From positions 496,001-560,000 of the forward strand of contig JAJDTU010000005.1 of assembly GCA_022826965.1 (NCBI GenBank): a stretch of DNA of 64,000 bases, read 5' to 3'. Shown here piece after piece: positions 1 to 64,000 of the stretch; the stretch's first letter is position 1, and each line of letters opens with the position of its first letter. Under the pieces are notes generated by a model that searched no databases, was not told the origin of the DNA, and saw nothing but the letters and a program-made list of their open reading frames with translations. Origin of the DNA: Dehalococcoidia bacterium (GTDB taxonomy: Bacteria > Chloroflexota > Dehalococcoidia > Bin125). The position numbers and the translations under genes are program-made.

Positions 1-619
1 AGGCGGGGGCCATGAAGAGCAGCGGGAAGAAGAGCAGGAATCCGGCCTGGGCGGCCTGGGCGTTACCGGTGCGCATGGCGATGAAGATGCCGATGCCGCT
101 GTAGGCGCCGCCGAAGAGTCCGGCGATGACGAGGATGAGGATCGCGCCGGGGACGCCGGAGGCCATGCCGGAGCCCGCGAGGAGGGCGGCGATGAGCATG
201 ATCGAGGCGAAGAAGACGGCGCGGACGGCGTCGGCCCAGACGCGGCCGATGATCAGCGACCAGCGCGAGGCAGGGGTGAGCAGCAGCTTGTCGAAGTAGC
301 CGCGCTCCATGTCGAGGACGATGGCGATGCCGGAGGCGGAGGAGGATCCGGCGACGGCCTGGAGGACGGCGACGGGGAGCTGGAAGGCGAGGTAGTTTTC
401 GACGCCGAAGCCGCGCTCGGAGAAGTTGGCGATGGCGCCGGTGGAGACGGCGAGGAAGAAGAGCGGGATGAAGATGTTGGTGATCTCGACGCCGGGCTGG
501 CGCACGGATTCGCGGATGGCGCGACCGGCGAGATAGCGTGCGTCGACCAGGATGCGGAGCAGTCCCGACTCCTGGGAGGCGGAGGTGCGGGCCGGGTCCT
601 GAGTCTCGATGGCGCTCAT
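1..619 (-). CDS. ABC-2 type transporter permease (C-terminus cut by window edge)
   Basis: Reading leftward from ATG at 619 gives at least 206 open residues running off the left edge, so the C-terminus is missing. It starts MSAIETQDPARTS, followed by a soluble stretch with the ABC-2 permease look (GRAIRESVRQPGVEITN), then hydrophobic segments around residues 48-60, 130-155, 160-175 and 190-205. The sequence DMERGYFDKLLLTPASR near residue 115 matches the cytoplasmic loop typical of DrrB/NodJ-type drug or polyketide exporters. Its start overlaps the stop of the upstream ATPase gene by 4 bp (ATGA), so the two are translationally coupled and form one exporter. The substrate cannot be told from the sequence. 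The family call is firm; a specific drug-resistance role is inference. Confidence 0.85.
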   Translation of the reverse strand, partial: MSAIETQDPARTSASQESGLLRILVDARYLAGRAIRESVRQPGVEITNIFIPLFFLAVSTGAIANFSERGFGVENYLAFQLPVAVLQAVAGSSSASGIAIVLDMERGYFDKLLLTPASRWSLIIGRVWADAVRAVFFASIMLIAALLAGSGMASGVPGAILILVIAGLFGGAYSGIGIFIAMRTGNAQAAQAGFLLFFPLLFMAPA

Positions 620-1683
620 GCCGGAGCGCCCGGAGTCGGCTGGGTTGTCGCATCGCCGGGTTCGATGCGGTGTCCGGTCGCCTTGAAGAAGACATCGTCG
701 AGGGTGGCTCGGGCCAGCCGCAGGTTGCTGAAGGGGAGGTTCTCGTCGTCAAGAGTGCGGACGACACGGGGCAGGGTGTCGTGGCCGCTCTTGCTGTAGA
801 CGGCGATGCCCTCGTTGAAGTCCCACTGCGCGTCCTCGACGTTGGGCAGGAGCAAGAGCGCGCCGACGGCACGCTGCTGGGCCTGCTCGTCGCCCTCGAC
901 CTGTACGTAGATCACGTCGGCGGAAACGGTCGCCTTGAGTCCGTCGGGGGTGCCTTGCTGGACGATTTCGCCGGCGTCGAGGATGGCGATTTCGTCGCAG
1001 AGCTGGTCGGCCTCTTCGAGGTACTGAGTGGTGAGGAAGAAGGTAACGCCGTCCTCGCGGTTGAGTCGCTGGATGTACTCCCACAGGTTTTGCCGCGAGA
1101 CGGGATCGAGGCCGGTGGTCGGCTCGTCGAGGAAGATGATCGAAGGTGAATGGACGAGGGCGGAGGCGAGGTCGAGACGTCGTTGCATGCCGCCGGAATA
1201 TCCACCGATGCGGCGGTCAGCGTCCTCGGTCAGGTCTACGACGTCGAGCAAGTGGGCGATTCGGTCTTCGATCTCGCCGCGGGGCACGTTGTAGAGGCGC
1301 GACTGGAGGCGCAGGAGTTCGCGGCCAGTCTGAAGAATATCAAGACCGGCTTCCTGCAGGGCGACGCCGATGGCTCGGCGGACCTGTCGATCCTGCGCGA
1401 GGACATCGAATCCGGCCACGCGGGCGTGGCCGGCGGTGGGGCGGAGCAGCGTCGTGAGCATGCGGACCGTGGTTGTCTTGCCGCTGCCGTTTTCGCCGAG
1501 GAAGCCGAAGATGTGACCCGGCGGCACCGCCAGATCGATGCCGTTGACGGCATGGATCTCGCCGAAGTGCTTGACCAGGCCGTTGGCCTCGATCGCGAGG
1601 TCGGCATCGCGATCATGCTGCGGCGCCGGAGTGACGATCTGATCGATCAATCGCTCGGCGATGGTCGGGGGTCGGCTGGACAT
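616..1683 (-). CDS. ABC transporter ATP-binding protein, DrrA-like
   Basis: The 355-residue product energises the permease encoded directly downstream. Walker A GENGSGKTT lies at residues 63-71, the signature YSGGMQRRL near 168 and Walker [14 protein letters not shown] near 188, followed by a switch histidine replaced in context by TTQYLEEADQLCD, which is common in DrrA-type ATPases. A C-terminal domain of about 100 residues after the nucleotide-binding core (ending ATLDDVFFKATGHRIE) is the usual DrrA extension. The start at 1683 is supported by a TACGCT hexamer seven bases upstream and by the absence of a Shine-Dalgarno sequence, suggesting leaderless transcription. An inverted repeat at 1748-1763 lies upstream. 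It probably exports a lipid, glycan or toxic compound; the substrate is unknown. Confidence 0.93.
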   Translation of the reverse strand: MSSRPPTIAERLIDQIVTPAPQHDRDADLAIEANGLVKHFGEIHAVNGIDLAVPPGHIFGFLGENGSGKTTTVRMLTTLLRPTAGHARVAGFDVLAQDRQVRRAIGVALQEAGLDILQTGRELLRLQSRLYNVPRGEIEDRIAHLLDVVDLTEDADRRIGGYSGGMQRRLDLASALVHSPSIIFLDEPTTGLDPVSRQNLWEYIQRLNREDGVTFFLTTQYLEEADQLCDEIAILDAGEIVQQGTPDGLKATVSADVIYVQVEGDEQAQQRAVGALLLLPNVEDAQWDFNEGIAVYSKSGHDTLPRVVRTLDDENLPFSNLRLARATLDDVFFKATGHRIEPGDATTQPTPGAPA

Positions 1684-1690
1684 GAACCAG

Positions 1691-1696
1691 AGCGTA
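1691..1696 (-). promoter_or_regulatory. Candidate -10 hexamer TACGCT of the ABC exporter operon
   Basis: On the minus strand TACGCT ends 7 nt before the ATG at 1683. No Shine-Dalgarno sequence is present. A transcript starting about 7 nt after this hexamer would begin at the start codon. It is one of a recurring set of TAnnnT sites in this window. Confidence 0.5.
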
Positions 1697-1747
1697 TCGG
1701 TTCAACGGGCTCGATCGGGCATTCCAGACCGTTCTGTGATAAGAACG

Positions 1748-1763
1748 TGTGTCCTAGAACACA
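1748..1763. promoter_or_regulatory. Imperfect palindrome, candidate repressor operator
   Basis: TGTGTCCTAGAACACA is symmetric in its outer five bases on each side (TGTGT/ACACA), with imperfect inner bases. It sits 65 bp upstream of the ABC ATPase start, between that gene and the stop of the DUF35 gene. Its size and position suit a TetR- or MarR-type operator, but no regulator gene is adjacent, so this is a weak call. Confidence 0.3.
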
Positions 1764-1771
1764 TTCCCGTA

Positions 1772-2185
1772 TCAGACGGGGCGGAAGACGGGGATCGGGT
1801 ATGCGTCTTCGCCGGCCTGGTCTTCGAACTCGACTTTGACTCGCTGGCCGATGTGAATGTCTGTGGTCGGGTCGTCGACGCCGACGATGGTGCTCATCAT
1901 GCGGAAGCCCTCATCGAGGTCGACGTAGGCGACGGCATAGGCTCCGAGCTCCTGGAATCCGGGCATGCGGTTCTGGCGGACGACGGAGTAGGTGTAGACG
2001 GTGCCGAGGCCGGAGGACACGTTCCAGCTCAGTGCGCGGTCGCCGGTGACCGTCGAGTGACCGCGCGGGTAGAAGACGACGTTGCCGTCGGCGTCGGTCT
2101 GATAGCGGAGTTCGCCCTCCTTGCAGCCGTCCCAGAAGTGCTGGGTGTCGGGCTCGGGGAAGCTGGGTTGTGGTCGGTTGGCCAT
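1772..2185 (-). CDS. DUF35 / OB-fold nucleic-acid-binding-like acyl-CoA partner protein
   Basis: This 137-residue protein has the arrangement of the DUF35 (ChsH2-like) family: an N-terminal helical hook (PDTQHFWDGCKEGELRYQ), a short region where a rubredoxin-like zinc ribbon normally sits, and a C-terminal OB-fold (YTYSVVRQNRMPGF, AYVDLDEGFRM, VKVEFEDQ). Family members bind thiolase-like partners and complete acyl-CoA binding. The zinc-ribbon cysteines are missing: only one cysteine, in DGCKEG, remains. ATG at 2185 has GAAAGG about 9 nt upstream. The gene lies 27 bp downstream of the thiolase-like gene, so the two are likely one operon and one complex. The substrate is unknown. Confidence 0.82.
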   Translation of the reverse strand: MANRPQPSFPEPDTQHFWDGCKEGELRYQTDADGNVVFYPRGHSTVTGDRALSWNVSSGLGTVYTYSVVRQNRMPGFQELGAYAVAYVDLDEGFRMMSTIVGVDDPTTDIHIGQRVKVEFEDQAGEDAYPIPVFRPV

Positions 2186-2212
2186 GTTGCAGTGCCTTTC
2201 GGAAGTGGCGAG

Positions 2213-3397
2213 TTAGTCGGCGGCGAGGATGACGGTTCCTCCGGTGTGGGTTCCTCCGAGGAGTCCTCCGTTGCCGTGGGCGACAGCGAGCTTGGCTCCG
2301 TCGACCTGGCTGGTTGACTCGCCTCGGAGCTGGCGGACGGATTCGAGCAGGAGGAAGAGTCCGCGCATACCCGGGTGGTTGGAGGAGAGTCCGCCGCCGT
2401 CGGTGTTGAGCGTGAGGCCGGGCTGATCGAAGGCGAGATGGCCGTCCTCGATGAACTGGCCGACTTCGCCCTTGGCGCAGAACCCGAGGTCTTCGAGCAT
2501 CACGGCGACAGTGATGCTGAAGGAGTCGTAGATCATGGCGATGTCGATCTCGTCCGGGGTGACGCCGGCCTGTCCGTAGGCTGCGGGGGCGCTCTGGGCG
2601 CCGGCGGAGGTGGTGATGTCGCCGCCGTTCTCGCGGTACTTGGTGGCTTCGCCTGCGCCGATGATCCAGACGGGCTTCTTCTTGATGTCGCGGGCGATCT
2701 CGGGCGAGACGAAGACGGCCGCACCGCCGCCGTCGGAGATCATGCAGCACTCGAGCAGGTGCAGCGGGTCGGCGATGATCCGCGACTCGAGCACGTCCTC
2801 GACGGTGATCTCGTCGACCTTGACGAACTGCAGGTCGGTCATCGCCTTGACGGCCTCGGGATTGCGCATCGCGTGCTTGCGCGTGGCCACAGAGATCTGG
2901 GCGAGCTGTTCGGTCGTGGTGCCGTACTCGTGCATGTGACGGTGGGCGACCATCGCGTAGTTGCTGATCAGGGTGCCGCCGTACGGGGCTTCCATGTTTT
3001 GCTGCCAGGAGGCGCCGCCGCGGCCCATGCCGCCGGTGCCGATCGGCACGCGCATCGAGGCGGCGGTGGAGCCGTAGGTGGTGACGGCGACGTTGCAGCG
3101 TCCAGCGGCGATGTCGCGCAAGGCGTGGGAGGCGTGGAACTCGTAAGAGGAACCGCCGACCTGCGTGGTGTCGAGCAATCGAGGCTTGATCCCGAGGTAG
3201 GCCGCGAGACCGAGGCCGCCGCCGCCTTCGCCGTCGAGCGCGTCGTAGAGACCGTCAACGTCGCCCCAGTCGAGGCCGGCGTCGTCGAGCGCGCGCTTCA
3301 TCGACTCGGCCTTGATTTGCATCGAGGAGACGCCGGGGGCGACTCGCAATGGATATTCGTGGATTCCGGCGATCGCCGCCAGTCGTTCCTGTGCCAT
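2213..3397 (-). CDS. Thiolase-superfamily protein (lipid-transfer/Ltp2-like), non-canonical active site
   Basis: The 394-residue protein has the thiolase fold seen in SCP2/Ltp-type proteins: N-terminal IAGIHEYPLR, a middle segment MIYDSFSITVAVMLEDLGF, and C-terminal HGNGGLLGGTHTGGTVILA. At the place where degradative thiolases carry their nucleophilic cysteine (near residue 83) the sequence is QVGGSSYEFHASHALRD, with no cysteine. The usual C-terminal HCxG is absent too; GGLSSNHPG occupies the histidine loop. Together with the adjacent DUF35 gene this resembles Ltp2-ChsH2-type complexes, which act as retro-aldolases on acyl-CoA side chains rather than as thiolases. ATG at 3397 follows GGAAAGG at good spacing. 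The aldolase role is inferred; a different acyl-CoA chemistry or a structural role is possible. Confidence 0.83.
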   Translation of the reverse strand: MAQERLAAIAGIHEYPLRVAPGVSSMQIKAESMKRALDDAGLDWGDVDGLYDALDGEGGGGLGLAAYLGIKPRLLDTTQVGGSSYEFHASHALRDIAAGRCNVAVTTYGSTAASMRVPIGTGGMGRGGASWQQNMEAPYGGTLISNYAMVAHRHMHEYGTTTEQLAQISVATRKHAMRNPEAVKAMTDLQFVKVDEITVEDVLESRIIADPLHLLECCMISDGGGAAVFVSPEIARDIKKKPVWIIGAGEATKYRENGGDITTSAGAQSAPAAYGQAGVTPDEIDIAMIYDSFSITVAVMLEDLGFCAKGEVGQFIEDGHLAFDQPGLTLNTDGGGLSSNHPGMRGLFLLLESVRQLRGESTSQVDGAKLAVAHGNGGLLGGTHTGGTVILAAD

Positions 3398-3485
3398 CTC
3401 ACAGCCTTTCCGCGTCAGGCAGACGCAAGCGAGAAATCGTATGGACGCAAGCCCGATCAGGCTAGCGCTGATCCCAGCTCAGGCG

Positions 3486-3491
3486 TAGCCT
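3486..3491 (+). promoter_or_regulatory. Candidate -10 hexamer TAGCCT for leaderless yfcE-like gene
   Basis: TAGCCT ends 6 nt before ATG 3498, and no Shine-Dalgarno sequence intervenes. It is part of the recurring TAnnnT pattern. Confidence 0.5.
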
Positions 3492-3497
3492 GCCTGC

Positions 3498-4163
3498 ATG
3501 CGCATCGGCCTGATTTCCGACACACATCTGCCGCAATTGCTGCACTCGATGGACGAACTCGGGCCCGAGACCGGGGAAGCGCTGGCCGGCGTCGAGCTGA
3601 TCCTGCACGGCGGCGATATCACGGTCCCGGCGGTGCTGGACTGGTGCGAGCAGTTTGCGCCGGTGCTGGCGGTGCGGGGCAACAACGACATCTTCGACGA
3701 CCCGCGCCTGGCGGAGCATCAGTTTCTCGATGTCGAGGGCTTCCGCATCGGGCTCGCGCACGAGTTGCGGCCTGAATCACGGCCGATCGGGGAGATCCTG
3801 GCTGCGTCGCTCGCCGGCGAGTGGGTCGATGTGCTGATCGGCGGCGATACGCACGTCGAGCGGCTGGAGTATCGCGACGACGTGCTGCTGATCAACCCGG
3901 GCAGTCCGTCGCTGCCGCACCACCTGTCCACGAGGCTGGGCGCGATAGGCGTGCTGACCGTGACGCCGCACCGGCTGGAGGCGGAGATTGTCGCGCTAGG
4001 GCCGAGCGAGGGGCATCGCAATCCGAGCCGGCCGCAACATGTCGTGATCGAACACGGGCACGTGGCAGAGGCGTCACTGGACGGATATGCGATCGGACCG
4101 GACGAGTTTCTGAAGGCGCCGCATGAGCGCGTCGTTCCCACAGTTGAGTCGAACGGAGCCTGA
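3498..4163 (+). CDS. YfcE/MJ0936-type metallophosphoesterase
   Basis: The first 160 of 221 residues are a calcineurin-like phosphoesterase. The metal-binding motifs appear in order: SDTHLP (residues 7-12), HGGDI near 38, RGNND near 57 and GGDTH near 115, then INPGSPSLPHH. This is the compact YfcE family, which hydrolyses phosphodiesters with Mn2+. Residues after about 160 form an extension without recognised motifs. The start is set by the TAGCCT hexamer 6 nt upstream. The stop is 1 nt before the ATG of the following SDR gene, so the two are co-transcribed. The physiological substrate is unknown. Confidence 0.88.
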   Translation: MRIGLISDTHLPQLLHSMDELGPETGEALAGVELILHGGDITVPAVLDWCEQFAPVLAVRGNNDIFDDPRLAEHQFLDVEGFRIGLAHELRPESRPIGEILAASLAGEWVDVLIGGDTHVERLEYRDDVLLINPGSPSLPHHLSTRLGAIGVLTVTPHRLEAEIVALGPSEGHRNPSRPQHVVIEHGHVAEASLDGYAIGPDEFLKAPHERVVPTVESNGA

Positions 4164-4164
4164 G

Positions 4165-4950
4165 ATGGATCTGCAACTGCAGGGCAAGCGAGCGCTGGTG
4201 ACCGGCGGCAGCCGGGGGATCGGCAAGGCGATCGCGCGTGTGTTGATCGAGGAAGGCTGCGAGGTCGCGATCTCGGCACGCGATCCGGAACGTCTGGCGG
4301 CAGCGGCGGCCGAGTTGGGCGGAGCAGCCTGGTTCGCATATGACGCGGCGGACGACGATTCGGTGGAGTCGATGGTCTCGGGCGCTGCCGAGGCGTTGGG
4401 CGGTCTGGACATCCTGGTCAACAACGCCGCGTCGCCGGGCAGCGTGCACGGTCCGATGAAGCTGGCCGACCTGACCGCGGAACACGCGATGGCCGACCTG
4501 CAGGTCAAGGTCTTGGGCTATCTGCGCTGCTCGCGCGCGGCTGCGCCGTACATGCAGGAGCAGGGCTGGGGACGGATCGTCAACGTGTCGGGGTTGGCGG
4601 CGCGGGGCAGCGGGAACACGGTGGGATCGATTCGCAACGTCTCGGTGGCGGCGCTGACCAAGAACCTGGCGGACGAACTGGGGCCGGACGGGATCAATGT
4701 GACGGTCGTGCATCCCGGGCTAACGCGGACCGAGGCGACGCCGGATCGGATCGCTCAGATTGCGGAGTCGAGCGGGATCTCACTGGAGGAGGCGGAGGCT
4801 CGGATGGCGTCGGGGAACTCGGTGCGGACGATCATCGACTCGGACGACATCGCGAATATCGTGGCGTTCCTGGCGTCGCCGAAGTCGATTGCGATTACGG
4901 GCGACACGATCGCGGCGGGTGGCGGCGTGGGTCGGGGGATCTACTACTAG
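4165..4950 (+). CDS. SDR-family protein lacking the catalytic Tyr-Lys pair
   Basis: The 261-residue product is a classical-type short-chain dehydrogenase/reductase by length and by cofactor motifs: TGGSRGIG at residues 13-20 and NNA at 86-88, with an active-site-like Ser142 in VNVSG. The expected YxxxK is replaced: the segment is GSIRNVSVAAL, with Arg157 at the tyrosine position and Val161 at the lysine position. The start was chosen at ATG 4165, one base after the upstream stop, rather than the longer 4123 form, because family similarity begins at LQGKRALVTGG and GGAGCC lies just upstream. NAD(P) binding is likely. Normal hydride chemistry is doubtful, so it may be a non-redox or divergent member. 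Confidence 0.85.
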   Translation: MDLQLQGKRALVTGGSRGIGKAIARVLIEEGCEVAISARDPERLAAAAAELGGAAWFAYDAADDDSVESMVSGAAEALGGLDILVNNAASPGSVHGPMKLADLTAEHAMADLQVKVLGYLRCSRAAAPYMQEQGWGRIVNVSGLAARGSGNTVGSIRNVSVAALTKNLADELGPDGINVTVVHPGLTRTEATPDRIAQIAESSGISLEEAEARMASGNSVRTIIDSDDIANIVAFLASPKSIAITGDTIAAGGGVGRGIYY

Positions 4951-4983
4951 GCTCTGTTGCTCCGTGATTCCTGTGTCCCCTCA

Positions 4984-5009
4984 GTCATTCCTGCGAAGGC
5001 AGGAATGAC
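4984..5009. repeat. REP-like perfect hairpin between convergent genes
   Basis: The 11-bp arms GTCATTCCTGC and GCAGGAATGAC are separated by a 4-base loop. It lies between the 3' ends of the convergent SDR and aldo/keto reductase genes and may stop transcription from both. A related hairpin lies at 5116-5141. Confidence 0.75.
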
Positions 5010-5115
5010 GATCTTCCCAAGCTGTTACGTCTCCAACAGTTCGTCGTTGTACGGACTCCGAGCGAGAGATCGCGGGACGGCTGAGGTCGGTGGCGTGAAC
5101 AACGTTGGGTGCTTC

Positions 5116-5177
5116 GTGATCCCTGCCTACGCAGGGATGACGGACGGGGCAGGGATGACGGACGGGGCGGGGATGCC
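5116..5177. repeat. REP-like hairpin fused to an 18-bp tandem repeat
   Basis: The hairpin arms GTGATCCCTGC and GCAGGGATGAC (one mismatch, loop CTAC) occupy 5116-5141. The right arm begins a tandem array of the 18-bp unit GCAGGGATGACGGACGGG, with full copies at 5131-5148 and 5149-5166 and a partial copy at 5167-5177. The rest of the 4951-5196 intergenic stretch shows no gene. Confidence 0.75.
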
Positions 5178-5196
5178 GTGAGGGAGTGTTGGGACC

Positions 5197-6201
5197 TTAT
5201 AGGACTCGGTACTGGTGCGGGATCCTGAGCAGTTCGTAGTAGGGGGTGACGGTCCAGCCGGGCGGGTTGATGGCGTCGATTCGCTCCCGGTCTTCGTCGG
5301 TGATGACGACGTCGGCTGAGCCGAGGTTGTCTTCGAGCTGTTCCATGGTGCGGGGTCCGATGATTGGGCTGGTGACGCCGGGTTGCTGCTCGCACCAGGC
5401 AAGCGCGAGCTGGGAGAGGGTTATGCCCTTCTCCCGGGCGATCGGGGTGAGTGCTTCGATGACGTCGAACACGCCGTCGGTGACCCGCTGCTGTTGATGC
5501 GGATTCATCGCGTAGCGACCATCGGCGGGCAATGGCTCGCCGCGCTGGTAGCGGCCGCTGAGCAATCCGCCGCCGAGAGGCCCCCAGGGGATGACGGCGA
5601 TGCCGAAGGTGCGGGCCGCGGGCAGGAGTTCGCTCTCGACGCGGCGGTCGAGCAGGTTGTAAGCGGGCTGCTCGCAGACGACGCGGTTGAGGCCCAGCTC
5701 CTTGGCCACCCAGAGCGATTCGACCAGCTCCCAGCCACCAAAGTTGCTGGTACCGATGTAGCGAATCTTGCCGTCGCGGACGAGGTCGTCGAGCGCTCTC
5801 AGGGTTTCGTCGATGGGGATGTCGGGCTGCGGGCGGTGGAGCTGGTAGAGGTCGATGTAGTTGGTCTGCAGGCGGCGCAGGCTGGCCTCGCACTGCTCGA
5901 TGATGTGGCGTCGGCTGTTGCCTCGCGCGTTGGGATCTTCGGCGTCCATCTGGCCATGGACCTTGGTCGCGAGCACGATGTTGTGTCGCTGACCATTGCG
6001 CTTGAGCGCCTCGCCGGTGATCTCTTCGCTGCGACCGAGGGCGTAGACGTTGGCCGTGTCGAGGAAGTTGATCCCGGCGTCGAGCGCGCGGTCGATGATC
6101 GCGTAGGATTCCTCGGGCTCGGTGCGGCGGCCGAACATCATGCAACCGAGGCAGAGGCTGGAGACCTGTACGCCGGTGCGTCCGAGTGGTCTGATGTCCA
6201 T
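5197..6201 (-). CDS. Aldo/keto reductase
   Basis: The 334-residue protein is an NADPH-dependent aldo/keto reductase of the YajO/YghZ-like type. The N-terminus MDIRPLGRTGVQVSSLCLG is the usual AKR start. The catalytic tetrad is visible: Asp and Tyr in FLDTANVYALGRSEE, Lys in LATKVHG and His in LYQLHRPQPD. Later motifs IRYIGTSNFGGWELV and a C-terminal GPRTMEQLEDNLGS are also typical. ATG at 6201 follows GGGAG at a suitable distance. It ends facing the upstream SDR gene across the REP-like hairpins. The substrate cannot be inferred. Confidence 0.92.
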   Translation of the reverse strand: MDIRPLGRTGVQVSSLCLGCMMFGRRTEPEESYAIIDRALDAGINFLDTANVYALGRSEEITGEALKRNGQRHNIVLATKVHGQMDAEDPNARGNSRRHIIEQCEASLRRLQTNYIDLYQLHRPQPDIPIDETLRALDDLVRDGKIRYIGTSNFGGWELVESLWVAKELGLNRVVCEQPAYNLLDRRVESELLPAARTFGIAVIPWGPLGGGLLSGRYQRGEPLPADGRYAMNPHQQQRVTDGVFDVIEALTPIAREKGITLSQLALAWCEQQPGVTSPIIGPRTMEQLEDNLGSADVVITDEDRERIDAINPPGWTVTPYYELLRIPHQYRVL

Positions 6202-6223
6202 GATTGACTCCCGACTCTGATGT

Positions 6224-7234
6224 CTAGCCGACGAGCGCAGCGGCCTTGACGAGGTTACGCATCAGTCGGATCGCCTCGTCGTGGGGGACGCGGCCGACGC
6301 CGCAACTGGTCGAGACGAGCAGGCGCTCGGGCGGAATTGTCTCTGCGAGTTGTTCGGTCTTCTCGCGCAGTTCGGTCACGGGCGCGGGCGTTGACTTGAC
6401 GTCGGCGATGCCGGCGATGATTTGCATGCTGTCGGGCAGCTCGGCCAGTAGTCCGTGTTCCTCCCACTGGCCGGAGTAGGAGCACTCGACGTGTACGCGG
6501 TCGACGACGCCGTCGAGTTGCTGGATGAAGGGGATCAGGGCGCGCAGGTTTTGCACTTCGATCGAGGGTTTGCGGGCGATGTCGCCGAGGCAGAAGTGGA
6601 TCGTTCTGGTGATTCCAGCCGCGGGCTCGAGGGGTTCCTTGACCAGCGAGAGGAGCGATCCCGCGGTCTCGCGTTGGGAGACGAGGTTGATTGCTTCGCC
6701 GGGCGCGTCGAGCTGGATTTCCTCGAGCCCGTTCCCGACCATTTCCGCGATTTCGTCCTGGACGACCTCGATCAGGTCGTTGAGGTGTCCGGACTCGCTC
6801 GCGTCTTCGTCGGTGACGAACCCGCCGCCGATCGTCAGGGGTGAGGGGACCGAGGCCTTGTTCAGGCGCGGCTCGATCTCACGCTCGCGGCGCCAGGCGC
6901 GGGCGTGTCCGGTGCCGCGCGGCGCAGTGACCTTGCCGGCGACTCGATAGCGGCCGACGCCCTGCTGACCCTTGGAGGTGACGCGCGGCGCGAGGGTCTC
7001 GAGGCCGTCGAGCCTGGGCGGGATGTGGTGGAGGAAGTCGGGGGCGAAGACCTCGCCGCCCATGATCTGGTCGAGCCCGCAGGCGATCTGCTCGTCCATG
7101 GCGATGCGGGCGGCGGTCTGCAGGACGCCGTCCGCTTCTTCGTCGGAGAGTTCGCCGGCGTAGTAGCGCTTGAGCTTCAGCCGCTGTCCGAAGGGGATCG
7201 GCCAGGAACCGACGACGGTCGTGCGAATCGGCAT
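6224..7234 (-). CDS. Cobalamin-independent methionine synthase C-domain-like methyltransferase
   Basis: About 336 residues match the catalytic barrel of the MetE family, without the N-terminal MetE half. The start MPIRTTVVGSWPIP is the family signature (TT-hGS-P). Candidate zinc ligands are in TIHFCLGD (HxC), HVECSYSG and LVSTSCGVGR (Cys). ATG 7234 was preferred to the upstream GTG at 7249 because GGAGG lies 8 nt before it. It starts 18 nt after the stop of the SUMF1-like gene, so they share a transcript. Such short MetE relatives use varied methyl donors or thiol acceptors (homocysteine, coenzyme M or others), so the exact reaction is open. Confidence 0.85.
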   Translation of the reverse strand: MPIRTTVVGSWPIPFGQRLKLKRYYAGELSDEEADGVLQTAARIAMDEQIACGLDQIMGGEVFAPDFLHHIPPRLDGLETLAPRVTSKGQQGVGRYRVAGKVTAPRGTGHARAWRREREIEPRLNKASVPSPLTIGGGFVTDEDASESGHLNDLIEVVQDEIAEMVGNGLEEIQLDAPGEAINLVSQRETAGSLLSLVKEPLEPAAGITRTIHFCLGDIARKPSIEVQNLRALIPFIQQLDGVVDRVHVECSYSGQWEEHGLLAELPDSMQIIAGIADVKSTPAPVTELREKTEQLAETIPPERLLVSTSCGVGRVPHDEAIRLMRNLVKAAALVG

Positions 7235-7252
7235 GACGGCGGCCTCCACTCG

Positions 7253-7966
7253 TTACTCGGCGTCCGCGTAGACGCGGAAGCCGTAGTCGTTGTAGCGATA
7301 GTTCGGCGAGAGGCTCGAACGGGCGCTGACGCGGGTGAACTTGATCCGGTGCCGCCAGGAGCCGCCTCGGCTGGCCCGGCGCGAACCGGCCGCCGGTCCG
7401 GTCGGTGCGCTGGACGGGGAGGTCGCGTAGTAGTTGCGGTCGTACCAGTCGGAGCACCACTCGTGGACGTTGTCGGCCATGCAGTAGAGGCCGAAGGCGT
7501 TGCGGCAGGCCTCGAGCGGCACGTGGGGATGCTCGGCCTGTGCCACCGACGCTCGGGTTGCCTGGTCGGGCCAGTTCGGGGACGGGCTCAGCCAATCGGC
7601 GCGCGCCAGACCTCCGCGAGCCGCGTACTCGCGCTCGGCCTCGGTTGGCAGTCGAAATCGTGTGCCGGTCCGGCTGAACAACCACTCGCAGTAGTCCGCC
7701 GCGTCGTACCAGGAGATGCCGACCACGGGGGCGTCGGGAATGGAGAAGTGTTGCTGCGACCAGAAGGGCGGAGGCGGCGCGTCGGTCTGCTCGACGAATG
7801 CGGCGTACTCCTCGTTGCTGACCGACCGCTCGGCGGCGCGGAAGGGAGCGAGCGTGACCGGGTGCGCGGGCCGTTCGTCGCGGCGGCGGTCGTCGGCGCC
7901 CATGATGAAGGCGCCGCCGGGCAGCGCGATCAGGCCCGTATCGACAACTGATTGAACGGTCGACAT
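7253..7966 (-). CDS. SUMF1/EgtB-fold (formylglycine-generating-enzyme-like) protein
   Basis: The 237-residue protein consists of one SUMF1-type C-lectin-like domain. Motifs are PGGAFIMGADDRRRDERPAH near the N-terminus, PVVGISWYDAADYCEWL, RLPTEAEREYAARGG, NVHEWCSDWY and a C-terminal RGGSW followed by NDYGFRVYAD. The two catalytic cysteines of true formylglycine-generating enzymes, just before the final GFR, are absent (RVSARSSLSPNYRYNDYGFR), so sulfatase activation is unlikely. It starts at ATG 7966 with TACCAT 6 nt upstream. It is co-transcribed with the MetE-like gene. The function is unknown; EgtB-like or carbohydrate-binding roles are possible. Confidence 0.85.
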   Translation of the reverse strand: MSTVQSVVDTGLIALPGGAFIMGADDRRRDERPAHPVTLAPFRAAERSVSNEEYAAFVEQTDAPPPPFWSQQHFSIPDAPVVGISWYDAADYCEWLFSRTGTRFRLPTEAEREYAARGGLARADWLSPSPNWPDQATRASVAQAEHPHVPLEACRNAFGLYCMADNVHEWCSDWYDRNYYATSPSSAPTGPAAGSRRASRGGSWRHRIKFTRVSARSSLSPNYRYNDYGFRVYADAE

Positions 7967-7972
7967 GGGCGC

Positions 7973-7978
7973 ATGGTA
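7973..7978 (-). promoter_or_regulatory. Candidate -10 hexamer TACCAT, leaderless SUMF1-like gene
   Basis: On the minus strand TACCAT ends 6 nt before ATG 7966. There is no ribosome-binding sequence between them. Confidence 0.45.
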
Positions 7979-7998
7979 TCGCGCACGTGGTCGACGTT

Positions 7999-8004
7999 TA
8001 GACT
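7999..8004 (+). promoter_or_regulatory. Candidate -10 hexamer TAGACT of the SDR-crotonase pair
   Basis: TAGACT lies 39 nt before ATG 8044. The resulting leader would carry GGAAGG about 8 nt before the start codon, so this would be a leadered transcript diverging from the SUMF1-like gene. Confidence 0.4.
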
Positions 8005-8043
8005 GACGTCGCTTGACCCAGATGCTCAGGAAGGTGGGATCGC

Positions 8044-8829
8044 ATGGGACTGCTTGATGGTCGGAAGGCGCTGGTGACCGGTTCGAGTCGGGGGATCGGA
8101 GCGGATATCGCGCGGGGACTGGCCGCGCACGGGGCGGCGGTAGCGGTGGCGGCGCGGTCGGACGAGGCCTCGCCCGATCCGCGGTTGCCGGGCACGATCC
8201 GCACCGTGGCCGAGGAGATTCGTGAGTCGGGCGGACACGCGGTGCCGGTGCGGCTGGACGTGCGCGATCCCGAGTCGATCGTGCGCGCGATCGACACGAC
8301 GGCCTCGGAGCTGGGCGGTCTGGACATCCTGATCAACAACGCGGCGGTGCTGGTGCCGGGCACGCTGGAGTCGGTCCAGGACCGGCACATCGACCTGATC
8401 TGGCAGCTTGACCTGCGCGGTCCGGTGCTGCTGGCCAAGTACGCGGTCGAGCACATGAAGGCGTCGGGCGGGGACATCATCAACATCTCTTCGGGCGCGG
8501 CCGACTTCCCCGGGCCCGGACCGTACGACGAGGTGCGCGAGGGCGGTCAGTTCTACGGCATGGTCAAGGCGGGACTGGAGCGGATCACGCAGGGTTGGGC
8601 GATGGAGCTGCAGCAGTATCAGATCGCCTGCAACGTGCTGACGCTGCGCTACCTGATCAAGACGCCCGGGCACTGGTACGCGCTGACCTCGCCGGACGAT
8701 CCGCAGACCGAGTTCGAGTCGGCCGACTGGATGGCGCGGGCCAGCGTCTGGATCGCCAGCCAGCCGTCGTCGTTCACGGGCAACATCGTCGACGACCGCG
8801 AGATGCGCGACGTGCTGGCGGCGTTGTAG
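8044..8829 (+). CDS. Short-chain dehydrogenase/reductase
   Basis: A classical SDR of 261 residues with all expected motifs: TGSSRGIG at residues 12-19, NNAA at 98-101, catalytic Ser in INISSG (149-150) and YGMVK with Tyr171 and Lys175. An insertion between the cofactor loop and helix C (residues 40-62, DEASPDPRLPG) is longer than usual. GGAAGG precedes ATG 8044. It lies 64 bp upstream of a crotonase, so an acyl-CoA or alcohol substrate is plausible. Unlike the SDRs at 4165 and 41810, its active site is complete. Confidence 0.92.
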   Translation: MGLLDGRKALVTGSSRGIGADIARGLAAHGAAVAVAARSDEASPDPRLPGTIRTVAEEIRESGGHAVPVRLDVRDPESIVRAIDTTASELGGLDILINNAAVLVPGTLESVQDRHIDLIWQLDLRGPVLLAKYAVEHMKASGGDIINISSGAADFPGPGPYDEVREGGQFYGMVKAGLERITQGWAMELQQYQIACNVLTLRYLIKTPGHWYALTSPDDPQTEFESADWMARASVWIASQPSSFTGNIVDDREMRDVLAAL

Positions 8830-8893
8830 CGGCGCGGAGCGGGTCCCCGCTCGGGGGCGGGGACGGGAGTGAATGCATGGAAGGGACAGGATC

Positions 8894-9670
8894 GTGCCCG
8901 ATCTGATCTACGAGAAGTTCGAACACTACGCGGTCCTGACGATGAACCGGCCGCACCGGCTGAACGCGCTGGGCGGCGACCTGCGGCGGCTGATGCGCGA
9001 GGCGGTCGACGACCTGGAGTCGGATCCCGAGATGCGCGCCGCGATCCTGACCGGCGCGGGACGGGCGTTCTCGGCGGGGGCGGACCTGAAGGAGATGAAC
9101 GAGGGCAACCAGCGGCGGCAGGGTCTGCGCGACACGATGGGCTACGACCTGGACGAATCGATGCCGTTCGCGCGGGCGCGGAAGCCGTTCATTGCGGCGA
9201 TCAACGGGCTCTGCATCGCGGGCGGACTGGAACGGGCGCTGGATTGCGATATCCGGATCGCGTCGTCGGAGGCGTTCTTCGGGCTGTTCGAGGTCAAGCG
9301 GGGGATCATGCCGGGCTACGCGATCCACCACCTGGCGCGGATGCTGCCGATCGGCGACGCGCTGTACATCATGCTGACCGCCGACCGGGTCTCGCCCGAG
9401 GACGCGTTGCGGATGGGGTTAATCCGGGAGATCCTGGAACCGGAGGCGCTGATGCCTCGGGCGGTGGAGATCGCGGAGATGATCGCGGCGAACGCGCCCC
9501 TGGCGGTGGAGGGGACGAAGTTCATGGCGCAGCAGTGGCGTCAGATGCAGATCGACGAGTCGTACCGGGTGGGTCAGTGGGTGAGCCGGACGGTGCTGAA
9601 CTCGGAGGACGCGAAGGAAGGCCCGAGGGCCTTCGTCGAGAAGCGCCCGCCGAACTGGACGGGGCGGTAG
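8894..9670 (+). CDS. Enoyl-CoA hydratase/isomerase (crotonase) family protein
   Basis: A 258-residue crotonase. The N-terminal strand LTMNRPHRLNALGG, the oxyanion-hole segment SAGADLKEMN and the acid/base region INGLCIAGGLERALDCDIRIA with FEVKRGIMPG are all seen; glutamates occur in both usual catalytic loops. GTG 8894 was chosen over ATG 8873 because AAGGGACAGG precedes it and homology starts at PDLIYEKFEHYAVLTMNRP. The product probably hydrates or isomerises an acyl-CoA, perhaps with the SDR just upstream. The exact substrate is unknown. Confidence 0.9.
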   Translation: MPDLIYEKFEHYAVLTMNRPHRLNALGGDLRRLMREAVDDLESDPEMRAAILTGAGRAFSAGADLKEMNEGNQRRQGLRDTMGYDLDESMPFARARKPFIAAINGLCIAGGLERALDCDIRIASSEAFFGLFEVKRGIMPGYAIHHLARMLPIGDALYIMLTADRVSPEDALRMGLIREILEPEALMPRAVEIAEMIAANAPLAVEGTKFMAQQWRQMQIDESYRVGQWVSRTVLNSEDAKEGPRAFVEKRPPNWTGR

Positions 9671-9736
9671 GTTCGCAGCGGACCGGCGTTGGCAGTGAGT
9701 TTTGCGTGATGCGCTGACTGGAACGTGAGCGATTCG

Positions 9737-9742
9737 TAGGAT
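9737..9742 (+). promoter_or_regulatory. Candidate -10 hexamer TAGGAT of the giant repeat protein gene
   Basis: TAGGAT ends 6 nt before GTG 9749, and no Shine-Dalgarno sequence is present. Confidence 0.45.
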
Positions 9743-9748
9743 CGTTGG

Positions 9749-12700
9749 GTGTTTCGCCCGACGATTGCGGTTTCAGCGGCGGTGCTGTTGTCGCTGGCCT
9801 TGCTCTGGCTGCTGAGCGACTCGGCGGTGAGCCAGACGGCCCTGACCGCGTCTTCAGCCAGCGTTGATGGGACCACTCTGTCGATCGCGCTCTCGGCGGA
9901 GGTGGACACAACCAGTACCGCGGATTCCTCGGACTTCATGGTGTCGGCCGGCGATTCGACGCTGACCATCGCCTCGGCCAGCGTGGGCAATGCGACGATC
10001 AGCTTGACACTCGCGGAGGAGGTGAGCGACCCCGATTGCGATGCCTCGGCGATCTCGGTTGGGTACAGGAGGTCAACGTCGTCGATCACGGCCTCCGGCG
10101 TCGAACTGTCCGACTTCAGCGGCGTCTCAGTGAACAACCAGACCGATCACCCACCGGCTATCGCATCGTTGGAGACAGACGTGAACGGCGGCAAGGTTCT
10201 CGTGACGTTTTGCGAGGCAATCGATGACATCAGCCACCAGTGGTCGAGCTTCTCCGCGTTCAGCGTGTCGGTCAATGGGACGGCGCAGGGGGTCAACGAT
10301 GTCGTGACGCCATCCAGCTCGGCCGGTCGGCTGGAGATTCTGCTGAACCGGCGAGGGGCGATCAAGGAAGGCGACACGGTCACGCTGGGCTATGACCACA
10401 CCAAGGGCGACCGCAACTTCCCGCTTCGTGATCTGGATCAGGGCAACAAGAAGGTCGAGACGTGGGAATCGCGATCGGTCACCAACCGGGTCGACAATCC
10501 GCCGACGCTTCGATCGGCGGCGGCGCTGTATGACGTGGTGACTCTGACGTTCAGCGAGGCGCTGGACGAGGACAGCGCGCCCGGCACCGATGCGTTCGCG
10601 ATTCGAGGCGTTCAGCACGCTCCGAGCGTGCGGAGCGTCGCCATCTCGGCAGAGACGGTCAGCCTGACGCTGAGTGGGATCCTGAACAAGCGGGGCTCCG
10701 CCGTGTACAGCGTGCGCTACACCGCGCCGTCCGAATCGCCGCTGCGCCAGGCGGACGGGGAACACGACGTGGCCGGCTTCACATCGGCCCTGTTCGACAG
10801 CAGCACGCCGACTACCAAACCCGCGGTGAGCGGTGCGGTGGTGGACGGGACCGAGCTCGCGATCAGCTTCGATCTGCCGCTCAAAGCGGTCGCGCCGGCC
10901 AGCGAGTTCACGATTGGCGGGCAGGCAGGGGTGACGGTCAGCGGCAGCTCGTTCAGCGGCTCGGTCGTGACGCTCACGCTCTCGCCTGGGGTGAGCGCCG
11001 GTTCCACGATCACCGTGTCCTATGCCAAGCCCAACTCTCCACCCAGGATCGAGGGACGCAACAACAAAGACGCCGATTCGTTCATGAATCAGTCGGTGAC
11101 CAACAACACGGTCGCGCCGAAGCCGGAATTCCGCAACGCGGTCGTTTCGGCCGACGGGGCGACGCTGACGATCACGTTCACGCTCGCGTTGGACGAGTCG
11201 GCAGCGAACCTGCCCGCCGCGTCGACGTTCTCGCTATCGGGGACGTCCGCGTCAGTTGATGCGGTCACCATCAACGGCGCGACGGTTGCCCTTTCGCTGG
11301 ACCCACTCGCCGATGTCGGTGAGACGATCTCGGTTGGATACACGCCTCCGACCGAAGAGACGTCGGCTCGTCTGCAGGCTGCCGGCGACTCGCAGGCGGT
11401 GGCTGCGTTCTCGGGTCAGGGGACGACCAACGGGGTGGACGGCAAGCCGCGGCCGATCTCGGCGGAGGTCGATGGCGACAGTCTGACGGTCTCGTTCGAT
11501 CGCGATCTGGACGCCGATTCCCGTCCCGCAGCATCGGCATTCACGCTCGCGGGAACCACAGCGACCGTGGCGAGCAGGTCGATAGCCGGCGGCCAGCTTG
11601 TGCTGACCCTGAGCCGGGCCGTCGACCACACCGAGGCTCTCAACCTGACGTATACCGCTCCGACAGAATCTCCGCTGAAGCGGGCGGGCAAGGCGCTCCT
11701 GGTTGATTCGTTCACGATCGTGGAGGTCCGCAACGCAACCGCGGATCCGACTCCGACCTTCACTTCCGCCTCGATCGACGCCAGTGGGCGGACGCTGACG
11801 CTGGTGATGTCAAGTGCGCTCCTGTCCAAGACCGCTGGAATTCCGGGCGCATCGGCGTTCACGTTGGCGGGAAGCGCAGCTGCGGCGATCGAGTCGGTGT
11901 CGATCGACGGCGCCAACGTCAAGCTGGCCCTGAATCCGGCAGCCGACGTCAATGAGACGGTGACGATCAGCTACCAGCCGCCGACCGATGCGTCGGATCC
12001 GGCGCTGCAGAGCAGCGACGGGATGTGGAAGACGGCCGCCTGGAGCGATGAGTCGGTCTCGAACGGCGCGGACGGCAAACCGAGGCTGGTTGGGGCAACG
12101 GTTGACGCGGCCTCGCTGGTGTTGCGGTTCGACCGCGCGCTGGACGAGAGCACGAGTCCGCCGAAGGCGGACTTCAGCGTCACCCCGGCCGGCGTCTCCG
12201 TTACGGGGATAGCGATCGATGGTCAGGCGGTGACGCTCACGCTTTCGAGCGCGGTCGAGCACGACGACGACGTGACCGTGTCGTACTCCGCGGCGGGGAC
12301 GGTCAAGTTGAAACGCGACGGACGGGAGATCATGGTCGCGGGCTTCTCGGGGGTCGCTGTGGAGAACAACACGCCGGAACCGCTGGTGCGCTCAGTCGTC
12401 GGAGACGGACCGAGCATCGTGGTGACATTTTCGGTGCTGCTGGATGCTGATTCGGAACCGGAAGCGACGGCATTCTCGCTGGGCGACGACCAGCCGTCGA
12501 TTTCGGAGGTGACGATATCGGGGATGACGGTGGCATTGACGTTGTCGGAGCCGTTGGTCGAAGGGGCGGAATACAGATTGACTTACACCCCGCCCGAGGC
12601 ATCGCCCCTGCAACAGTCCGATGGATCGTCGATCCCGACCCTCTCCGAGGCGGTGACGAACAACACCGACGTGGCGCCGAGTGTCGCGTCCACGGGCGGT

Positions 12701-15700
12701 GATGGAGACACGGTGACGATCACGTTTGATCAGCCGCTCGACGCGATGGCTGTGATCGCCAACTCGTCGTTTGCGTTGACGGGTTCCGTGGATCGGAGCG
12801 TGAGCGGGACGTCGATTGACGGCTCGACGTTGTCGCTCACGCTGTCGGCCGGGCTCAAGGAGGATGAGGAGGCGTCACTGACCTACACGAAACCGGCAGA
12901 GGACGGGATTGTCGACCTGACGGGAAACCAGGCAGCAGGGTTCACTACGGCGATCGACAATCAGACCGATACGGCGCCGGTACCGGTCTCGGGGACGGTT
13001 GACGAGGACACGATCGTCATCATTCTCGACCAGGAGTTGGCGGACGACCATCGGTTTGGCGAGGATGCCACCTGTCCCTACCCGGCTGAAGACGGAGAAG
13101 AGCCGACGAGCTACCCGATCGAGCACTTCACGCTGAGCGGAACCGATGCGACGATTGCGTTCGTCTGCGTGTCGCACGAGGGTGCCGGCGGGCATGGGCG
13201 GATTGAGATCCAGTTGAGCGAGAGCGTCGAACCCGGTGAGACGGTCGTGATCACCTACTCTCCGGCGACCGGCTCGATTCGAATCAAGGATGACGACGCG
13301 TCGGGGAATCGGGCGGTGTTCAGGAACTACACGCTGACAAATCTGACCACGGGACCTCCGGACTTCGAGGAGGCGACGATCGACGGAACGGTGCTCGCGG
13401 TGGTGTTCGATCAGAAGCTGGATCCGGACGTGGAGCCGGAGCCGAGCTGGTTTGCGCTTGCGGCGGCCGCTGCGGAGGACGATTCTCCGCGTCCGTGGGG
13501 CTCGGATGTCGACATCGCGATTGCGGCGGCTTCGGTGTCGGACACATCGCTGGTGTTGCGGGTCGCGCCGTCGGCTGCGGAGGACGTTGAATACCGCCTC
13601 ACCTACTCGGCGCCGGCAACGGGCGGCCTGTTGGGGGAATCGGGGAAGGCGGTGACCGGGCTCGCCGCGGCGGTTTCGGTCGGCAACGAGACCGACTACG
13701 CGCCGTTTCCCGTCGCGATCCAGACCAACAAGACCGGCACGCTGGTCGAGGTGACGTTCGACCAACGATTTCTGCCGACGAGCTCGAAAGCGACGTCCTG
13801 GTACTCATTTGGCGCCGGGATACGGGTCGCCTCCGTCGACTTCCGCGCGTACGAACATGGCAAACCACAACTGGCGATCACGCTCGCGACGTCGGCTCCG
13901 GTTCGTGAAGGCGCTTCCGTACGGCTGAAATACACGCCGCCGGAGTCGGGGGGCTTGAGGGACGACGACGGTGAGAACGGGGGGAACCCGGTCGAGGCAT
14001 TCGACGAGGCGGTGGAGAACCTGGTTGATGTCGCGCCGCTGCTGGAGCGCGTCACGGTCAATCGACAACTGGTGCGGCTCGAGTTTGATCAGCCGCTCGA
14101 TCCGGACCACGTTCCTCCGCCAAGCTGCGAATGGCTGGAATCGGAGGGCCTGGTCGAGTCAGGGTTCTGCGCGGATCAGCCGGGGGTGTACTGGTTCCGG
14201 GTGGTCGACGGGGCCGAGATTGACCAGACCATCGAATCGGTGCGAATTGACGGTGTTTATGTCGAGTTGACTTTGGCCGAGCGTGTCGGCGCGGGTGAGA
14301 GCATCCGCGTGGTGTACGCGCCACGATCGACGGCGGACGGGCGCTGGAACTTGCGGGACGTGCCGCGGGAGGAGTCGTCGGCCGCGAACGTCGTCCCTGA
14401 GATGGATCCGACCGAGGCGACGAACATCACGGCGGCGTCTCCGATGTCGGCGGAGTTTGACCGCGCGCAGCCAACCGAGATAGTGCTTGAATTCGATGGT
14501 GCGTTGCCGTCCGGCTCGAGCCTGTCGACGGACCTGCTCGGCGTTACCGTTGACGGTTCGCCCGTAATTGTCGATGGACTCTCCACGTCGGTTTCAACCC
14601 TGACCATCTCACTGTCGAAGCCTGTTCCAGAGTGCTCGTCGTTGGAGCTTTCCTATGGGCCGGGGGAGAGCGGGTGGCTTGATGCGGCGGAGCGCAAGAT
14701 CGAAGCGTTCGAGTTGCCGGTCGGCAACTTCATTGACCAATCGCGCGGGTTGAGATGCATCAGGTCGGACCTGGGCGCGATCGCGCTGCGCTTCTCAGAT
14801 TCGGCGCCAGCCCCGGAGGGGATTGAAGCGAGATGGGCGTTGTCCGTCAACGGGGAAGAGCGGGGATTCACGGTCGAAGAGTCGGAGGGCGTGGTGCGTC
14901 TCGTGCCCGACACGGCGGTCTGCGTCGGTGATCGTGTGGCGATCGTGCAGTCGCGTTCGGACGTGGAGACGGAGTTGTCCCTGGACCGTGTCATCGATGA
15001 GGCGGCTCCGTGCGCGGTCTCGGCCATCGCGACGGGTACGAGCCTACGGGTTCTGTTCGACCAACCGCTGAGTCAGTCGTTGCCGGAGCCGGGGGATTTC
15101 GTGATCGACGACGAAGCGGGCGTGGCGGGGGTCGTTGGGATCGAGGGCGCCGCGCTGTCGCTGGAGCTCGCGCCGCCGGGCGTCAGCGCAGAGGCTGGAG
15201 CCAGCCTGGCCTACAGCGGCAGCTTGCTTCGCGGCGGCGGTTTGACCGTCGGCGGCTTTCGGCTGCCAATCACCGACCAGACTGAGCCGCCCGAGTTGGT
15301 GTCGGGATTTGGCGTTGACGACCTGATCGTGCTGCAGTTCGATCAGCCCTTGCTGGGCAGGACGATGCCCGCGGCTCGGTTCATTCCGACCGGTCCGGGG
15401 CTGGAGGCTGACGTGCGGTCGGTGGAGGTCAGCGGGTCGTCGGTGTACCTGCACCTGACATCGGGTCTGCGGGATGAGCCTGATCTGTTTGGCGTGGTCT
15501 ATCTGGCTCGCGAGCGGGGTGGCCTCGCCGGTCCGACCGGAGTCCGGGTACCGGACAGCGTGTTCCTGGTGCAGAACTACACCGAGACGCCGCCCAGTGT
15601 GCTGAGCGTCGTTTTCGACGGGTGGCAAGCGGTCGTGTCCTTTGACCAGCGGATTGACGGAGCAGACGCCGGGCCGGCGGACTTCCTGATGTTTGCGGGG

Positions 15701-16429
15701 AGACGCAGGATTGAGGCGGCAGCGCTCGAGTGGTTCGAATCGAGCGTCGTCGTTTCGCTCGCGGAACGGGTGACTTCGCTGGACTCGGTACTGCTGCTCT
15801 ACCGGCCGGGAGCGGAGGGTCGGGTTCGCGACCTGTCGGCGATCCCGCTGTCCGAATTCGAGATCTGGGCGGAGAATCGGACGGATGCGGCTGGAGGTGT
15901 CGGGGAGATCGTCGGAGACGCGCGGCTGCGTTCGAGCGCGGGCGGAACGACCTTCGAGCGGGAGCTGGCGCGTGGGTTCGCGTCGAGCGGCGCGATTCGG
16001 TTCGTAGCGATGCCGGGAGCGGGCCGGAGCGGCATCGCGCACAGTGACGTGGTGCTTTCGATCGAAGCGGGGCGGCTGAGCAGCGGGCCGCTCGTGATAC
16101 ACCTGTCGAGCCTCAGGGACGCGGGCGAAGCCTTGAGGCACTTCGAGCAGGTTCCGACGATGTGCTGGAGCGATGGCAAGTCGGGCACGACCAGCGCCTG
16201 GTTGCTCGGCGAATCCGATCTGCATGGCGTGCCGACCGATCACGGCGTCGCGGTGTTGGTCGCGGGCCTCGTGAAGGGTGGTTGGACGAGCGCTGTGTGC
16301 GTGCTCGACCTGATGACGGGGAGTTGGAGCACCTGGCGTCCGGGTGGAGTTATCTCGACGCCGTCGCTGATTCTGGAGCGCGTGGGGGTTCGACCGTTCA
16401 GCTGGGATCGGTTGCTTCTCGTAGGGTGA
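9749..16429 (+). CDS. Giant secreted SwmB-like repeat protein (2226 residues)
   Basis: This single 2226-codon gene encodes a signal peptide (residues 1 to about 31: TIAVSAAVLLSLALLWLL, then AVSQTA) and about 19 tandem beta-rich repeats of 90-120 residues. Each repeat runs VxNxTDxxPxxxSxxVDG, LTVSFDxxLDxxSxPxxxxF, VSGxxVTLTLSxxVxxGxxVxVSYTxP, resembling SwmB-type (putative flagellar/cell-surface) repeats. Boundaries fall near residues 128, 245, 345, 455, 560, 660, 770, 872, 970, 1070, 1195, 1315 and 1425. Repeats after about 1070 are longer and more diverged, with inserted cysteine-bearing loops. The last 200 residues are unique and show no LPxTG, transmembrane or S-layer anchor. The 3' end overlaps birA by 32 bp. 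A surface adhesin, stalk or motility role is inference. Confidence 0.85.
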   Translation: MFRPTIAVSAAVLLSLALLWLLSDSAVSQTALTASSASVDGTTLSIALSAEVDTTSTADSSDFMVSAGDSTLTIASASVGNATISLTLAEEVSDPDCDASAISVGYRRSTSSITASGVELSDFSGVSVNNQTDHPPAIASLETDVNGGKVLVTFCEAIDDISHQWSSFSAFSVSVNGTAQGVNDVVTPSSSAGRLEILLNRRGAIKEGDTVTLGYDHTKGDRNFPLRDLDQGNKKVETWESRSVTNRVDNPPTLRSAAALYDVVTLTFSEALDEDSAPGTDAFAIRGVQHAPSVRSVAISAETVSLTLSGILNKRGSAVYSVRYTAPSESPLRQADGEHDVAGFTSALFDSSTPTTKPAVSGAVVDGTELAISFDLPLKAVAPASEFTIGGQAGVTVSGSSFSGSVVTLTLSPGVSAGSTITVSYAKPNSPPRIEGRNNKDADSFMNQSVTNNTVAPKPEFRNAVVSADGATLTITFTLALDESAANLPAASTFSLSGTSASVDAVTINGATVALSLDPLADVGETISVGYTPPTEETSARLQAAGDSQAVAAFSGQGTTNGVDGKPRPISAEVDGDSLTVSFDRDLDADSRPAASAFTLAGTTATVASRSIAGGQLVLTLSRAVDHTEALNLTYTAPTESPLKRAGKALLVDSFTIVEVRNATADPTPTFTSASIDASGRTLTLVMSSALLSKTAGIPGASAFTLAGSAAAAIESVSIDGANVKLALNPAADVNETVTISYQPPTDASDPALQSSDGMWKTAAWSDESVSNGADGKPRLVGATVDAASLVLRFDRALDESTSPPKADFSVTPAGVSVTGIAIDGQAVTLTLSSAVEHDDDVTVSYSAAGTVKLKRDGREIMVAGFSGVAVENNTPEPLVRSVVGDGPSIVVTFSVLLDADSEPEATAFSLGDDQPSISEVTISGMTVALTLSEPLVEGAEYRLTYTPPEASPLQQSDGSSIPTLSEAVTNNTDVAPSVASTGGDGDTVTITFDQPLDAMAVIANSSFALTGSVDRSVSGTSIDGSTLSLTLSAGLKEDEEASLTYTKPAEDGIVDLTGNQAAGFTTAIDNQTDTAPVPVSGTVDEDTIVIILDQELADDHRFGEDATCPYPAEDGEEPTSYPIEHFTLSGTDATIAFVCVSHEGAGGHGRIEIQLSESVEPGETVVITYSPATGSIRIKDDDASGNRAVFRNYTLTNLTTGPPDFEEATIDGTVLAVVFDQKLDPDVEPEPSWFALAAAAAEDDSPRPWGSDVDIAIAAASVSDTSLVLRVAPSAAEDVEYRLTYSAPATGGLLGESGKAVTGLAAAVSVGNETDYAPFPVAIQTNKTGTLVEVTFDQRFLPTSSKATSWYSFGAGIRVASVDFRAYEHGKPQLAITLATSAPVREGASVRLKYTPPESGGLRDDDGENGGNPVEAFDEAVENLVDVAPLLERVTVNRQLVRLEFDQPLDPDHVPPPSCEWLESEGLVESGFCADQPGVYWFRVVDGAEIDQTIESVRIDGVYVELTLAERVGAGESIRVVYAPRSTADGRWNLRDVPREESSAANVVPEMDPTEATNITAASPMSAEFDRAQPTEIVLEFDGALPSGSSLSTDLLGVTVDGSPVIVDGLSTSVSTLTISLSKPVPECSSLELSYGPGESGWLDAAERKIEAFELPVGNFIDQSRGLRCIRSDLGAIALRFSDSAPAPEGIEARWALSVNGEERGFTVEESEGVVRLVPDTAVCVGDRVAIVQSRSDVETELSLDRVIDEAAPCAVSAIATGTSLRVLFDQPLSQSLPEPGDFVIDDEAGVAGVVGIEGAALSLELAPPGVSAEAGASLAYSGSLLRGGGLTVGGFRLPITDQTEPPELVSGFGVDDLIVLQFDQPLLGRTMPAARFIPTGPGLEADVRSVEVSGSSVYLHLTSGLRDEPDLFGVVYLARERGGLAGPTGVRVPDSVFLVQNYTETPPSVLSVVFDGWQAVVSFDQRIDGADAGPADFLMFAGRRRIEAAALEWFESSVVVSLAERVTSLDSVLLLYRPGAEGRVRDLSAIPLSEFEIWAENRTDAAGGVGEIVGDARLRSSAGGTTFERELARGFASSGAIRFVAMPGAGRSGIAHSDVVLSIEAGRLSSGPLVIHLSSLRDAGEALRHFEQVPTMCWSDGKSGTTSAWLLGESDLHGVPTDHGVAVLVAGLVKGGWTSAVCVLDLMTGSWSTWRPGGVISTPSLILERVGVRPFSWDRLLLVG

Positions 16430-17219
16430 CCTCTCCGGCGATGAAGGTGCGTTGTTCGCCGGTCTCAGTCTTGACGATCAGCGCGCCGGCATCGTCCACG
16501 CCGACGGCCGTGCCCTGGATGGCCTCGCCCGTCGTCAGCGTGACGGTGACCTCCTGGTTCAACGTGTTGAGGCGCGACACCCAGGCGTCGTGGAGGTCAG
16601 GCGTGCCGGCCTGGTTGTAGCGGTTCTCGAATGCGTTCAAGAGGGCGGCGAAGACGGGTTCGCGTTGCTGTCGGGCGTCGAGTTCGATCATCAGGCTGGT
16701 GGCGGGACGGTCGATCTGGGTGGCCCAGGGGGCGGGATCGAAGTTGACGTTGAGTCCGATGCCGATCAGCGCGTAACTGGGTCGGCCGTCGCGCCATTCG
16801 GCCTCGATCAGGATGCCGCCCATCTTGCGGTGTTCCATCTGGATGTCGTTGGGCCACTTGATCGTAGGTTCGAGCGGTGTGGTCGCGCGGACGGCGTCGG
16901 TCGCGGCGACGGGACTGACAATGCTGAGGCGTTTGAGCTGCTCGATCTCCGGCCGGACGACCAATGTGGTGTGGATGCTCTGACCGGGTGGGGAGACCCA
17001 GATGCGGCCCTTGGTGCCGCGTCCGGCCGTCTGTTCGTCGGCGACGACGACGGTTCCGTGCGGCGCGCCCGACTCGGCGAGACGACGAGCGTCGTCCATC
17101 GTGGAGGTGGTCTGGACGAGGTAGTGGAGATTCGGTCCGACTTCGGAGGTGGTGAGGAGCGAGCGGACGCGGTCGAGGTCGAGGCGTTGGTCGGGCGGGA
17201 GGAGGTCGTGGTTCGTCAT
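16398..17219 (-). CDS. birA: Biotin--[acetyl-CoA carboxylase] ligase
   Basis: The 273-residue enzyme loads biotin onto the biotin carboxyl carrier protein. Biotin/ATP-binding segments are present: QTTSTMDDAR near residue 36, ADEQTAGRGTKGR at 60-72, KWPNDI near 123 and GGILIEAEWRDGR followed by IGIGLNVNF. A C-terminal SH3-like domain (VTLTTGEAIQGTAVGVDDAGALIV) is also present. There is no N-terminal helix-turn-helix, so it is a group I ligase that does not repress biotin genes. Its 3' end overlaps the convergent giant repeat-protein gene by 32 bp. TAGCCT lies 6 nt before ATG 17219, implying a leaderless message. Confidence 0.94.
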   Translation of the reverse strand: MTNHDLLPPDQRLDLDRVRSLLTTSEVGPNLHYLVQTTSTMDDARRLAESGAPHGTVVVADEQTAGRGTKGRIWVSPPGQSIHTTLVVRPEIEQLKRLSIVSPVAATDAVRATTPLEPTIKWPNDIQMEHRKMGGILIEAEWRDGRPSYALIGIGLNVNFDPAPWATQIDRPATSLMIELDARQQREPVFAALLNAFENRYNQAGTPDLHDAWVSRLNTLNQEVTVTLTTGEAIQGTAVGVDDAGALIVKTETGEQRTFIAGEVTLREATDPS

Positions 17220-17225
17220 GCGGCG

Positions 17226-17231
17226 AGGCTA
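17226..17231 (-). promoter_or_regulatory. Candidate -10 hexamer TAGCCT of birA
   Basis: On the minus strand TAGCCT ends 6 nt before ATG 17219. It lies just downstream of the hairpin at 17246-17275, so birA would have its own promoter after a terminator. Confidence 0.5.
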
Positions 17232-17245
17232 GCGAGTTAAACGGT

Positions 17246-17275
17246 ACGACCCCGAGCTGGGCGGCCCGGGGTCGT
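17246..17275 (-). terminator. Strong GC hairpin, probable terminator upstream of birA
   Basis: The 9-bp perfect arms ACGACCCCG and CGGGGTCGT are separated by 12 bases. On the minus strand the hairpin is followed by ACCGTTT, a short T tract. It would end transcription coming from the aminotransferase gene and the structured region before the birA promoter. Confidence 0.5.
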
Positions 17276-17280
17276 CGTGT

Positions 17281-17362
17281 TCGCCCAGGAATCGGGCGAC
17301 GGTTCTGAAAGCGCTTAGGAGGCGCCCACCTCCACTACGCTGCGTCGTCGATACCTGGGCGA
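17281..17362 (-). ncRNA. Unidentified structured RNA or leader-like region
   Basis: Complementary 9-bp arms TCGCCCAGG (17281-17289) and CCTGGGCGA (17354-17362) close a domain of about 80 nt containing a further GGAGG/CCTCC-type hairpin. It lies between the aminotransferase and birA genes, bounded by a very long Shine-Dalgarno-like stretch (17386-17399) and by the hairpin at 17246-17275. I could not match it to tmRNA, 6S, SRP RNA or a known riboswitch. A biotin-related or unknown regulatory RNA is possible; it may also be no RNA gene at all. Confidence 0.3.
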
Positions 17363-17380
17363 AAGTTGACTATGTCCCAA
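17315..17380 (-). CDS. Possible 21-residue mini-ORF after an extended Shine-Dalgarno
   Basis: On the minus strand AGGAAAGGAGGTGAT (17386-17400) is complementary to the usual 3' end of 16S rRNA over about 13 bases. A TTG codon at 17380, about 10 nt after GGAGG, opens MGHSQLSPRYRRRSVVEVG, which ends at TAA 17315. An alternative is the 5-codon ATG frame (MQLGT) at 17370-17387, but that ATG is too close to GGAGG. The candidate is short and basic, with no recognised family. It might be a leader peptide or chance. Confidence 0.25.
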   Translation of the reverse strand: MGHSQLSPRYRRRSVVEVGAS

Positions 17381-17440
17381 GTTGCATCACCTCCTTTCCT
17401 GCCTCAGAGGCTAGCACGGATACGTACGTGATGACCACCG

Positions 17441-18784
17441 CTACAGGGCGGAGGTCACCTCGCGGACGGAGTCTTCGACGATGGTGAGGATTTCGTCGAC
17501 CTGCTCTTCGGATGCGACGAGGGGTGGTGCGAGGAGGTAGCCGTCGTTGCGGACTCGGCTGATCAAGCCTCGGCTCTGGCAGGCTTTGAGGAGCTTGGCG
17601 CCCATGGCGTCCTCGGCCGGGAAGGCCTCGTCGGTTTCCGGGTCCTTGAGGATGTCGAAGCCGCACATGAAGCCGAGGCCTCGGACGTTGCCGATGTGCG
17701 GATTCTCGGTCAGGCGTTGGAGGCCGGAGAGGAGCTGATCGCCGCGAGCGGCGGCGTTCTCGACCAGGTTCTCGTCCTCGAAGATCTGCAGGTTGCGCAG
17801 GCCGACCGCGGCTCCAGTGGCGTGGCCGGAGTTGGTGTAGGCGTGCATGAACTTACCCGGACCGTCGGTGATCGTCTCGTGGACTTCTTTGGACCAGACA
17901 GCGGCGCCCATGGGTACGTAGCCGGAGGTGATCGCCTTGGCGATCGACATCATGTCGGGCTGGACGTCGAAGTGCTCGAGTGCGAACCACTTGCCGGTGC
18001 GGCCGAAGCCGGTGATCACCTCGTCGACGACGAGCAGGACCTCGTAGCGGTCGCAGACTTCGCGCAGGCGGGGGAAGTAGTCGTCGGGCGGCGGGTAGAC
18101 GCCGCCGGCGCCCTGGACCGGCTCGGCGATCACGGCGGCGACGGTGTCGGGCCCTTCCATCTCGATGGTGGCGACGATGTTGTCGATCATCAGGTTGCCG
18201 CTGTCGATTCGTCCGCCGCCCGTGGGCACCGCGTTGGGCGTGGTCGCGTTGATGATGTCGGGCACGGGACGGCCGAACTGGGGCTTGAAGACCTGCATGC
18301 CGGTGGCGGCGGTCATGGCGACGGTGTTGCCGTGGTAGGCCTCGACGCGGGTGATGATCTTCTGCTTCTCGGGCCGGCCCTTCTGGATCCAGTAGAAGCG
18401 GGCCGCCTTGACGTTGGTCTCGTTGGACTCGGAGCCTGAGTTGGTGAAGTAGACCGCCTGCATGTTGTCGTAGGCGAGTTCGATCACCTTCTTGGCGAGG
18501 CGGATCGCAGGTTCGTTGGTGTAGCCCTCGTAGGAGTTGGAGAAGCCGAGTTTGGACATCTGCTCCTTGGCGGCTTCGCCCAGCTCCTCGCGGCCGTGTC
18601 CGACGGCAACGTTCCAGAGGGCGGCGAGACCGTCGATGTAGCGCTTGCCGTCGGCGCCATAGATGTAGACGCCCTCTCCGCGCTCGAACATGACCGGCTC
18701 CTGGTGGAAGTCCGGGTGGAAGAGCGGATGCACCCAGTGGTTGAGGTCGTCCTCAACGAGCGCGCGATATTCGGCGTTGTCCAT
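17441..18784 (-). CDS. Class III PLP-dependent aminotransferase
   Basis: A 447-residue fold-type I aminotransferase of the omega-amino-acid:pyruvate/4-aminobutyrate group. The cofactor-site motifs are FTNSGSESNETNVKAARFYW, EAYHGNTVAMTAATG, AEPVQGAGGVYPPPDDYFP, LLVVDEVITGFGRTGKWFA and the PLP-binding lysine near residue 282 in SIAKAITSGYVPMGA. The length is normal and nothing is missing. ATG 18784 follows CGGAG about 8 nt upstream. The neighbouring genes do not point to a pathway, and the amine donor (beta-alanine, taurine, polyamine) cannot be set from the sequence. Confidence 0.93.
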   Translation of the reverse strand: MDNAEYRALVEDDLNHWVHPLFHPDFHQEPVMFERGEGVYIYGADGKRYIDGLAALWNVAVGHGREELGEAAKEQMSKLGFSNSYEGYTNEPAIRLAKKVIELAYDNMQAVYFTNSGSESNETNVKAARFYWIQKGRPEKQKIITRVEAYHGNTVAMTAATGMQVFKPQFGRPVPDIINATTPNAVPTGGGRIDSGNLMIDNIVATIEMEGPDTVAAVIAEPVQGAGGVYPPPDDYFPRLREVCDRYEVLLVVDEVITGFGRTGKWFALEHFDVQPDMMSIAKAITSGYVPMGAAVWSKEVHETITDGPGKFMHAYTNSGHATGAAVGLRNLQIFEDENLVENAAARGDQLLSGLQRLTENPHIGNVRGLGFMCGFDILKDPETDEAFPAEDAMGAKLLKACQSRGLISRVRNDGYLLAPPLVASEEQVDEILTIVEDSVREVTSAL

Positions 18785-18854
18785 TGCTTGGCTCCGTCGG
18801 ATTCGGGAGGTCTATGGCGGAAGGGTATGTGTTCCCCTTCTACCGAGATAGCTG

Positions 18855-20465
18855 TCAGGTACGCAGACTGTTGAGGAGTTCTCGCGCGACGGCTCGGTCG
18901 TCCCAGGGTTCGACGCGGTCGGCGTAGATCAGCGTTGGTTCGGCGCCCTTGCCGGCGATCAGTACGACGTCGTCGGGCTGCGCCAGGGAGATAGCGCGGC
19001 GGATGGCCTCGCGCCGTTCGGGCTGCTTGTCGAATGACTCACTGCCGGCCTCGACGAGGTGACCGGCGATCTCTTCGACCATCTGGACAGGATCCTCCGA
19101 GCGCGGATTCTCGTTGGTGATGACCGTGTAGTCGGCGTAGGTTGCCGCAGCGGTCGCCATGCTCGACTTGCGGATCGGGTCGCGCTCGCCGGCGACGCCG
19201 AAGACGAGGATGAGGCGTCCGCGGACGTGCGGCTTGAGCGTCTGCAGCGCGAGGTCGAGGGCGGGACCGGTGGCAGCGGCGTCGACGATGACGGCGAAAG
19301 GCTGGCCTTCGTCGATTGATTCCATGCGTCCGGGAACGGGCCGGAGGTTTCTCAGTGCCGCCTGCATGGGGACGGGGCCGATGTCGAGGCTCCAGGCCGC
19401 GCCGACGGCGAGCGCGGCGTTGCCGAGGTTGTAGTCGCCGGGGATCGGGAGTCGCGCGCCGAGCGCGCCTGCCGGGGTGACGACTCGGATGTCTGAGCCA
19501 CGAGCGTCCTGAGAGCTGCTGATGACGCTGACATCGGCGGTTGTGTCGGGGGTTGCGGTGGCAATGACCGTCTGCTGGCCGTGAGAGGATTCGATCGTTG
19601 AGCGGAGCGGGTCCTCGGCTCGGACGACGGCGGCCGGCGGACTGGGGAGCCCCCCTCTGCCTTCGGCACCTCCCCCCGCTTCGCGGGGGGAGAGGGGAAC
19701 TGCGGTTCGCCCCGTTGCGCGGGGGGAGATGGGAGCCTGGTGCTGGTCGAGAGATCTGAAAAGTCGGAGTTTGGCGGCGAGATACCGCTCGCGGGTTTCG
19801 TGGAAGTCGAGGTGGTCGTCGGAGAGGCCGGTGAAGACGGCGACCTGGGTGTTGATCTGGTCGGCTCGGTGCAGTTCGAGGGCGTGGGAGCTGACCTCGA
19901 GGACGGCGTGTGTGTCACCGGCGGCGACCATCTGGGCGAGCTTGGCCTGGATGATGTCGGCCTCGGGCGTGGTCTCGCCGGTCCCGTTGCGGGTCCATTC
20001 GCCACCGATGTGGAATTCGACACCGTTGAGCAGGCCGGTCTGGTGTCCGGCGGCGCTGAGGATGGCGTGGGTGAGATAGGTGGTGGTGGACTTGCCGTCG
20101 GTGCCCGTGACTCCGATGACGGTGAGCTTGCGAGCCGGGTAGTCGTGGAAGGCGGCGGCGATCTGCGGGAGGGCGGCGCGGGTGTCGTCGACGGTGACGA
20201 CGGCGATGTCGGGATTGGCATCGACGATCGGCTGCCAGAGTTGGCGACGGTCGGCCTGGACTACCAGAGCGGATGCGCCGTTGGCGATGGCGGACTCAAG
20301 GTGCTGGTGGCCGTCGACGGTGAAGCCGGGAACGGCGACGAAGGCAGCGCCCGGGGTGACGGATCGGGAATCCTGGGTGACGCCCGAGATCAGGGTTTCA
20401 GGTACATGAGAACTGTCGATCGGGTCGAGCGAGTTGAGAATCTCAAGCAGGGATCGCTTCGTCAT
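18855..20465 (-). CDS. murE: UDP-N-acetylmuramoyl-tripeptide synthetase with repeat-derived insertion
   Basis: A 536-residue Mur ligase that adds the third stem-peptide residue to UDP-MurNAc dipeptide. It shows the N-terminal uridine-binding domain (SGVTQDSRSVTPGAAFVAV), ATP loop GTDGKST at 121-127, the central EVSSHAL region and a C-terminal ENPRSEDP, close to the DNPR motif of diaminopimelate-adding MurE. The start MTKRSLLEIL at 20465 follows AAAGGG; the longer frame up to 20654 runs through a repeat and RNase P RNA and is rejected. Residues about 245-272 (PISPRATGRTAVPL to GGLPSPP) are encoded by a GC-rich interspersed repeat inserted in frame between LFRSLDQHQ and AAVVRAEDP. The rest of the ligase is intact. 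Confidence 0.9.
   Translation of the reverse strand: MTKRSLLEILNSLDPIDSSHVPETLISGVTQDSRSVTPGAAFVAVPGFTVDGHQHLESAIANGASALVVQADRRQLWQPIVDANPDIAVVTVDDTRAALPQIAAAFHDYPARKLTVIGVTGTDGKSTTTYLTHAILSAAGHQTGLLNGVEFHIGGEWTRNGTGETTPEADIIQAKLAQMVAAGDTHAVLEVSSHALELHRADQINTQVAVFTGLSDDHLDFHETRERYLAAKLRLFRSLDQHQAPISPRATGRTAVPLSPREAGGGAEGRGGLPSPPAAVVRAEDPLRSTIESSHGQQTVIATATPDTTADVSVISSSQDARGSDIRVVTPAGALGARLPIPGDYNLGNAALAVGAAWSLDIGPVPMQAALRNLRPVPGRMESIDEGQPFAVIVDAAATGPALDLALQTLKPHVRGRLILVFGVAGERDPIRKSSMATAAATYADYTVITNENPRSEDPVQMVEEIAGHLVEAGSESFDKQPERREAIRRAISLAQPDDVVLIAGKGAEPTLIYADRVEPWDDRAVARELLNSLRT
19650..19733. repeat. Interspersed GC-hairpin repeat inside murE
   Basis: The 48-bp core at 19650-19697 contains perfect 10-bp arms CTCCCCCCGC / GCGGGGGGAG (19670-19679 and 19683-19692). 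A second half-copy, CCCCGTTGCGCGGGGGGAGA, follows at 19710-19729. Copies recur at 20492, 21531 and 36971. This copy keeps the murE reading frame open. Confidence 0.85.
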
Positions 20466-20491
20466 TGCCACTGCCCTTTCGGTCGATCGGA

Positions 20492-20536
20492 CCCCCCTCT
20501 GCCTGCGGCATCTCCCCCCGCTCCGCGGGGGGAGAG
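20492..20536. repeat. Interspersed GC-hairpin repeat between rnpB and murE
   Basis: This repeat begins CCCCCCTCTGCCTGCGGCAT and has hairpin arms CTCCCCCCGC (20512-20521) and GCGGGGGGAG (20525-20534). It is nearly identical to the copies at 19650 and 36971. It lies 27 bp upstream of the murE start, in its leader. Confidence 0.85.
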
Positions 20537-20580
20537 CGGAGGTAGGAATCCTCCATCTCCGCTGCACGGTAGAGAGCATT

Positions 20581-20979
20581 GCCAGGCCGCCTGTAAGCCG
20601 GGTTCTGTACCCGACGCCGCGAGTTGTGTCGCTCGTCGGGTGGCGGCCATCCATCTGGGACGACGGTTACCCGCCGCCTCGTGCGACCTACCCGGAGACG
20701 GCCCGGGACGAGCCATTGTCTCCCTATTTGGTCTTGCTCCGGGCGGGGCTTGCTCAGCCAGCCGGTCACCCGACCGCTGGTGCGCTCTTACCGCACCATC
20801 TCACCCTTGCCGCCGTTCTCGCCGAAGCGAAAACGGGTAGGCGGTATGTTTCTGTGCGCTTTCCGTCAGGTTGCCCTGCCTGGGGGTTACCCAGCGCCCT
20901 GTCCCGCGGAGCCCGGACTTTCCTCGATCCCTGACCTGGTCAGACCCGGCCGAGGACCGCGACCGCCCGGCGGCCTGGC
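20581..20979 (-). ncRNA. rnpB: RNase P RNA, bacterial type A
   Basis: The catalytic RNA of RNase P, which matures tRNA 5' ends, is read leftward over about 399 nt. The ends pair as helix P1: GGCGGCCTGGC at 20969-20979 against GCCAGGCCGCC at 20581-20591. Conserved blocks are present in order: GAGGAAAGTCCGGGCTCC near the 5' part (20908-20926), CAGGGCAACCTGACGGAAAG, AACATACCGCC, GGTAAGAGCGCACCAG, and near the 3' end CAGAACCCGGCTTACAGGC. A TACAGT hexamer ends 7 nt before the 5' end. It lies between rnhA and murE on the same strand. Confidence 0.95.
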
Positions 20980-20986
20980 GGTACCT

Positions 20987-20992
20987 ACTGTA
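20987..20992 (-). promoter_or_regulatory. Candidate -10 hexamer TACAGT of rnpB
   Basis: TACAGT on the minus strand ends 7 nt before the P1 helix of RNase P RNA. Because this gene has no start codon, it supports reading the TAnnnT sites elsewhere as -10 elements. Confidence 0.55.
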
Positions 20993-21012
20993 TCGCGGAG
21001 GGCACTCTCGCG

Positions 21013-21034
21013 CGCCCCCGCCTGCGCGGGGGCG
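21013..21034. terminator. GC-rich hairpin between rnhA and rnpB
   Basis: Perfect 9-bp arms CGCCCCCGC and GCGGGGGCG around a CTGC loop lie downstream of rnhA and just upstream of rnpB. It may end the rnhA message. No clear T tract follows on the minus strand, so it could instead be another dispersed palindrome. Confidence 0.4.
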
Positions 21035-21077
21035 ACTTTGACGTTGCGCGCAGGTCTCCAATGGAGGGGAGAGTGGA

Positions 21078-21476
21078 TCAGGATCGATCGAGGGCCTGGT
21101 TGGCCATCGCGTCGGCTCGTTGGTTGAGGTGTCGACGGACGTGGGTGGGCTGGAATGAGTCAAGCTGTTCGACCAGAGAGCTGAGCTGGTCGAATAGCGG
21201 CTTGAGTTGCTTGTTCTTGACCCGGTAGCGGCCCTCGAGCTGGCGGACGATTAGTTCGGAGTCGAGGCGGAGTTCGAGCTCGGTGGCTCCGCGTTCCAAC
21301 GCCGCTTCGACGGCGGCGATGGCTCCGTGGTATTCGGCGACGTTGTTGGTGGCGCGGCCGATGGGATTGCCCCAGGCGTCGAGCTCTGCGCCGTCAAGGT
21401 CGCAGAGGACTGCGCCGTAGGCGGCGGGTCCGGGATTGCCGCGCGAGGCACCGTCGGCATAGGCGATGAGGTGCAT
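21078..21476 (-). CDS. rnhA: Ribonuclease HI family protein
   Basis: The 132-residue nuclease degrades RNA in RNA-DNA hybrids. The four-carboxylate active site is visible: Asp in AYADGASRGNPGP, Glu in NVAEYHGAI, Asp in LRLDSELIVRQLEG and Asp in HLNQRADAMANQAL. The YRVKN segment is the hallmark of the compact YpdQ/archaeal-type group without a basic protrusion. The start MHLIAYADG at 21476 was chosen over the longer frame to 21554, which covers repeat DNA. A TAACCT hexamer lies 8 nt upstream. Confidence 0.9.
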   Translation of the reverse strand: MHLIAYADGASRGNPGPAAYGAVLCDLDGAELDAWGNPIGRATNNVAEYHGAIAAVEAALERGATELELRLDSELIVRQLEGRYRVKNKQLKPLFDQLSSLVEQLDSFQPTHVRRHLNQRADAMANQALDRS

Positions 21477-21484
21477 GTGGGGTG

Positions 21485-21490
21485 AGGTTA
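21485..21490 (-). promoter_or_regulatory. Candidate -10 hexamer TAACCT of rnhA
   Basis: On the minus strand TAACCT ends 8 nt before ATG 21476, with no Shine-Dalgarno sequence. Confidence 0.4.
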
Positions 21491-21530
21491 GCGGGGACCT
21501 GAGGAAGGTCAGATGCGTGGCCTTGGGGTG

Positions 21531-21714
21531 CCCCCCTCTGTCACTCCGTGACATCCCCGCATCGTGGTGCGGGGCAGGCTCCCCCCTGGCGCGGGGGGAG
21601 AGGGGATTGGGGCTGCGCCCTTCGCCCTCCGATGCCCCGCACTTGATGCGGGGCCTAGACCTCCGGCGTTGAGGGCCGGCCTGGGTGCTCTGGCCCCCGC
21701 GTCAAGCGCGGGGG
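21531..21714. repeat. Cluster of GC-rich palindromic repeats between rnhA and recombinase
   Basis: The intergenic stretch 21477-21809 holds no gene but several hairpins: CCCCGC/GCGGGG at 21555-21560 and 21569-21574; a diverged copy of the murE repeat ending GCGGGGGGAGAGGGG at 21591-21605; GCCCCGC/GCGGGGC at 21634-21640 and 21648-21654; and CCCCCGC/GCGGGGG at 21694-21700 and 21708-21714. They look like accumulated dispersed palindromes near the 3' end of the recombinase gene. Confidence 0.75.
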
Positions 21715-21809
21715 ATCGGACTCGGCGGGGGATCGGATTCGGGTATGCCAGCTGGTGATGCAGATCCCGCGGAGCGGGATGAGAAGGGAGCCAGGAGGGC
21801 GCGGAGGGG

Positions 21810-23255
21810 TCAGGCTTTGAGTTGGGTGGTGACGGAATCGTCGAAGACGACGACTTGTTCGACGAGCTGTTCGATCAGATCTCTCTGCTGGGGGAAGTTG
21901 AGATCGTCCCAGTCTTCTCGGACTCTCTGCAGTCGCTGATCTCGACGACGGCGGCGATCGGCTTCTCGCTCCTGGGCGAGCGCGCGGTCCTTGATCTGGG
22001 CGAGATCGGCGCTTGCTGATTCCCATTCGGTGATGATGTCGGCGCCGGCTTCGTGCAGCGCAGACGGCGGCGGATCGCCGGAGGCGGCGTCTTCCAGTAG
22101 CTGGGCGAGCTTGCGGTCGATGGCTCGCAGGCGCGACTCCGCCGTGGCGACGGCGACGGCGGTTTCGGCGGCGAGCGCGGTGTCGTCCCGGCCGATGTTG
22201 AGTACGGCGATCTCTCCACCATGTCGCTCGCCGCGGATGTGGGCGAGGACTTCTTCTTCTAGCTCGTCGGCGCGGCGGGTGTGGTAGCCGCCGACGGACT
22301 GGTTGGTGCGCGCCTCGGACTGGTAGTAGCGATAGGTGGCGGCGGCGGTCTCGCCGCTGGCGAGGCGCCACTGTTGGCGTCGGGTGACGCCGATCATGCG
22401 AGTCCGGTCTTCGCCGCACCAGACGAGACCGGCGAGCAGGAAATCGGACGGGTGGCTAATGCCCGGCGCGGTCCGACGCTCGGCCATCTGCCGTCCGACG
22501 GCGGCGAAGTCGGGCTCCGAGACAATGGCGTGATGGTTGGCGGCAACGGTGACGCCGAGCTTGTCGTAGCGGCCGATGTAGACGGGATTGCGCAGCAGGT
22601 CGCGAATGCTGACCATGCTCCAGTTGCGTCCGCGGCGGGTCTGCAGGCCATCCTCATTCAGTCGCTGGGCGATGCGGCGAATGCCGAGTCCGTCGTGCAG
22701 GTAGAGGTTGAAGATGCGTCGCACGACGGGCGCTTCTTCTTCATCGATCTCATAGCGACCGTCGTCGCCGACGCGATAGCCATAGGGGGGACGTCCGATG
22801 GCCTGCCCCTGACGGGCGCGCTCGTGCAGTCGCTCGCGGCGACGCTCGGCGTCGGGGTCGGGATCGCTGTGCAACCTCCAGAGGTCGATCAGGGAAGACT
22901 CATCGACCGGTCCGTCGTCGAGGGAGACGAGCTGTACGCCGCGAGCGCGCAGTTGGAGGACGGTTCGCACGGCGTGCGTGGCGTCGTGGCCGAGATTGCT
23001 GAAATTCTGGACGATGACGAATGTGAACCCGCGCGCTTCTTCGTTGAGGTGGCGCAGCAGTTGGCGTAGACCGGGGCGCTCTCGACCGGGAGTCGTGTCG
23101 GCATCGAGAAACGTTGCAGTCGGCTCGAAGCCGTTGCACTGGCAGTACTCGAGGAAGTTGGCGTTCTGTGTCACCAGCGAGGGCTGGACCGGAGCAGGGT
23201 GCTCCGTCCGAGACGAGTGAGTGCCGGGCTGGCTGAGGTATCCGATGGCTCGCAC
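21810..23255 (-). CDS. Degenerate large serine recombinase (likely catalytically inactive)
   Basis: A 481-residue protein with the order of a large serine recombinase: resolvase-like domain (1 to about 130), recombinase domain (ARQGQAIGRPPYGYR at 147-161, VRRIFNLYLHDGLGIRRIAQRLN, WSMVSIRDLLRNPVYIGRY), then a region that should be a zinc ribbon (273-320), a coiled coil (350-450) and a tail. Key residues are lost: the N-terminus is GYLSQPG instead of YxRVS, the DRLSR arginine loop is NFSNLGHD (84-91), and only one ribbon cysteine remains (C280). The frame is open throughout, so it is maintained. Start GTG 23255 has TAGCAT 6 nt upstream. A DNA-binding or regulatory role is more likely than recombination. 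Confidence 0.85.
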   Translation of the reverse strand: MRAIGYLSQPGTHSSRTEHPAPVQPSLVTQNANFLEYCQCNGFEPTATFLDADTTPGRERPGLRQLLRHLNEEARGFTFVIVQNFSNLGHDATHAVRTVLQLRARGVQLVSLDDGPVDESSLIDLWRLHSDPDPDAERRRERLHERARQGQAIGRPPYGYRVGDDGRYEIDEEEAPVVRRIFNLYLHDGLGIRRIAQRLNEDGLQTRRGRNWSMVSIRDLLRNPVYIGRYDKLGVTVAANHHAIVSEPDFAAVGRQMAERRTAPGISHPSDFLLAGLVWCGEDRTRMIGVTRRQQWRLASGETAAATYRYYQSEARTNQSVGGYHTRRADELEEEVLAHIRGERHGGEIAVLNIGRDDTALAAETAVAVATAESRLRAIDRKLAQLLEDAASGDPPPSALHEAGADIITEWESASADLAQIKDRALAQEREADRRRRRDQRLQRVREDWDDLNFPQQRDLIEQLVEQVVVFDDSVTTQLKA

Positions 23256-23261
23256 AGGGCG

Positions 23262-23267
23262 ATGCTA
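23262..23267 (-). promoter_or_regulatory. Candidate -10 hexamer TAGCAT of the recombinase-like gene
   Basis: On the minus strand TAGCAT ends 6 nt before GTG 23255, with no ribosome-binding site. Confidence 0.45.
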
Positions 23268-23297
23268 TGGGTCAAGCAGCGGCAGCACTAGGAATCG

Positions 23298-23334
23298 GTT
23301 GACGGCTGTTGACAAGTCGGTGGGAGTCGTTGAC
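23298..23334. repeat. Three helically phased GTTGAC direct repeats
   Basis: GTTGAC occurs at 23298-23303, 23308-23313 and 23329-23334, with start-to-start distances of 10 and 21 bp, one and two helical turns. They lie 43-79 bp upstream of the recombinase-like start, where an activator or autorepressor would bind. The 104-bp gap holds no gene. Confidence 0.55.
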
Positions 23335-23359
23335 AGGGTGGTTGGGGGAGGTGTTGGCT

Positions 23360-24055
23360 TCAGGCGACGCGGAGCAGGCAGCCGCAGGAGGGGCACTCGA
23401 CGGCGCGGGTTCCACGGCGCGCTCGGGTGACCACGATCGTGGGCAGGGTCAGGCGGCACTCGGCGCAGACGCCTCCGGCAACCGTGGCGACGACTCGGGG
23501 CCGGCGGCGGCGGTACTGGTCGTAGGTGTCGAGATCGTCCTGGGTGAGCTTCTCGCGCAGCAGCTCGGCCTGACGCGAGAATTCGTCGACCCGCTCCTGG
23601 GCTTCGTGTCGCTCGCCATCCAGTTCGCTCTGACGGGCGTTCCAGACATCGAGGGCGCCGGTGCGGAGTTGCTGCAGCCAGCCGCTTGCGTCATGCGCGT
23701 GCTCGGCTTCCTGGGTGGCACGGTTCTCTGCTTCGGTCAGCGGGGGGAGTTGTTGGCGCTGCGAATAGAGATCGCGCTGTAGTTCCTCCAGCGTGCGATG
23801 GTCGGTGATCGAGCCGGAGTAGAGGCGCTGGTCGGTGACTTCGATCCGGCGCTGGGCGGTCTGGACGACGGCATGCGCCTCGCGCACGGCCTGATCGGCG
23901 AGGCGCGCCTCTTCCTCCTGCGCCTCGAGCTCGGCATCGAGCTGACCGATGAACGGCGGATCGGAGATCTGGTCGAGAACGGCCTGAAGTTCGCGCTTGG
24001 CCTGATCCCGCTGGATGTCAACTTCCTGGAGCTGCTGCATCCCTTCAAGGTCCAT
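23360..24055 (-). CDS. C4-type zinc-ribbon coiled-coil protein
   Basis: This 231-residue protein is a long antiparallel coiled coil (residues 1-175, rich in QLQEVDIQRDQAKREL-like heptads) followed by a C-terminal zinc ribbon with cysteines in GGVCAECRLTLP and VECPSCGCLLR. This is the architecture of the CT398/HP0958/CdsZ-like family, whose members bind RNA, secretion substrates or sigma-54 partners in different bacteria. ATG 24055 was used; an internal ATG at 24040 sits too close to its GAAGGG. It diverges from the yceD operon across 163 bp. The specific role here is unknown. Confidence 0.85.
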   Translation of the reverse strand: MDLEGMQQLQEVDIQRDQAKRELQAVLDQISDPPFIGQLDAELEAQEEEARLADQAVREAHAVVQTAQRRIEVTDQRLYSGSITDHRTLEELQRDLYSQRQQLPPLTEAENRATQEAEHAHDASGWLQQLRTGALDVWNARQSELDGERHEAQERVDEFSRQAELLREKLTQDDLDTYDQYRRRRPRVVATVAGGVCAECRLTLPTIVVTRARRGTRAVECPSCGCLLRVA

Positions 24056-24203
24056 GAGGGCGGCTCATTTTCGTTGTTGGCGACGGGATTGGGCGCAGGG
24101 GAACTCGGTCAGGGCTGAGTCACCCGGTGTGTTGAGTGTATGCGCGACGACTGGGATAGCCAATATCGCAGCAGCGCCGGGATGGATCCGTCCGCGCCGC
24201 TGA

Positions 24204-24209
24204 TAGGCT
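24204..24209 (+). promoter_or_regulatory. Candidate -10 hexamer TAGGCT of the yceD-rpmF-fabD-nusB-acpP operon
   Basis: TAGGCT ends 9 nt before ATG 24219, in the divergent region shared with the zinc-ribbon gene. No clear Shine-Dalgarno sequence lies between. Confidence 0.45.
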
Positions 24210-24218
24210 GGGCGCACT

Positions 24219-24779
24219 ATGACAGCCGGGGGGACTGGCGAGGGGAGTGCCGAGGGCGGAGCCGCCAGTTCCGCGGTCCGACACACGACATCGCTGCTGT
24301 TCAACGTCTCGACTCTGCTGCAGGAACCGATCGGTTCGGTCAGGCGTTACGAGGTGACGAACGCTCGCGGCAATGGGCTGAGTTCGGACATCAGCGGAGC
24401 GCTCAGGCTGCTGCGAACCGATCACTCGATTCTCGCGACCGCGGAACTGTCGACGGTCGTTGCGGATCTGTGCGGCGCGTGCTTATGCGAGATGACGCTG
24501 CCACTGGCGCTGGCATTCGACGAAGAATTCTGGCCGCCGGCGGAGGCGGCACCTGACGACTACCTGCAGCCGCCGCAGGAGCAAATCGGGTTTTCTGTAA
24601 TCGACGGACAGATGGATTTGTCGGAGGCCGTGCGACAATACATAGAGATGGGGCGTCCGATGAGCCCGCGCTGCGGCCAGGACTGTCCTGGCCTCGAGAG
24701 CGAAACCACATCGGAAGCGCCGGTCGATGACCGTTGGTCGGCACTCGCCGCGCTGAAGCAAGAGATTGAACGAGATTGA
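24219..24779 (+). CDS. YceD/DUF177 family protein (23S rRNA accumulation)
   Basis: The 186-residue product has the DUF177 pattern: LFNVSTLLQEPIGSVRRYEV at the start, a central LSTVVADLCGACLCEMTLPLALAFDEEF and the cysteine-bearing SPRCGQDCPGLES near residue 150, equivalent to PLCxxDCxGLC. The family is almost always encoded just upstream of rpmF, as here, and supports 23S rRNA and 50S subunit accumulation. Its 3' end is separated from the L32 start by 34 nt. The first 20 residues are low-complexity and could indicate a later start, but no better start codon is obvious. Confidence 0.88.
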   Translation: MTAGGTGEGSAEGGAASSAVRHTTSLLFNVSTLLQEPIGSVRRYEVTNARGNGLSSDISGALRLLRTDHSILATAELSTVVADLCGACLCEMTLPLALAFDEEFWPPAEAAPDDYLQPPQEQIGFSVIDGQMDLSEAVRQYIEMGRPMSPRCGQDCPGLESETTSEAPVDDRWSALAALKQEIERD

Positions 24780-24813
24780 ACCTGCCCGAGGGTGGGACGG
24801 AGAGAGTGAAGAG

Positions 24814-24996
24814 ATGCCACCGCTTCCGAAGCGAAAGTATGCGAAGACGCGACAACGGCTGCGCCGCCAGCACCTGCGAGTGCGGCGGCCCAAGCTGGTG
24901 ACATGTGCGGAGTGCAACGAAACCCACCAGGCGCATCACATCTGCTGGGCCTGCGGCTCGTACCGCGGACGCAATGTGATCGAGCTCGAGGACTAG
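24814..24996 (+). CDS. rpmF: 50S ribosomal protein L32
   Basis: The 60-residue protein begins MPPLPKRKYAKTRQRLRRQH and has four cysteines at positions 31, 34, 44 and 47, the zinc-binding form of L32. The earlier in-frame ATG at 24766 is rejected because it overlaps yceD and adds a non-homologous extension. A purine-rich AGAGAG precedes ATG 24814. The stop is directly followed by the GTG of fabD. Confidence 0.95.
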   Translation: MPPLPKRKYAKTRQRLRRQHLRVRRPKLVTCAECNETHQAHHICWACGSYRGRNVIELED

Positions 24997-24997
24997 C

Positions 24998-25957
24998 GTG
25001 GCTGAGGCCGGCACACAGGATGGGCCGAAGACTGCCTGGCTGTTCCCCGGACAGGGAGCGCAAGAGGTCGGCATGGGCCGAGACCTGTTCGACGCGTTCG
25101 CTGAGTCGCGCGAAATCTTCGAGGAAGCGGACGAGGCGCTAGGCCGCTCGCTGTCGCAGGTGATCTTCGAAGGGCCGGACGAGGTTCTGCGGGAGACGGT
25201 CAACACGCAGCCGGCGATCCTGGTTGCGTCGCTCGCCGCCTGGCGCGCGGCGACGGTTGCGGGTCACGAGGCGTTGAAGGGCGCGCCGGTGTGCACCGCC
25301 GGACACAGCATGGGCGAGTACTCGGCGCTGGTCGCGGCGGGCGCCTTGACGGTCTCGGAGGCCGTTCGGCTGGTCGCCAAGCGCGGCGAACTGATGCAGG
25401 CCGCCGGAGAACAGAACCCGGGCACGTTGGCCGCCGTACTGGGGATGGACGAGGCGGACGTGCAGGCCGTGTGCGAGGAAAGTGGCGCGGAGATCTGCAA
25501 CCTCAACGCGACCGGGCAGATCGTGGTGGGCGGAACCGTTCCGGCGGTCGAAGCGGCGGCGGCGCTGGCCGAGGAACGCGGCGCTCGGCGGGTGGTGATG
25601 CTGAATGTTGGCGGAGCGTTCCATTCATCGCTGATGACGCCGGCAGCAGAAGCGATGGCGCCGATCATCGCCGAGGCTGAGGTGTCGGATCCGGTGACGC
25701 CGGCGATTGGCAATGTCGAGGCTGAACCGTTGGCCACGGCCGATGATGTGCGCGCCGATCTGACCGCGCAGATTCGGCGGCCGGTTCGCTGGCGCGACAC
25801 GGTCTTGCGGATGCAGGCGATGGGCGTGGAGCAGTACGTTGAGATGGGACCGGGCAGGGTGCTCACCGGACTGGTGCGCACGACGCTTCGGCCGCTGAAG
25901 CCGGCGCAGATGCCGGCGTTGGTCAACATCAGCGATCGGGAGAGCGTTGGCGGATAG
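24998..25957 (+). CDS. fabD: Malonyl-CoA:ACP transacylase
   Basis: The 319-residue enzyme moves malonyl groups onto acyl carrier protein for fatty-acid synthesis. It has WLFPGQGAQEVGMG at 14-27, nucleophile Ser104 in AGHSMGEYSAL, the conserved Arg in a later strand and the catalytic His near 212 in GGAFHSSLM, then ending in YVEMGPGRVLTGLV. GTG 24998 starts 1 nt after the rpmF stop. The gene's last 11 bp overlap nusB. Its substrate partner acpP lies two genes downstream. Confidence 0.95.
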   Translation: MAEAGTQDGPKTAWLFPGQGAQEVGMGRDLFDAFAESREIFEEADEALGRSLSQVIFEGPDEVLRETVNTQPAILVASLAAWRAATVAGHEALKGAPVCTAGHSMGEYSALVAAGALTVSEAVRLVAKRGELMQAAGEQNPGTLAAVLGMDEADVQAVCEESGAEICNLNATGQIVVGGTVPAVEAAAALAEERGARRVVMLNVGGAFHSSLMTPAAEAMAPIIAEAEVSDPVTPAIGNVEAEPLATADDVRADLTAQIRRPVRWRDTVLRMQAMGVEQYVEMGPGRVLTGLVRTTLRPLKPAQMPALVNISDRESVGG

Positions 25958-26405
25958 CGGGAGCACGCCGCGCATCCGGCCGGATGCGGAGGACAACGCT
26001 CGGGTTCGGGCATTCTGCGCGCTGTTCGAGGCGGAGTTCGGCGTGATGCCGGCGACGTCCGCTCTGAATCGATCACACCAGGATGTGCCCATGTCGGCGG
26101 AGCGAGCAGGGCGAGCTGCGACCCTCGTTGCGGGAGTGATCGACCGGCGCGACGAGCTCGATCTGCTGATCGCGGAGACCGCCGATCGGCTGCCGCTGGA
26201 TCAGATGGCGCTGGTCGACCTCACTATTCTGCGCATTGCGCTGTATGAAATGCTCTTCGATAATGGCGCGGTACGCCCGAACACCGCGGTTCGGCAAGCG
26301 GTGACGCTGGCGAAGCGATTCGGCGATGATGGAAGCCGGCGGTTCGTCAGCGGCGTATTGGGCGCGGTCACACGGAACCGACTGCAGGCTGGGACTGCGG
26401 AATAA
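25947..26405 (+). CDS. nusB: Transcription antitermination factor NusB
   Basis: A 152-residue all-helical NusB protein with the family motifs [36 protein letters not shown] and [30 protein letters not shown] split across the C-terminal helices. It binds boxA RNA with NusE and supports rRNA transcription. TTG 25947 is preceded by GGGAGAGCG and overlaps the fabD stop, indicating coupled translation. The first 20 residues are less conserved, so a later start is possible. Confidence 0.9.
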
Positions 26406-26419
26406 CCGGAGGTAGCAGG

Positions 26420-26677
26420 ATGGCACTGTTTGATCGAATCAAGGACATCATTGTCGACCAACTGTCGGCGGACCCGGACGAGGTGACGCCGGAGGCGTCG
26501 TTCGTCGACGACCTGGGCGCCGACTCACTTGACCTCGTTGAATTGATCATGTCGTTTGAGGATGAGTTTCGCGACGAAGTGCCCGACCTGGAGATTTCGG
26601 ATGAGGATGCCGAGGGGATCGGCACGGTGCAGGACGCAATCAACTTCCTCGTGGAGAAGGGCGTTTCGGACGAATAG
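26420..26677 (+). CDS. acpP: Acyl carrier protein
   Basis: An 85-residue acidic helical carrier for fatty-acid synthesis. The phosphopantetheine site is Ser36 in [15 protein letters not shown]. The product ends in an acidic tail. GGAGG lies 10 nt before ATG 26420, one of the few strong Shine-Dalgarno sites in this run, fitting a highly expressed gene. It is the last gene of the yceD operon. Confidence 0.96.
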
Positions 26678-26736
26678 CGTTACGGAGAGCGGGCGCGATC
26701 GCCGCGTCGGTCGGCGGCGATGACTCGGTAATCGGG

Positions 26737-26742
26737 TACGCT
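26737..26742 (+). promoter_or_regulatory. Candidate -10 hexamer TACGCT of tatA-tatC
   Basis: TACGCT ends 8 nt before ATG 26751, and no Shine-Dalgarno sequence lies between. Confidence 0.45.
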
Positions 26743-26750
26743 GACTGCCG

Positions 26751-27341
26751 ATGAACATCTTCGGCGTCGGAATTCCAGAAATCCTGGTGGTGCTGCTGCT
26801 GGCGGCCGTGATCTTCGGTCCCGGCAAGCTTCCAGAGATCGCGGGCCAGTTTGGCCGGGCGATCCGCGAGTTGCGTGAGTACGCGCGCGACTTTCGAGAC
26901 GAATACCTGACCGATTTCGAGGAAGTCCGCGAGGAATTCATCGAGCAACGCTTCGAGTTGGAGCAGATTGATGCGGATATCCGGGCCGACTTGCAGCAGG
27001 CCGAAGCCGATGTCCGGGGAGCCGTGCGCGACGCGGAGGAGATGACGGAAGAGGCGATCGAGGCGGCTCGTGACGGTGGATCGACGGCGCAGGCCTCGGG
27101 CGGGGCTGCCACAGCGACGGCGGAGAGCGAGGCAACGCCAGCGGAAGAGCGGCCGGTGCGGCGAACGCGGCGTCGGCGCGCCGTGGTGCGACCACGGCGG
27201 GCAGTGGCGGCGGCCTCGGAGGACCCCGCGGACGACGCAGCGGAACCGGCGCGGCCTTCGAACGTGATCTCGCTCAACCGGCGACGCCGCGATGTCGAGC
27301 AGCCGACCAGTCCAAGCAGCCCAAGCAGCAGTGTGCAGTAG
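26751..27341 (+). CDS. tatA: Sec-independent translocase TatA/TatB subunit
   Basis: The 196-residue protein starts with a single membrane helix (VGIPEILVVLLLAAVIF, residues 6-22), the FGPGKLPEIAGQFGRAI hinge and an amphipathic helix. It then has a long acidic coiled stretch (40-100) and a basic, alanine/arginine-rich tail. The length exceeds TatA norms (60-90) and is nearer TatB, so it may serve both roles, as in single-TatA systems. tatC follows 45 bp downstream. The complex exports folded proteins across the cytoplasmic membrane. Confidence 0.88.
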   Translation: MNIFGVGIPEILVVLLLAAVIFGPGKLPEIAGQFGRAIRELREYARDFRDEYLTDFEEVREEFIEQRFELEQIDADIRADLQQAEADVRGAVRDAEEMTEEAIEAARDGGSTAQASGGAATATAESEATPAEERPVRRTRRRRAVVRPRRAVAAASEDPADDAAEPARPSNVISLNRRRRDVEQPTSPSSPSSSVQ

Positions 27342-27386
27342 TGACTTCGCCATGCAGGTGAGTTCGCTGGGACAAGTTGGCTGCTG

Positions 27387-28316
27387 ATGGCGACGCGACC
27401 GGTGCCCACGCCGTCGGATTTGCCCGAGCCGCCCGAGTTCGCGGAGCTGGATGTGGTGGCCGAGGAGGCGGGCGATGAACTGCCGCCGGGTATGCCTCCC
27501 GGCCCCCCGCCGGACGAGCCCGAAGGCGCAGAGCTCACGCTGGGCGAGCATCTCAACGAGATCCGCCAGCGGCTGACGGTCGCGGTTTTGACGATGGTCT
27601 TGACGACGGTCCTGGCGCTGCTGTTCGCGTCGACGATCCTCGATTACCTGCTGGAGCCGGGACGCCAGGCGCTGCCGGAGTTCCGTCCGATCTACACGGA
27701 GCTGCTGGGCTTCATCGGGGCCTACATCAAGATCTCGCTGATGCTCGGTCTGGCCGGCGCGATGCCGGTGATCGTCTACCAGATCTATGCGTTCATCCAC
27801 CCGGGTCTGACCCGCGCGGAGCAGAAGTGGATCATGCCGATCGTGGGCCTGGCGACGATCGCGTTCGCCTGCGGCGGCGCATTCGCGTTCTTCATCGGCT
27901 GGCCGCCGGCGCTGTCATTCCTGCTCAACTTCGGCCAGGACATCGCCGACCCGCAGGTTCGGATCAACAATTACATCGACATGTTGACGCGGTTCGTGAT
28001 CTGGACCGGGATCGTGTTTGAGCTGCCCCTGTTCCTGATGGGGCTGGGCGCGATCGGGCTGGTCACGTCGAAGCGGTTGATGGGGATGTGGCGCTGGGCG
28101 ATCATCGGCTCGTTCCTCCTCGCGGCGCTGATCACGCCGTCGATCGACCCGGTGACGCAGACGTTTGTCGCGGTGCCGACGCTCGGGCTGTACATCCTCG
28201 GCATCGTGCTGGTGAGACTGGTGGAGAACCGGACGGTGATCCCGGTGATTGAGTCCGAGCTGGACGATGAGGATGACGAGGACGACGATGACGAGCCCGA
28301 GGGTCAGCCTGCGTGA
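27387..28316 (+). CDS. tatC: Sec-independent translocase subunit TatC
   Basis: The 309-residue protein recognises twin-arginine signals. After a 45-residue proline- and acid-rich N-terminal extension, the TatC core starts at LTLGEHLNEIRQRL and contains six membrane helices, with the loop YAFIHPGLTRAEQKW between helices 2 and 3 and a conserved FELPLF segment in helix 5. The C-terminus is an acidic tail (ELDDEDDEDDDDEPEG). It shares the tatA promoter. Both extensions are longer than in E. coli TatC. Confidence 0.94.
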   Translation: MATRPVPTPSDLPEPPEFAELDVVAEEAGDELPPGMPPGPPPDEPEGAELTLGEHLNEIRQRLTVAVLTMVLTTVLALLFASTILDYLLEPGRQALPEFRPIYTELLGFIGAYIKISLMLGLAGAMPVIVYQIYAFIHPGLTRAEQKWIMPIVGLATIAFACGGAFAFFIGWPPALSFLLNFGQDIADPQVRINNYIDMLTRFVIWTGIVFELPLFLMGLGAIGLVTSKRLMGMWRWAIIGSFLLAALITPSIDPVTQTFVAVPTLGLYILGIVLVRLVENRTVIPVIESELDDEDDEDDDDEPEGQPA

Positions 28317-28329
28317 TCCGGGTTCGTCG

Positions 28330-28335
28330 TAGACT
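28330..28335 (+). promoter_or_regulatory. Candidate -10 hexamer TAGACT of the type 4 UDG gene
   Basis: TAGACT ends 6 nt before GTG 28342, and no ribosome-binding site is present. Confidence 0.5.
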
Positions 28336-28341
28336 GACGCC

Positions 28342-28980
28342 GTGGAAGCTCAGGTACTGGAACTACTGAACGCGAAGATCGCCGTTTGCACCGCGTGTCG
28401 GCTGCACGAGGGACGCACGCAGACGGTTCCCGGCAACGGCGATCCGAACGCCGAGCTGATGTTCATCGGCGAAGCGCCGGGGGCGAACGAGGATCAGCAA
28501 GGTCTGCCGTTCGTGGGCCGCGCGGGACAATTGCTCGATGAGTTGCTGGCCGAGATCGGGTTCAGCCGACCCGAGGTGTTCGTCGCCAATGTGATCAAGT
28601 GCCGACCGCCGAACAATCGCGACCCGATGCCCGACGAGATCGGCTGTTGCGAGGTGTACCTGCGCGAGCAGATCGAGGGCATCCGGCCGAAGCTAATCGT
28701 GCTGCTGGGCCGGTTCGCGACGCAGTACTTTCTGCCCGACGCGACGATGGGCGGGGCCCGGGGTCAGCCGTTCCAGGCGGGACCGTGGTTGATCCTGCCG
28801 GTCTATCACCCGGCGGCGGCGTTGCGGAACTCGAACCTGATGCAGACGCTGCGGGAAGACTTCGCGATCATCAGGCCGCTGCTGGACCAGGCGGAGCGAC
28901 CGGAGATTGCCGAGGTGCAGATCGGGCACGCGCACGGACCGGCCAAGGAGGATGACGACTCGCAGCGTTCGCTGCTCTAG
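28342..28980 (+). CDS. Type 4 uracil-DNA glycosylase (iron-sulfur)
   Basis: The 212-residue enzyme removes uracil from DNA. Cys16 and Cys19 in VCTACRLHEGRT, with cysteines in NVIKCRPPNNRDP and GCCEVYL, are the four ligands expected for the family's [4Fe-4S] cluster. The active-site motifs GEAPGANEDQQG and, in the C-terminal half, LPVYHPAAALRN are clear. The C-terminal 25 residues are an acidic extension. GTG 28342 with TAGACT 6 nt upstream sets the start. It is followed by the RNase J gene. Confidence 0.93.
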   Translation: MEAQVLELLNAKIAVCTACRLHEGRTQTVPGNGDPNAELMFIGEAPGANEDQQGLPFVGRAGQLLDELLAEIGFSRPEVFVANVIKCRPPNNRDPMPDEIGCCEVYLREQIEGIRPKLIVLLGRFATQYFLPDATMGGARGQPFQAGPWLILPVYHPAAALRNSNLMQTLREDFAIIRPLLDQAERPEIAEVQIGHAHGPAKEDDDSQRSLL

Positions 28981-29019
28981 TGACGGCTCCATCGATGCAG
29001 TCGATTGAATGAGGTGAGC

Positions 29020-30705
29020 GTGGCAGCCGAGCAGGAAGTGCCAGAGGGCGCGCTACGCGTCGTGCCTCTGGGTGGGCTGGGCGAAATCGGCCGCAACATG
29101 ATGGTCTACGAGACGGCCGACGACCTGGTCGTGATCGACGCCGGCCTGCTGTTTCCGTCAGACGACATGCACGGCGTCGACTACATCATTCCCGACGCCA
29201 GCTACGTGCTTGAACGTCGCGACAAGCTGCGCGCATACCTGATCACACATGGTCACGAGGATCACATCGGGGCGCTGCGTTTCCTCTTGCCGCAACTGCA
29301 AGCGCCTATCTACGCCTCGCCGCTGGCGCTGGGCCTGATTCGCTGGCGGTTGGAGGAGTCGGGAATCCTCGACGCACGCATGATCGAGGCGGGGACCGGC
29401 TCGTCGTTCGATTTCGGCTCGCTTACCGCGGAGTTCTTCCCGGTCGCGCACTCGATCCCCGACGCGTACGGGATCGCGCTGCGGACGCCGGCCGGTCTGG
29501 TCGTGCATACCGGCGACTTCAAGATCGATCACACGCCAGTGATGTCGGAACCGACCGACCTGCAGCAACTGGCCGCATACGGTCAGGAAGGGGTGCGGCT
29601 CCTGTGTTCCGACTCGACCTACGCCGACAAGACCGGCGTGACGCCGTCGGAGACGCTCGTCGGCGAGGCGTTGCTGCAGATCCTGCTGACCGCGCCGGGG
29701 CGGGTGATCATTGCGACCTTCGCGTCGCAGATTGCGAGGATCCAGCAGATCATCGACGGGGCAGAAGACTCGGGCCGGGTGGTCTACGCGACGGGTCGCT
29801 CGATGGAGAAGAACATCGACATGTCCCGCGACCTTGGCTACGTGGAGGCGGAGGATCGCCGCCTGCGACCGATCACGGATCTGGGTTCGGCCCACGACGA
29901 GAACACTGTGATCATCTGCACTGGTGCGCAGGGCGAGCCGATGGCGGCGCTCTCGCGGATGGCGACCGGTTCGCACCGCGATGTCACGCTGAAGCCGGGC
30001 GACACGGTCGTGCTCTCGTCGTCGCCGATTCCCGGCAACGAGTCGGCGGTCAACAACACGATCAACAACCTGTACAAGCGGGGGGTGGAAGTCGTCTCGG
30101 TGGCATCGGGGCATGAACACGTGCATGTCCGCGGACATGCGGCGCAGGAGGAGTTGAAGACGGTCATCTCGCTGACCAATCCACAAGCGTTCGTGCCGAT
30201 GCACGGCGAGTTTCGGCACCTGGTCCTGCACGCGAAACTGGCGGAGTCGATGGGCGTGCCCGACCACGAGCGGCACATCCTGCTCGACGGAGACGTGCTG
30301 GAACTCACGGCGGAGGGGTCGGCGGTTGTCGATCAGGTTCCGGCCGAGTACGTGTACGTGGACGGGATGAACGTCGGCGGGGTGGATCGTTCGATCATCC
30401 GCGACCGGCAGAAGCTGGCCGGCGACGGGTTCCTGTTGGTCGCGGTTCCGATCGATGAGGAGAGCGGGGAACTCTCTGGCGAGATTGAGGTGGCGGCTCG
30501 CGGTTTCGCCGAGATCCGGGCGGCGGAGAGCCTGCGGGCGGGCGCGGCGAAGGTCGCCCGCGAGGTGCTCAAGCCGAAGCTGAACTCGAACCGCGTTGTC
30601 ACCTGGGAAAAGCGCGAGCGGCAGGTTCAGCAGGAGGTCTCGGCCTACCTTCGCCGCGAGACACGGCAACGTCCTATGGTGGTGGTGGTGGCGGTACAGG
30701 TCTGA
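29020..30705 (+). CDS. rnj: Ribonuclease J
   Basis: A metallo-beta-lactamase/beta-CASP nuclease of about 561 residues that processes and degrades RNA from 5' ends. It shows LGGLGEIGRNMMVYE, the metal motif THGHEDHIGAL, VHTGDFKIDHTP, the beta-CASP segment STYADKTGVTPSE, GAQGEPMAALSRMATGSH and HVRGHAAQEELK, then a C-terminal dimer domain ending RQRPMVVVVAVQV. GTG 29020 was preferred over TTG 29005 since GAGG lies 5 nt before it; the N-terminal difference is only five residues. It lies between the UDG and FtsK genes on the same strand. Confidence 0.94.
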   Translation: MAAEQEVPEGALRVVPLGGLGEIGRNMMVYETADDLVVIDAGLLFPSDDMHGVDYIIPDASYVLERRDKLRAYLITHGHEDHIGALRFLLPQLQAPIYASPLALGLIRWRLEESGILDARMIEAGTGSSFDFGSLTAEFFPVAHSIPDAYGIALRTPAGLVVHTGDFKIDHTPVMSEPTDLQQLAAYGQEGVRLLCSDSTYADKTGVTPSETLVGEALLQILLTAPGRVIIATFASQIARIQQIIDGAEDSGRVVYATGRSMEKNIDMSRDLGYVEAEDRRLRPITDLGSAHDENTVIICTGAQGEPMAALSRMATGSHRDVTLKPGDTVVLSSSPIPGNESAVNNTINNLYKRGVEVVSVASGHEHVHVRGHAAQEELKTVISLTNPQAFVPMHGEFRHLVLHAKLAESMGVPDHERHILLDGDVLELTAEGSAVVDQVPAEYVYVDGMNVGGVDRSIIRDRQKLAGDGFLLVAVPIDEESGELSGEIEVAARGFAEIRAAESLRAGAAKVAREVLKPKLNSNRVVTWEKRERQVQQEVSAYLRRETRQRPMVVVVAVQV

Positions 30706-30756
30706 TTCGCAGCGTCGGACCCGTTCTGGTGTGGTCTGGTGTGGTAAAGCAGATGT

Positions 30757-33387
30757 ATGGCCAGAAGAACGGCTAACCGGCCGGCGCTGCCCGACAGGGT
30801 TTCGCTCTGGATGGCGTCCAACAAGCGCCTGATGCTGGGCGTGCTGATCGCCGCTGCCGCGACAGTGTTCGCGGTCTGGGTGACAATGCCGTCGCTGCCG
30901 TTTGAGGCGGAGCGCGAAGTCGTCGTGCACTGGCTCGGCGGCGGCGCGTACCTGCTCGCCGCCGTCGCAGCGGTGTCGGGCGTCATGCTCGCGGCCGAGC
31001 GAGCCCGACAGACGGTGCGCCAGGATCGTCGATTGATTCGGCAGAGCGTTGGACTGGTCGTGGCTGCGGTCGCGCTCTGGGGCGTTGCCGGAGCGTTTTC
31101 GCCTCAGGCATCGCTGGGTGGGACTTCACTCTCGGAGTATGGAGCCGGCGGCCGTCTTGGCGGCTGGTTGGACTCGCCGCTTGGCTGGGTGTTCATCACG
31201 ATCGGGCTGGCCGGCTCGTTCGCCTTGCTCTGGCCCTCGGCCGCTCGGGTGATCCTGCGATCGGCCGCGCACGGTGTGCGGGACGGTCTTCGCGCCCTGG
31301 GTCGGGAGTTCCGCGACAAGGGTCCGCGCGCGCTGGGGACGATCGGGCGCGGTCTGTGGAGCGGGTTCGTCGGGCTCCTGCTCATGCTGTGGCGGCTGGT
31401 CGCGTGGTGCGGCCGCGAGCTGCGGCTGGCAGTCATCGTGATCCGCGATCAGTGGCGCGAGGCGCGGCACGGGCAACCGGCGTCGCTGAATCGGCCAACG
31501 CCTGGAGCGCGGCCAGCGCCGGTCATTCCTACCGCGTCGCCATCGGACGCCGAGCCGGCCTGGCCCTCGATGAGCGAGACGACCGTGCCGGAGACTGAGG
31601 CAGTCGCCGCTCCGGCGGCGCCGGCCGCACCGGTCACGCGCAGATCGTCGTCGGTGAAATCGACGCTGAGGACGCTTGATCGGACCGCTGCGGATGGTTG
31701 GCGGCTGCCGCCGATTGAGCTGCTGGACGAAGATCCGGCGGTGACGCTGCGTACGGGGGCTGAGGATCAGGCGCGAGTCATCGTCGAGACGCTGGCGTCG
31801 TTCGGGGTGGACGCGACGATTACGCAGATCAACGAGGGTCCGGCGATTACGCAGTTCGGCGTCGAACCGGGCTGGGAGGTCAAGACGCGGCTGACGCCGG
31901 CCAAGGACCCTGCGGGCGCGCCGGTCCTGGATGAGCACGGTCAGCAGGTCATGCGGGCGGAAGAGGTATCGCGGACCAGAGTGCGGGTCAACCGGATTAC
32001 GCGCCTGGCAGACGACCTGGCGTTGGCCCTGGCGGCGCCGTCGATCCGGATCGAGGCGCCGGTGCCGGGTCAGCCGATCGTCGGTGTGGAGGTACCCAAC
32101 GCCGATACGCGGATCGTGGCGCTGCGCGGACTGATCGAATCGGACGCGTTTGCCGCGATGGCGGCCAAGGGCGGGCTGCCGATCGCGCTTGGTCGGGACG
32201 TGACCGGGAATCCCGTGATCGCCGACCTGACGGCGATGCCGCACGTGCTGATCGCCGGCGCGACGGGCTCGGGCAAGTCGGTCTGCATCAACACGATCAT
32301 CTCGTCACTGCTGATGCAGAAGTCGCCGGAGGAAGTGCGCCTGATCCTGGTCGACCCGAAGCGGGTGGAACTGAGCAACTACGGCTCAGCGCCGCACCTG
32401 GCGTTCTCGCACGTGGTCACGGAGCCGGACGAGGTGGTCTCGGTGCTCGGCGTGGTGGTCGCCGAGATGGACCGACGCTATCGGTTGTTGGAAGAGCACC
32501 AGGCGCGCAACATCGTCGCCTACAACTCCCTGGCGTCGACGACCAAACCGATGCCGTACTGGGTCGTGGTACTGGACGAACTGGCCGACATGATGATGGC
32601 CGCCTCGGCAGACGTGGAGGGCCAGCTGGTCCGGCTGGCGCAACTCGCGCGCGCTGTGGGGATTCACCTCGTGATCGCGACGCAGAGGCCGTCGGTCGAC
32701 ATTGTGACCGGGCTGATCAAGGCGAATTTCCCGACGCGGATCGCGTTTGCGACGACATCGCAGACGGATGCTCGCGTGATTCTCGACCGCGCCGGGGCGG
32801 AGAAGTTGATGGGTCGCGGCGACATGCTGTACATGTCATCCGATTCGATCAAGCCGCGCCGCGTCCAGGGCGCGTTCGTGTCGGACGCGGAGATCGAGCG
32901 GCTATTGGAGTCGTGGAGCCGCCCGGGCCAGGCGGCCGGCGAACGGGGTTCGCTCGACGAGATGCTCGAGGAGCTGTCGGGCGAGTCGCCATCTGCGGCC
33001 GTCGAAGCCGAGGCGCGCGCGGCTCAGGCCGAACTGAACACGCTGACCAACACACTGGAGTCTGCGCTCGAAACCGGCGAGCGAGAGGAACCGCCGGACA
33101 TCGTGACCGAATCGGCGCCCTCGCATCCGGGGCAGGCGCGGCCGGATGGCTCTCGCGTTCCAGCGGGGAGCAGCGAGCCGCAGTCGTCGGATAGCCGCCT
33201 GGCGGAAGCGACCGAGCTGGCCAAAGAGTACGAGCGGGTGTCGGCCCAGCTCTTGCAGCGGCGGATGCGGATTGGCCGTCCGCGGGCCGAGCGGCTGATT
33301 GAACAACTGGCGGAAGCGGGAGTGATCGAACAGTTGGACGGCGAGCGCTCGCGACGAGTGCTGGTCCGCTCCGAGCGGAACGGCTAG
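30757..33387 (+). CDS. ftsK: FtsK/SpoIIIE DNA translocase
   Basis: The 876-residue protein pumps chromosome DNA through the division septum. It has four N-terminal membrane helices (near residues 24-42, 52-72, 88-106 and 145-163), a proline/alanine linker (to about 305), and the motor: beta domain IRIEAPVPGQPIVGVEVPN, Walker A AGATGSGKSVCINT near 507, Walker B PYWVVVLDELADMM and VHLVIATQRP-type motif. After an acidic linker (about 740-820) the winged-helix gamma domain VSAQLLQRRMRIGRPRAERL binds KOPS-like sites. Its stop is 4 bp from the convergent cyclase stop. Confidence 0.95.
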   Translation: MARRTANRPALPDRVSLWMASNKRLMLGVLIAAAATVFAVWVTMPSLPFEAEREVVVHWLGGGAYLLAAVAAVSGVMLAAERARQTVRQDRRLIRQSVGLVVAAVALWGVAGAFSPQASLGGTSLSEYGAGGRLGGWLDSPLGWVFITIGLAGSFALLWPSAARVILRSAAHGVRDGLRALGREFRDKGPRALGTIGRGLWSGFVGLLLMLWRLVAWCGRELRLAVIVIRDQWREARHGQPASLNRPTPGARPAPVIPTASPSDAEPAWPSMSETTVPETEAVAAPAAPAAPVTRRSSSVKSTLRTLDRTAADGWRLPPIELLDEDPAVTLRTGAEDQARVIVETLASFGVDATITQINEGPAITQFGVEPGWEVKTRLTPAKDPAGAPVLDEHGQQVMRAEEVSRTRVRVNRITRLADDLALALAAPSIRIEAPVPGQPIVGVEVPNADTRIVALRGLIESDAFAAMAAKGGLPIALGRDVTGNPVIADLTAMPHVLIAGATGSGKSVCINTIISSLLMQKSPEEVRLILVDPKRVELSNYGSAPHLAFSHVVTEPDEVVSVLGVVVAEMDRRYRLLEEHQARNIVAYNSLASTTKPMPYWVVVLDELADMMMAASADVEGQLVRLAQLARAVGIHLVIATQRPSVDIVTGLIKANFPTRIAFATTSQTDARVILDRAGAEKLMGRGDMLYMSSDSIKPRRVQGAFVSDAEIERLLESWSRPGQAAGERGSLDEMLEELSGESPSAAVEAEARAAQAELNTLTNTLESALETGEREEPPDIVTESAPSHPGQARPDGSRVPAGSSEPQSSDSRLAEATELAKEYERVSAQLLQRRMRIGRPRAERLIEQLAEAGVIEQLDGERSRRVLVRSERNG

Positions 33388-33391
33388 GCCG

Positions 33392-34222
33392 CTACGCGTC
33401 AACCGGGGCGGTCTCCGGTTCGCTGAGGACAGCGTCCAGGGCATCGGTCAACTGGTCGGAGGTTCGCGGTTGACGGTCGGAGCGAAGGCCGCTGCGTTCG
33501 GCTTCCCAGGCGAAGAACTCGGGCCAGCGGAACAGGTACATGCGCTCGCGGCGGTCCAGGCCGCGGATTCTTCGCGCGCCCATGTCGCTCCAGAACTCGG
33601 GTCGGATTTGGCCTCCGACATTGTCCTTCAGCGCTTGCGAGACGACGATCGATCCGCCGCGGCCCTTGGACATGATCCTGGCAGCCATGTTGACGGTTCG
33701 TCCGAGGATGTCGCCGCCGGGTCGCAGGATGACGTCGCCGCGATGGACGCCCATGCGCAGACTGACCGGCCAGGCGGCGCCGCGCAGGTCGGCGAGGCTT
33801 GAGACCTGCTCCTGCACGTGGGCTGCGCAGCGCAGGGCCTGCATGGCGTCTGCGAAGACGATCAGGAATCCGTCGCCGGTGAGTTTGACCTCGAAGCCGG
33901 CGTGGCGGTGCAGCTCTTCGCGGACGATCTCGTTGTGCTCATCGATGATCATCTCCCACTGCAGGTCGCCGAGCCGTTCGGTGAGATGCGTGGAGTCCTC
34001 GATGTCGGTGAAGAGCACAGTGGCAGCCTCGCCCTGCTGCGGGAGGAGAGAGGCGGTGACGGCGCGTCCACAGTTCGGGCAGAACGACGAGCCGGGCGGT
34101 GGTTTCTCGCCGCAAAACGCGCAGGCGCGGACTTCCTCGCCGTCGGGACGACCACCCAACCAAGAGGGCGGCGCGTCGACATTGGCGCGTCGCCAGAGTT
34201 CGCGTTCGGGTTCCTCTGCCAC
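33392..34222 (-). CDS. Class III nucleotide cyclase with N-terminal zinc ribbon
   Basis: About 276 residues. A small zinc ribbon (Cys34, 37, 48 and 51: ACAFCGEK ... SFCPNCGR) precedes a class III cyclase domain. Catalytic residues are present: metal-binding Asp73 in VLFTDIEDSTHL and Asp117 in KLTGDGFLIVF, the adenine-selecting Lys113, and Asn178/Arg182 in GRTVNMAARIM, so it is probably an active adenylate cyclase. GTG 34222 was chosen because GGGAG lies 9 nt before it; the longer frame to 34354 crosses a hairpin (34237-34262) and adds unrelated residues. No CRP-like regulator is nearby. Confidence 0.88.
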   Translation of the reverse strand: MAEEPERELWRRANVDAPPSWLGGRPDGEEVRACAFCGEKPPPGSSFCPNCGRAVTASLLPQQGEAATVLFTDIEDSTHLTERLGDLQWEMIIDEHNEIVREELHRHAGFEVKLTGDGFLIVFADAMQALRCAAHVQEQVSSLADLRGAAWPVSLRMGVHRGDVILRPGGDILGRTVNMAARIMSKGRGGSIVVSQALKDNVGGQIRPEFWSDMGARRIRGLDRRERMYLFRWPEFFAWEAERSGLRSDRQPRTSDQLTDALDAVLSEPETAPVDA

Positions 34223-34236
34223 CTGTTCACACTCCC

Positions 34237-34262
34237 GGCGCGCCCGCCACGGCAGGCGCGCC
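34237..34262. repeat. GC hairpin in the cyclase leader
   Basis: Perfect arms GGCGCGCC at 34237-34244 and 34255-34262, with inner pairing GCC/GGC, lie 15-40 bp upstream of the chosen cyclase start. It could be a leader hairpin or a terminator for uvrB. Confidence 0.45.
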
Positions 34263-34367
34263 AGATGATAACAGCGCGGGCGCATGCGTGTCGGGCTGCG
34301 GCGTGGGGTTGACGGTATCAAGTTGAGGCCAGCGCGGCAAAAAGCGAGCCTCACCAGATAGCGGCGG

Positions 34368-36509
<2,142 letters not shown>

Positions 36510-36516
36510 GAGCAAG

Positions 36517-36522
36517 AGCTTA
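36517..36522 (-). promoter_or_regulatory. Candidate -10 hexamer TAAGCT of uvrB
   Basis: On the minus strand TAAGCT ends 7 nt before ATG 36509, with no Shine-Dalgarno sequence. No clear LexA-type GAAC-N4-GTTC palindrome is seen next to it. Confidence 0.45.
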
Positions 36523-36970
36523 GCGAGATAGTCGGCTTTGGGGCGGCGATGTATCTCGAGTTGGGGTGGTGGCTCGGGTTTTCGGGGGAAATTCTCTCCA
36601 GGCTTGCCGAGTCAACGATCTTCAGTGTTTTACGGGGGATCGTGACGGCCGGGTGGACAGTTTTGTGTAGTTTTGTGCGGGTTTTATCGGTGTTTTGCGG
36701 TCTCGGTACGTTCGATTTTGTTCGGTCTTGTTCGGGTTTGTGCGGGTTTGGGCGATCCTGTGTGGAGAAGGACGGTCTAGTTCGGTTGGGTTTGGGAGTA
36801 TTTTGTTGGTGGATGGGCGTCACGTTGGTTGACGTTTCGGTCGGGTTGAGGAGCGCTGCGGAGATCATACATGGACATGCGTTCTAATGGTTGGGGTGGG
36901 GAGTGGCGTGGGTTACATGGACGGAGGCGCTGAGTTCTGGTGGGATGTGAGTGCGATGCTGGGCGGGGAG

Positions 36971-37020
36971 CCCCCCTCTGCCTGCGGCATCTCCCCCCGC
37001 TTGCGCGGGGGGAGAGGGGG
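36971..37020. repeat. Interspersed GC-hairpin repeat upstream of uvrB
   Basis: This copy begins CCCCCCTCTGCCTGCGGCAT and has 10-bp arms CTCCCCCCGC (36991-37000) and GCGGGGGGAG (37005-37014), followed by AGGGGG. It differs from the copy inside murE at only a few positions. Confidence 0.85.
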
Positions 37021-37088
37021 AACCGGAATGGCATTTGCCCTCGTCTGACGGCGGAGGGAGAGGGAACCGGAGGGAGTGGTCGAGGGTT

Positions 37089-37742
37089 CTAGGGGGAGGT
37101 GCCGATGTGTTCGAGGACGGATCGGAGGAGGGATTCGGTGGAGTCGGGTGGGGGGATGTCGGGGGCGCTGAGGATAGCGGCGATCCAGCGGTCGGCGTCG
37201 CGGCGGGTGTAGCCGAGTCCGACGAGGGCTTCGGCGGTGTCGTCCGCGACTTCGTCAGTCGGGCGAAGCGGTCGGCGTGAGCGTGCGTCGAAGCCTTCGT
37301 CGACGAGCAGGGCTTCCTCGACGACTTTGCCTTTGAGGTCGGCGATGATGCGGTCGGCCTGACGAGCGCCGATGCCGGGGAGCTGGGTGAGCGTGCGCCG
37401 GTCCTCGGCCTCGATCGCCTGGGCGATGGTCGAGACCGAGGCGGCCAGGGCCTGCTGGGCCTTGGCGACGCCCATCTGCGGTACGCCGATGAGCTTGCGG
37501 AAGAAATCGCGCTCGATCGGGCGCAGGAAACCGATCAGGACGGGGACGGGCGCGCGGTCGGGCACGTGGTAGTGGGTGAAGAGGTCGAGCACGTCGGGCC
37601 GCTTGTTCTCCAGCGCCAGCCAGACGGCGGTCGGCAGCAACACCTCGTAGACCAATCCGCCGGCTTCCGAACCGGTGTCGATCTCGACGCTCTGCCGGTC
37701 CTCGTGCCAGTCGACGGCGCGACCGCGGATGCGCGAGATCAC
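37089..37742 (-). CDS. ruvA: Holliday junction branch migration protein RuvA
   Basis: The 217-residue protein has an N-terminal OB fold (IRGRAVDWHEDRQSVEID, THYHVPDRAPVPVLIGFL), two helix-hairpin-helix motifs (LIGVPQMGVAKAQQAL and LTQLPGIGARQADRIIADLK) and a C-terminal RuvB-contact domain (AEALVGLGYTRRDADRWI). GTG 37742 follows GGAGG by 4 nt and overlaps the ruvC stop as GTGA. The usual partner ruvB is not in this window. Confidence 0.93.
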   Translation of the reverse strand: MISRIRGRAVDWHEDRQSVEIDTGSEAGGLVYEVLLPTAVWLALENKRPDVLDLFTHYHVPDRAPVPVLIGFLRPIERDFFRKLIGVPQMGVAKAQQALAASVSTIAQAIEAEDRRTLTQLPGIGARQADRIIADLKGKVVEEALLVDEGFDARSRRPLRPTDEVADDTAEALVGLGYTRRDADRWIAAILSAPDIPPPDSTESLLRSVLEHIGTSP

Positions 37743-38233
37743 GTGACCTCCACTCGCGAATCGAGCGGGGCCATGAGGTGGTGGCAGAAGGCGACGGCGA
37801 GGGCGTCGGCGGCGTCGGCGGGGGCGTCGAGTTGGGCGAGGCCGAGCCGGGTCATGAGCGCCTGCTTGACGGCGGGCTTGTCGGCGGAGCCCAGTCCTGC
37901 GACGGCTTCCTTGACCTGTCTCGGCGGATACTCATGCACGGGGACGCCAGCGGCGGCGGCGGCGATCATCGCGGCCGCCTGAGCCTGACCGAGAGTGATG
38001 GCGGTGCGGACGTTGCGGTGATTGAAGGGGCGCTCGATCGCGACGGAGTCAGGCCGGTGGCCCTCGACCAGTTCGTGGACACGCCGATTGATGATGTTCA
38101 GCCGCTCGGAGAGCGGCCCGTCGGCCGGGCGTATTGTTCCCCAGCGCAGGTTCGCTCTGCCGTCGGAGGCGATCTCGAGCAGGCCCCAGCCGGTCGCGTT
38201 GAGGCCGGGGTCGATGCCGAGGATGCGAGCCAT
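37739..38233 (-). CDS. ruvC: Holliday junction resolvase RuvC
   Basis: The 164-residue nuclease cleaves four-way junctions. The acidic active site is complete: Asp8 in ILGIDPGLNATGWG, Glu in SVAIERPFNHRNVRTAITLG, and the Asp pair in DAPADAADALAVAFCH. KEAVAGLGSADKPAVKQAL is also typical. It overlaps ruvA by 4 bp. It starts 9 bp after the yebC stop, where TAGACT could act as an internal -10, although its first three bases are the yebC stop codon. Confidence 0.95.
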   Translation of the reverse strand: MARILGIDPGLNATGWGLLEIASDGRANLRWGTIRPADGPLSERLNIINRRVHELVEGHRPDSVAIERPFNHRNVRTAITLGQAQAAAMIAAAAAGVPVHEYPPRQVKEAVAGLGSADKPAVKQALMTRLGLAQLDAPADAADALAVAFCHHLMAPLDSRVEVT

Positions 38234-38239
38234 GCCGCG

Positions 38240-38245
38240 AGTCTA
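38240..38245 (-). promoter_or_regulatory. Possible -10 hexamer TAGACT before ruvC
   Basis: TAGACT on the minus strand ends 6 nt before ATG 38233, matching the leaderless pattern. The TAG is also the yebC stop codon, so it may be coincidence within an operon. Confidence 0.3.
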
Positions 38246-38989
38246 GGCCTCGACGAGCGCGGCGTCGGGGAAGTCGGCGTTGGTGAAGACTCGCTGGACG
38301 TCATCGAGATCTTCGAGCGAGTCGATCAGGCGCATGAGCTTGCCGGCCTGGTCGGTGTCGACCGGGACGGTGTTGGTCGCTCGCATGACGACTTCGGCAG
38401 AAGCGATCGGCGCGCCGGCTTCTTCCACCGCGCTGCGGGCGGTCTCCAGGTCCGCCGGCGCCGTGATGACTTCAACCAGTCCTTCGTCGATGTCTACATC
38501 CTCCGCGCCGCCGTCGATGGCGGCCAGCATGATTTCGTCGGGATCGAGCTGCTCGTCGACATCGACCGCGATCACGCCCTTCTGCTCGAACAGCCAGGCG
38601 ACCGCGCCCGACTCGGCGATGCCGGTGCCGGCGCGAGTCAGAGTGGCGCGGACCTCGGAGACGGTGCGGTTGCGGTTGTCGGTGAGGGAATCGATCAGCA
38701 GCGCCGCGCCGCCGGGCCCGTAGGCCTCGTAACGGATTTCTTCGAGCTGCGATCCGTCGGCGCCGCCGGAGGCGCGTTCGATGGCGCGTTGGATGTTGGC
38801 ATTGGGCATGTTGGAAGCGCGGGCGCGCTCGACAGCCAGACGCAGCGCCGAGTTTTCCTCAGGCTTCGGTCCGCCGGCACGGACGGCCACGGCGATCTCG
38901 CGTCCGAGCTTGGTGAAGAGTTGGCCGCGCTTGGCGTCGGTGACGCCCTTCTTGCGCTTGATCTGCGCCCATTTGGAATGGCCGGCCAT
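38243..38989 (-). CDS. yebC: YebC/PmpR family translation or transcription factor
   Basis: The 248-residue product begins MAGHSKWAQIKRKKGVTDAK, the family signature, and keeps GREIAVAVRAGGPKPEENSAL, IERASGG and RYEAYGPGGAALLID. YebC proteins are now known to help ribosomes through proline stretches and were earlier described as DNA-binding regulators. AGGAG lies about 9 nt before ATG 38989. The gene lies next to ruvC and ruvA, as in many bacteria. Confidence 0.95.
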   Translation of the reverse strand: MAGHSKWAQIKRKKGVTDAKRGQLFTKLGREIAVAVRAGGPKPEENSALRLAVERARASNMPNANIQRAIERASGGADGSQLEEIRYEAYGPGGAALLIDSLTDNRNRTVSEVRATLTRAGTGIAESGAVAWLFEQKGVIAVDVDEQLDPDEIMLAAIDGGAEDVDIDEGLVEVITAPADLETARSAVEEAGAPIASAEVVMRATNTVPVDTDQAGKLMRLIDSLEDLDDVQRVFTNADFPDAALVEA

Positions 38990-39030
38990 GCCCGAACTCC
39001 TGTGCGAACGAGCCTATCGAGGTGGGAAGG

Positions 39031-39819
39031 TCAGTCTATCGCGCCATCGAGCAGCGCGTCGGCGTCGCCGAGGATGGCGGCCGCGTCAGCAAGTTTCTCG
39101 TGGAACGTGAGGTCGTTGTGCAGGGGTGTGACCGTGACCGAGCCTTCGATGATGGCGGCGACGTCGGTGCCGGGGGCGACCTGGGCGTCGGGCCGCAAGA
39201 CGAGCTGACGATGGGTCGCGCCGTGCTCGTCGATCTGGTCGATCACCCTCGATGGCGAGAGGTCGGCGACAGGGGCGACGCGAATGCCGTTGAACTCCGA
39301 AAGCGGCAGATCGGGCGCGTTGACGTTAAGGAACTGGATCTGTCCGCTCTCAAGCAGGCGGCGGGCGATACGCGCGGCGACGATCGCTGCGTCGCGGAGA
39401 TGCTCTTCGTCGAATGACCACAATGAAGCGGCGACGCTGGGCAGGTTGCGCAGGTAGCCCTGCATGGCGGCCATGACGGTGCCTGAGTGGAGGATGTCGC
39501 GACCGACGTTGGGTCCGGGATTGACGCCGGAGACGATCATGTCGATGTGGCGCGGGGCGAGATGGCGAATGCCGTGGAGGACCGCGTCGGTCGGGGTGCC
39601 GTTGACCTGGAAGGCGTCGACGCCGTCGAGTTGAGAGTGGGCGCGCTCGGCCTCGAGATCCTGACGCAGGGTGAAGGCGGCGGACATGCCGGACTGGTTG
39701 AAGGCTGGGGCGACGACGAGGACGTCGGCGAAGTCGAGAACGGCCTCGGCCAGATGCCAGAGGCCCGGGGCTTCGATGCCGTCGTCGTTGGTGGCCAGGA
39801 CCAGCGGTCGCTCAGTCAT
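39031..39819 (-). CDS. surE: 5'/3'-nucleotidase SurE
   Basis: The 262-residue phosphatase dephosphorylates nucleoside monophosphates. The metal site LATNDDGIEAPGL at the N-terminus, VVAPAFNQSGMSAAFTLRQ, PTDAVLHGIRHL and IVSGVNPGPNVGRDILHSGTV split over the core are diagnostic. TACGCT lies 6 nt before ATG 39819. It lies 12 bp downstream of the P1-peptidase stop. Confidence 0.94.
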   Translation of the reverse strand: MTERPLVLATNDDGIEAPGLWHLAEAVLDFADVLVVAPAFNQSGMSAAFTLRQDLEAERAHSQLDGVDAFQVNGTPTDAVLHGIRHLAPRHIDMIVSGVNPGPNVGRDILHSGTVMAAMQGYLRNLPSVAASLWSFDEEHLRDAAIVAARIARRLLESGQIQFLNVNAPDLPLSEFNGIRVAPVADLSPSRVIDQIDEHGATHRQLVLRPDAQVAPGTDVAAIIEGSVTVTPLHNDLTFHEKLADAAAILGDADALLDGAID

Positions 39820-39825
39820 GGCGGG

Positions 39826-39831
39826 AGCGTA
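39826..39831 (-). promoter_or_regulatory. Candidate -10 hexamer TACGCT before surE
   Basis: On the minus strand TACGCT ends 6 nt before ATG 39819 and directly follows the TGA of the preceding peptidase gene. It fits an internal leaderless promoter. Confidence 0.4.
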
Positions 39832-40887
39832 TCAGGCGCTCTGACGGCGACGGGAGGCTCGCCAGTCGGAGACCGAGGGGACGCCGGCCAGGGACCCGGC
39901 CTCTCGGACGCTGCGCAGGGTTGCTGCGGCGACGGCTTCGGCGGCCATGGCGCCCGTGAGCGTGAGCATCGCCGGCAGGCCTGTGACATCGATTTCGCCG
40001 GTGGCGAGGGTGAAGATGGTGTCGCCGTCGCCGGGGGTGAAGACCGGATTAATCGTCCGCGCGAGGCCGGCCGAGCCCATGATTGAGACTCGCTTCGCTG
40101 TCCCCTTGTGCAGTTTGGCGTTGGTCGCGATCACTGCGAGCGTGGTGTTGGCGCCGGCGTCGTCGCCGCTGAAGTTCGGGCGCGATTGCTGCAGTTCCTC
40201 GTACTCGGCGACCGATCGGTTGAGCAGCGCTTCGCTGGATCGCCGCATCTCGCCCGAGTGTTCAGCTCTGGGGCCGGCCACCAGCGCTCCACTGGCCGGA
40301 TCGATGATGTCTCCGACCGAGTTGGTCGCGACCAGCGCGCCGACGATCAGCCCTGATTCGTGCACGAGGGAGGCCGAACCGACGCCGCCTTTGATCAGCG
40401 TCTGCGGACGGCCGGTCTTGGCGACGGTACAGCCGGTTCCGACGCCGACGGAGCCTTGCTCGACCGGTCCGTCGGCCGTCGAGGCGGCCGCTTCATGGCC
40501 GTTGTCCGAGGTCGGATGCACCGGGCTGCCGATGGGGAGATCGAATACGACCGCGCCCATCAGGATCGGCAGCGGCTGTTGCTCGGGCAGAAGCGGCAGG
40601 CCGACGCCCGCTTCCTGCAAGTAGCGGCGCACGCCGGCGGCGGCGTCCAGGCCGAGCACGCTGCCGCCGGTGAGCAATACCGCGTGGACGTCCTGGATCG
40701 CGTTTTCGGCGACGGCGAGGTCGGTGTCGAGCGTTCCCGGCGCGCCGCCGGGCTGGAAGACGCCCGGCCGCGCGCCGGCGCGGGCCAGGACGACCGTGCA
40801 GCCGGTCGCGTTGTCGAGGTCGGTGTAGTGGCCGACCTCGATGCCGGGTACGTCGGTGATGGCGTCGTGCGGTCCTGACTCAGTCAT
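39832..40887 (-). CDS. P1 family (DmpA/BapA-like) aminopeptidase
   Basis: A 351-residue Ntn-fold peptidase of family S58, which self-cleaves into two chains. Motifs are ITDVPGIEVGHYTD at the N-terminus, LTGGSVLGLDAAAGVRRYL, GTGCTVAK, GALVATNSVGDI, and ANTTLAVIATNAKLHK around the expected autoproteolysis site (about residue 240), then GDGDTIFTLATGE. Relatives cleave N-terminal residues from amides or beta-peptides. ATG 40887 overlaps the nitrilase stop by 8 bp, so both are coexpressed. The substrate is unknown. Confidence 0.9.
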   Translation of the reverse strand: MTESGPHDAITDVPGIEVGHYTDLDNATGCTVVLARAGARPGVFQPGGAPGTLDTDLAVAENAIQDVHAVLLTGGSVLGLDAAAGVRRYLQEAGVGLPLLPEQQPLPILMGAVVFDLPIGSPVHPTSDNGHEAAASTADGPVEQGSVGVGTGCTVAKTGRPQTLIKGGVGSASLVHESGLIVGALVATNSVGDIIDPASGALVAGPRAEHSGEMRRSSEALLNRSVAEYEELQQSRPNFSGDDAGANTTLAVIATNAKLHKGTAKRVSIMGSAGLARTINPVFTPGDGDTIFTLATGEIDVTGLPAMLTLTGAMAAEAVAAATLRSVREAGSLAGVPSVSDWRASRRRQSA

Positions 40888-41797
40888 CGATCACGAGGGG
40901 CGGTTTGGGTCGCTTGTCCCAGTGCAGCTGGAACACGTCGGGCCGGGCGTAGTGACCGGCGGAGTCGACCCAGCGCTTGGATTCGATCGTGTTCTCCAGC
41001 TCGATCTCGGCGTAGATGATGGTCTCTTCGTCCGTGACCGGTTCGACCAGGTACTTGCCGCCCGGCGCGATGATCGCGGAACCGCCGCCTGCGTGCCAGA
41101 AGGGCTCCTCTCCCAAAGGCGTGCCGGCCGGCAGCAGTTCGGGCGACATGGTCTCGCGGGCGACGATCACGTAGCAGGCGTTCTCGTAGGCCAGATGTCG
41201 GGTGGCGGCGTCGATGACGGGGTGGAGTTGCTCCCAGCCGGGCCAGACCGAGGCGTGAACCTGGATGCCGAGCGTCGCGAGCGCGTAGCGGGCCGGCGCC
41301 ATCTGGTGCTCGTAGCAGATCAGCCCGCCGAGGCGGCCGACCTCGGTGTCGTAGACATCGAGGTCCGAACCGTCGCCGTAGCCCCAGATGAGGCGTTCGG
41401 TGAGGGTTGGCACGAGCTTGCGATGCTTGCCCAGCAGCGAGCCATCGGGAGCGATGTAGGCGAGCGTGTTGTAGATCGTGCCGGCGTGCGGCTCGCGTTC
41501 GTTCACGCCGATCACCACGTGGGCCTGGGCCTCGGCGGCTGCTTCCGTGATTCGTCGCCACTCCGGGCCGGGGATGGCGATGCTGTTCTCGAAGGTGCGC
41601 TGGTAGAGCGCCGAGAAGGCCTGCCGGTTGGTCGACTGGCCGTGGTAGTACGGGTATGACGGAATCCAGGTCTCGGGAAAGACGATTAGGCCGGCGCCCT
41701 CGCGGCCTGCCTCTTCGATCGCCGCGACGGCGTTGTCGACGCCGTGCTCAAGGGTCAGCCCGGGCGAACGCTGGACGGCTGCGGCGAGATACGGCAT
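40880..41797 (-). CDS. Carbon-nitrogen hydrolase, nitrilase branch
   Basis: The 305-residue enzyme has the Glu-Lys-Cys triad: Glu in LIVFPETWIPSYPYYHG, Lys in GKHRKLVPTLTERLIWGYGDG and Cys in GGLICYEHQMAPARY. RLIWGYGDGSDL and the overall length place it with true nitrilases rather than amidases such as omega-amidase. It probably converts an organic nitrile to acid and ammonia. The downstream P1-peptidase gene overlaps it, and an SDR gene precedes it by 12 bp. The three may form one small catabolic operon. Confidence 0.9.
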   Translation of the reverse strand: MPYLAAAVQRSPGLTLEHGVDNAVAAIEEAGREGAGLIVFPETWIPSYPYYHGQSTNRQAFSALYQRTFENSIAIPGPEWRRITEAAAEAQAHVVIGVNEREPHAGTIYNTLAYIAPDGSLLGKHRKLVPTLTERLIWGYGDGSDLDVYDTEVGRLGGLICYEHQMAPARYALATLGIQVHASVWPGWEQLHPVIDAATRHLAYENACYVIVARETMSPELLPAGTPLGEEPFWHAGGGSAIIAPGGKYLVEPVTDEETIIYAEIELENTIESKRWVDSAGHYARPDVFQLHWDKRPKPPLVIDD

Positions 41798-41809
41798 CGT
41801 TAATACGTT

Positions 41810-42598
41810 TCAGCGGGGATCGAGCGACCAGAGGCCGTAGCCGCCGGTCACGGGGACGACCGTGCCGGTGATGTAGCTGGCCGCGTCGGAGAGCAGGAAG
41901 GCCACCGCGCCGGCGACCTCGTCGTCCGCGCCGAGGCGGCGCATGGCGGTATGCGCCTCAACGCGCTCGCGGTACCAGCCCGGCATCGGCTCGGTCAGCG
42001 GCGTGTCGATAAAGGCCGGGGCGACGCAGTTGGCGCGAATCGGCGCCTTGAGCGAGTGCGCCCACTCGGCGGCGAGCGTCTTGGTCATCGCCTCGACCGC
42101 TGCCCGGGTCATCGAGTAGGCCGCCTGTCGCGGCAGACCGGTTTCCGCCCCGACGCTGGAGATGGTCACGATCGAGCCGCCGCGTTCGGCGTCGATCAGG
42201 CGGGCGGCGAAGTTGCGGGTGAGAAAAAACGTGCCGCGCTGGTTGATGTTCTGGATGTGGTCGTAGTCGTCGGCGGTGATCCGCTCGCCGCGCTGCAGGA
42301 TCGGCGAGATGCCGGCCACGTTGACCAGCCCGGTGAGCGGACCGATCGTCTCTTCCACGTCGTCGAGCAGGGATTCGTGGTCGTCGATGGCGGCGACATC
42401 GGCGCGGAACGCCCAGGCCTGGGCGCCGTTGTCGCGTATATCCTGCGCCACCTCTTCGACCTGCGACACCGTTCGCGCGGTGATCGCCACCTTCGCGCCC
42501 ATCTGCGCAATGAGTTCGGCGGCCGCGCGCCCGATTCCGCGACCGGCGCCGGAGACGAGCACGACCTGACCATCGAGACTGAACGGGGACTGACTCAT
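41810..42598 (-). CDS. SDR-family oxidoreductase with Lys-to-Arg change
   Basis: The 262-residue SDR has SGAGRGIG at residues 16-23, NVAG at 93-96, Ser147 in TISSVG and Tyr161 in AAYSMTRAAVEAMT. The catalytic lysine four residues after the tyrosine is Arg165. The C-terminal VNVAPAF-like and GTVVPVTGGYGLWSLD parts are typical. GGAGG lies about 9 nt before ATG 42598. An arginine could partly replace the lysine, so activity is possible but uncertain. It lies upstream of the nitrilase gene. Confidence 0.88.
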   Translation of the reverse strand: MSQSPFSLDGQVVLVSGAGRGIGRAAAELIAQMGAKVAITARTVSQVEEVAQDIRDNGAQAWAFRADVAAIDDHESLLDDVEETIGPLTGLVNVAGISPILQRGERITADDYDHIQNINQRGTFFLTRNFAARLIDAERGGSIVTISSVGAETGLPRQAAYSMTRAAVEAMTKTLAAEWAHSLKAPIRANCVAPAFIDTPLTEPMPGWYRERVEAHTAMRRLGADDEVAGAVAFLLSDAASYITGTVVPVTGGYGLWSLDPR

Positions 42599-42622
42599 GC
42601 TCGTCGCCTCCGAACCGGTCGA

Positions 42623-43519
42623 TCAGGCCCGACCGGGCTGTCGTTCCTCGAGTGCGATCGTGTCGCGGACGTGAAGATACAACCAGATCAGGTCGCGGGC
42701 CGCGGCAGTGATCTTGTCGATGGCGTCGATGAAGACCTCCAGCTGCGGCTCATGGATCGCAAGCGTATGCGTGAGCAGCACCCGGCGCCGCTGGTTGAGG
42801 ACGACCAGGGCCACCTGGTCGGGATTCATCGTGCGATCGGGTAGCCAGTCCATCTTGTGGGTAAGCGCCGACGACTGTTTGAGACCGTCCGCGAGTTCGA
42901 GCAGCACGCCCTGGTCAACCTTCTGTACCCGCTCGATCCCGTTGGTAATCGTGAGCACGGCGCCGGCGAACTGCCGCCAGTCCTGACGCGGAATCTCGCC
43001 GCGCGCGGACTCGACGTCGGCCAGGGTGGGCAGTTGCAGGTCGCGAAGCAGATCGTCGGCGTTGCGGCCGGCGGTCAAGATGCGAAACGCGGCCACTGAC
43101 GGCGCGCCGAGCTCGAAGTTCGTGAACGTCGTCAGCAATGGCTGCTCGTGTCGACGCCGGAGCGCCACGTAGAGGGCCATCAGCTCTTGCGCGGCGTTGA
43201 GGTACTCCTCGACGATCCGCATCCCGATCACCTTGCGATCGTCGGGATCGGCCAGCGCCTGCGAGCGGAACAGCGCCTCGGCGACGGTGCGGTGCGCCTT
43301 GGCGCCAAACTTGGCGTAGTTGTCGAGGAACGCGGTCTCGATCGCTTCCAGCGAGCGGTCCCAGCAGGGCGCGCAGACCTGCGTGCGCGGATCGGAGACT
43401 GTCAGGTCGAACTCGCCGCCGCACTCCTCGCAGTTCGCGATAGCGATGTCGTGGCGACCGTCGGCGTCGGCCCGGTAGGGCTGACGGGGATACGGTTCGG
43501 AGGGTTGTTGCCTGCTCAT
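42623..43519 (-). CDS. Unknown helical protein with N-terminal zinc ribbon, coupled to mutM
   Basis: A 298-residue product I do not recognise. After about 25 polar residues it has a likely zinc ribbon (ANCEECGGEFDLTV and QVCAPCWDRS), then mainly helical sequence with no transmembrane segment, including KVIGMRIVEEYLNAAQELM and ILTAGRNADDLL. The start MSRQQPSEP at 43519 shares its A with the TAA of mutM (TAATG), indicating coupled translation. The longer frame to 43606 is rejected as it only reads through mutM. A role connected with DNA repair is suggested by position alone. Confidence 0.7.
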   Translation of the reverse strand: MSRQQPSEPYPRQPYRADADGRHDIAIANCEECGGEFDLTVSDPRTQVCAPCWDRSLEAIETAFLDNYAKFGAKAHRTVAEALFRSQALADPDDRKVIGMRIVEEYLNAAQELMALYVALRRRHEQPLLTTFTNFELGAPSVAAFRILTAGRNADDLLRDLQLPTLADVESARGEIPRQDWRQFAGAVLTITNGIERVQKVDQGVLLELADGLKQSSALTHKMDWLPDRTMNPDQVALVVLNQRRRVLLTHTLAIHEPQLEVFIDAIDKITAAARDLIWLYLHVRDTIALEERQPGRA

Positions 43520-44412
43520 TAGGGCTTGAGGGTATCGCGAGCGTTCTTCGCTCGTGGCGGACGGGTCGACTTGACCGTCCGCGTGCGCTGGCGGACGGGT
43601 TGGCATCTGGGGCAGAAGTGGGTCGCTCGTCCGCCAACAATGATTCTGCGGATCGTCGCGCTGCAGTCGTCGCAGGGCTCGTCGGTGCGGCGGAAGACGC
43701 GGACGAAGTACTGTTGCTCGCCCTCTGCGCCGTCAACGTCGGTGTAGTCGCGGAACGATGCGCCCCCATGGGCGACGCCGTCCCGCAACGTTTGCTGGAT
43801 GGCGGCGTGCAACGCGCGACGCTCGGCCGGCCGCAGCGAACCGGCCGGGGCTTCCGGATTCAGGCGCGAGAGGAAGAGCGCCTCGTCGGCGTAGATGTTG
43901 CCGATTCCGGCGATGTTGCGCTGGTCGAGCAACGCCGCCTTGATCGGCTGTTGCCGTCCGCGCAGCGCCTGCCACATCGCTTCGGGCGTGAAATCGTCCG
44001 ATAGCGGCTCGGGTCCGAGCTCGGGCATCGCCTCTTCCATCTGATCGACGAGATCGATGGTGCCGAACTTGCGCACGTCGACGAAACGCAGTTGATCGCC
44101 GCGGTCGAGATCGAAGACGGCGCGGGTGAACGGTTCTGCTTCGTATCCGCGCGGGCGAAAGCGAAGCGAGCCGGTCATGCGCAGGTGGACGACGACGACC
44201 TGCTCGTTGTCGAGGTTGAGGCCGAGGTACTTGCCTCGGCGTCCCACCGTGGTGAAGGCGCAACCTCGAAGTTGGGAGTCGATCTCCGCGTCCGATCGCC
44301 CGCGCAACAGACGCTCGGCCCCGGGCAACAGCTTGAAGCCGACGATTTCCCGTCCGGCAATCAGCGGCTGGAGCTGTCGGCGAACGGTCTCGACCTCGGG
44401 CAGCTCGGGCAT
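43519..44412 (-). CDS. mutM: Formamidopyrimidine-DNA glycosylase
   Basis: The 297-residue enzyme removes oxidised purines from DNA and nicks the strand. The catalytic N-terminus MPELPEVETVRRQL, the lysine in VVVHLRMTGSLRF, the H2TH segment LLDQRNIAGIGNIYADEALF and a C-terminal zinc finger (CDDCSATIRRIIVGGRATHF then CPRC) are complete. A basic tail of about 25 residues follows the finger. It lies 9 bp after the DUF6159-like gene and overlaps the following zinc-ribbon gene. Confidence 0.96.
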   Translation of the reverse strand: MPELPEVETVRRQLQPLIAGREIVGFKLLPGAERLLRGRSDAEIDSQLRGCAFTTVGRRGKYLGLNLDNEQVVVVHLRMTGSLRFRPRGYEAEPFTRAVFDLDRGDQLRFVDVRKFGTIDLVDQMEEAMPELGPEPLSDDFTPEAMWQALRGRQQPIKAALLDQRNIAGIGNIYADEALFLSRLNPEAPAGSLRPAERRALHAAIQQTLRDGVAHGGASFRDYTDVDGAEGEQQYFVRVFRRTDEPCDDCSATIRRIIVGGRATHFCPRCQPVRQRTRTVKSTRPPRAKNARDTLKP

Positions 44413-44421
44413 CGGACGCGG

Positions 44422-45273
44422 TTAGTCCCTGAGCGCGTAGGCGTTGGACAGGGTGCGCTGGTCGAACCACTCGCTGCCCTTGCCCTCCGAGACCCACTCG
44501 TAGAGCGCCGCCTTGAAGATGCCCTCCATCGCGGCCACCGAGGCGAGCGCGATGCCGCCGAGGATCACGCCGACAATGATCGCGCCGACCGGCCAGATGA
44601 AGATCAAGACGACGACCGGGATGGCGACGATCAGCATGGCGAGCAGGTAGATCAGGAAGAAGGAGAAGCTGGCGGTGAGCTGTTCGCCCCAGGTCTGGCG
44701 GAGCAGGCTGCCTGATCTGCGGATCGCCCGGAACGGACCGACCCGCTCGACCACCAGGATGGGGATGACGAAGAAGGTGATGTAGGCCCAGGCAGTCTGC
44801 AGCAGCGCGACCAGGATGATCGCGACGATCCGCATGACGCCGTGACTGTTCTCGCGGGCCATGCTCTGCAGCGCCTGGAGGATCAGCCCGACGGTGCCGG
44901 TGATGATCGTCCAGCCGAGGATCGCGAGCCACATGCCGCGCACGGCGCGGATGCCGGACATGACGTTGGGGTCGCCGCCTTCCAGCCGTTCACGAGCAGC
45001 GGCGATCAGAGCGGCGTTGCAGAAGATGACCATGTAGAGCGCGCCGAAGTAGGCGACCAGCGTGATGATCAGGTCGACGATGTTGAACTCGGTTTCGCCG
45101 CTGCCGAGTCGGTCGAAGGTGCCCGTGCCGGCGAACACGCCTGCGGCGATCACGCCGACGATAATCGCGCCCAGTGTGCCCATGATCGGGAAGAAGATCA
45201 GCTCGCGGTCGAGCTGGAGCACCTTCCAGGACAGCTTGGTGATCTGCCAGGTGTTGCCGATCGTGCGAAACAT
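44422..45273 (-). CDS. DUF6159-like multi-pass membrane protein
   Basis: The 283-residue protein starts MFRTIGNTWQITKLSWKVLQ, followed by LDRELIFFPIMGTLGAI, the pattern of DUF6159 membrane proteins. Six hydrophobic stretches can be seen near residues 28-48, 66-92, 115-135, 150-172, 205-235 and 238-258. Family function is unknown. GAAAGGA precedes ATG 45273. It lies between polA and mutM on the same strand, 17 bp from the polA stop. Confidence 0.78.
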   Translation of the reverse strand: MFRTIGNTWQITKLSWKVLQLDRELIFFPIMGTLGAIIVGVIAAGVFAGTGTFDRLGSGETEFNIVDLIITLVAYFGALYMVIFCNAALIAAARERLEGGDPNVMSGIRAVRGMWLAILGWTIITGTVGLILQALQSMARENSHGVMRIVAIILVALLQTAWAYITFFVIPILVVERVGPFRAIRRSGSLLRQTWGEQLTASFSFFLIYLLAMLIVAIPVVVLIFIWPVGAIIVGVILGGIALASVAAMEGIFKAALYEWVSEGKGSEWFDQRTLSNAYALRD

Positions 45274-45290
45274 GGTGCGAGTCCTTTCGG

Positions 45291-48113
45291 TCAGTTGACC
45301 TCAAGCGGCTCGAGGTCTCGCCAGTTGGGCGCGCTTTTGACTTCAATCTGCAGCGGTACCACGAGGTTGAGCGAGGCGGGCATGATCTCGTGCAGGAGAG
45401 ATGCCAACTGGTCAACTTCCTCGTCGGGGACCTCGAAGATCAGCTCGTCGTGGACCTGGAGCAGCATGCGCGATCTCAACTCCTGCTTGCTTAACGCCTC
45501 GTCGATGTCGATCATGGCGCGCTTCATCACGTCCGCCGCGGTCCCCTGCACCGGCATGTTGACCGCCATCCGCTCGGCCGCGTTGCGACGCTGGAAGTTG
45601 CGTGAGTTGATCTCGGGCAGATAGCGTCGGCGACCCATCAGCGTCTCGGCGAACCCGCGCTCGTGCGTCGTTTCCTTGGTCTCCTCAATCCACTGCGCGA
45701 CCCGCTCGAAACGGCCGAAATAGGCGTCGATAAAGGCCTGCGCGTCACGTCGCTCCATTCCGCTGCGTTGCGAGAGGCCGTGGGCCGAGAGGCCGTAGAT
45801 CACACCGAAGTTCATCATCTTGGCGACCCGCCGCATCTCCGGCTGGACGTCGTCGATCGACACGCCGTAGGCGCCCGACGCTGTCGCCGCGTGGATGTCC
45901 TCGCCGTTGCGGAAAGCCGTGATCAGGCCGTCGTCCTCGGAGAGATGGGCGAGCACCCGCAGTTCGATCTGCGAGTAGTCGGCGGAAACGAAGTTGACGT
46001 CGGCGGCGTCGGCCAGCTCGTCCCACGGTTTCGCGACAAATGCCGCGCGGATCTGGCGGCCCTGCTCGGTGCGGACGGGGATGTTCTGCAGGTTGGGCGA
46101 CTCGGACGAGAGCCGGCCGGTGGCGGCGACGGTCTGGTTGTAGTCGGTGTGAATACGACCGGTGGAGACATGCACCTCGTTGGGCAGCGATTCGACGTAG
46201 GTGCTGCGCAGCTTCGTCAGCTCGCGCCACTGGAGGATGCGATTGACGATCGGGTGAGCGTCAACCAGTCGTTCCATTTGCTGAGCGTCGGTCGAGTAGC
46301 CCTGCGAGGTCTTGCGCGTCTTGGGCAGTTCGAGCTGATCGAACAGTACCCCGCTGAGCTGCTTGGGCGAGCCGATGTTGAACTCGTGCCCGGCGTCCTC
46401 GTAGATGTGCGTGGTGACCGAAGCGATCTCCGTGTTGAGCTGCTGGTCGAGGTCCTCGAGGATGTCGGTGTCGAGCGTGACCCCGGCCAACTCCATGTCG
46501 ACGAGGATCGGGATGAGTGGCAGTTCAAGTTCGCGGTAGAGCTTCTCCAGCACATCGTTCTTGGCCAGCTCGGGCAGCAGCAGGTTGGCGAGTCGCAGCG
46601 TAATGTCGGCGTCGGCTGCGGCGTACTTGCCGGCCTCGGCCGCCGCGACATCGACCATCGAGAGCTGATTGCGGCCCTTGCCGATCAGATCCTCGATCGG
46701 CGTCATTTGAATGCCCAGCTCGTTCTGGGCGAGCGACTTGAGGCCAATATGCGACTTGTTCAGCACGAACGCTGCGACCATCGTGTCGTCGTGCAGACCG
46801 CGCAGCTGGATGCCGTGGCGGCGCAGCACCTTGATGTCGAACTTCGCGTTGTGCAGCAGCTTGGGCACGAGCGAGTTCTCGAGCAGCGGACGCAGCGCCG
46901 ACTTGACCAGCTCGTGGTCGAGTTGCGAATCGTCGTCTCGATGTCCAACCGGGATGTAGCAGCCCTGGCCCTCTTCGTCCGAGAGCGCGTAGCCGGCGAT
47001 CTCGCAGTCGATCGTGTCCGTGGACGAGGTCTCCAGGTCGACGGCGAGCAGCGGCGCCTTCGCACCACGCTCGATCCATTCCTGCAGCTTGGCCTCGTCG
47101 GTGACGAGGTCGTAATGCTCGACGGACGGTTGCTGCATGACCGGCTCGGCATCGTCGTCAAGGCCGGGGATCTGGTCGAGCAACGTGCGAAACTCGAGCT
47201 CCTGGAACTTGGCAATGACGTCATCGCGGTCGAAGGCCGTGACGTCGGCGGCGGCAACGTCGAGAGTGACCGGCGCATTGTGGCGGATCGTGGCCAGATC
47301 CTTGCTCATGAACGCGTTGTCGCGGTCGTCGACCAGCTTCTTCTGTGTGCCGGGGGGCTTGACTTCGTCGATGTGCTCGTAGATCTGCTCGACCGTGCCG
47401 TACTGATTGAGCAGCTTGACCGCGCCGACCTTGCCCACACCCTTGACGCCGGGAATGTTGTCCGACTTGTCGCCGACCAGCGCCTTGAAGTCGATGATCT
47501 GGATTGGCTCAACCTCGTAGCGGGCGCGCACGGCCGCTGGGCCGTCGTAGGCGGTGTACTCGCTCTTGTAGGGGTTGTAGAGGTAGACCGAGATGTCATC
47601 GGTCACGAGCTGGAGGATGTCGCTGTCCAGCGTGCAAATCCACGTGTCGAAGCCCTCGGCGACGGCCTGATCGGCGAGCGTGCCGAGCACATCGTCTGCC
47701 TCGAACCCGGGTTCCTGGTAGATGGGTACGGAGAACGCCTGGGCAATCTCGCGGCAACGCTCGATTTGCGAGGGCAGATCTTCCGGCATTGGCTCGCGGT
47801 GGGCCTTGTAGTTCGGGTCGATATCGCGGCGGAAGACGGTGGCGTCGTCGACGTCGAAGGCGAAGGCCGCGTGCGTCGGCTCGAGCGTGCGGAAAATGTG
47901 CAGCAGCGTCGCCGTGAATCCCCGAACGGCGCCAGTCGGTTCGCCGGCCGTGGTGCGTAGATTGGCGCGTTGCATCGCGAAATATGCGCGGAAAATCAGG
48001 GCGTAGGCGTCGAAAATGACGATCCGCTTGCGTTGCTCAGCCGCGTCGTCGGCAGCCTCGGAGAGCGCCGTCATCCGCGATTGTTGTTCCGATTCGTCGG
48101 TGCTGGTTGACAT
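45291..48113 (-). CDS. polA: DNA polymerase I
   Basis: The 940-residue protein has three parts. The 5' nuclease (about 30-330) begins [17 protein letters not shown] and contains [10 protein letters not shown] and [15 protein letters not shown]. The 3'-5' exonuclease (about 340-540) keeps all motifs: [22 protein letters not shown] and [12 protein letters not shown], so proofreading is likely. The polymerase (550-940) has [34 protein letters not shown] and [17 protein letters not shown] lies 6 nt before ATG 48113, opposite the divergent uvrA promoter. Confidence 0.97.
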
Positions 48114-48119
48114 GCAGCG

Positions 48120-48125
48120 AGTATA
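48120..48125 (-). promoter_or_regulatory. Candidate -10 hexamer TATACT of polA
   Basis: On the minus strand TATACT, close to the -10 consensus, ends 6 nt before ATG 48113 with no Shine-Dalgarno sequence. Confidence 0.55.
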
Positions 48126-48165
48126 GGTAGCCTCGGATCCATCGAATGCGGATCACTGGTTGGGC

Positions 48166-48171
48166 TACGCT
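48166..48171 (+). promoter_or_regulatory. Candidate -10 hexamer TACGCT of uvrA
   Basis: TACGCT lies 40 nt before GTG 48212. The leader would include GGAGAG before the start codon. It shares the 98-bp gap with the divergent polA promoter. Confidence 0.4.
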
Positions 48172-48211
48172 GGATTGGCTGACCGAGTCGGGTGAGCTTG
48201 GAGAGTGACAG

Positions 48212-51121
48212 GTGCCGGCAGATCGGATCCTGGTCCGCGGCGCGCGGGAACACAATCTCAAAGACATCGACGTTGAACTGCCGCGCGACAAGCTGGTCGT
48301 GATCACCGGCCTGTCCGGCTCAGGCAAATCGTCGCTCGCCTTCGACACGATTTATGCCGAGGGACAGCGCCGCTACGTGGAGTCGCTGTCGGCCTACGCT
48401 CGGCAGTTCCTGGGCCGGATGGAGAAACCGGACGTCGACTACATCGAGGGCCTGTCTCCGGCGATCTCGATTGACCAGAAGACCGGCTCTCGCAACCCGC
48501 GCTCGACGGTCGGCACGGTGACCGAAATCTACGACTACCTGCGTCTGCTCTTCGCTCGCGCCGGCCGACCACACTGCCCGATCTGCGGCGACCCAATCGC
48601 GCAACAGACCGTCCAGCAGATGGTCGACGCCGTGCTGACCCTCGGCGAGCAGCGGCGGTTGATGATCATGGCGCCGGTCGTGCGCGACCGCAAGGGCGAG
48701 CACAAGGGAGTCTTCGAGGACGCGCGCAACCGTGGCTTCGTCCGCGTCCGCGTTGACGGTGAAGTGTTGTCGTTGGACGACGAGATCGAGCTGGAGAAGA
48801 ACAAGAACCACGCGATCGACGTGATCGTCGACCGGGTCGCGTTGCCGGCCGACGACATCGACGACGAAGACCGAACCATCCTCGCCAATCGGATGGCCGA
48901 CTCGATTGAGCAGGCGCTGGGGTTGGGCGACGGGATTGTCCGCATTCGACCGCTGGATGCAGACGACGATCTGATCTTCTCGGAGCAACTCGCCTGTCCG
49001 CGCGACATGTTCGCGCTGGGCGAAATCGAACCCCGCTCGTTCTCGTTCAACACCCCGCACGGCGCCTGCCCCGACTGCACCGGGCTCGGGATCACGATGC
49101 AGGTCGATCCGATGCTGGTTCTGCCCGATCGAACCAAGTCGCTCGATCAGGGCGCGATTGCGCCGTGGTCGCGATCGACCACCCACACCGGTTGGCATCG
49201 ACGCATGCTGGAAGCGGTATTCGAGCAGTTCGATGCCGCAACCGACGCACCGTTCCAGGACTTGCCCGACGGACTGGTCGATGCCGTGCTGTACGGATTG
49301 CCCGAGCCGATCGTGGTCGACTTCGTCAACCACCGCGGCCGGCATCGGCGCTACGAGACGCAGTTCGAAGGCGTGATCCACAACCTCGACCGGCGCCATC
49401 GCGAGACGGACTCCGACTGGTCGCGCACCGAGATCGAGCGCTACATGACCGCCGTGCCCTGCTCGTCCTGCGGGGGAGCACGGCTCAAGCCCGAATCGCT
49501 GGCGGTACTGGTGGACGACCGTTCGATTGTCGACGTGACCCAGATGTCGGTGGCGACCGCGGCGCTCTGGGCCAACCGACTGAGCGGCGCCGACACCCCG
49601 CTCAGTCCGCGCGAGATGGCGATTGCGACGCAGATTCTCAAGGAGATCCGCGAGCGCCTGACGTTCCTGGTTGATGTCGGACTCGACTACCTGACGCTCG
49701 ACCGCACGGCCGCCACGCTCTCGGGCGGCGAAGCGCAGCGGATCCGGCTGGCAACGCAGATTGGCTCGTCGCTGATGGGCGTGCTCTACGTCTGCGACGA
49801 GCCGTCGATTGGACTGCACCCGCTCGACGATGAGCGATTGATTCGCACGCTCAAGCGGCTGCGCGACCTGGGCAACACCGTGCTGATCGTGGAGCACGAT
49901 GAGGCGACCATGCGTGCGGCCGACTACATCGTCGACATGGGACCGGGCGCAGGCGAAGCAGGTGGCCGAATCGTCGCGGCGGGACCGCCCTCGACGATCA
50001 TGGAGTACGACGGCTCGATGACCGGCGACTATCTGAGCGGTCGGCGCAGCATTCCGATGCCAGCCCAGCGGCGCCCCGGCAACGGCGATGAGCTGACCGT
50101 GCTGGGGGCGTCGGAGCACAACCTGCGCGACATCGACGCCAGCTTCCCGTTGGGCACGTTCATCTGCGTGACCGGCGTCTCCGGGTCGGGCAAGAGCACG
50201 CTGGTCAACGATTTGCTGCACGCTTCGGCGGCGCAGCAGTTGCACGGAGCGCGCCGGCGTCCCGGGTCAATGCGCGGACTGCGGGGACTGGATGCGATCG
50301 ACAAGGTGATCGACATCGACCAGTCGCCGATCGGCCGCACGCCGCGTTCGAATCCGGCGACCTACACGGGCCTGTTCACGCCGGTGCGTGAGCTGTTCGC
50401 TTCGGTGCCTGAATCGCGAATGCGGGGCTACAAGCCGGGCCGCTTCTCGTTCAACGTCAAGGGCGGTCGCTGCGAGGCCTGCAAGGGTGACGGCTACAAC
50501 ACGATTGAGATGCAGTTCCTGCCCGACGTGACCGTGCCCTGCGAAGTCTGCCAGGGCGATCGATACAACCGCGAAGCCCTGGAAATCCGCTACAAGAACC
50601 AGACGATCGCCGACATCCTCAACATGACGGTCGACGAGGCGGCGGCGTTGTTCGACGCCAATCCCACAGTCTCGCGCAAGCTGCGCACCCTGCAGGCGGT
50701 CGGTCTGGGCTACATCAAGCTTGGCCAGCCGGCGACGACGCTGTCGGGCGGGGAGGCGCAGCGAGTCAAACTGTCCACCGAACTCTCGAAGCGCTCGACC
50801 GGGCGGACGCTCTATCTGCTGGACGAACCGACGACCGGCCTCTCCTTCTCCGATGTCGAGGCGCTCTTGCAGGTGTTGCAGCAGCTCGTGGACGCCGGCA
50901 ACACCGTCGTCGTCATCGAGCATCACCTGGACGTGATCAAGAACGCCGACTGGATTATCGACCTCGGACCGCTTGGTGGAGACCGAGGAGGACAGGTGGT
51001 GGCGGAGGGCACGCCCGAGGATGTGGCGCTCGAGAAGGGCTCGTACACGGGCCAGTTTTTGCAGGATGTGTTGGCCCAGCATGGCTGGCGTGCACCCGCC
51101 GAGGCAGTGGCCGCGTCCTAG
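48212..51121 (+). CDS. uvrA: Excinuclease ABC subunit UvrA
   Basis: The 969-residue damage sensor of nucleotide excision repair contains two ABC ATPase halves. Half 1 has [20 protein letters not shown] near residue 30, and half 2 has [18 protein letters not shown] near 653. Signature [17 protein letters not shown] and [17 protein letters not shown], and Walker B regions [12 protein letters not shown] and [12 protein letters not shown], follow. Zinc modules [18 protein letters not shown] and [11 protein letters not shown] are visible. GTG 48212 follows GGAGAG by about 8 nt. Note that half 2 has SF where many UvrA proteins have HF in the D-loop. Confidence 0.97.
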
Positions 51122-51190
51122 ATTCCAGAGCGTCTCTCCCAGGGTCTCCGGGGGATAAAGATCAGTGTTTGCAGCAAACTCAATTCGCTA

Positions 51191-51219
51191 TTGCGAAACA
51201 GGGGATGCCGTCCTATAAG
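51191..51219 (+). promoter_or_regulatory. Sigma-70-type promoter of the ferredoxin gene
   Basis: TTGCGA (51191-51196) and TATAAG (51214-51219) are separated by exactly 17 bp, the best two-box promoter in the window. Transcription would start near 51226, giving a leader of about 55 nt with GAGAGGA before ATG 51283. Confidence 0.65.
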
Positions 51220-51282
51220 TGGGGTAGTCGCGAAAACGTCGGTGGCGGCGTAGCGCAGGACGAGGGACGAGAGGATGGACCG

Positions 51283-51564
51283 ATGACCTACGTGATCGCA
51301 GAGCCATGCATTGACGTGAAGGACCAATCCTGCGTCGAAGTTTGCCCCGTGGACTGCATCCACGCCGACGACGATGACCGCATGCTCTACATCTCACCAG
51401 ACGAGTGCATCGACTGCGGCGCCTGCGAGCCGGCCTGTCCCGTGACCGCCATCTTCTCCGAGGACGACGTGCCGGACGAGTGGCAGGCGTTCACCGAGAT
51501 CAACGCCGAATGGTTCGACGACCCGGACTCCGCCCGTTCCAAGGTCGCCGAGCTCGCCCCCTAG
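51283..51564 (+). CDS. fdxA: Seven-iron-type ferredoxin
   Basis: A 93-residue acidic electron carrier. Eight cysteines at 9, 17, 21, 25, 42, 45, 48 and 52 give the arrangement of bacterial [3Fe-4S][4Fe-4S] ferredoxins (CIDVKDQSCVEVCPVDCI and CIDCGACEPACPV). ATG 51283 follows GAGAGGA. An upstream ATG at 51169 is rejected since it would add 38 unrelated residues spanning the promoter. A short acidic C-terminal tail contains the aspartate-rich EWFDDPDSARSKVAEL. The redox partner cannot be named. Confidence 0.92.
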   Translation: MTYVIAEPCIDVKDQSCVEVCPVDCIHADDDDRMLYISPDECIDCGACEPACPVTAIFSEDDVPDEWQAFTEINAEWFDDPDSARSKVAELAP

Positions 51565-51660
51565 TTCGGACGCTTCTAGCCAAGATTCCACACGACGCTG
51601 CCGCCCTGGCCGAACGCCACTCCGTTGGCATTCCGCCAAATCGCGGCAGCGTTCTCGTGT

Positions 51661-52980
51661 CTAGAAGCCCAGCCGATCCCTGAGCGCATCCCCGAGTTCG
51701 TCGATCCGCACGCGTACCTGCGCCTGCGTGTCGCGATCCCGGATCGTCACCGCGTCATCCTCGAGCGACTCGAAGTCGACCGTGACGCAGAGCGGCGTAC
51801 CGATCTCGTCCTGGCGGCGGTAGCGGCGGCCGATTGACTGCGTGTCGTCGTATTGGGTCGTCCAATGCGGCCGGATGCGGTCCCAAACCTCCCGGGCGAG
51901 ATTGGCGACCGGCTCCTTCCTCGACAGCGGCAGCACGGCGACCGTGATCGGCGCGACGCGCGGGTGGAAGGCGAGCACCGTGCGGTCGTCGCCCTTCTCG
52001 TCCGGCGTGACCGTGTACGCGTCGCAGAGCAGGGCCAGCATGATCCGGTCGACGCCGGCGGCGGGCTCGATCACGTGCGGCACGATGTGCTCGTTGGTCT
52101 GCGGGTCGAAGTACTCCAGTCGCTTGCCCGAGGACTCTCCGTGCTGGGTGAGGTCGAAGTTGGTGCGGTTGGCGATGCCCTCGAGCTCGTCCCAGCCCCA
52201 CGGATAGCGGTACTGCAGGTCGGTCGTGCCGGCCGAATAGTGCGACAGCTTCTCGGTTGGGTGCACATCGCGGCGGAGGTTGTCCGGGTCGATGCCGAGG
52301 TCGACGTACCACTGCTCGCGCAGGTCGATCCAGCGGCGGTACCACTCGTCAGACTCGTCGGGCGCGACGAAGTACTCCATCTCCATCTGCTCGAACTCGC
52401 GCGTGCGGAAGATGAAGTTGCCCAGCGTGATTTCGTTGCGGAACGACTTGCCCTGCTGCGCGATGCCGAACGGCAGCCGGCGCCGGGTCGAGGTGAGCAC
52501 GTTCTCAAAGTTGATGAAGATGCCCTGCGCCGTCTCGGGACGCAGATAGGCCTGCGAGCCTTCGCCGGCGATCGGACCCACCTGCGTGCGGAACATCAGG
52601 TTGAACTCGCGCGCCTCTGTGAACTTGCCGATGACGCCGCACGTCGGGCAAGCGGGACTCTTCAGATGGTCGGCCCGGAAGCGGCCCTGACATTCAAGAC
52701 AGTCGACCATTGGGTCGTGGAAATTCTGCACGTGCCCCGAGGCCTCCCAGACGCGTGGCGACTGGATGATGGCCGAGTCGAGCCCAACGACATCGGAGCG
52801 CTCGCGCACGACCGAGCGCCACCAGAGCTCCTTGACGTTGCGCTTCAGCTCGACGCCCAGCGGTCCGTAGTCGTAGGTCGATCCAAAGCCGCCGTAGATC
52901 TCCGAGGCGGGAAAGACGAAGCCGCGCTGCTTACAGAGCGAGACCAGCGTGTCGAGTGAGACGTCGGTCGCAGTTGTCAT
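51661..52980 (-). CDS. glyS: Glycyl-tRNA synthetase (alpha2 type)
   Basis: A 439-residue class II synthetase that charges tRNA-Gly. It begins LVSLCKQRGFVFPASEIYGG; the zinc module CLECQGRFRADHLKSPACPT, motif 2 FRNEITLGNFIFRTREFEQM and ERGTGVDR-like motif 3 (PAAGVDRIMLALLCDAY) are seen, then the anticodon-binding domain FHPRVAPITVAVLPL. ATG 52980 was chosen over 53019 because AGGAAGG lies about 9 nt upstream. This single-chain form differs from the two-subunit GlyQS of many bacteria. Confidence 0.95.
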   Translation of the reverse strand: MTTATDVSLDTLVSLCKQRGFVFPASEIYGGFGSTYDYGPLGVELKRNVKELWWRSVVRERSDVVGLDSAIIQSPRVWEASGHVQNFHDPMVDCLECQGRFRADHLKSPACPTCGVIGKFTEAREFNLMFRTQVGPIAGEGSQAYLRPETAQGIFINFENVLTSTRRRLPFGIAQQGKSFRNEITLGNFIFRTREFEQMEMEYFVAPDESDEWYRRWIDLREQWYVDLGIDPDNLRRDVHPTEKLSHYSAGTTDLQYRYPWGWDELEGIANRTNFDLTQHGESSGKRLEYFDPQTNEHIVPHVIEPAAGVDRIMLALLCDAYTVTPDEKGDDRTVLAFHPRVAPITVAVLPLSRKEPVANLAREVWDRIRPHWTTQYDDTQSIGRRYRRQDEIGTPLCVTVDFESLEDDAVTIRDRDTQAQVRVRIDELGDALRDRLGF

Positions 52981-53092
52981 GATGATCGCCTTCCTGGAGG
53001 GGATATCGGCGCTTGCCACGATGTCTCTGGAGCGTACGGGGGGAGTGAGGCTGGGTCAGCGAACGGAGACGCAGTACGACGGCGGAGCAGTC

Positions 53093-53656
53093 CTATTCGG
53101 CGGGCGGGAAGATCTCGCCGACGGGACAGGAGAATCCGGGCAGCACGTCGCCGCCATCAAGTGCGCCGTCGCCGGAGACGACTTCGACGCTTACATCGCT
53201 GCGGTGCACGTCAACCGTCCGCGTATCGGGCTGCACGACCCAGACCAACCGCACTCCGTGGCTGAGCCACATTCGCGCCTTGTCGTAGACCTCGCCGGGC
53301 TTGTCGTTCGGTGAGGCGATTTCGACGACCAGGTCGGGAATGGCGATCGAGTAGCCGGGCAGAAGCGGTTTGGCGCTGATCCGCTCCGTAGAAAAGAACG
53401 CGATATCTGGTCCGCGGACAGTGTCCGGGTCGCGCTCGATCCACACGCCGGCGTCGCCGGTCGTGACTCGTCCGATTCGCAGCCGCTTGACATACGTCAC
53501 CAGCAGTGCGGTGAACTCAGCCATAATGGCGCCGTGTCGTTCTCCTGGCGGCATAGTTTCGCGCAGCACTCCCCTGATTAGCTCGCCGTGGAAGCCTTCA
53601 CTGTCCAGTTGCAACAGGTCATCGGCCGTGAGCAGTTTCTGGGCGGTCGTGGTCAT
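53093..53656 (-). CDS. Uma2 family (DUF820) PD-(D/E)XK nuclease-like protein
   Basis: The 187-residue protein has the Uma2 pattern: LTADDLLQLDSEGFHGELIRGVL at the N-terminus, RGPDIAFFSTERI, IPDLVVEIASPNDKPGEVYDK with the restriction-nuclease-like Asp, Glu and Lys, and WLSHGVRLVWVVQPDTRTVDVH split across the core. These proteins are abundant in cyanobacteria and Chloroflexota and are thought to be nuclease-fold relatives of unknown function. The gene stands alone between glyS and a small membrane protein gene. Confidence 0.9.
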   Translation of the reverse strand: MTTTAQKLLTADDLLQLDSEGFHGELIRGVLRETMPPGERHGAIMAEFTALLVTYVKRLRIGRVTTGDAGVWIERDPDTVRGPDIAFFSTERISAKPLLPGYSIAIPDLVVEIASPNDKPGEVYDKARMWLSHGVRLVWVVQPDTRTVDVHRSDVSVEVVSGDGALDGGDVLPGFSCPVGEIFPPAE

Positions 53657-53689
53657 TGGTCAGCCAGCCTTCAGTGACATCGTACCGTC

Positions 53690-53695
53690 TACGCT
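53690..53695 (+). promoter_or_regulatory. Candidate -10 hexamer TACGCT of the small membrane protein gene
   Basis: TACGCT lies 29 nt before ATG 53725. The leader carries GCGGAGA about 7 nt before the start codon. Confidence 0.4.
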
Positions 53696-53724
53696 GAACG
53701 CCATTGAAGCGAGCGGAGACATCG

Positions 53725-53892
53725 ATGCGCTTTCTGATCGGGCTGTTGCTGGGGCTGCTGACCGGGGCGGTGTTGACAATACTCGCCACGGGCAACGCGG
53801 GACGCGCGCTACAGGAACAGATCCGCGAGCAGGCCGAGCGCGACCGCGCCGGCCGAACGGACGGAACAGAACGCGCCGGCGGATCGGGGTGA
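53725..53892 (+). CDS. Small single-pass membrane protein
   Basis: A 55-residue product: membrane helix MRFLIGLLLGLLTGAVLTIL (residues 1-20), then a charged tail with EQIREQAERDRAGRTDG. It resembles YtxH-like small membrane proteins in layout only. GGAG precedes ATG 53725; an in-frame ATG at 53704 is less well placed. It ends facing the pyrophosphatase gene, 30 bp apart. Function unknown. Confidence 0.65.
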   Translation: MRFLIGLLLGLLTGAVLTILATGNAGRALQEQIREQAERDRAGRTDGTERAGGSG

Positions 53893-53922
53893 TCCACCGG
53901 CGCGTTCGATCAAACGAATGGC

Positions 53923-56001
<2,079 letters not shown>

Positions 56002-56140
56002 GCAGGTCCCCTCACGAACAGGTCAAACCCGTGCGGTTCCGGTCACGGCGGAATGGACGCTCCGCCAGACGGCAGGCTATCGCCCAGTCCAGAACGCGGC
56101 AATTGCTTGATTTACAGGCCTTCGGCCCGCCTGAGTGCGC

Positions 56141-56485
56141 CTACAGGTCCTTGACCGGCGCAGGCAGCTCGCCATCGCGGGCCGCGTCGATCATCTGCTT
56201 GGCCTCGGCCGGCATCTCGACGCCCATCTGATCGAAGCGCTCCTCCGCCCAGCGGCCGATCTGCCTGGGGTCGCGGTAGGCCTCCGGACCCGCTCCCGGA
56301 CCCGGTGAACCGTACTGTTCCAGGACCTGCGACTCGGTCTTCGGCGTGGCGAACTGCGAGATCACGCGTTGCATGTCTCCTGACGGACATGCCTCACAGG
56401 CCGGAACCGCGGCGCGATCCAGCGAACGATGGAACTGCTCCTGCACGTGGTCGCACTGCTGGCATCGATATTCGTAGATCGGCAC
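56141..56485 (-). CDS. FmdB family zinc-ribbon protein
   Basis: The 114-residue protein starts MPIYEYRCQQCDHVQEQF, the FmdB signature, with a second cysteine pair spaced as CEACPSGD, forming a zinc ribbon in residues 1-45. The rest is a low-complexity helical tail. FmdB proteins are putative regulators of unknown mechanism. GGAGG lies about 10 nt before ATG 56485. It is a tandem paralogue of the gene at 56518. Confidence 0.88.
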   Translation of the reverse strand: MPIYEYRCQQCDHVQEQFHRSLDRAAVPACEACPSGDMQRVISQFATPKTESQVLEQYGSPGPGAGPEAYRDPRQIGRWAEERFDQMGVEMPAEAKQMIDAARDGELPAPVKDL

Positions 56486-56517
56486 GGGCGGCCTCCTTCG
56501 CTGCTTCGGTGCGCTGC

Positions 56518-56790
56518 TCAGACGAGATCAGCGGGCAGTTCGGGCGCCGCGCCGGCCGACTCGCGCCAGGCGGCCACCGACTCCGGGTCGTCCGCATCTA
56601 CATCGTCGAGCGTGTCGAATCCCGGGAACGACAGCTCGGTCTTCGAGCGGAAACGCGAGAATCGGGTCTGTAGGCTGCCGCCGCGACACTCCGGGCAAGC
56701 CGGCGGCGAGTCGCCGTCGGCCCGCCGCCGACGCTGGAACACCTCGACAGTCCGCGCGCATTCGGAGCAGTAGTACTCGTAGATCGGCAT
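56518..56790 (-). CDS. FmdB family zinc-ribbon protein, second copy
   Basis: The 90-residue protein starts MPIYEYYCSECARTVEVFQ and has CPECRGGSLQTRFSRFRSK, completing the zinc ribbon. The C-terminal 35 residues are acidic. It lies 32 bp upstream of the other FmdB gene on the same strand. The two tails are unrelated, so the duplication is old or only the ribbon is shared. Function unknown. Confidence 0.88.
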   Translation of the reverse strand: MPIYEYYCSECARTVEVFQRRRRADGDSPPACPECRGGSLQTRFSRFRSKTELSFPGFDTLDDVDADDPESVAAWRESAGAAPELPADLV

Positions 56791-56840
56791 GGCGTCGGCG
56801 TGAATCTCCGATTCGCCTTCAGCTTAGTCGCCGCCGACGT

Positions 56841-57224
56841 TCACTCGTCCTCGACCGCGTCCTGGATGTGGGCCGCGACCACGAGTTGGCCGCGGCGATC
56901 GGTCGTGACGACGATGACATCCACGCGAATGTCGATCTCGTGCTCGAGCTCGGACATCAGCCCGTGAGCAAGACGCCGCAACTGACGTTGCTTGCGCGGC
57001 CCGACCGACTGCGCCGCCTCGACGACGTAGCGAGGGTTGGAGCGGCTGCGCACCTCCACGATCACGCATGTGCGATCCGGTGCCGTCGCGATGATGTCGG
57101 CCTCGCCCCAACGCCGTCGGTAGTTGCGTTCGACGATCGTGTAACCGCGCGCCGACAGATAGTCGGCGGCGCATTGTTCCCCCGCCGCGCCCAGTCGGCG
57201 GCGATGGTCAGGAGCCGGCGGCAT
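56841..57224 (-). CDS. UPF0102 (YraN) family nuclease-fold protein
   Basis: The 127-residue protein has the YraN restriction-like core: LGAAGEQCAADYLSARGYTI, RRRWGEADIIATAPD, VIVEVRSRSNPRYVVEAAQ with the Asp-Glu-x-Arg-type site, and KQRQLRRLAHGLM. ATG 57224 is inside the rnhB reading frame, giving a 17-bp overlap; the longer frame to 57332 is rejected because it starts within rnhB. YraN genes very often follow rnhB, as here. The biological role is still unclear. Confidence 0.9.
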   Translation of the reverse strand: MPPAPDHRRRLGAAGEQCAADYLSARGYTIVERNYRRRWGEADIIATAPDRTCVIVEVRSRSNPRYVVEAAQSVGPRKQRQLRRLAHGLMSELEHEIDIRVDVIVVTTDRRGQLVVAAHIQDAVEDE

Positions 57225-57864
57225 CGAGCGCCATTCGCGGCTGAAGCAGATCGGCGACGGGAGCGAAACTGCGGCGATGCTCGGGACAGGGCCCGAGCGA
57301 CCGCAGTGCGGCCAGATGCTGCGCTGTTCCATACCCCTTGTGACGAGTGAAGCCGTAGCCGGGGTAGCGCTCGTCGAGTTCGACCATCCAGCGATCGCGA
57401 GCCACCTTGGCGATGATCGAGGCGGCCGCGATCGAGGCGACGGTGGCGTCGCCCTTGACGATCATCTCGGTCCGGCAGTTCAGACGCAGATCGTCGCGGC
57501 CGTCGGCCAGCACTACATCGGGGGATTCCTCCAGCTGGCCGATCGCCCGCCGGCAGGCCAGCCTGAGCGCGTTCGTCATGCCCAGGTCGTCGAGTTCGGC
57601 GGCCTGCACCCAGCCCAGGCTCCATTGCCGCGAGCCGTCGCGGATCAATGGCGCCAGTCGCTCGCGGTGTCCCGGGCTGAGTTGCTTGCTGTCGCGCAAC
57701 TCGGAGAGCCAGGCCGGCCGGCGATCCAGCGGCAACGAGACCGCTGCGGTCACGATCGGACCGGCCAGCGGGCCGCGACCGACTTCGTCGACGCCAACGA
57801 CGCTGCGCGCGCCGTTGCGCCGGTGAAACAACTCACGCTGCCGTGTCGGTCGTTGCCCAGGCAC
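57208..57864 (-). CDS. rnhB: Ribonuclease HII
   Basis: The 218-residue enzyme removes ribonucleotides misincorporated into DNA. The signature GVDEVGRGPLAGP, ELRDSKQLSPGHRERL, VLADGRDDL, VKGDATVASIAAASIIAKV and RDRWMVELDERYPGYGF are present, giving a full DEDD active site. GTG 57864 has TACCCT 6 nt upstream. It diverges from ftsH and overlaps the yraN-like gene downstream. The window also encodes an RNase HI at 21078. Confidence 0.95.
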   Translation of the reverse strand: MPGQRPTRQRELFHRRNGARSVVGVDEVGRGPLAGPIVTAAVSLPLDRRPAWLSELRDSKQLSPGHRERLAPLIRDGSRQWSLGWVQAAELDDLGMTNALRLACRRAIGQLEESPDVVLADGRDDLRLNCRTEMIVKGDATVASIAAASIIAKVARDRWMVELDERYPGYGFTRHKGYGTAQHLAALRSLGPCPEHRRSFAPVADLLQPRMALDAAGS

Positions 57865-57870
57865 GCCACG

Positions 57871-57876
57871 AGGGTA
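57871..57876 (-). promoter_or_regulatory. Candidate -10 hexamer TACCCT of rnhB
   Basis: On the minus strand TACCCT ends 6 nt before GTG 57864, with no Shine-Dalgarno sequence. Confidence 0.45.
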
Positions 57877-57938
57877 GAGCGCAGCAGCCGATCGCGAAAT
57901 TCACGTAATCCTGACGCTGGCCTGCCCGGCGTTGCGAT

Positions 57939-57944
57939 ATGCTC
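57939..57944 (+). promoter_or_regulatory. Candidate -10 hexamer TATGCT of ftsH
   Basis: TATGCT lies 67 nt before ATG 58012. The leader would include GAGGG six bases before the start. No convincing -35 is seen. Confidence 0.4.
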
Positions 57945-58011
57945 GAACGTGTCTCGACCTGTCGACGGCGCGGCCCGTTCGCGGGTCGGACGCCGCTATT
58001 GAGGGATGCCG

Positions 58012-60018
58012 ATGGGCGGCTCACGGTTCAAGCGCAGCTTTCTGATCTACCTGCTGATCTTTGTGGTGCTGATCATCGTGGTCTTCTCCATCTTCCCGCG
58101 CGGCGGCGGATCAAACGAGATCCCCCTGGCCGGCGGCACCGAGTCGCTGCTCGGCCGGCTCGAGGACCAGACCGGGTCGATCGAGACGATCCGCGTCTCC
58201 TCGGACAAGGTCGTGCTCGACTATCGCGACGGCTCGGAATCGTATGAGACCAACGTCCCCGAGACGGGCTTCGACTTCTTCGAGTTCCTCTCACGTGAGG
58301 GCATCGACGTCAGCGGACAGGGCTTCCCCGACGTCGAGGTCGGCGGCGGCGGCGGCTTCGGCTCCACGATCGCCAGCGTCTTCATCAACCTCCTGCCCTT
58401 CCTCTTGATCTTCGGTCTGATTTTCTTCTTCCTGCGCCAGGCGCAGGGGCAGGGCTCGCAGGCGATGTCGTTCGGCAAGAGCAAGGCTCGACTGGTCACC
58501 GCCAATCGACCGACCGTGACCTTCAACGATGTCGCCGGCTGCGACGAGGCCAAGGAAGAGCTGCAGGAGGTCGTCGAGTTCCTCAAGTTCCCCGAGCGCT
58601 TCGCCTCGCTCGGCGCGCGGATCCCGCGCGGCGTGCTCCTGGTCGGACCGCCGGGCACCGGCAAGACGTTGATCGCCCGCGCCGTGGCCGGTGAGGCCGG
58701 CGTGCCCTTCTTCTCGATCTCCGGTTCGGAGTTCGTCGAGATGTTCGTCGGCGTCGGCGCGAGCCGCGTGCGCGACCTGTTCGAACAGGCCAAGCGCAAC
58801 GCGCCCTGCATCGTCTTCGTCGATGAAATCGACGCCGTCGGACGCCAGCGCGGCGCCGGCGTGGGCGGTTCGCACGACGAGCGCGAGCAAACGCTCAACC
58901 AGATCCTGGTGGAAATGGACGGCTTCGACACCAACACCAACGTGATCGTGGTCGCCGCCACCAACCGGCCCGACATCCTCGATCCGGCCCTGCTGCGGCC
59001 GGGTCGCTTCGACCGCCGGGTCGTGCTCGACGCGCCCGACGTCCGCGGCCGCGTCGCGATCCTCGACGTCCACGTGCGCGGCAAGCCCCTGTCCGAAGAG
59101 GTCGACCTGCACACGATCGCCAAGGAGACGCCGGGATTCTCCGGCGCGGAACTCGCCAACCTGCTCAACGAGGCCGCGATCCTCGCGGCCCGCCGACAGA
59201 AGAAGCACATCACCCAGGCCGAGGTGGAAGAGGCCGTCGATCGCGTGATGGCCGGTCCCGAGCGCAAGTCGCGACTGTTGGTCGGCCGCGAGAAAGAGAT
59301 TGTCGCCTTCCACGAGGGTGGACACGCGCTGGTGGCGTCGCACATTCCCGGTCACGACCCGGTGCACAAGGTGACGATCGTGCCGCGCGGTATGGCCGGC
59401 GGCTACACGCGCTACCTGCCCGAGTCGGAGCACCGCCTGGCCGGCAAGACCTACTACGAAGGCTTCATGGCCTCGGCGCTGGGCGGACACGCCGCCGAGG
59501 AGATCGTCTTCGGCGAAATGACCACCGGCGCCCACGACGACCTGAGCAAGGTGACCCAGATCGCGCGGGCAATGATCACGCAGTGGGGCATGTCCGAACG
59601 TCTGGGCGCGCGCACCTTCGGCAAGAAGGAATCGATGGTCTTCCTCGGCCGCGATATCTCCGAGCAGCGCGACTACTCGGAGATGGTCGCGGAGCAGATC
59701 GACGAAGAGCTGCGCGAGATCATCGATCGAGCCCGCGACCGAGCGCGGACCATCCTGCGCCGCAACCGCGAGCAGCTCGACCTGCTGGCGACGCGCCTGA
59801 TGGAAGTGGAAACGCTGGAGGGCGACGATCTGCGCGCCATCCTCGCCTGGCAGCCCGGCGACGCCGTGCCGCAGCCGACCCCGCCGCCGCCGGCGCCCGA
59901 CCCCACGCCGCCGGCTCCGCCGAGCGGAACGACCTCGGAAGAGGAGCGTGAACCGCTGATGCCGCCTAAGCCAGGACTGGCCTGGGGCGGTAACCAGAAC
60001 AGCTCGTCGCTGGACTGA
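58012..60018 (+). CDS. ftsH: ATP-dependent zinc metalloprotease FtsH
   Basis: About 668 residues. Two membrane helices (near 8-26 and 119-142) flank an extracytoplasmic domain. The AAA+ motor has GPPGTGKT at about 210-217, [15 protein letters not shown], the SRH segment [20 protein letters not shown] and the protease motif HEGGH at about 434-438. The third zinc ligand Asp lies in the later helices. A proline-rich tail ([17 protein letters not shown]) ends the protein. ATG 58012 was chosen over 58006 because GAGGG lies 6 nt before it. FtsH degrades misfolded membrane and short-lived soluble proteins. Confidence 0.96.
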
Positions 60019-60053
60019 CGCGGGCTGTACAGTAGGCTCTGTTTGCTGAGCGC

Positions 60054-60081
60054 TTGACGGCATTACCGCGCTGACTAGGCT
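60054..60081 (+). promoter_or_regulatory. Promoter of the L21-L27-L31 operon
   Basis: TTGACG (60054-60059) and TAGGCT (60076-60081) are 16 bp apart, upstream of rplU ATG 60135. The leader would be about 46 nt. Confidence 0.5.
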
Positions 60082-60134
60082 TGGTAATTCAGGGGTAACG
60101 AACCGACCACATCCGAGGCCGATACGAGAACGCC

Positions 60135-60668
60135 ATGAGCACTGATCCGTCCGACGTGTACGCCATCATTCGCAGCGGCGGCAAGCAGTACCGGGTCTCG
60201 CCCGGACAACGGCTGAAGCTCGAGCGGCTCGACGGCGCAGCCGGCGACCGCATCACCTTCAGCGACGTCCTGCTGGTCAGCGGCGGCGGCGAGGTCGCCG
60301 TCGGCGCGCCGACGGTCGACTCGGCCAGCGTCAGCGGCGAGATCCTGGAACAGGGTCGCGGCGCCAAGATCACCGTGTTCAAGTACAAGAACAAGACCCG
60401 CTACCGACGCCTGCGCGGCCACCGGCAGCGGCATACGGCTGTCCTCGTCGACGAGGTCTCGCTGGGCGAGCAGACCTGGACGGCGCCCGTCGCGGACGAG
60501 CCGGCCGAAGCCGAAGTCGAAGAGGTTGAGGCGGTCGAGGAGGACGCGCCGGTCGACGAGCCCGTCGCCGAGGCGACCGACGAGACAGCGGACGAGGCCG
60601 TCGCGGAGACGGACGAGGAATCCGCCGCAGACCCCGCTGATAACACTGACGAAGACACCGAGGACTAG
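60135..60668 (+). CDS. rplU: 50S ribosomal protein L21 with long acidic tail
   Basis: The first 105 of 177 residues are normal L21: YAIIRSGGKQYRVSPGQRLK, VAVGAPTVDSASVSGEIL, and FKYKNKTRYRRLRGHRQRHT. Residues about 117-177 form an added tail very rich in Glu and Asp, with many Ala, Val, Pro and Thr residues. Tails of this sort occur in some Chloroflexota and Actinobacteria ribosomal proteins. The gene order rplU-rpmA-rpmE is kept, with a promoter 54 bp upstream. Confidence 0.95.
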   Translation: MSTDPSDVYAIIRSGGKQYRVSPGQRLKLERLDGAAGDRITFSDVLLVSGGGEVAVGAPTVDSASVSGEILEQGRGAKITVFKYKNKTRYRRLRGHRQRHTAVLVDEVSLGEQTWTAPVADEPAEAEVEEVEAVEEDAPVDEPVAEATDETADEAVAETDEESAADPADNTDEDTED

Positions 60669-60677
60669 GGGAGCGCC

Positions 60678-60956
60678 ATGGCACACAAGAAAGGCGTCGG
60701 CTCGTCGCGCAACGGCCGCGACAGCAACTCGAAGCGACTCGGCGTCAAATTGTTCGACGGCGAGCTCGTGCGCACCGGCGGGATCATCGTGCGCCAGCGC
60801 GGCACCCGGATCCACGCGGGAGACCACGTCGGCGTGGGCCGCGATCACACCCTCTTCGCCCTGACCGACGGCACGGTCAAGTTCTCGCCCTACGCCCGCG
60901 GACGGCGCAAGCAGGTTTCCGTGATCCCGGCGGAGCTCGAGGAGGTGGGCGCGTGA
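60678..60956 (+). CDS. rpmA: 50S ribosomal protein L27
   Basis: The 92-residue protein starts [20 protein letters not shown] and continues with [20 protein letters not shown] and [12 protein letters not shown], all typical of L27. No N-terminal cleavage extension of the Firmicutes type is seen. GGGGAG precedes ATG 60678. Its stop overlaps the rpmE start (GTGA). Confidence 0.97.
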
Positions 60957-61165
60957 AGGCGGAGATCCACCCCGACTACGTCGATGCGACGATCACCTGC
61001 GGCTGCGGCACGAGTTGGCAGACGCGCGCCACCAAGCCCGACATCCGCATCGAGATCTGTTCGACCTGCCACCCGTTCTTCACCGGCGAGCAGCGCATCG
61101 TCGACACGGCCGGCCGGGTCGAACGCTTCCGCCGCCGCTACGGCATCGTCGAGGACGAGAACTAG
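60953..61165 (+). CDS. rpmE: 50S ribosomal protein L31, zinc form
   Basis: The 70-residue protein starts [19 protein letters not shown], with Cys16, 18, 36 and 39 ([13 protein letters not shown]) forming a zinc site, the C+ type. GTG 60953 overlaps rpmA by 4 bp. Having L31 behind L27 is an uncommon but known arrangement. Confidence 0.95.
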
Positions 61166-61189
61166 GTCCGCCTCCGGCGTCGGCGCGTC

Positions 61190-61654
61190 TCAGGGCGCAC
61201 TGAAATCCGGAGCATCTTCGGCGACCGCCGCCGTCGGAGGGTTCGCCTCGCGCGCGCTGACGTCGAGCCGCAGTCCGATCGCGCCCAGCGCCGCATCCAT
61301 CTGCTCCAGTCGTGAGCTGTGTTGCACGTTGAGCACGCGGTCGACCTGCGGCAGATGCCAGCCGAGCCGGCGGGCCAACTCGGCCTTGCCGATCCCGCGG
61401 TCGCGCATACCCTGATAGAGCATCAGCTTGACCGTGGTCAGCGTCGGCAGGGTCGCGTAGACCGCGCCGCGCGACGGCGGCGGGATATCCAGGCGGCTGT
61501 GCATCCGAGCCGCGATCGCTTCCTCCAGCGCGTCGACCGCCCGGGCGAGCGCCTCCTCGCGGTCCTTGCCGAAGGTGGTCAACTCGGGGAAATCGGGCGA
61601 CGTCACCAGCAGGGTGCCCTCGTCCGCTTCGAGGATGAGTGGATAGGCGAGCAT
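61190..61654 (-). CDS. hicB: HicB family antitoxin with C-terminal HTH
   Basis: The 154-residue protein has the HicB partially degraded RNase H-like fold: YPLILEADEGTLLVTSPDFP, ELTTFGKDREEALARAVDAL, then a C-terminal helix-turn-helix (KAELARRLGWHLPQVDRVL) for operator binding. ATG 61654 overlaps the TGA of the hicA frame (ATGA), indicating coupled translation; a GTG one codon earlier is possible. With its toxin gene broken upstream, it may act only as a repressor of its own operator (61884-61901). Confidence 0.88.
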   Translation of the reverse strand: MLAYPLILEADEGTLLVTSPDFPELTTFGKDREEALARAVDALEEAIAARMHSRLDIPPPSRGAVYATLPTLTTVKLMLYQGMRDRGIGKAELARRLGWHLPQVDRVLNVQHSSRLEQMDAALGAIGLRLDVSAREANPPTAAVAEDAPDFSAP

Positions 61655-61859
61655 CACTTCAGCTCCAGATCCCTCTTGATCTTCGCGACCAGCCCGGGTC
61701 CAAGTTCCTTGCGTCCCCCGTGCATCGGCAACTGACTGGTGCGACGACCCCTCCGGACGGTGACATGGCTGCTCCCGCCCCCATAAGTGTCGTGTGAGTT
61801 TCGAAGGTGCAACCCCGTTTCTTGAGCCAGCGGCGAAGCTCCGAGGCGTTCACAACCAC
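61654..61859 (-). pseudogene. hicA: Frameshifted HicA mRNA interferase toxin
   Basis: Two overlapping frames split the HicA sequence. The first (start GTG 61859 or 61853) gives NASELRRWLKKRGCTFETH; the second gives GGGSSHVTVRRGRRTSQL, then MHGGRKELGPGLVAKIKRDL, ending at 61654. The frames would join if one G were added to the G5 run in ACTTATGGGGGCGGG near 61778-61782. The catalytic histidine region is in the second frame. The break could be a real inactivating deletion, phase-variation at the G tract, or a sequencing error. HicA cleaves mRNA; neutralisation by HicB is the family norm. Confidence 0.8.
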
Positions 61860-61883
61860 ACGCTGCGCAACACATCCGTTAAT

Positions 61884-61901
61884 GTCAACATATCTGTTGA
61901 C
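61884..61901. promoter_or_regulatory. Perfect palindrome, likely HicB operator
   Basis: GTCAACATATCTGTTGAC has 7-bp perfect arms around TATC, 25 bp upstream of the hicA start. On the minus strand TTGACA (61888-61883) within it matches a -35 box, so binding would block transcription. Confidence 0.55.
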
Positions 61902-61930
61902 CCTTCGACACTGCCGGGATCGGCTTCGGC

Positions 61931-62281
61931 TCAGTCGTCGCCGAGGTCGCGGTAGAAGCAGGAACGGTTGCCCGTGTGACAGGTCGGACCGTGCGGGACG
62001 GCGCGGACGAGCAAGGCGTCGACATCGCAGTCCTTGCGGATGTCGACCAGTTCGAGCACGTTTCCGCTGGTCTCGCCCTTGGTCCAGTACTCCTGCCGGC
62101 TGCGGCTCCAGAACGTGACCAGCCGCTTCTCCAGCGTCATCCGCAGCGAGCGCTCGTTCATGTAGCCGAGCATCAGGATCTCGCCGGTCGCGTCGTCCTG
62201 GACGATCGCGGGAATCAGGCCGTTGTCTTCGTACTTGAGCTCGGGCACGGCGAACTCGGTCGGGTCAGAGGACGTCGTCAT
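61931..62281 (-). CDS. hisI: Phosphoribosyl-AMP cyclohydrolase
   Basis: The 116-residue enzyme opens the adenine ring of PR-AMP in histidine synthesis. [38 protein letters not shown] and the metal-binding [20 protein letters not shown], followed by GNRSCFYR, are complete. ATG 62281 lies inside hisF and overlaps it by 17 bp; the longer frame to 62338 is rejected. No PR-ATP pyrophosphatase (HisE) domain is fused. Confidence 0.94.
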
Positions 62282-63050
62282 AGTCCGCCTGTTCCATTCG
62301 CATGGGGATGCCGGCGGCTCGCATCTGCCGCTTGACATCCATGATCGGGTGAGTGCCGAAGTGGAAGATCGAGGCGGCCAGGACGGCGTCGGCGTTGCCC
62401 TCGGCGATCGCGTCGATCATGTGCTGCGCGTTGCCCGCTCCGCCTGAGGCGATTACGGGCACGCCGACCGCGTCGGAGACGGCCCGGGTGAGCGGGATGT
62501 CGTAGCCGTCCTGGTGGCCGTCGGTGTTCATTGAGGTCAGCATGATCTCGCCCGCGCCGCGCTCGACCACTTCTCTGGCCCACTCGACCGCGTCGATCCC
62601 GGTCGGGCGGCGGCCGCCGTGCGTGTAGACCTGCATCGAACCGTCGGACTCGGTGCGCGCGTCGATCGCGACCACGATGCACTGCGAACCGAATCGCTGC
62701 GCGCCCTCGGAGATCAGCGCCGGGCGCTCCACGGCGGCGGTGTTGATCGTGATCTTGTCGGCGCCCGACTCGAGCATCAGCATCATGTCATCGTCGGAGC
62801 GTAGTCCGCCGCCGACGGTGAAGGGAATAAAGACGCGGTCGGCGGTGCGGCGCACCATATCGACCACCGTATTGCGATCCTCGTGCGAGGCGGTGATGTC
62901 GAGGAAAACGAGCTCGTCGATGCCTTCGTGGTCGTAGAGCGTCGCCAGCTCGACCGGGTCGCCGGCGTCGCGCAGCTCGACGAACGAGATGCCCTTGACC
63001 ACCCGGCCGTTGTCGACATCGAAGCAGCCGATGATTCGCTTGGTCAACAT
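62265..63050 (-). CDS. hisF: Imidazole glycerol phosphate synthase, cyclase subunit HisF
   Basis: The 261-residue barrel starts [20 protein letters not shown] with catalytic Asp11, and has [20 protein letters not shown] and a second catalytic Asp near 135 in [12 protein letters not shown], then [14 protein letters not shown]. The usual PCLDV is GCFDV here. It takes ammonia from HisH to form IGP and AICAR. It overlaps hisI and follows hisA by 32 bp. Confidence 0.96.
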
Positions 63051-63082
63051 GTTTGGCTCAGCATGACTGGCTCAGCATCTGG

Positions 63083-63841
63083 TCAGCAGGTCCGCTCGCG
63101 CATGCCCGCTTCGGCCGCGGCAAACGCGTCCGACAGGCTCAATCGTCCGTCGTACAGCGCGCGCCCGAGTACGACGCCGGCCGCGCCATTGGCGGCCAGG
63201 CGGCGGATCTGCATCGCATGCGCGATCCCGCCGGCCGCGATCACCGGCGAGTGGGCCATACCGGCAACGCGTGCGAACTCGGTCTCGTCGTGTCCGCCGA
63301 GCATGCCGTCCGACGCGATATCGGTGTAGATGAAGCGGCGCACGCCGAAATCTTCGAGCTGCGCAATCAGGGCCGCGGCCGGCAGTTCCGATTCCTCGGT
63401 CCAGCCATTGAGCGCCACGAGGCCGCCCCGGGCGTCGACCGAGACGGTCAGGCTCGGTCCACAGATCTCGACCGCGCGCCGCAGGAAGTCGCGATCGGTG
63501 ACGGCTGCCGTGCCGATGATAATCCGCGCGACGCCGGCGTCCAGGTAGCGGCGGACGGTGTCGAGCGTACGAATTCCGCCGCCGACCTGCAGCGCTGTCC
63601 CCAGCGCGGCGATCTGTTCGACGAACTCGGCGTTCGCCGCCCGGCCTTCACGCGCCCCGTCGAGATCGATCACGTGGAGCATCTCCGCGCCCTCGTCGAT
63701 CCAGCGCTGCGCCGGCGCGGTCGGATCGTCGTCAAACACCGTTTCGCGCTCGTAGTCGCCCTGCACCAGCCGCACGCAACGCCCGCCGCGGATATCGATC
63801 GCGGGCAGGACATCGATCATGTTGGGCGCTGAAGCAGTCAT
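63083..63841 (-). CDS. hisA: Phosphoribosylformimino-AICAR-P isomerase HisA
   Basis: The 252-residue barrel starts near MIDVLPAIDIRGGRCVRLVQ with catalytic Asp16; Asp in the later half lies in RFIYTDIASDGMLGG. ATG 63841 overlaps the hisH stop as ATGA, so it is preferred over an internal ATG at 63820. It performs the Amadori rearrangement before HisFH in the pathway. Confidence 0.96.
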   Translation of the reverse strand: MTASAPNMIDVLPAIDIRGGRCVRLVQGDYERETVFDDDPTAPAQRWIDEGAEMLHVIDLDGAREGRAANAEFVEQIAALGTALQVGGGIRTLDTVRRYLDAGVARIIIGTAAVTDRDFLRRAVEICGPSLTVSVDARGGLVALNGWTEESELPAAALIAQLEDFGVRRFIYTDIASDGMLGGHDETEFARVAGMAHSPVIAAGGIAHAMQIRRLAANGAAGVVLGRALYDGRLSLSDAFAAAEAGMRERTC

Positions 63842-64000
63842 GCGCAGGCGTGTTCGCGCAGGAAGTTGCCGTAAATGCGGAGTCCGTAGGCGCCGCTCTT
63901 CTCGGGGTGGAACTGCGTCGCCGCGAGTCGGCCGCGCTCGACGGCGGCGGTCACGTCGGTCCCGTACTCGGCCACCGCGACCACCTCAGCGGGCTCGGCC
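63838..64000 (-). CDS. hisH: Imidazole glycerol phosphate synthase glutaminase subunit HisH (C-terminal part)
   Basis: Only the last 53 codons are in the window; the gene runs off the right edge. They read AEPAEVVAVAEYGTDVTAAV and then RLAATQFHPEKSGAYGLRIY, ending NFLREHACA. HPEKS holds the catalytic His and Glu of class I glutamine amidotransferases. It overlaps hisA by 4 bp, so hisH-hisA-hisF-hisI form one operon read leftward. Confidence 0.93.
   Translation of the reverse strand, partial: AEPAEVVAVAEYGTDVTAAVERGRLAATQFHPEKSGAYGLRIYGNFLREHACA

Follow-up and report, generated by a model that had tools for sequence, protein, structure and literature searches.

The window analysed here, a stretch of 64,000 nucleotides (C4:496001-560000) from a 3.0-Mb Dehalococcoidia MAG that is 97% complete, carries an intact copy of the essential cell-wall gene murE (Table 1). 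The product is a sound MurE by profiles, sequence and fold: it scores 420 bits against TIGR01085 (cutoff 257) and 379 bits against NF001126 (cutoff 373) in a family profile search, contains the N, M and C Mur_ligase domains of Pfam, matches solved MurEs in sequence, and has M. tuberculosis MurE (2wtz) as its best fold match in the PDB. Its membership of the MurE ligases is borne out by the conserved Mur motifs as well as the family profile, the catalytic residues (the G118-K125 motif, E190, H218, and K232) being invariant in 29 aligned MurEs. Directly upstream of murE and of a neighbouring repeat copy lies the RNase P RNA (class A, Rfam RF00010; 20578-20978, minus strand), and an ORF at 21810-23255 (minus strand), near a repeat-rich stretch, resembles a serine recombinase in sequence.

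Table 1. The murE gene, its insert, and the repeat copies of the window (positions are those of the window)
Feature	Position	Strand	Description or basis
murE, UDP-MurNAc-tripeptide synthetase	18855-20465	minus	536 aa, intact; profiles, domains, fold
In-frame insert, residues about 244-277 (APISPRATGRTAVPLSPREAGGGAEGRGGLPSPP)	19635-19736	minus	comparison with six empty genus members; low pLDDT
Repeat unit (about 48 bp), type 1, in murE	19650-19696	minus	genome copies and consensus
Hairpin 1 in murE	19670-19692	minus	CTCCCCCCGC GAA GCGGGGGGAG on the murE strand; reads CTCCCCCCGC TTC GCGGGGGGAG in the window
Hairpin 2 in murE	19659-19667	minus	GCC GAA GGC, type 1; type 2 of relatives is TCNC NNN GNGA
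Decayed extra hairpin, long form only	19706-19728	minus	three mismatches to hairpin 1
Second unit copy, between rnpB and murE, non-coding	20492-20538	minus	pattern search, window comparison
Looser type-2 copy, non-coding	21531-21605	minus	sequence
Third unit copy, no coding read-through	36971-37017	minus	genome search

A sequence-only reading of this DNA had proposed that a palindromic repeat sits in frame within murE and leaves the reading frame and catalytic motifs undisturbed, and both proposals were confirmed: between LFRSLDQHQ and AAVVRAEDP the genuine, unbroken MurE ORF holds an insert built around a single copy of a palindromic repeat some 48 bp long. The same reading counted some 28 added residues, which proved too few, as the net insert over empty relatives is 96 nt (32 aa). 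Hairpin 1 has a 10-bp stem in the predicted fold, and the extra hairpin, held on a 36-nt segment that is missing from the short-form inserts of relatives, may be interpreted as a truncated, oppositely oriented unit. An unusually stable RNA structure at the insert was rejected, the region folding no more stably than its dinucleotide shuffles (z -0.9), and a search for a plasmid source returned no match. An assembly artefact was likewise rejected, the insert being present in nine separately binned genomes, and is unlikely because different projects contributed several of the public Dehalococcoidia/Chloroflexota MAG records; the isolate names suggest that the genomes may be of sponge or reef origin.

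Placed on a MurE structure by an AlphaFold model from the 29 aligned MurEs (mean pLDDT 90.6), the insert departs from the far end of helix 225-241, the helix bearing the invariant K232, which we take to be the carbamylated lysine of Mur ligases, and forms a low-confidence loop between this helix and strand 278-282. Residues 252-271 mostly fall below a pLDDT of 50 (252-254, 256-262, and 264-271). The insert is thus predicted to be a disordered surface loop; its site would be permissive and the loop probably harmless to the enzyme.

The repeat matches that had been noticed near 20492 and 36971, and more loosely at 21531, are all real by pattern and window comparison. Hairpin 1 recurs exactly, with the loop TCC, at 20512-20534, and the hairpin pattern was seen three times in the window (counting the version with three mismatches within murE) against 0.02 expected by chance; the copy at 36971 was missed by this pattern because its loop is GCAA. 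Far from being absent elsewhere, the core is found in at least 113 copies in the 3.0-Mb genome by a degenerate search of genome stretches. Among the 40 of 141 candidates scored, there were 47 genome matches at E<=1e-3, and the closest other copies share 97% identity with the murE unit over about 57 nt. In a consensus of 62 type-1 and 46 type-2 copies from the same genome, the unit reads roughly CCCCTCTCCCCCCGC NNN GCGGGGGGAGATG (hairpin 2) CAGAGGGGGGC on the murE strand, with no clear sequence conservation beyond some 48-52 bp. Hairpin 2 exists in two types, GCC-GAA/GCA-GGC (type 1) or TCNC-NNN-GNGA (type 2), and the type-2 stems covary between genome copies in a compensatory manner (TCAC/GTGA, TCGC/GCGA, TCCC/GGGA, and TCTC/GAGA). 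A composite copy of two inverted units, ending in GCCCCCCTCTG...CAGAGGGGGGC, occurs at locus L063 of this genome, in which one test of partner proximity found a nearby inverted partner for 5 of 108 units. Such composites are rare here; in G008 and G003, many type-1 and type-2 units are paired in inverted orientation at a distance of about 55-70 bp. At L111 (G000:C6:56800-65600), some ten type-2 units that all point the same way lie within 7 kb, partly as a 152-bp tandem array, and a second GC-rich palindrome family (CCCTCACCCTAACCCTCTCCC..GGGAGAGGGGA) accompanies the repeat in the intergenic regions of L057 and L067.

The great majority of copies lie between genes, murE being the exception. 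When the 113 copies of the genome were subjected to a codon-usage test, the coding signal was read through on both sides in two; the second of these (C4:210184) was rejected as intragenic, as it falls between two ORFs judged from their translations to be malate-dehydrogenase-like and fumarase-like. The murE copy is accordingly the only one of the 113 shown inside a real gene, though a few intragenic copies may be missed since the sensitivity of the test for known coding flanks is about 75%. Intragenic candidates in G003 and G010 were also rejected, being antisense or running off gene ends. Within the genus, 14 of 15 genomes contain the repeat, a reversed control pattern giving no or almost no matches, and forward hits by one pattern range from 0 (G007) to 160 (G003) per genome. 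Both hairpin types occur in nearly all genus genomes with the repeat, G001 having no more than a few type-1 copies and G007 none. A mainly type-2 pattern found a single match in all across the five other genomes of the family, and the repeat is essentially confined to the genus.

Comparison of murE in the 15 genus members revealed an insert at the same place in nine (this genome, G004, G014, G010, G013, G002, G003, G005, and G008) and an empty site in six (G011, G001, G009, G012, G007, and G006), from which it follows that the insertion is old and no novelty of this genome. The suspicion of a new example therefore fails in so far as it implied one private to this genome, and stands only for the host gene, which is possibly new. 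A general MurE loop built from unrelated DNA was rejected, the nine inserts matching the repeat and the six relatives having no loop. Relative to the empty form, the inserts measure +96, +60, +57, and +63 nt net, all multiples of three, and the frame is kept in nine of nine; with the repeat lying wholly within a conserved ORF and empty orthologs at hand, murE provides an instance of a protein-coding palindrome. The long form with the extra decayed hairpin is found in this genome, G014, and G010, the short forms being without exactly 36 nt bounded by the direct repeat TCTCCCCCCGCG. A non-repeat flank (CAGGTTCC-like) is common to about six species and missing in the empty ones.

Trees of MurE, built without the insert from both protein and DNA, show the two length forms and the two hairpin types scattered among the species. 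At least four changes of hairpin type and at least three of long or short form are needed on the protein tree, and three sister pairs each combine one type-1 with one type-2 insert, two being well supported in the protein tree and all three in the DNA tree. Such turnover, given that both types are in the pool of nearly every genome with the repeat, could be taken to mean that the murE copy is refreshed at one hotspot, whether by independent insertions recurring there or by gene conversion from the genomic pool (concerted evolution). We consider this possible but doubtful, for three observations argue against it. The hairpin-1 loop is GAA in eight of the nine despite the diverse loops of the own genome, where 9 of 43 type-1 loops are GAA (the chance of at least 8/9 at 21% is 3e-5, if this pool represents other species), which speaks for a single insertion as the ancestor of this part of the sequence. 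The downstream spacer is tied to type (type 2 has 14 nt, or 17 in G008; type 1 has 18 or 15), a pattern suggestive of two old alleles that have passed from species to species. Finally, murE contains mosaic stretches: G010 and G013 diverge by 1.3% over 300 nt against 12.8% overall. The same figures describe the L012/L013 murE block 300-600 nt upstream of the insert, and point to murE having recombined between species. The type turnover could be explained either by two insert alleles passing between species or by compensated replacement from the genomic pool, and the frame holds across types because type 2 carries 4 nt more in the hairpin and 4 nt fewer just downstream. Recent exchange of long tracts around the insert by same-type species was rejected: flanking sequence within 60 nt diverges just as much as elsewhere and does not follow insert type, so that any exchange tracts would be short.

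The core of the insert is conserved to an unusual degree. Third positions of its eight codons are 97% identical (97.2%) over the nine inserts, a value equalled by 3 of 436 other murE windows, compared with a mean of about 63% elsewhere in murE; in eight species they are 100% identical, which none of the 436 windows reaches (maximum 96.9%). This excess conservation is real and beyond synonymous drift, and pure neutrality does not explain it. With the core DNA nearly identical and the downstream reading swapped between two hairpin alleles, the murE copy might be an actively homogenised or nucleic-acid-constrained protein-coding palindrome, although we hold this to be rather unlikely. It is less probable still that selection on the nucleic acid keeps the insert for a hairpin role in murE mRNA or DNA (translational pausing, mRNA stability, or protein binding): the frozen third positions are what would be expected, but six species are without the insert, hairpin 2 switches freely between types, shuffled sequences fold just as stably, and the occurrence of the same core in genome-wide copies makes the freezing look like a property of the repeat and not of murE. 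A functional loop under protein-level selection is the least credible proposal: eight of nine species have a similar SPREAGGD peptide, but the loop is predicted to be disordered, is missing in six relatives, and has its second half shifted in frame to unrelated residues (AEGRGGLP versus VAERQRGAP) whenever the hairpin type changes.

The reading that we prefer, with a probability of roughly 80%, is that of a genus-specific, REP-like selfish repeat tolerated in a permissive loop of murE since an early insertion. A repeat that reaches tens to more than 100 copies per genome where it is abundant, most of them intergenic, would early in the history of the genus have entered murE at the loop following the helix with the catalytic lysine, probably as a composite of two inverted units. 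It would have survived because its length kept the frame and the loop was surface-exposed and tolerant, the enzyme thereby gaining a disordered proline/glycine/arginine-rich loop of about 20-32 residues at little or no cost. Several lineages would later have lost the extra hairpin in an in-frame deletion of 36 nt, probably by slippage between the direct repeats, and two alleles differing in hairpin type would have spread or been exchanged between species with the frame always kept. The shared site and flank, the lengths in multiples of three, the low-confidence loop, the GAA loop, the invariant catalytic residues, and the distribution of the repeat within and outside the genus all count in its favour. 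Its single origin is opposed by the grouping of the empty G001 and G009 with this genome and G004 (bootstrap 85 for protein, 82 for DNA), which would have to be accounted for by losses or gene exchange; on whether the inserts form one clade the trees speak neither way (p-AU 0.06 and 0.10).

Palindromic elements within genes have been described in several systems. The RPEs of Rickettsia lie in frame within conserved genes, including a guanylate kinase that is still active (PMC2229807), and their inserts are solvent-exposed, with orthologous sites that may carry different RPE groups (PMC3767692). The sequence-only reading had named this precedent, yet the phenomenon is known beyond Rickettsia, intragenic REPs, often dimers coding for 20-30 residues, having been found in many bacterial species, with different REPs at about the same site in Xanthomonas recB (PMC3733652). 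The present repeat resembles the RPEs and the WPE of Wolbachia as multicopy palindromes, some in frame at exposed sites of conserved genes and shared by orthologs (PMC3767692, PMC2229807), but is set apart by length and location: those elements, from other lineages, measure about 100-150 bp with many copies intragenic, against about 48 bp and 1 in 113. With the REPs of the GTAG and CGTC families, it has in common short stem-loops, monomers and dimers, and a mainly intergenic location with few copies in genes (PMC3733652). As a short palindrome of high copy number, mostly intergenic, it is REP-like in the broad sense; unlike the RAYT-tied GTAG families, however, its consensus has no GTAG end tag, nor is there CGTC at the unit end. 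Mobilisation by RAYT is unsupported, the Y1 transposase PF01797, the one family searched, being found in only one of the 15 genus genomes and not in this one, with control genomes positive. MITEs with coding potential (ERIC, Correia/NEMIS) are likewise small, non-autonomous, and joined in frame with ORFs of the host (PMC2229807, PMC10969869), whereas terminal inverted repeats are seen here only in the rarer composite copies. The insert in murE fits closely into the intragenic RPE/REP class. What is unusual is the gene hosting the repeat, the all but frozen DNA of its core, and the way its hairpin types have turned over; as no description of murE with a palindromic-element insert was found in the open-access literature, the host gene may be new to a phenomenon already known.

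The insert extends the short list of palindromic repeats turned protein by a Chloroflexota case in a single-copy gene for the cell wall, and the presence of occupied and empty orthologs in one genus makes its gain, loss, frame compensation, and turnover directly traceable. Should the murE copy indeed be homogenised or constrained, it would be a natural record of a selfish repeat coevolving with an essential gene.
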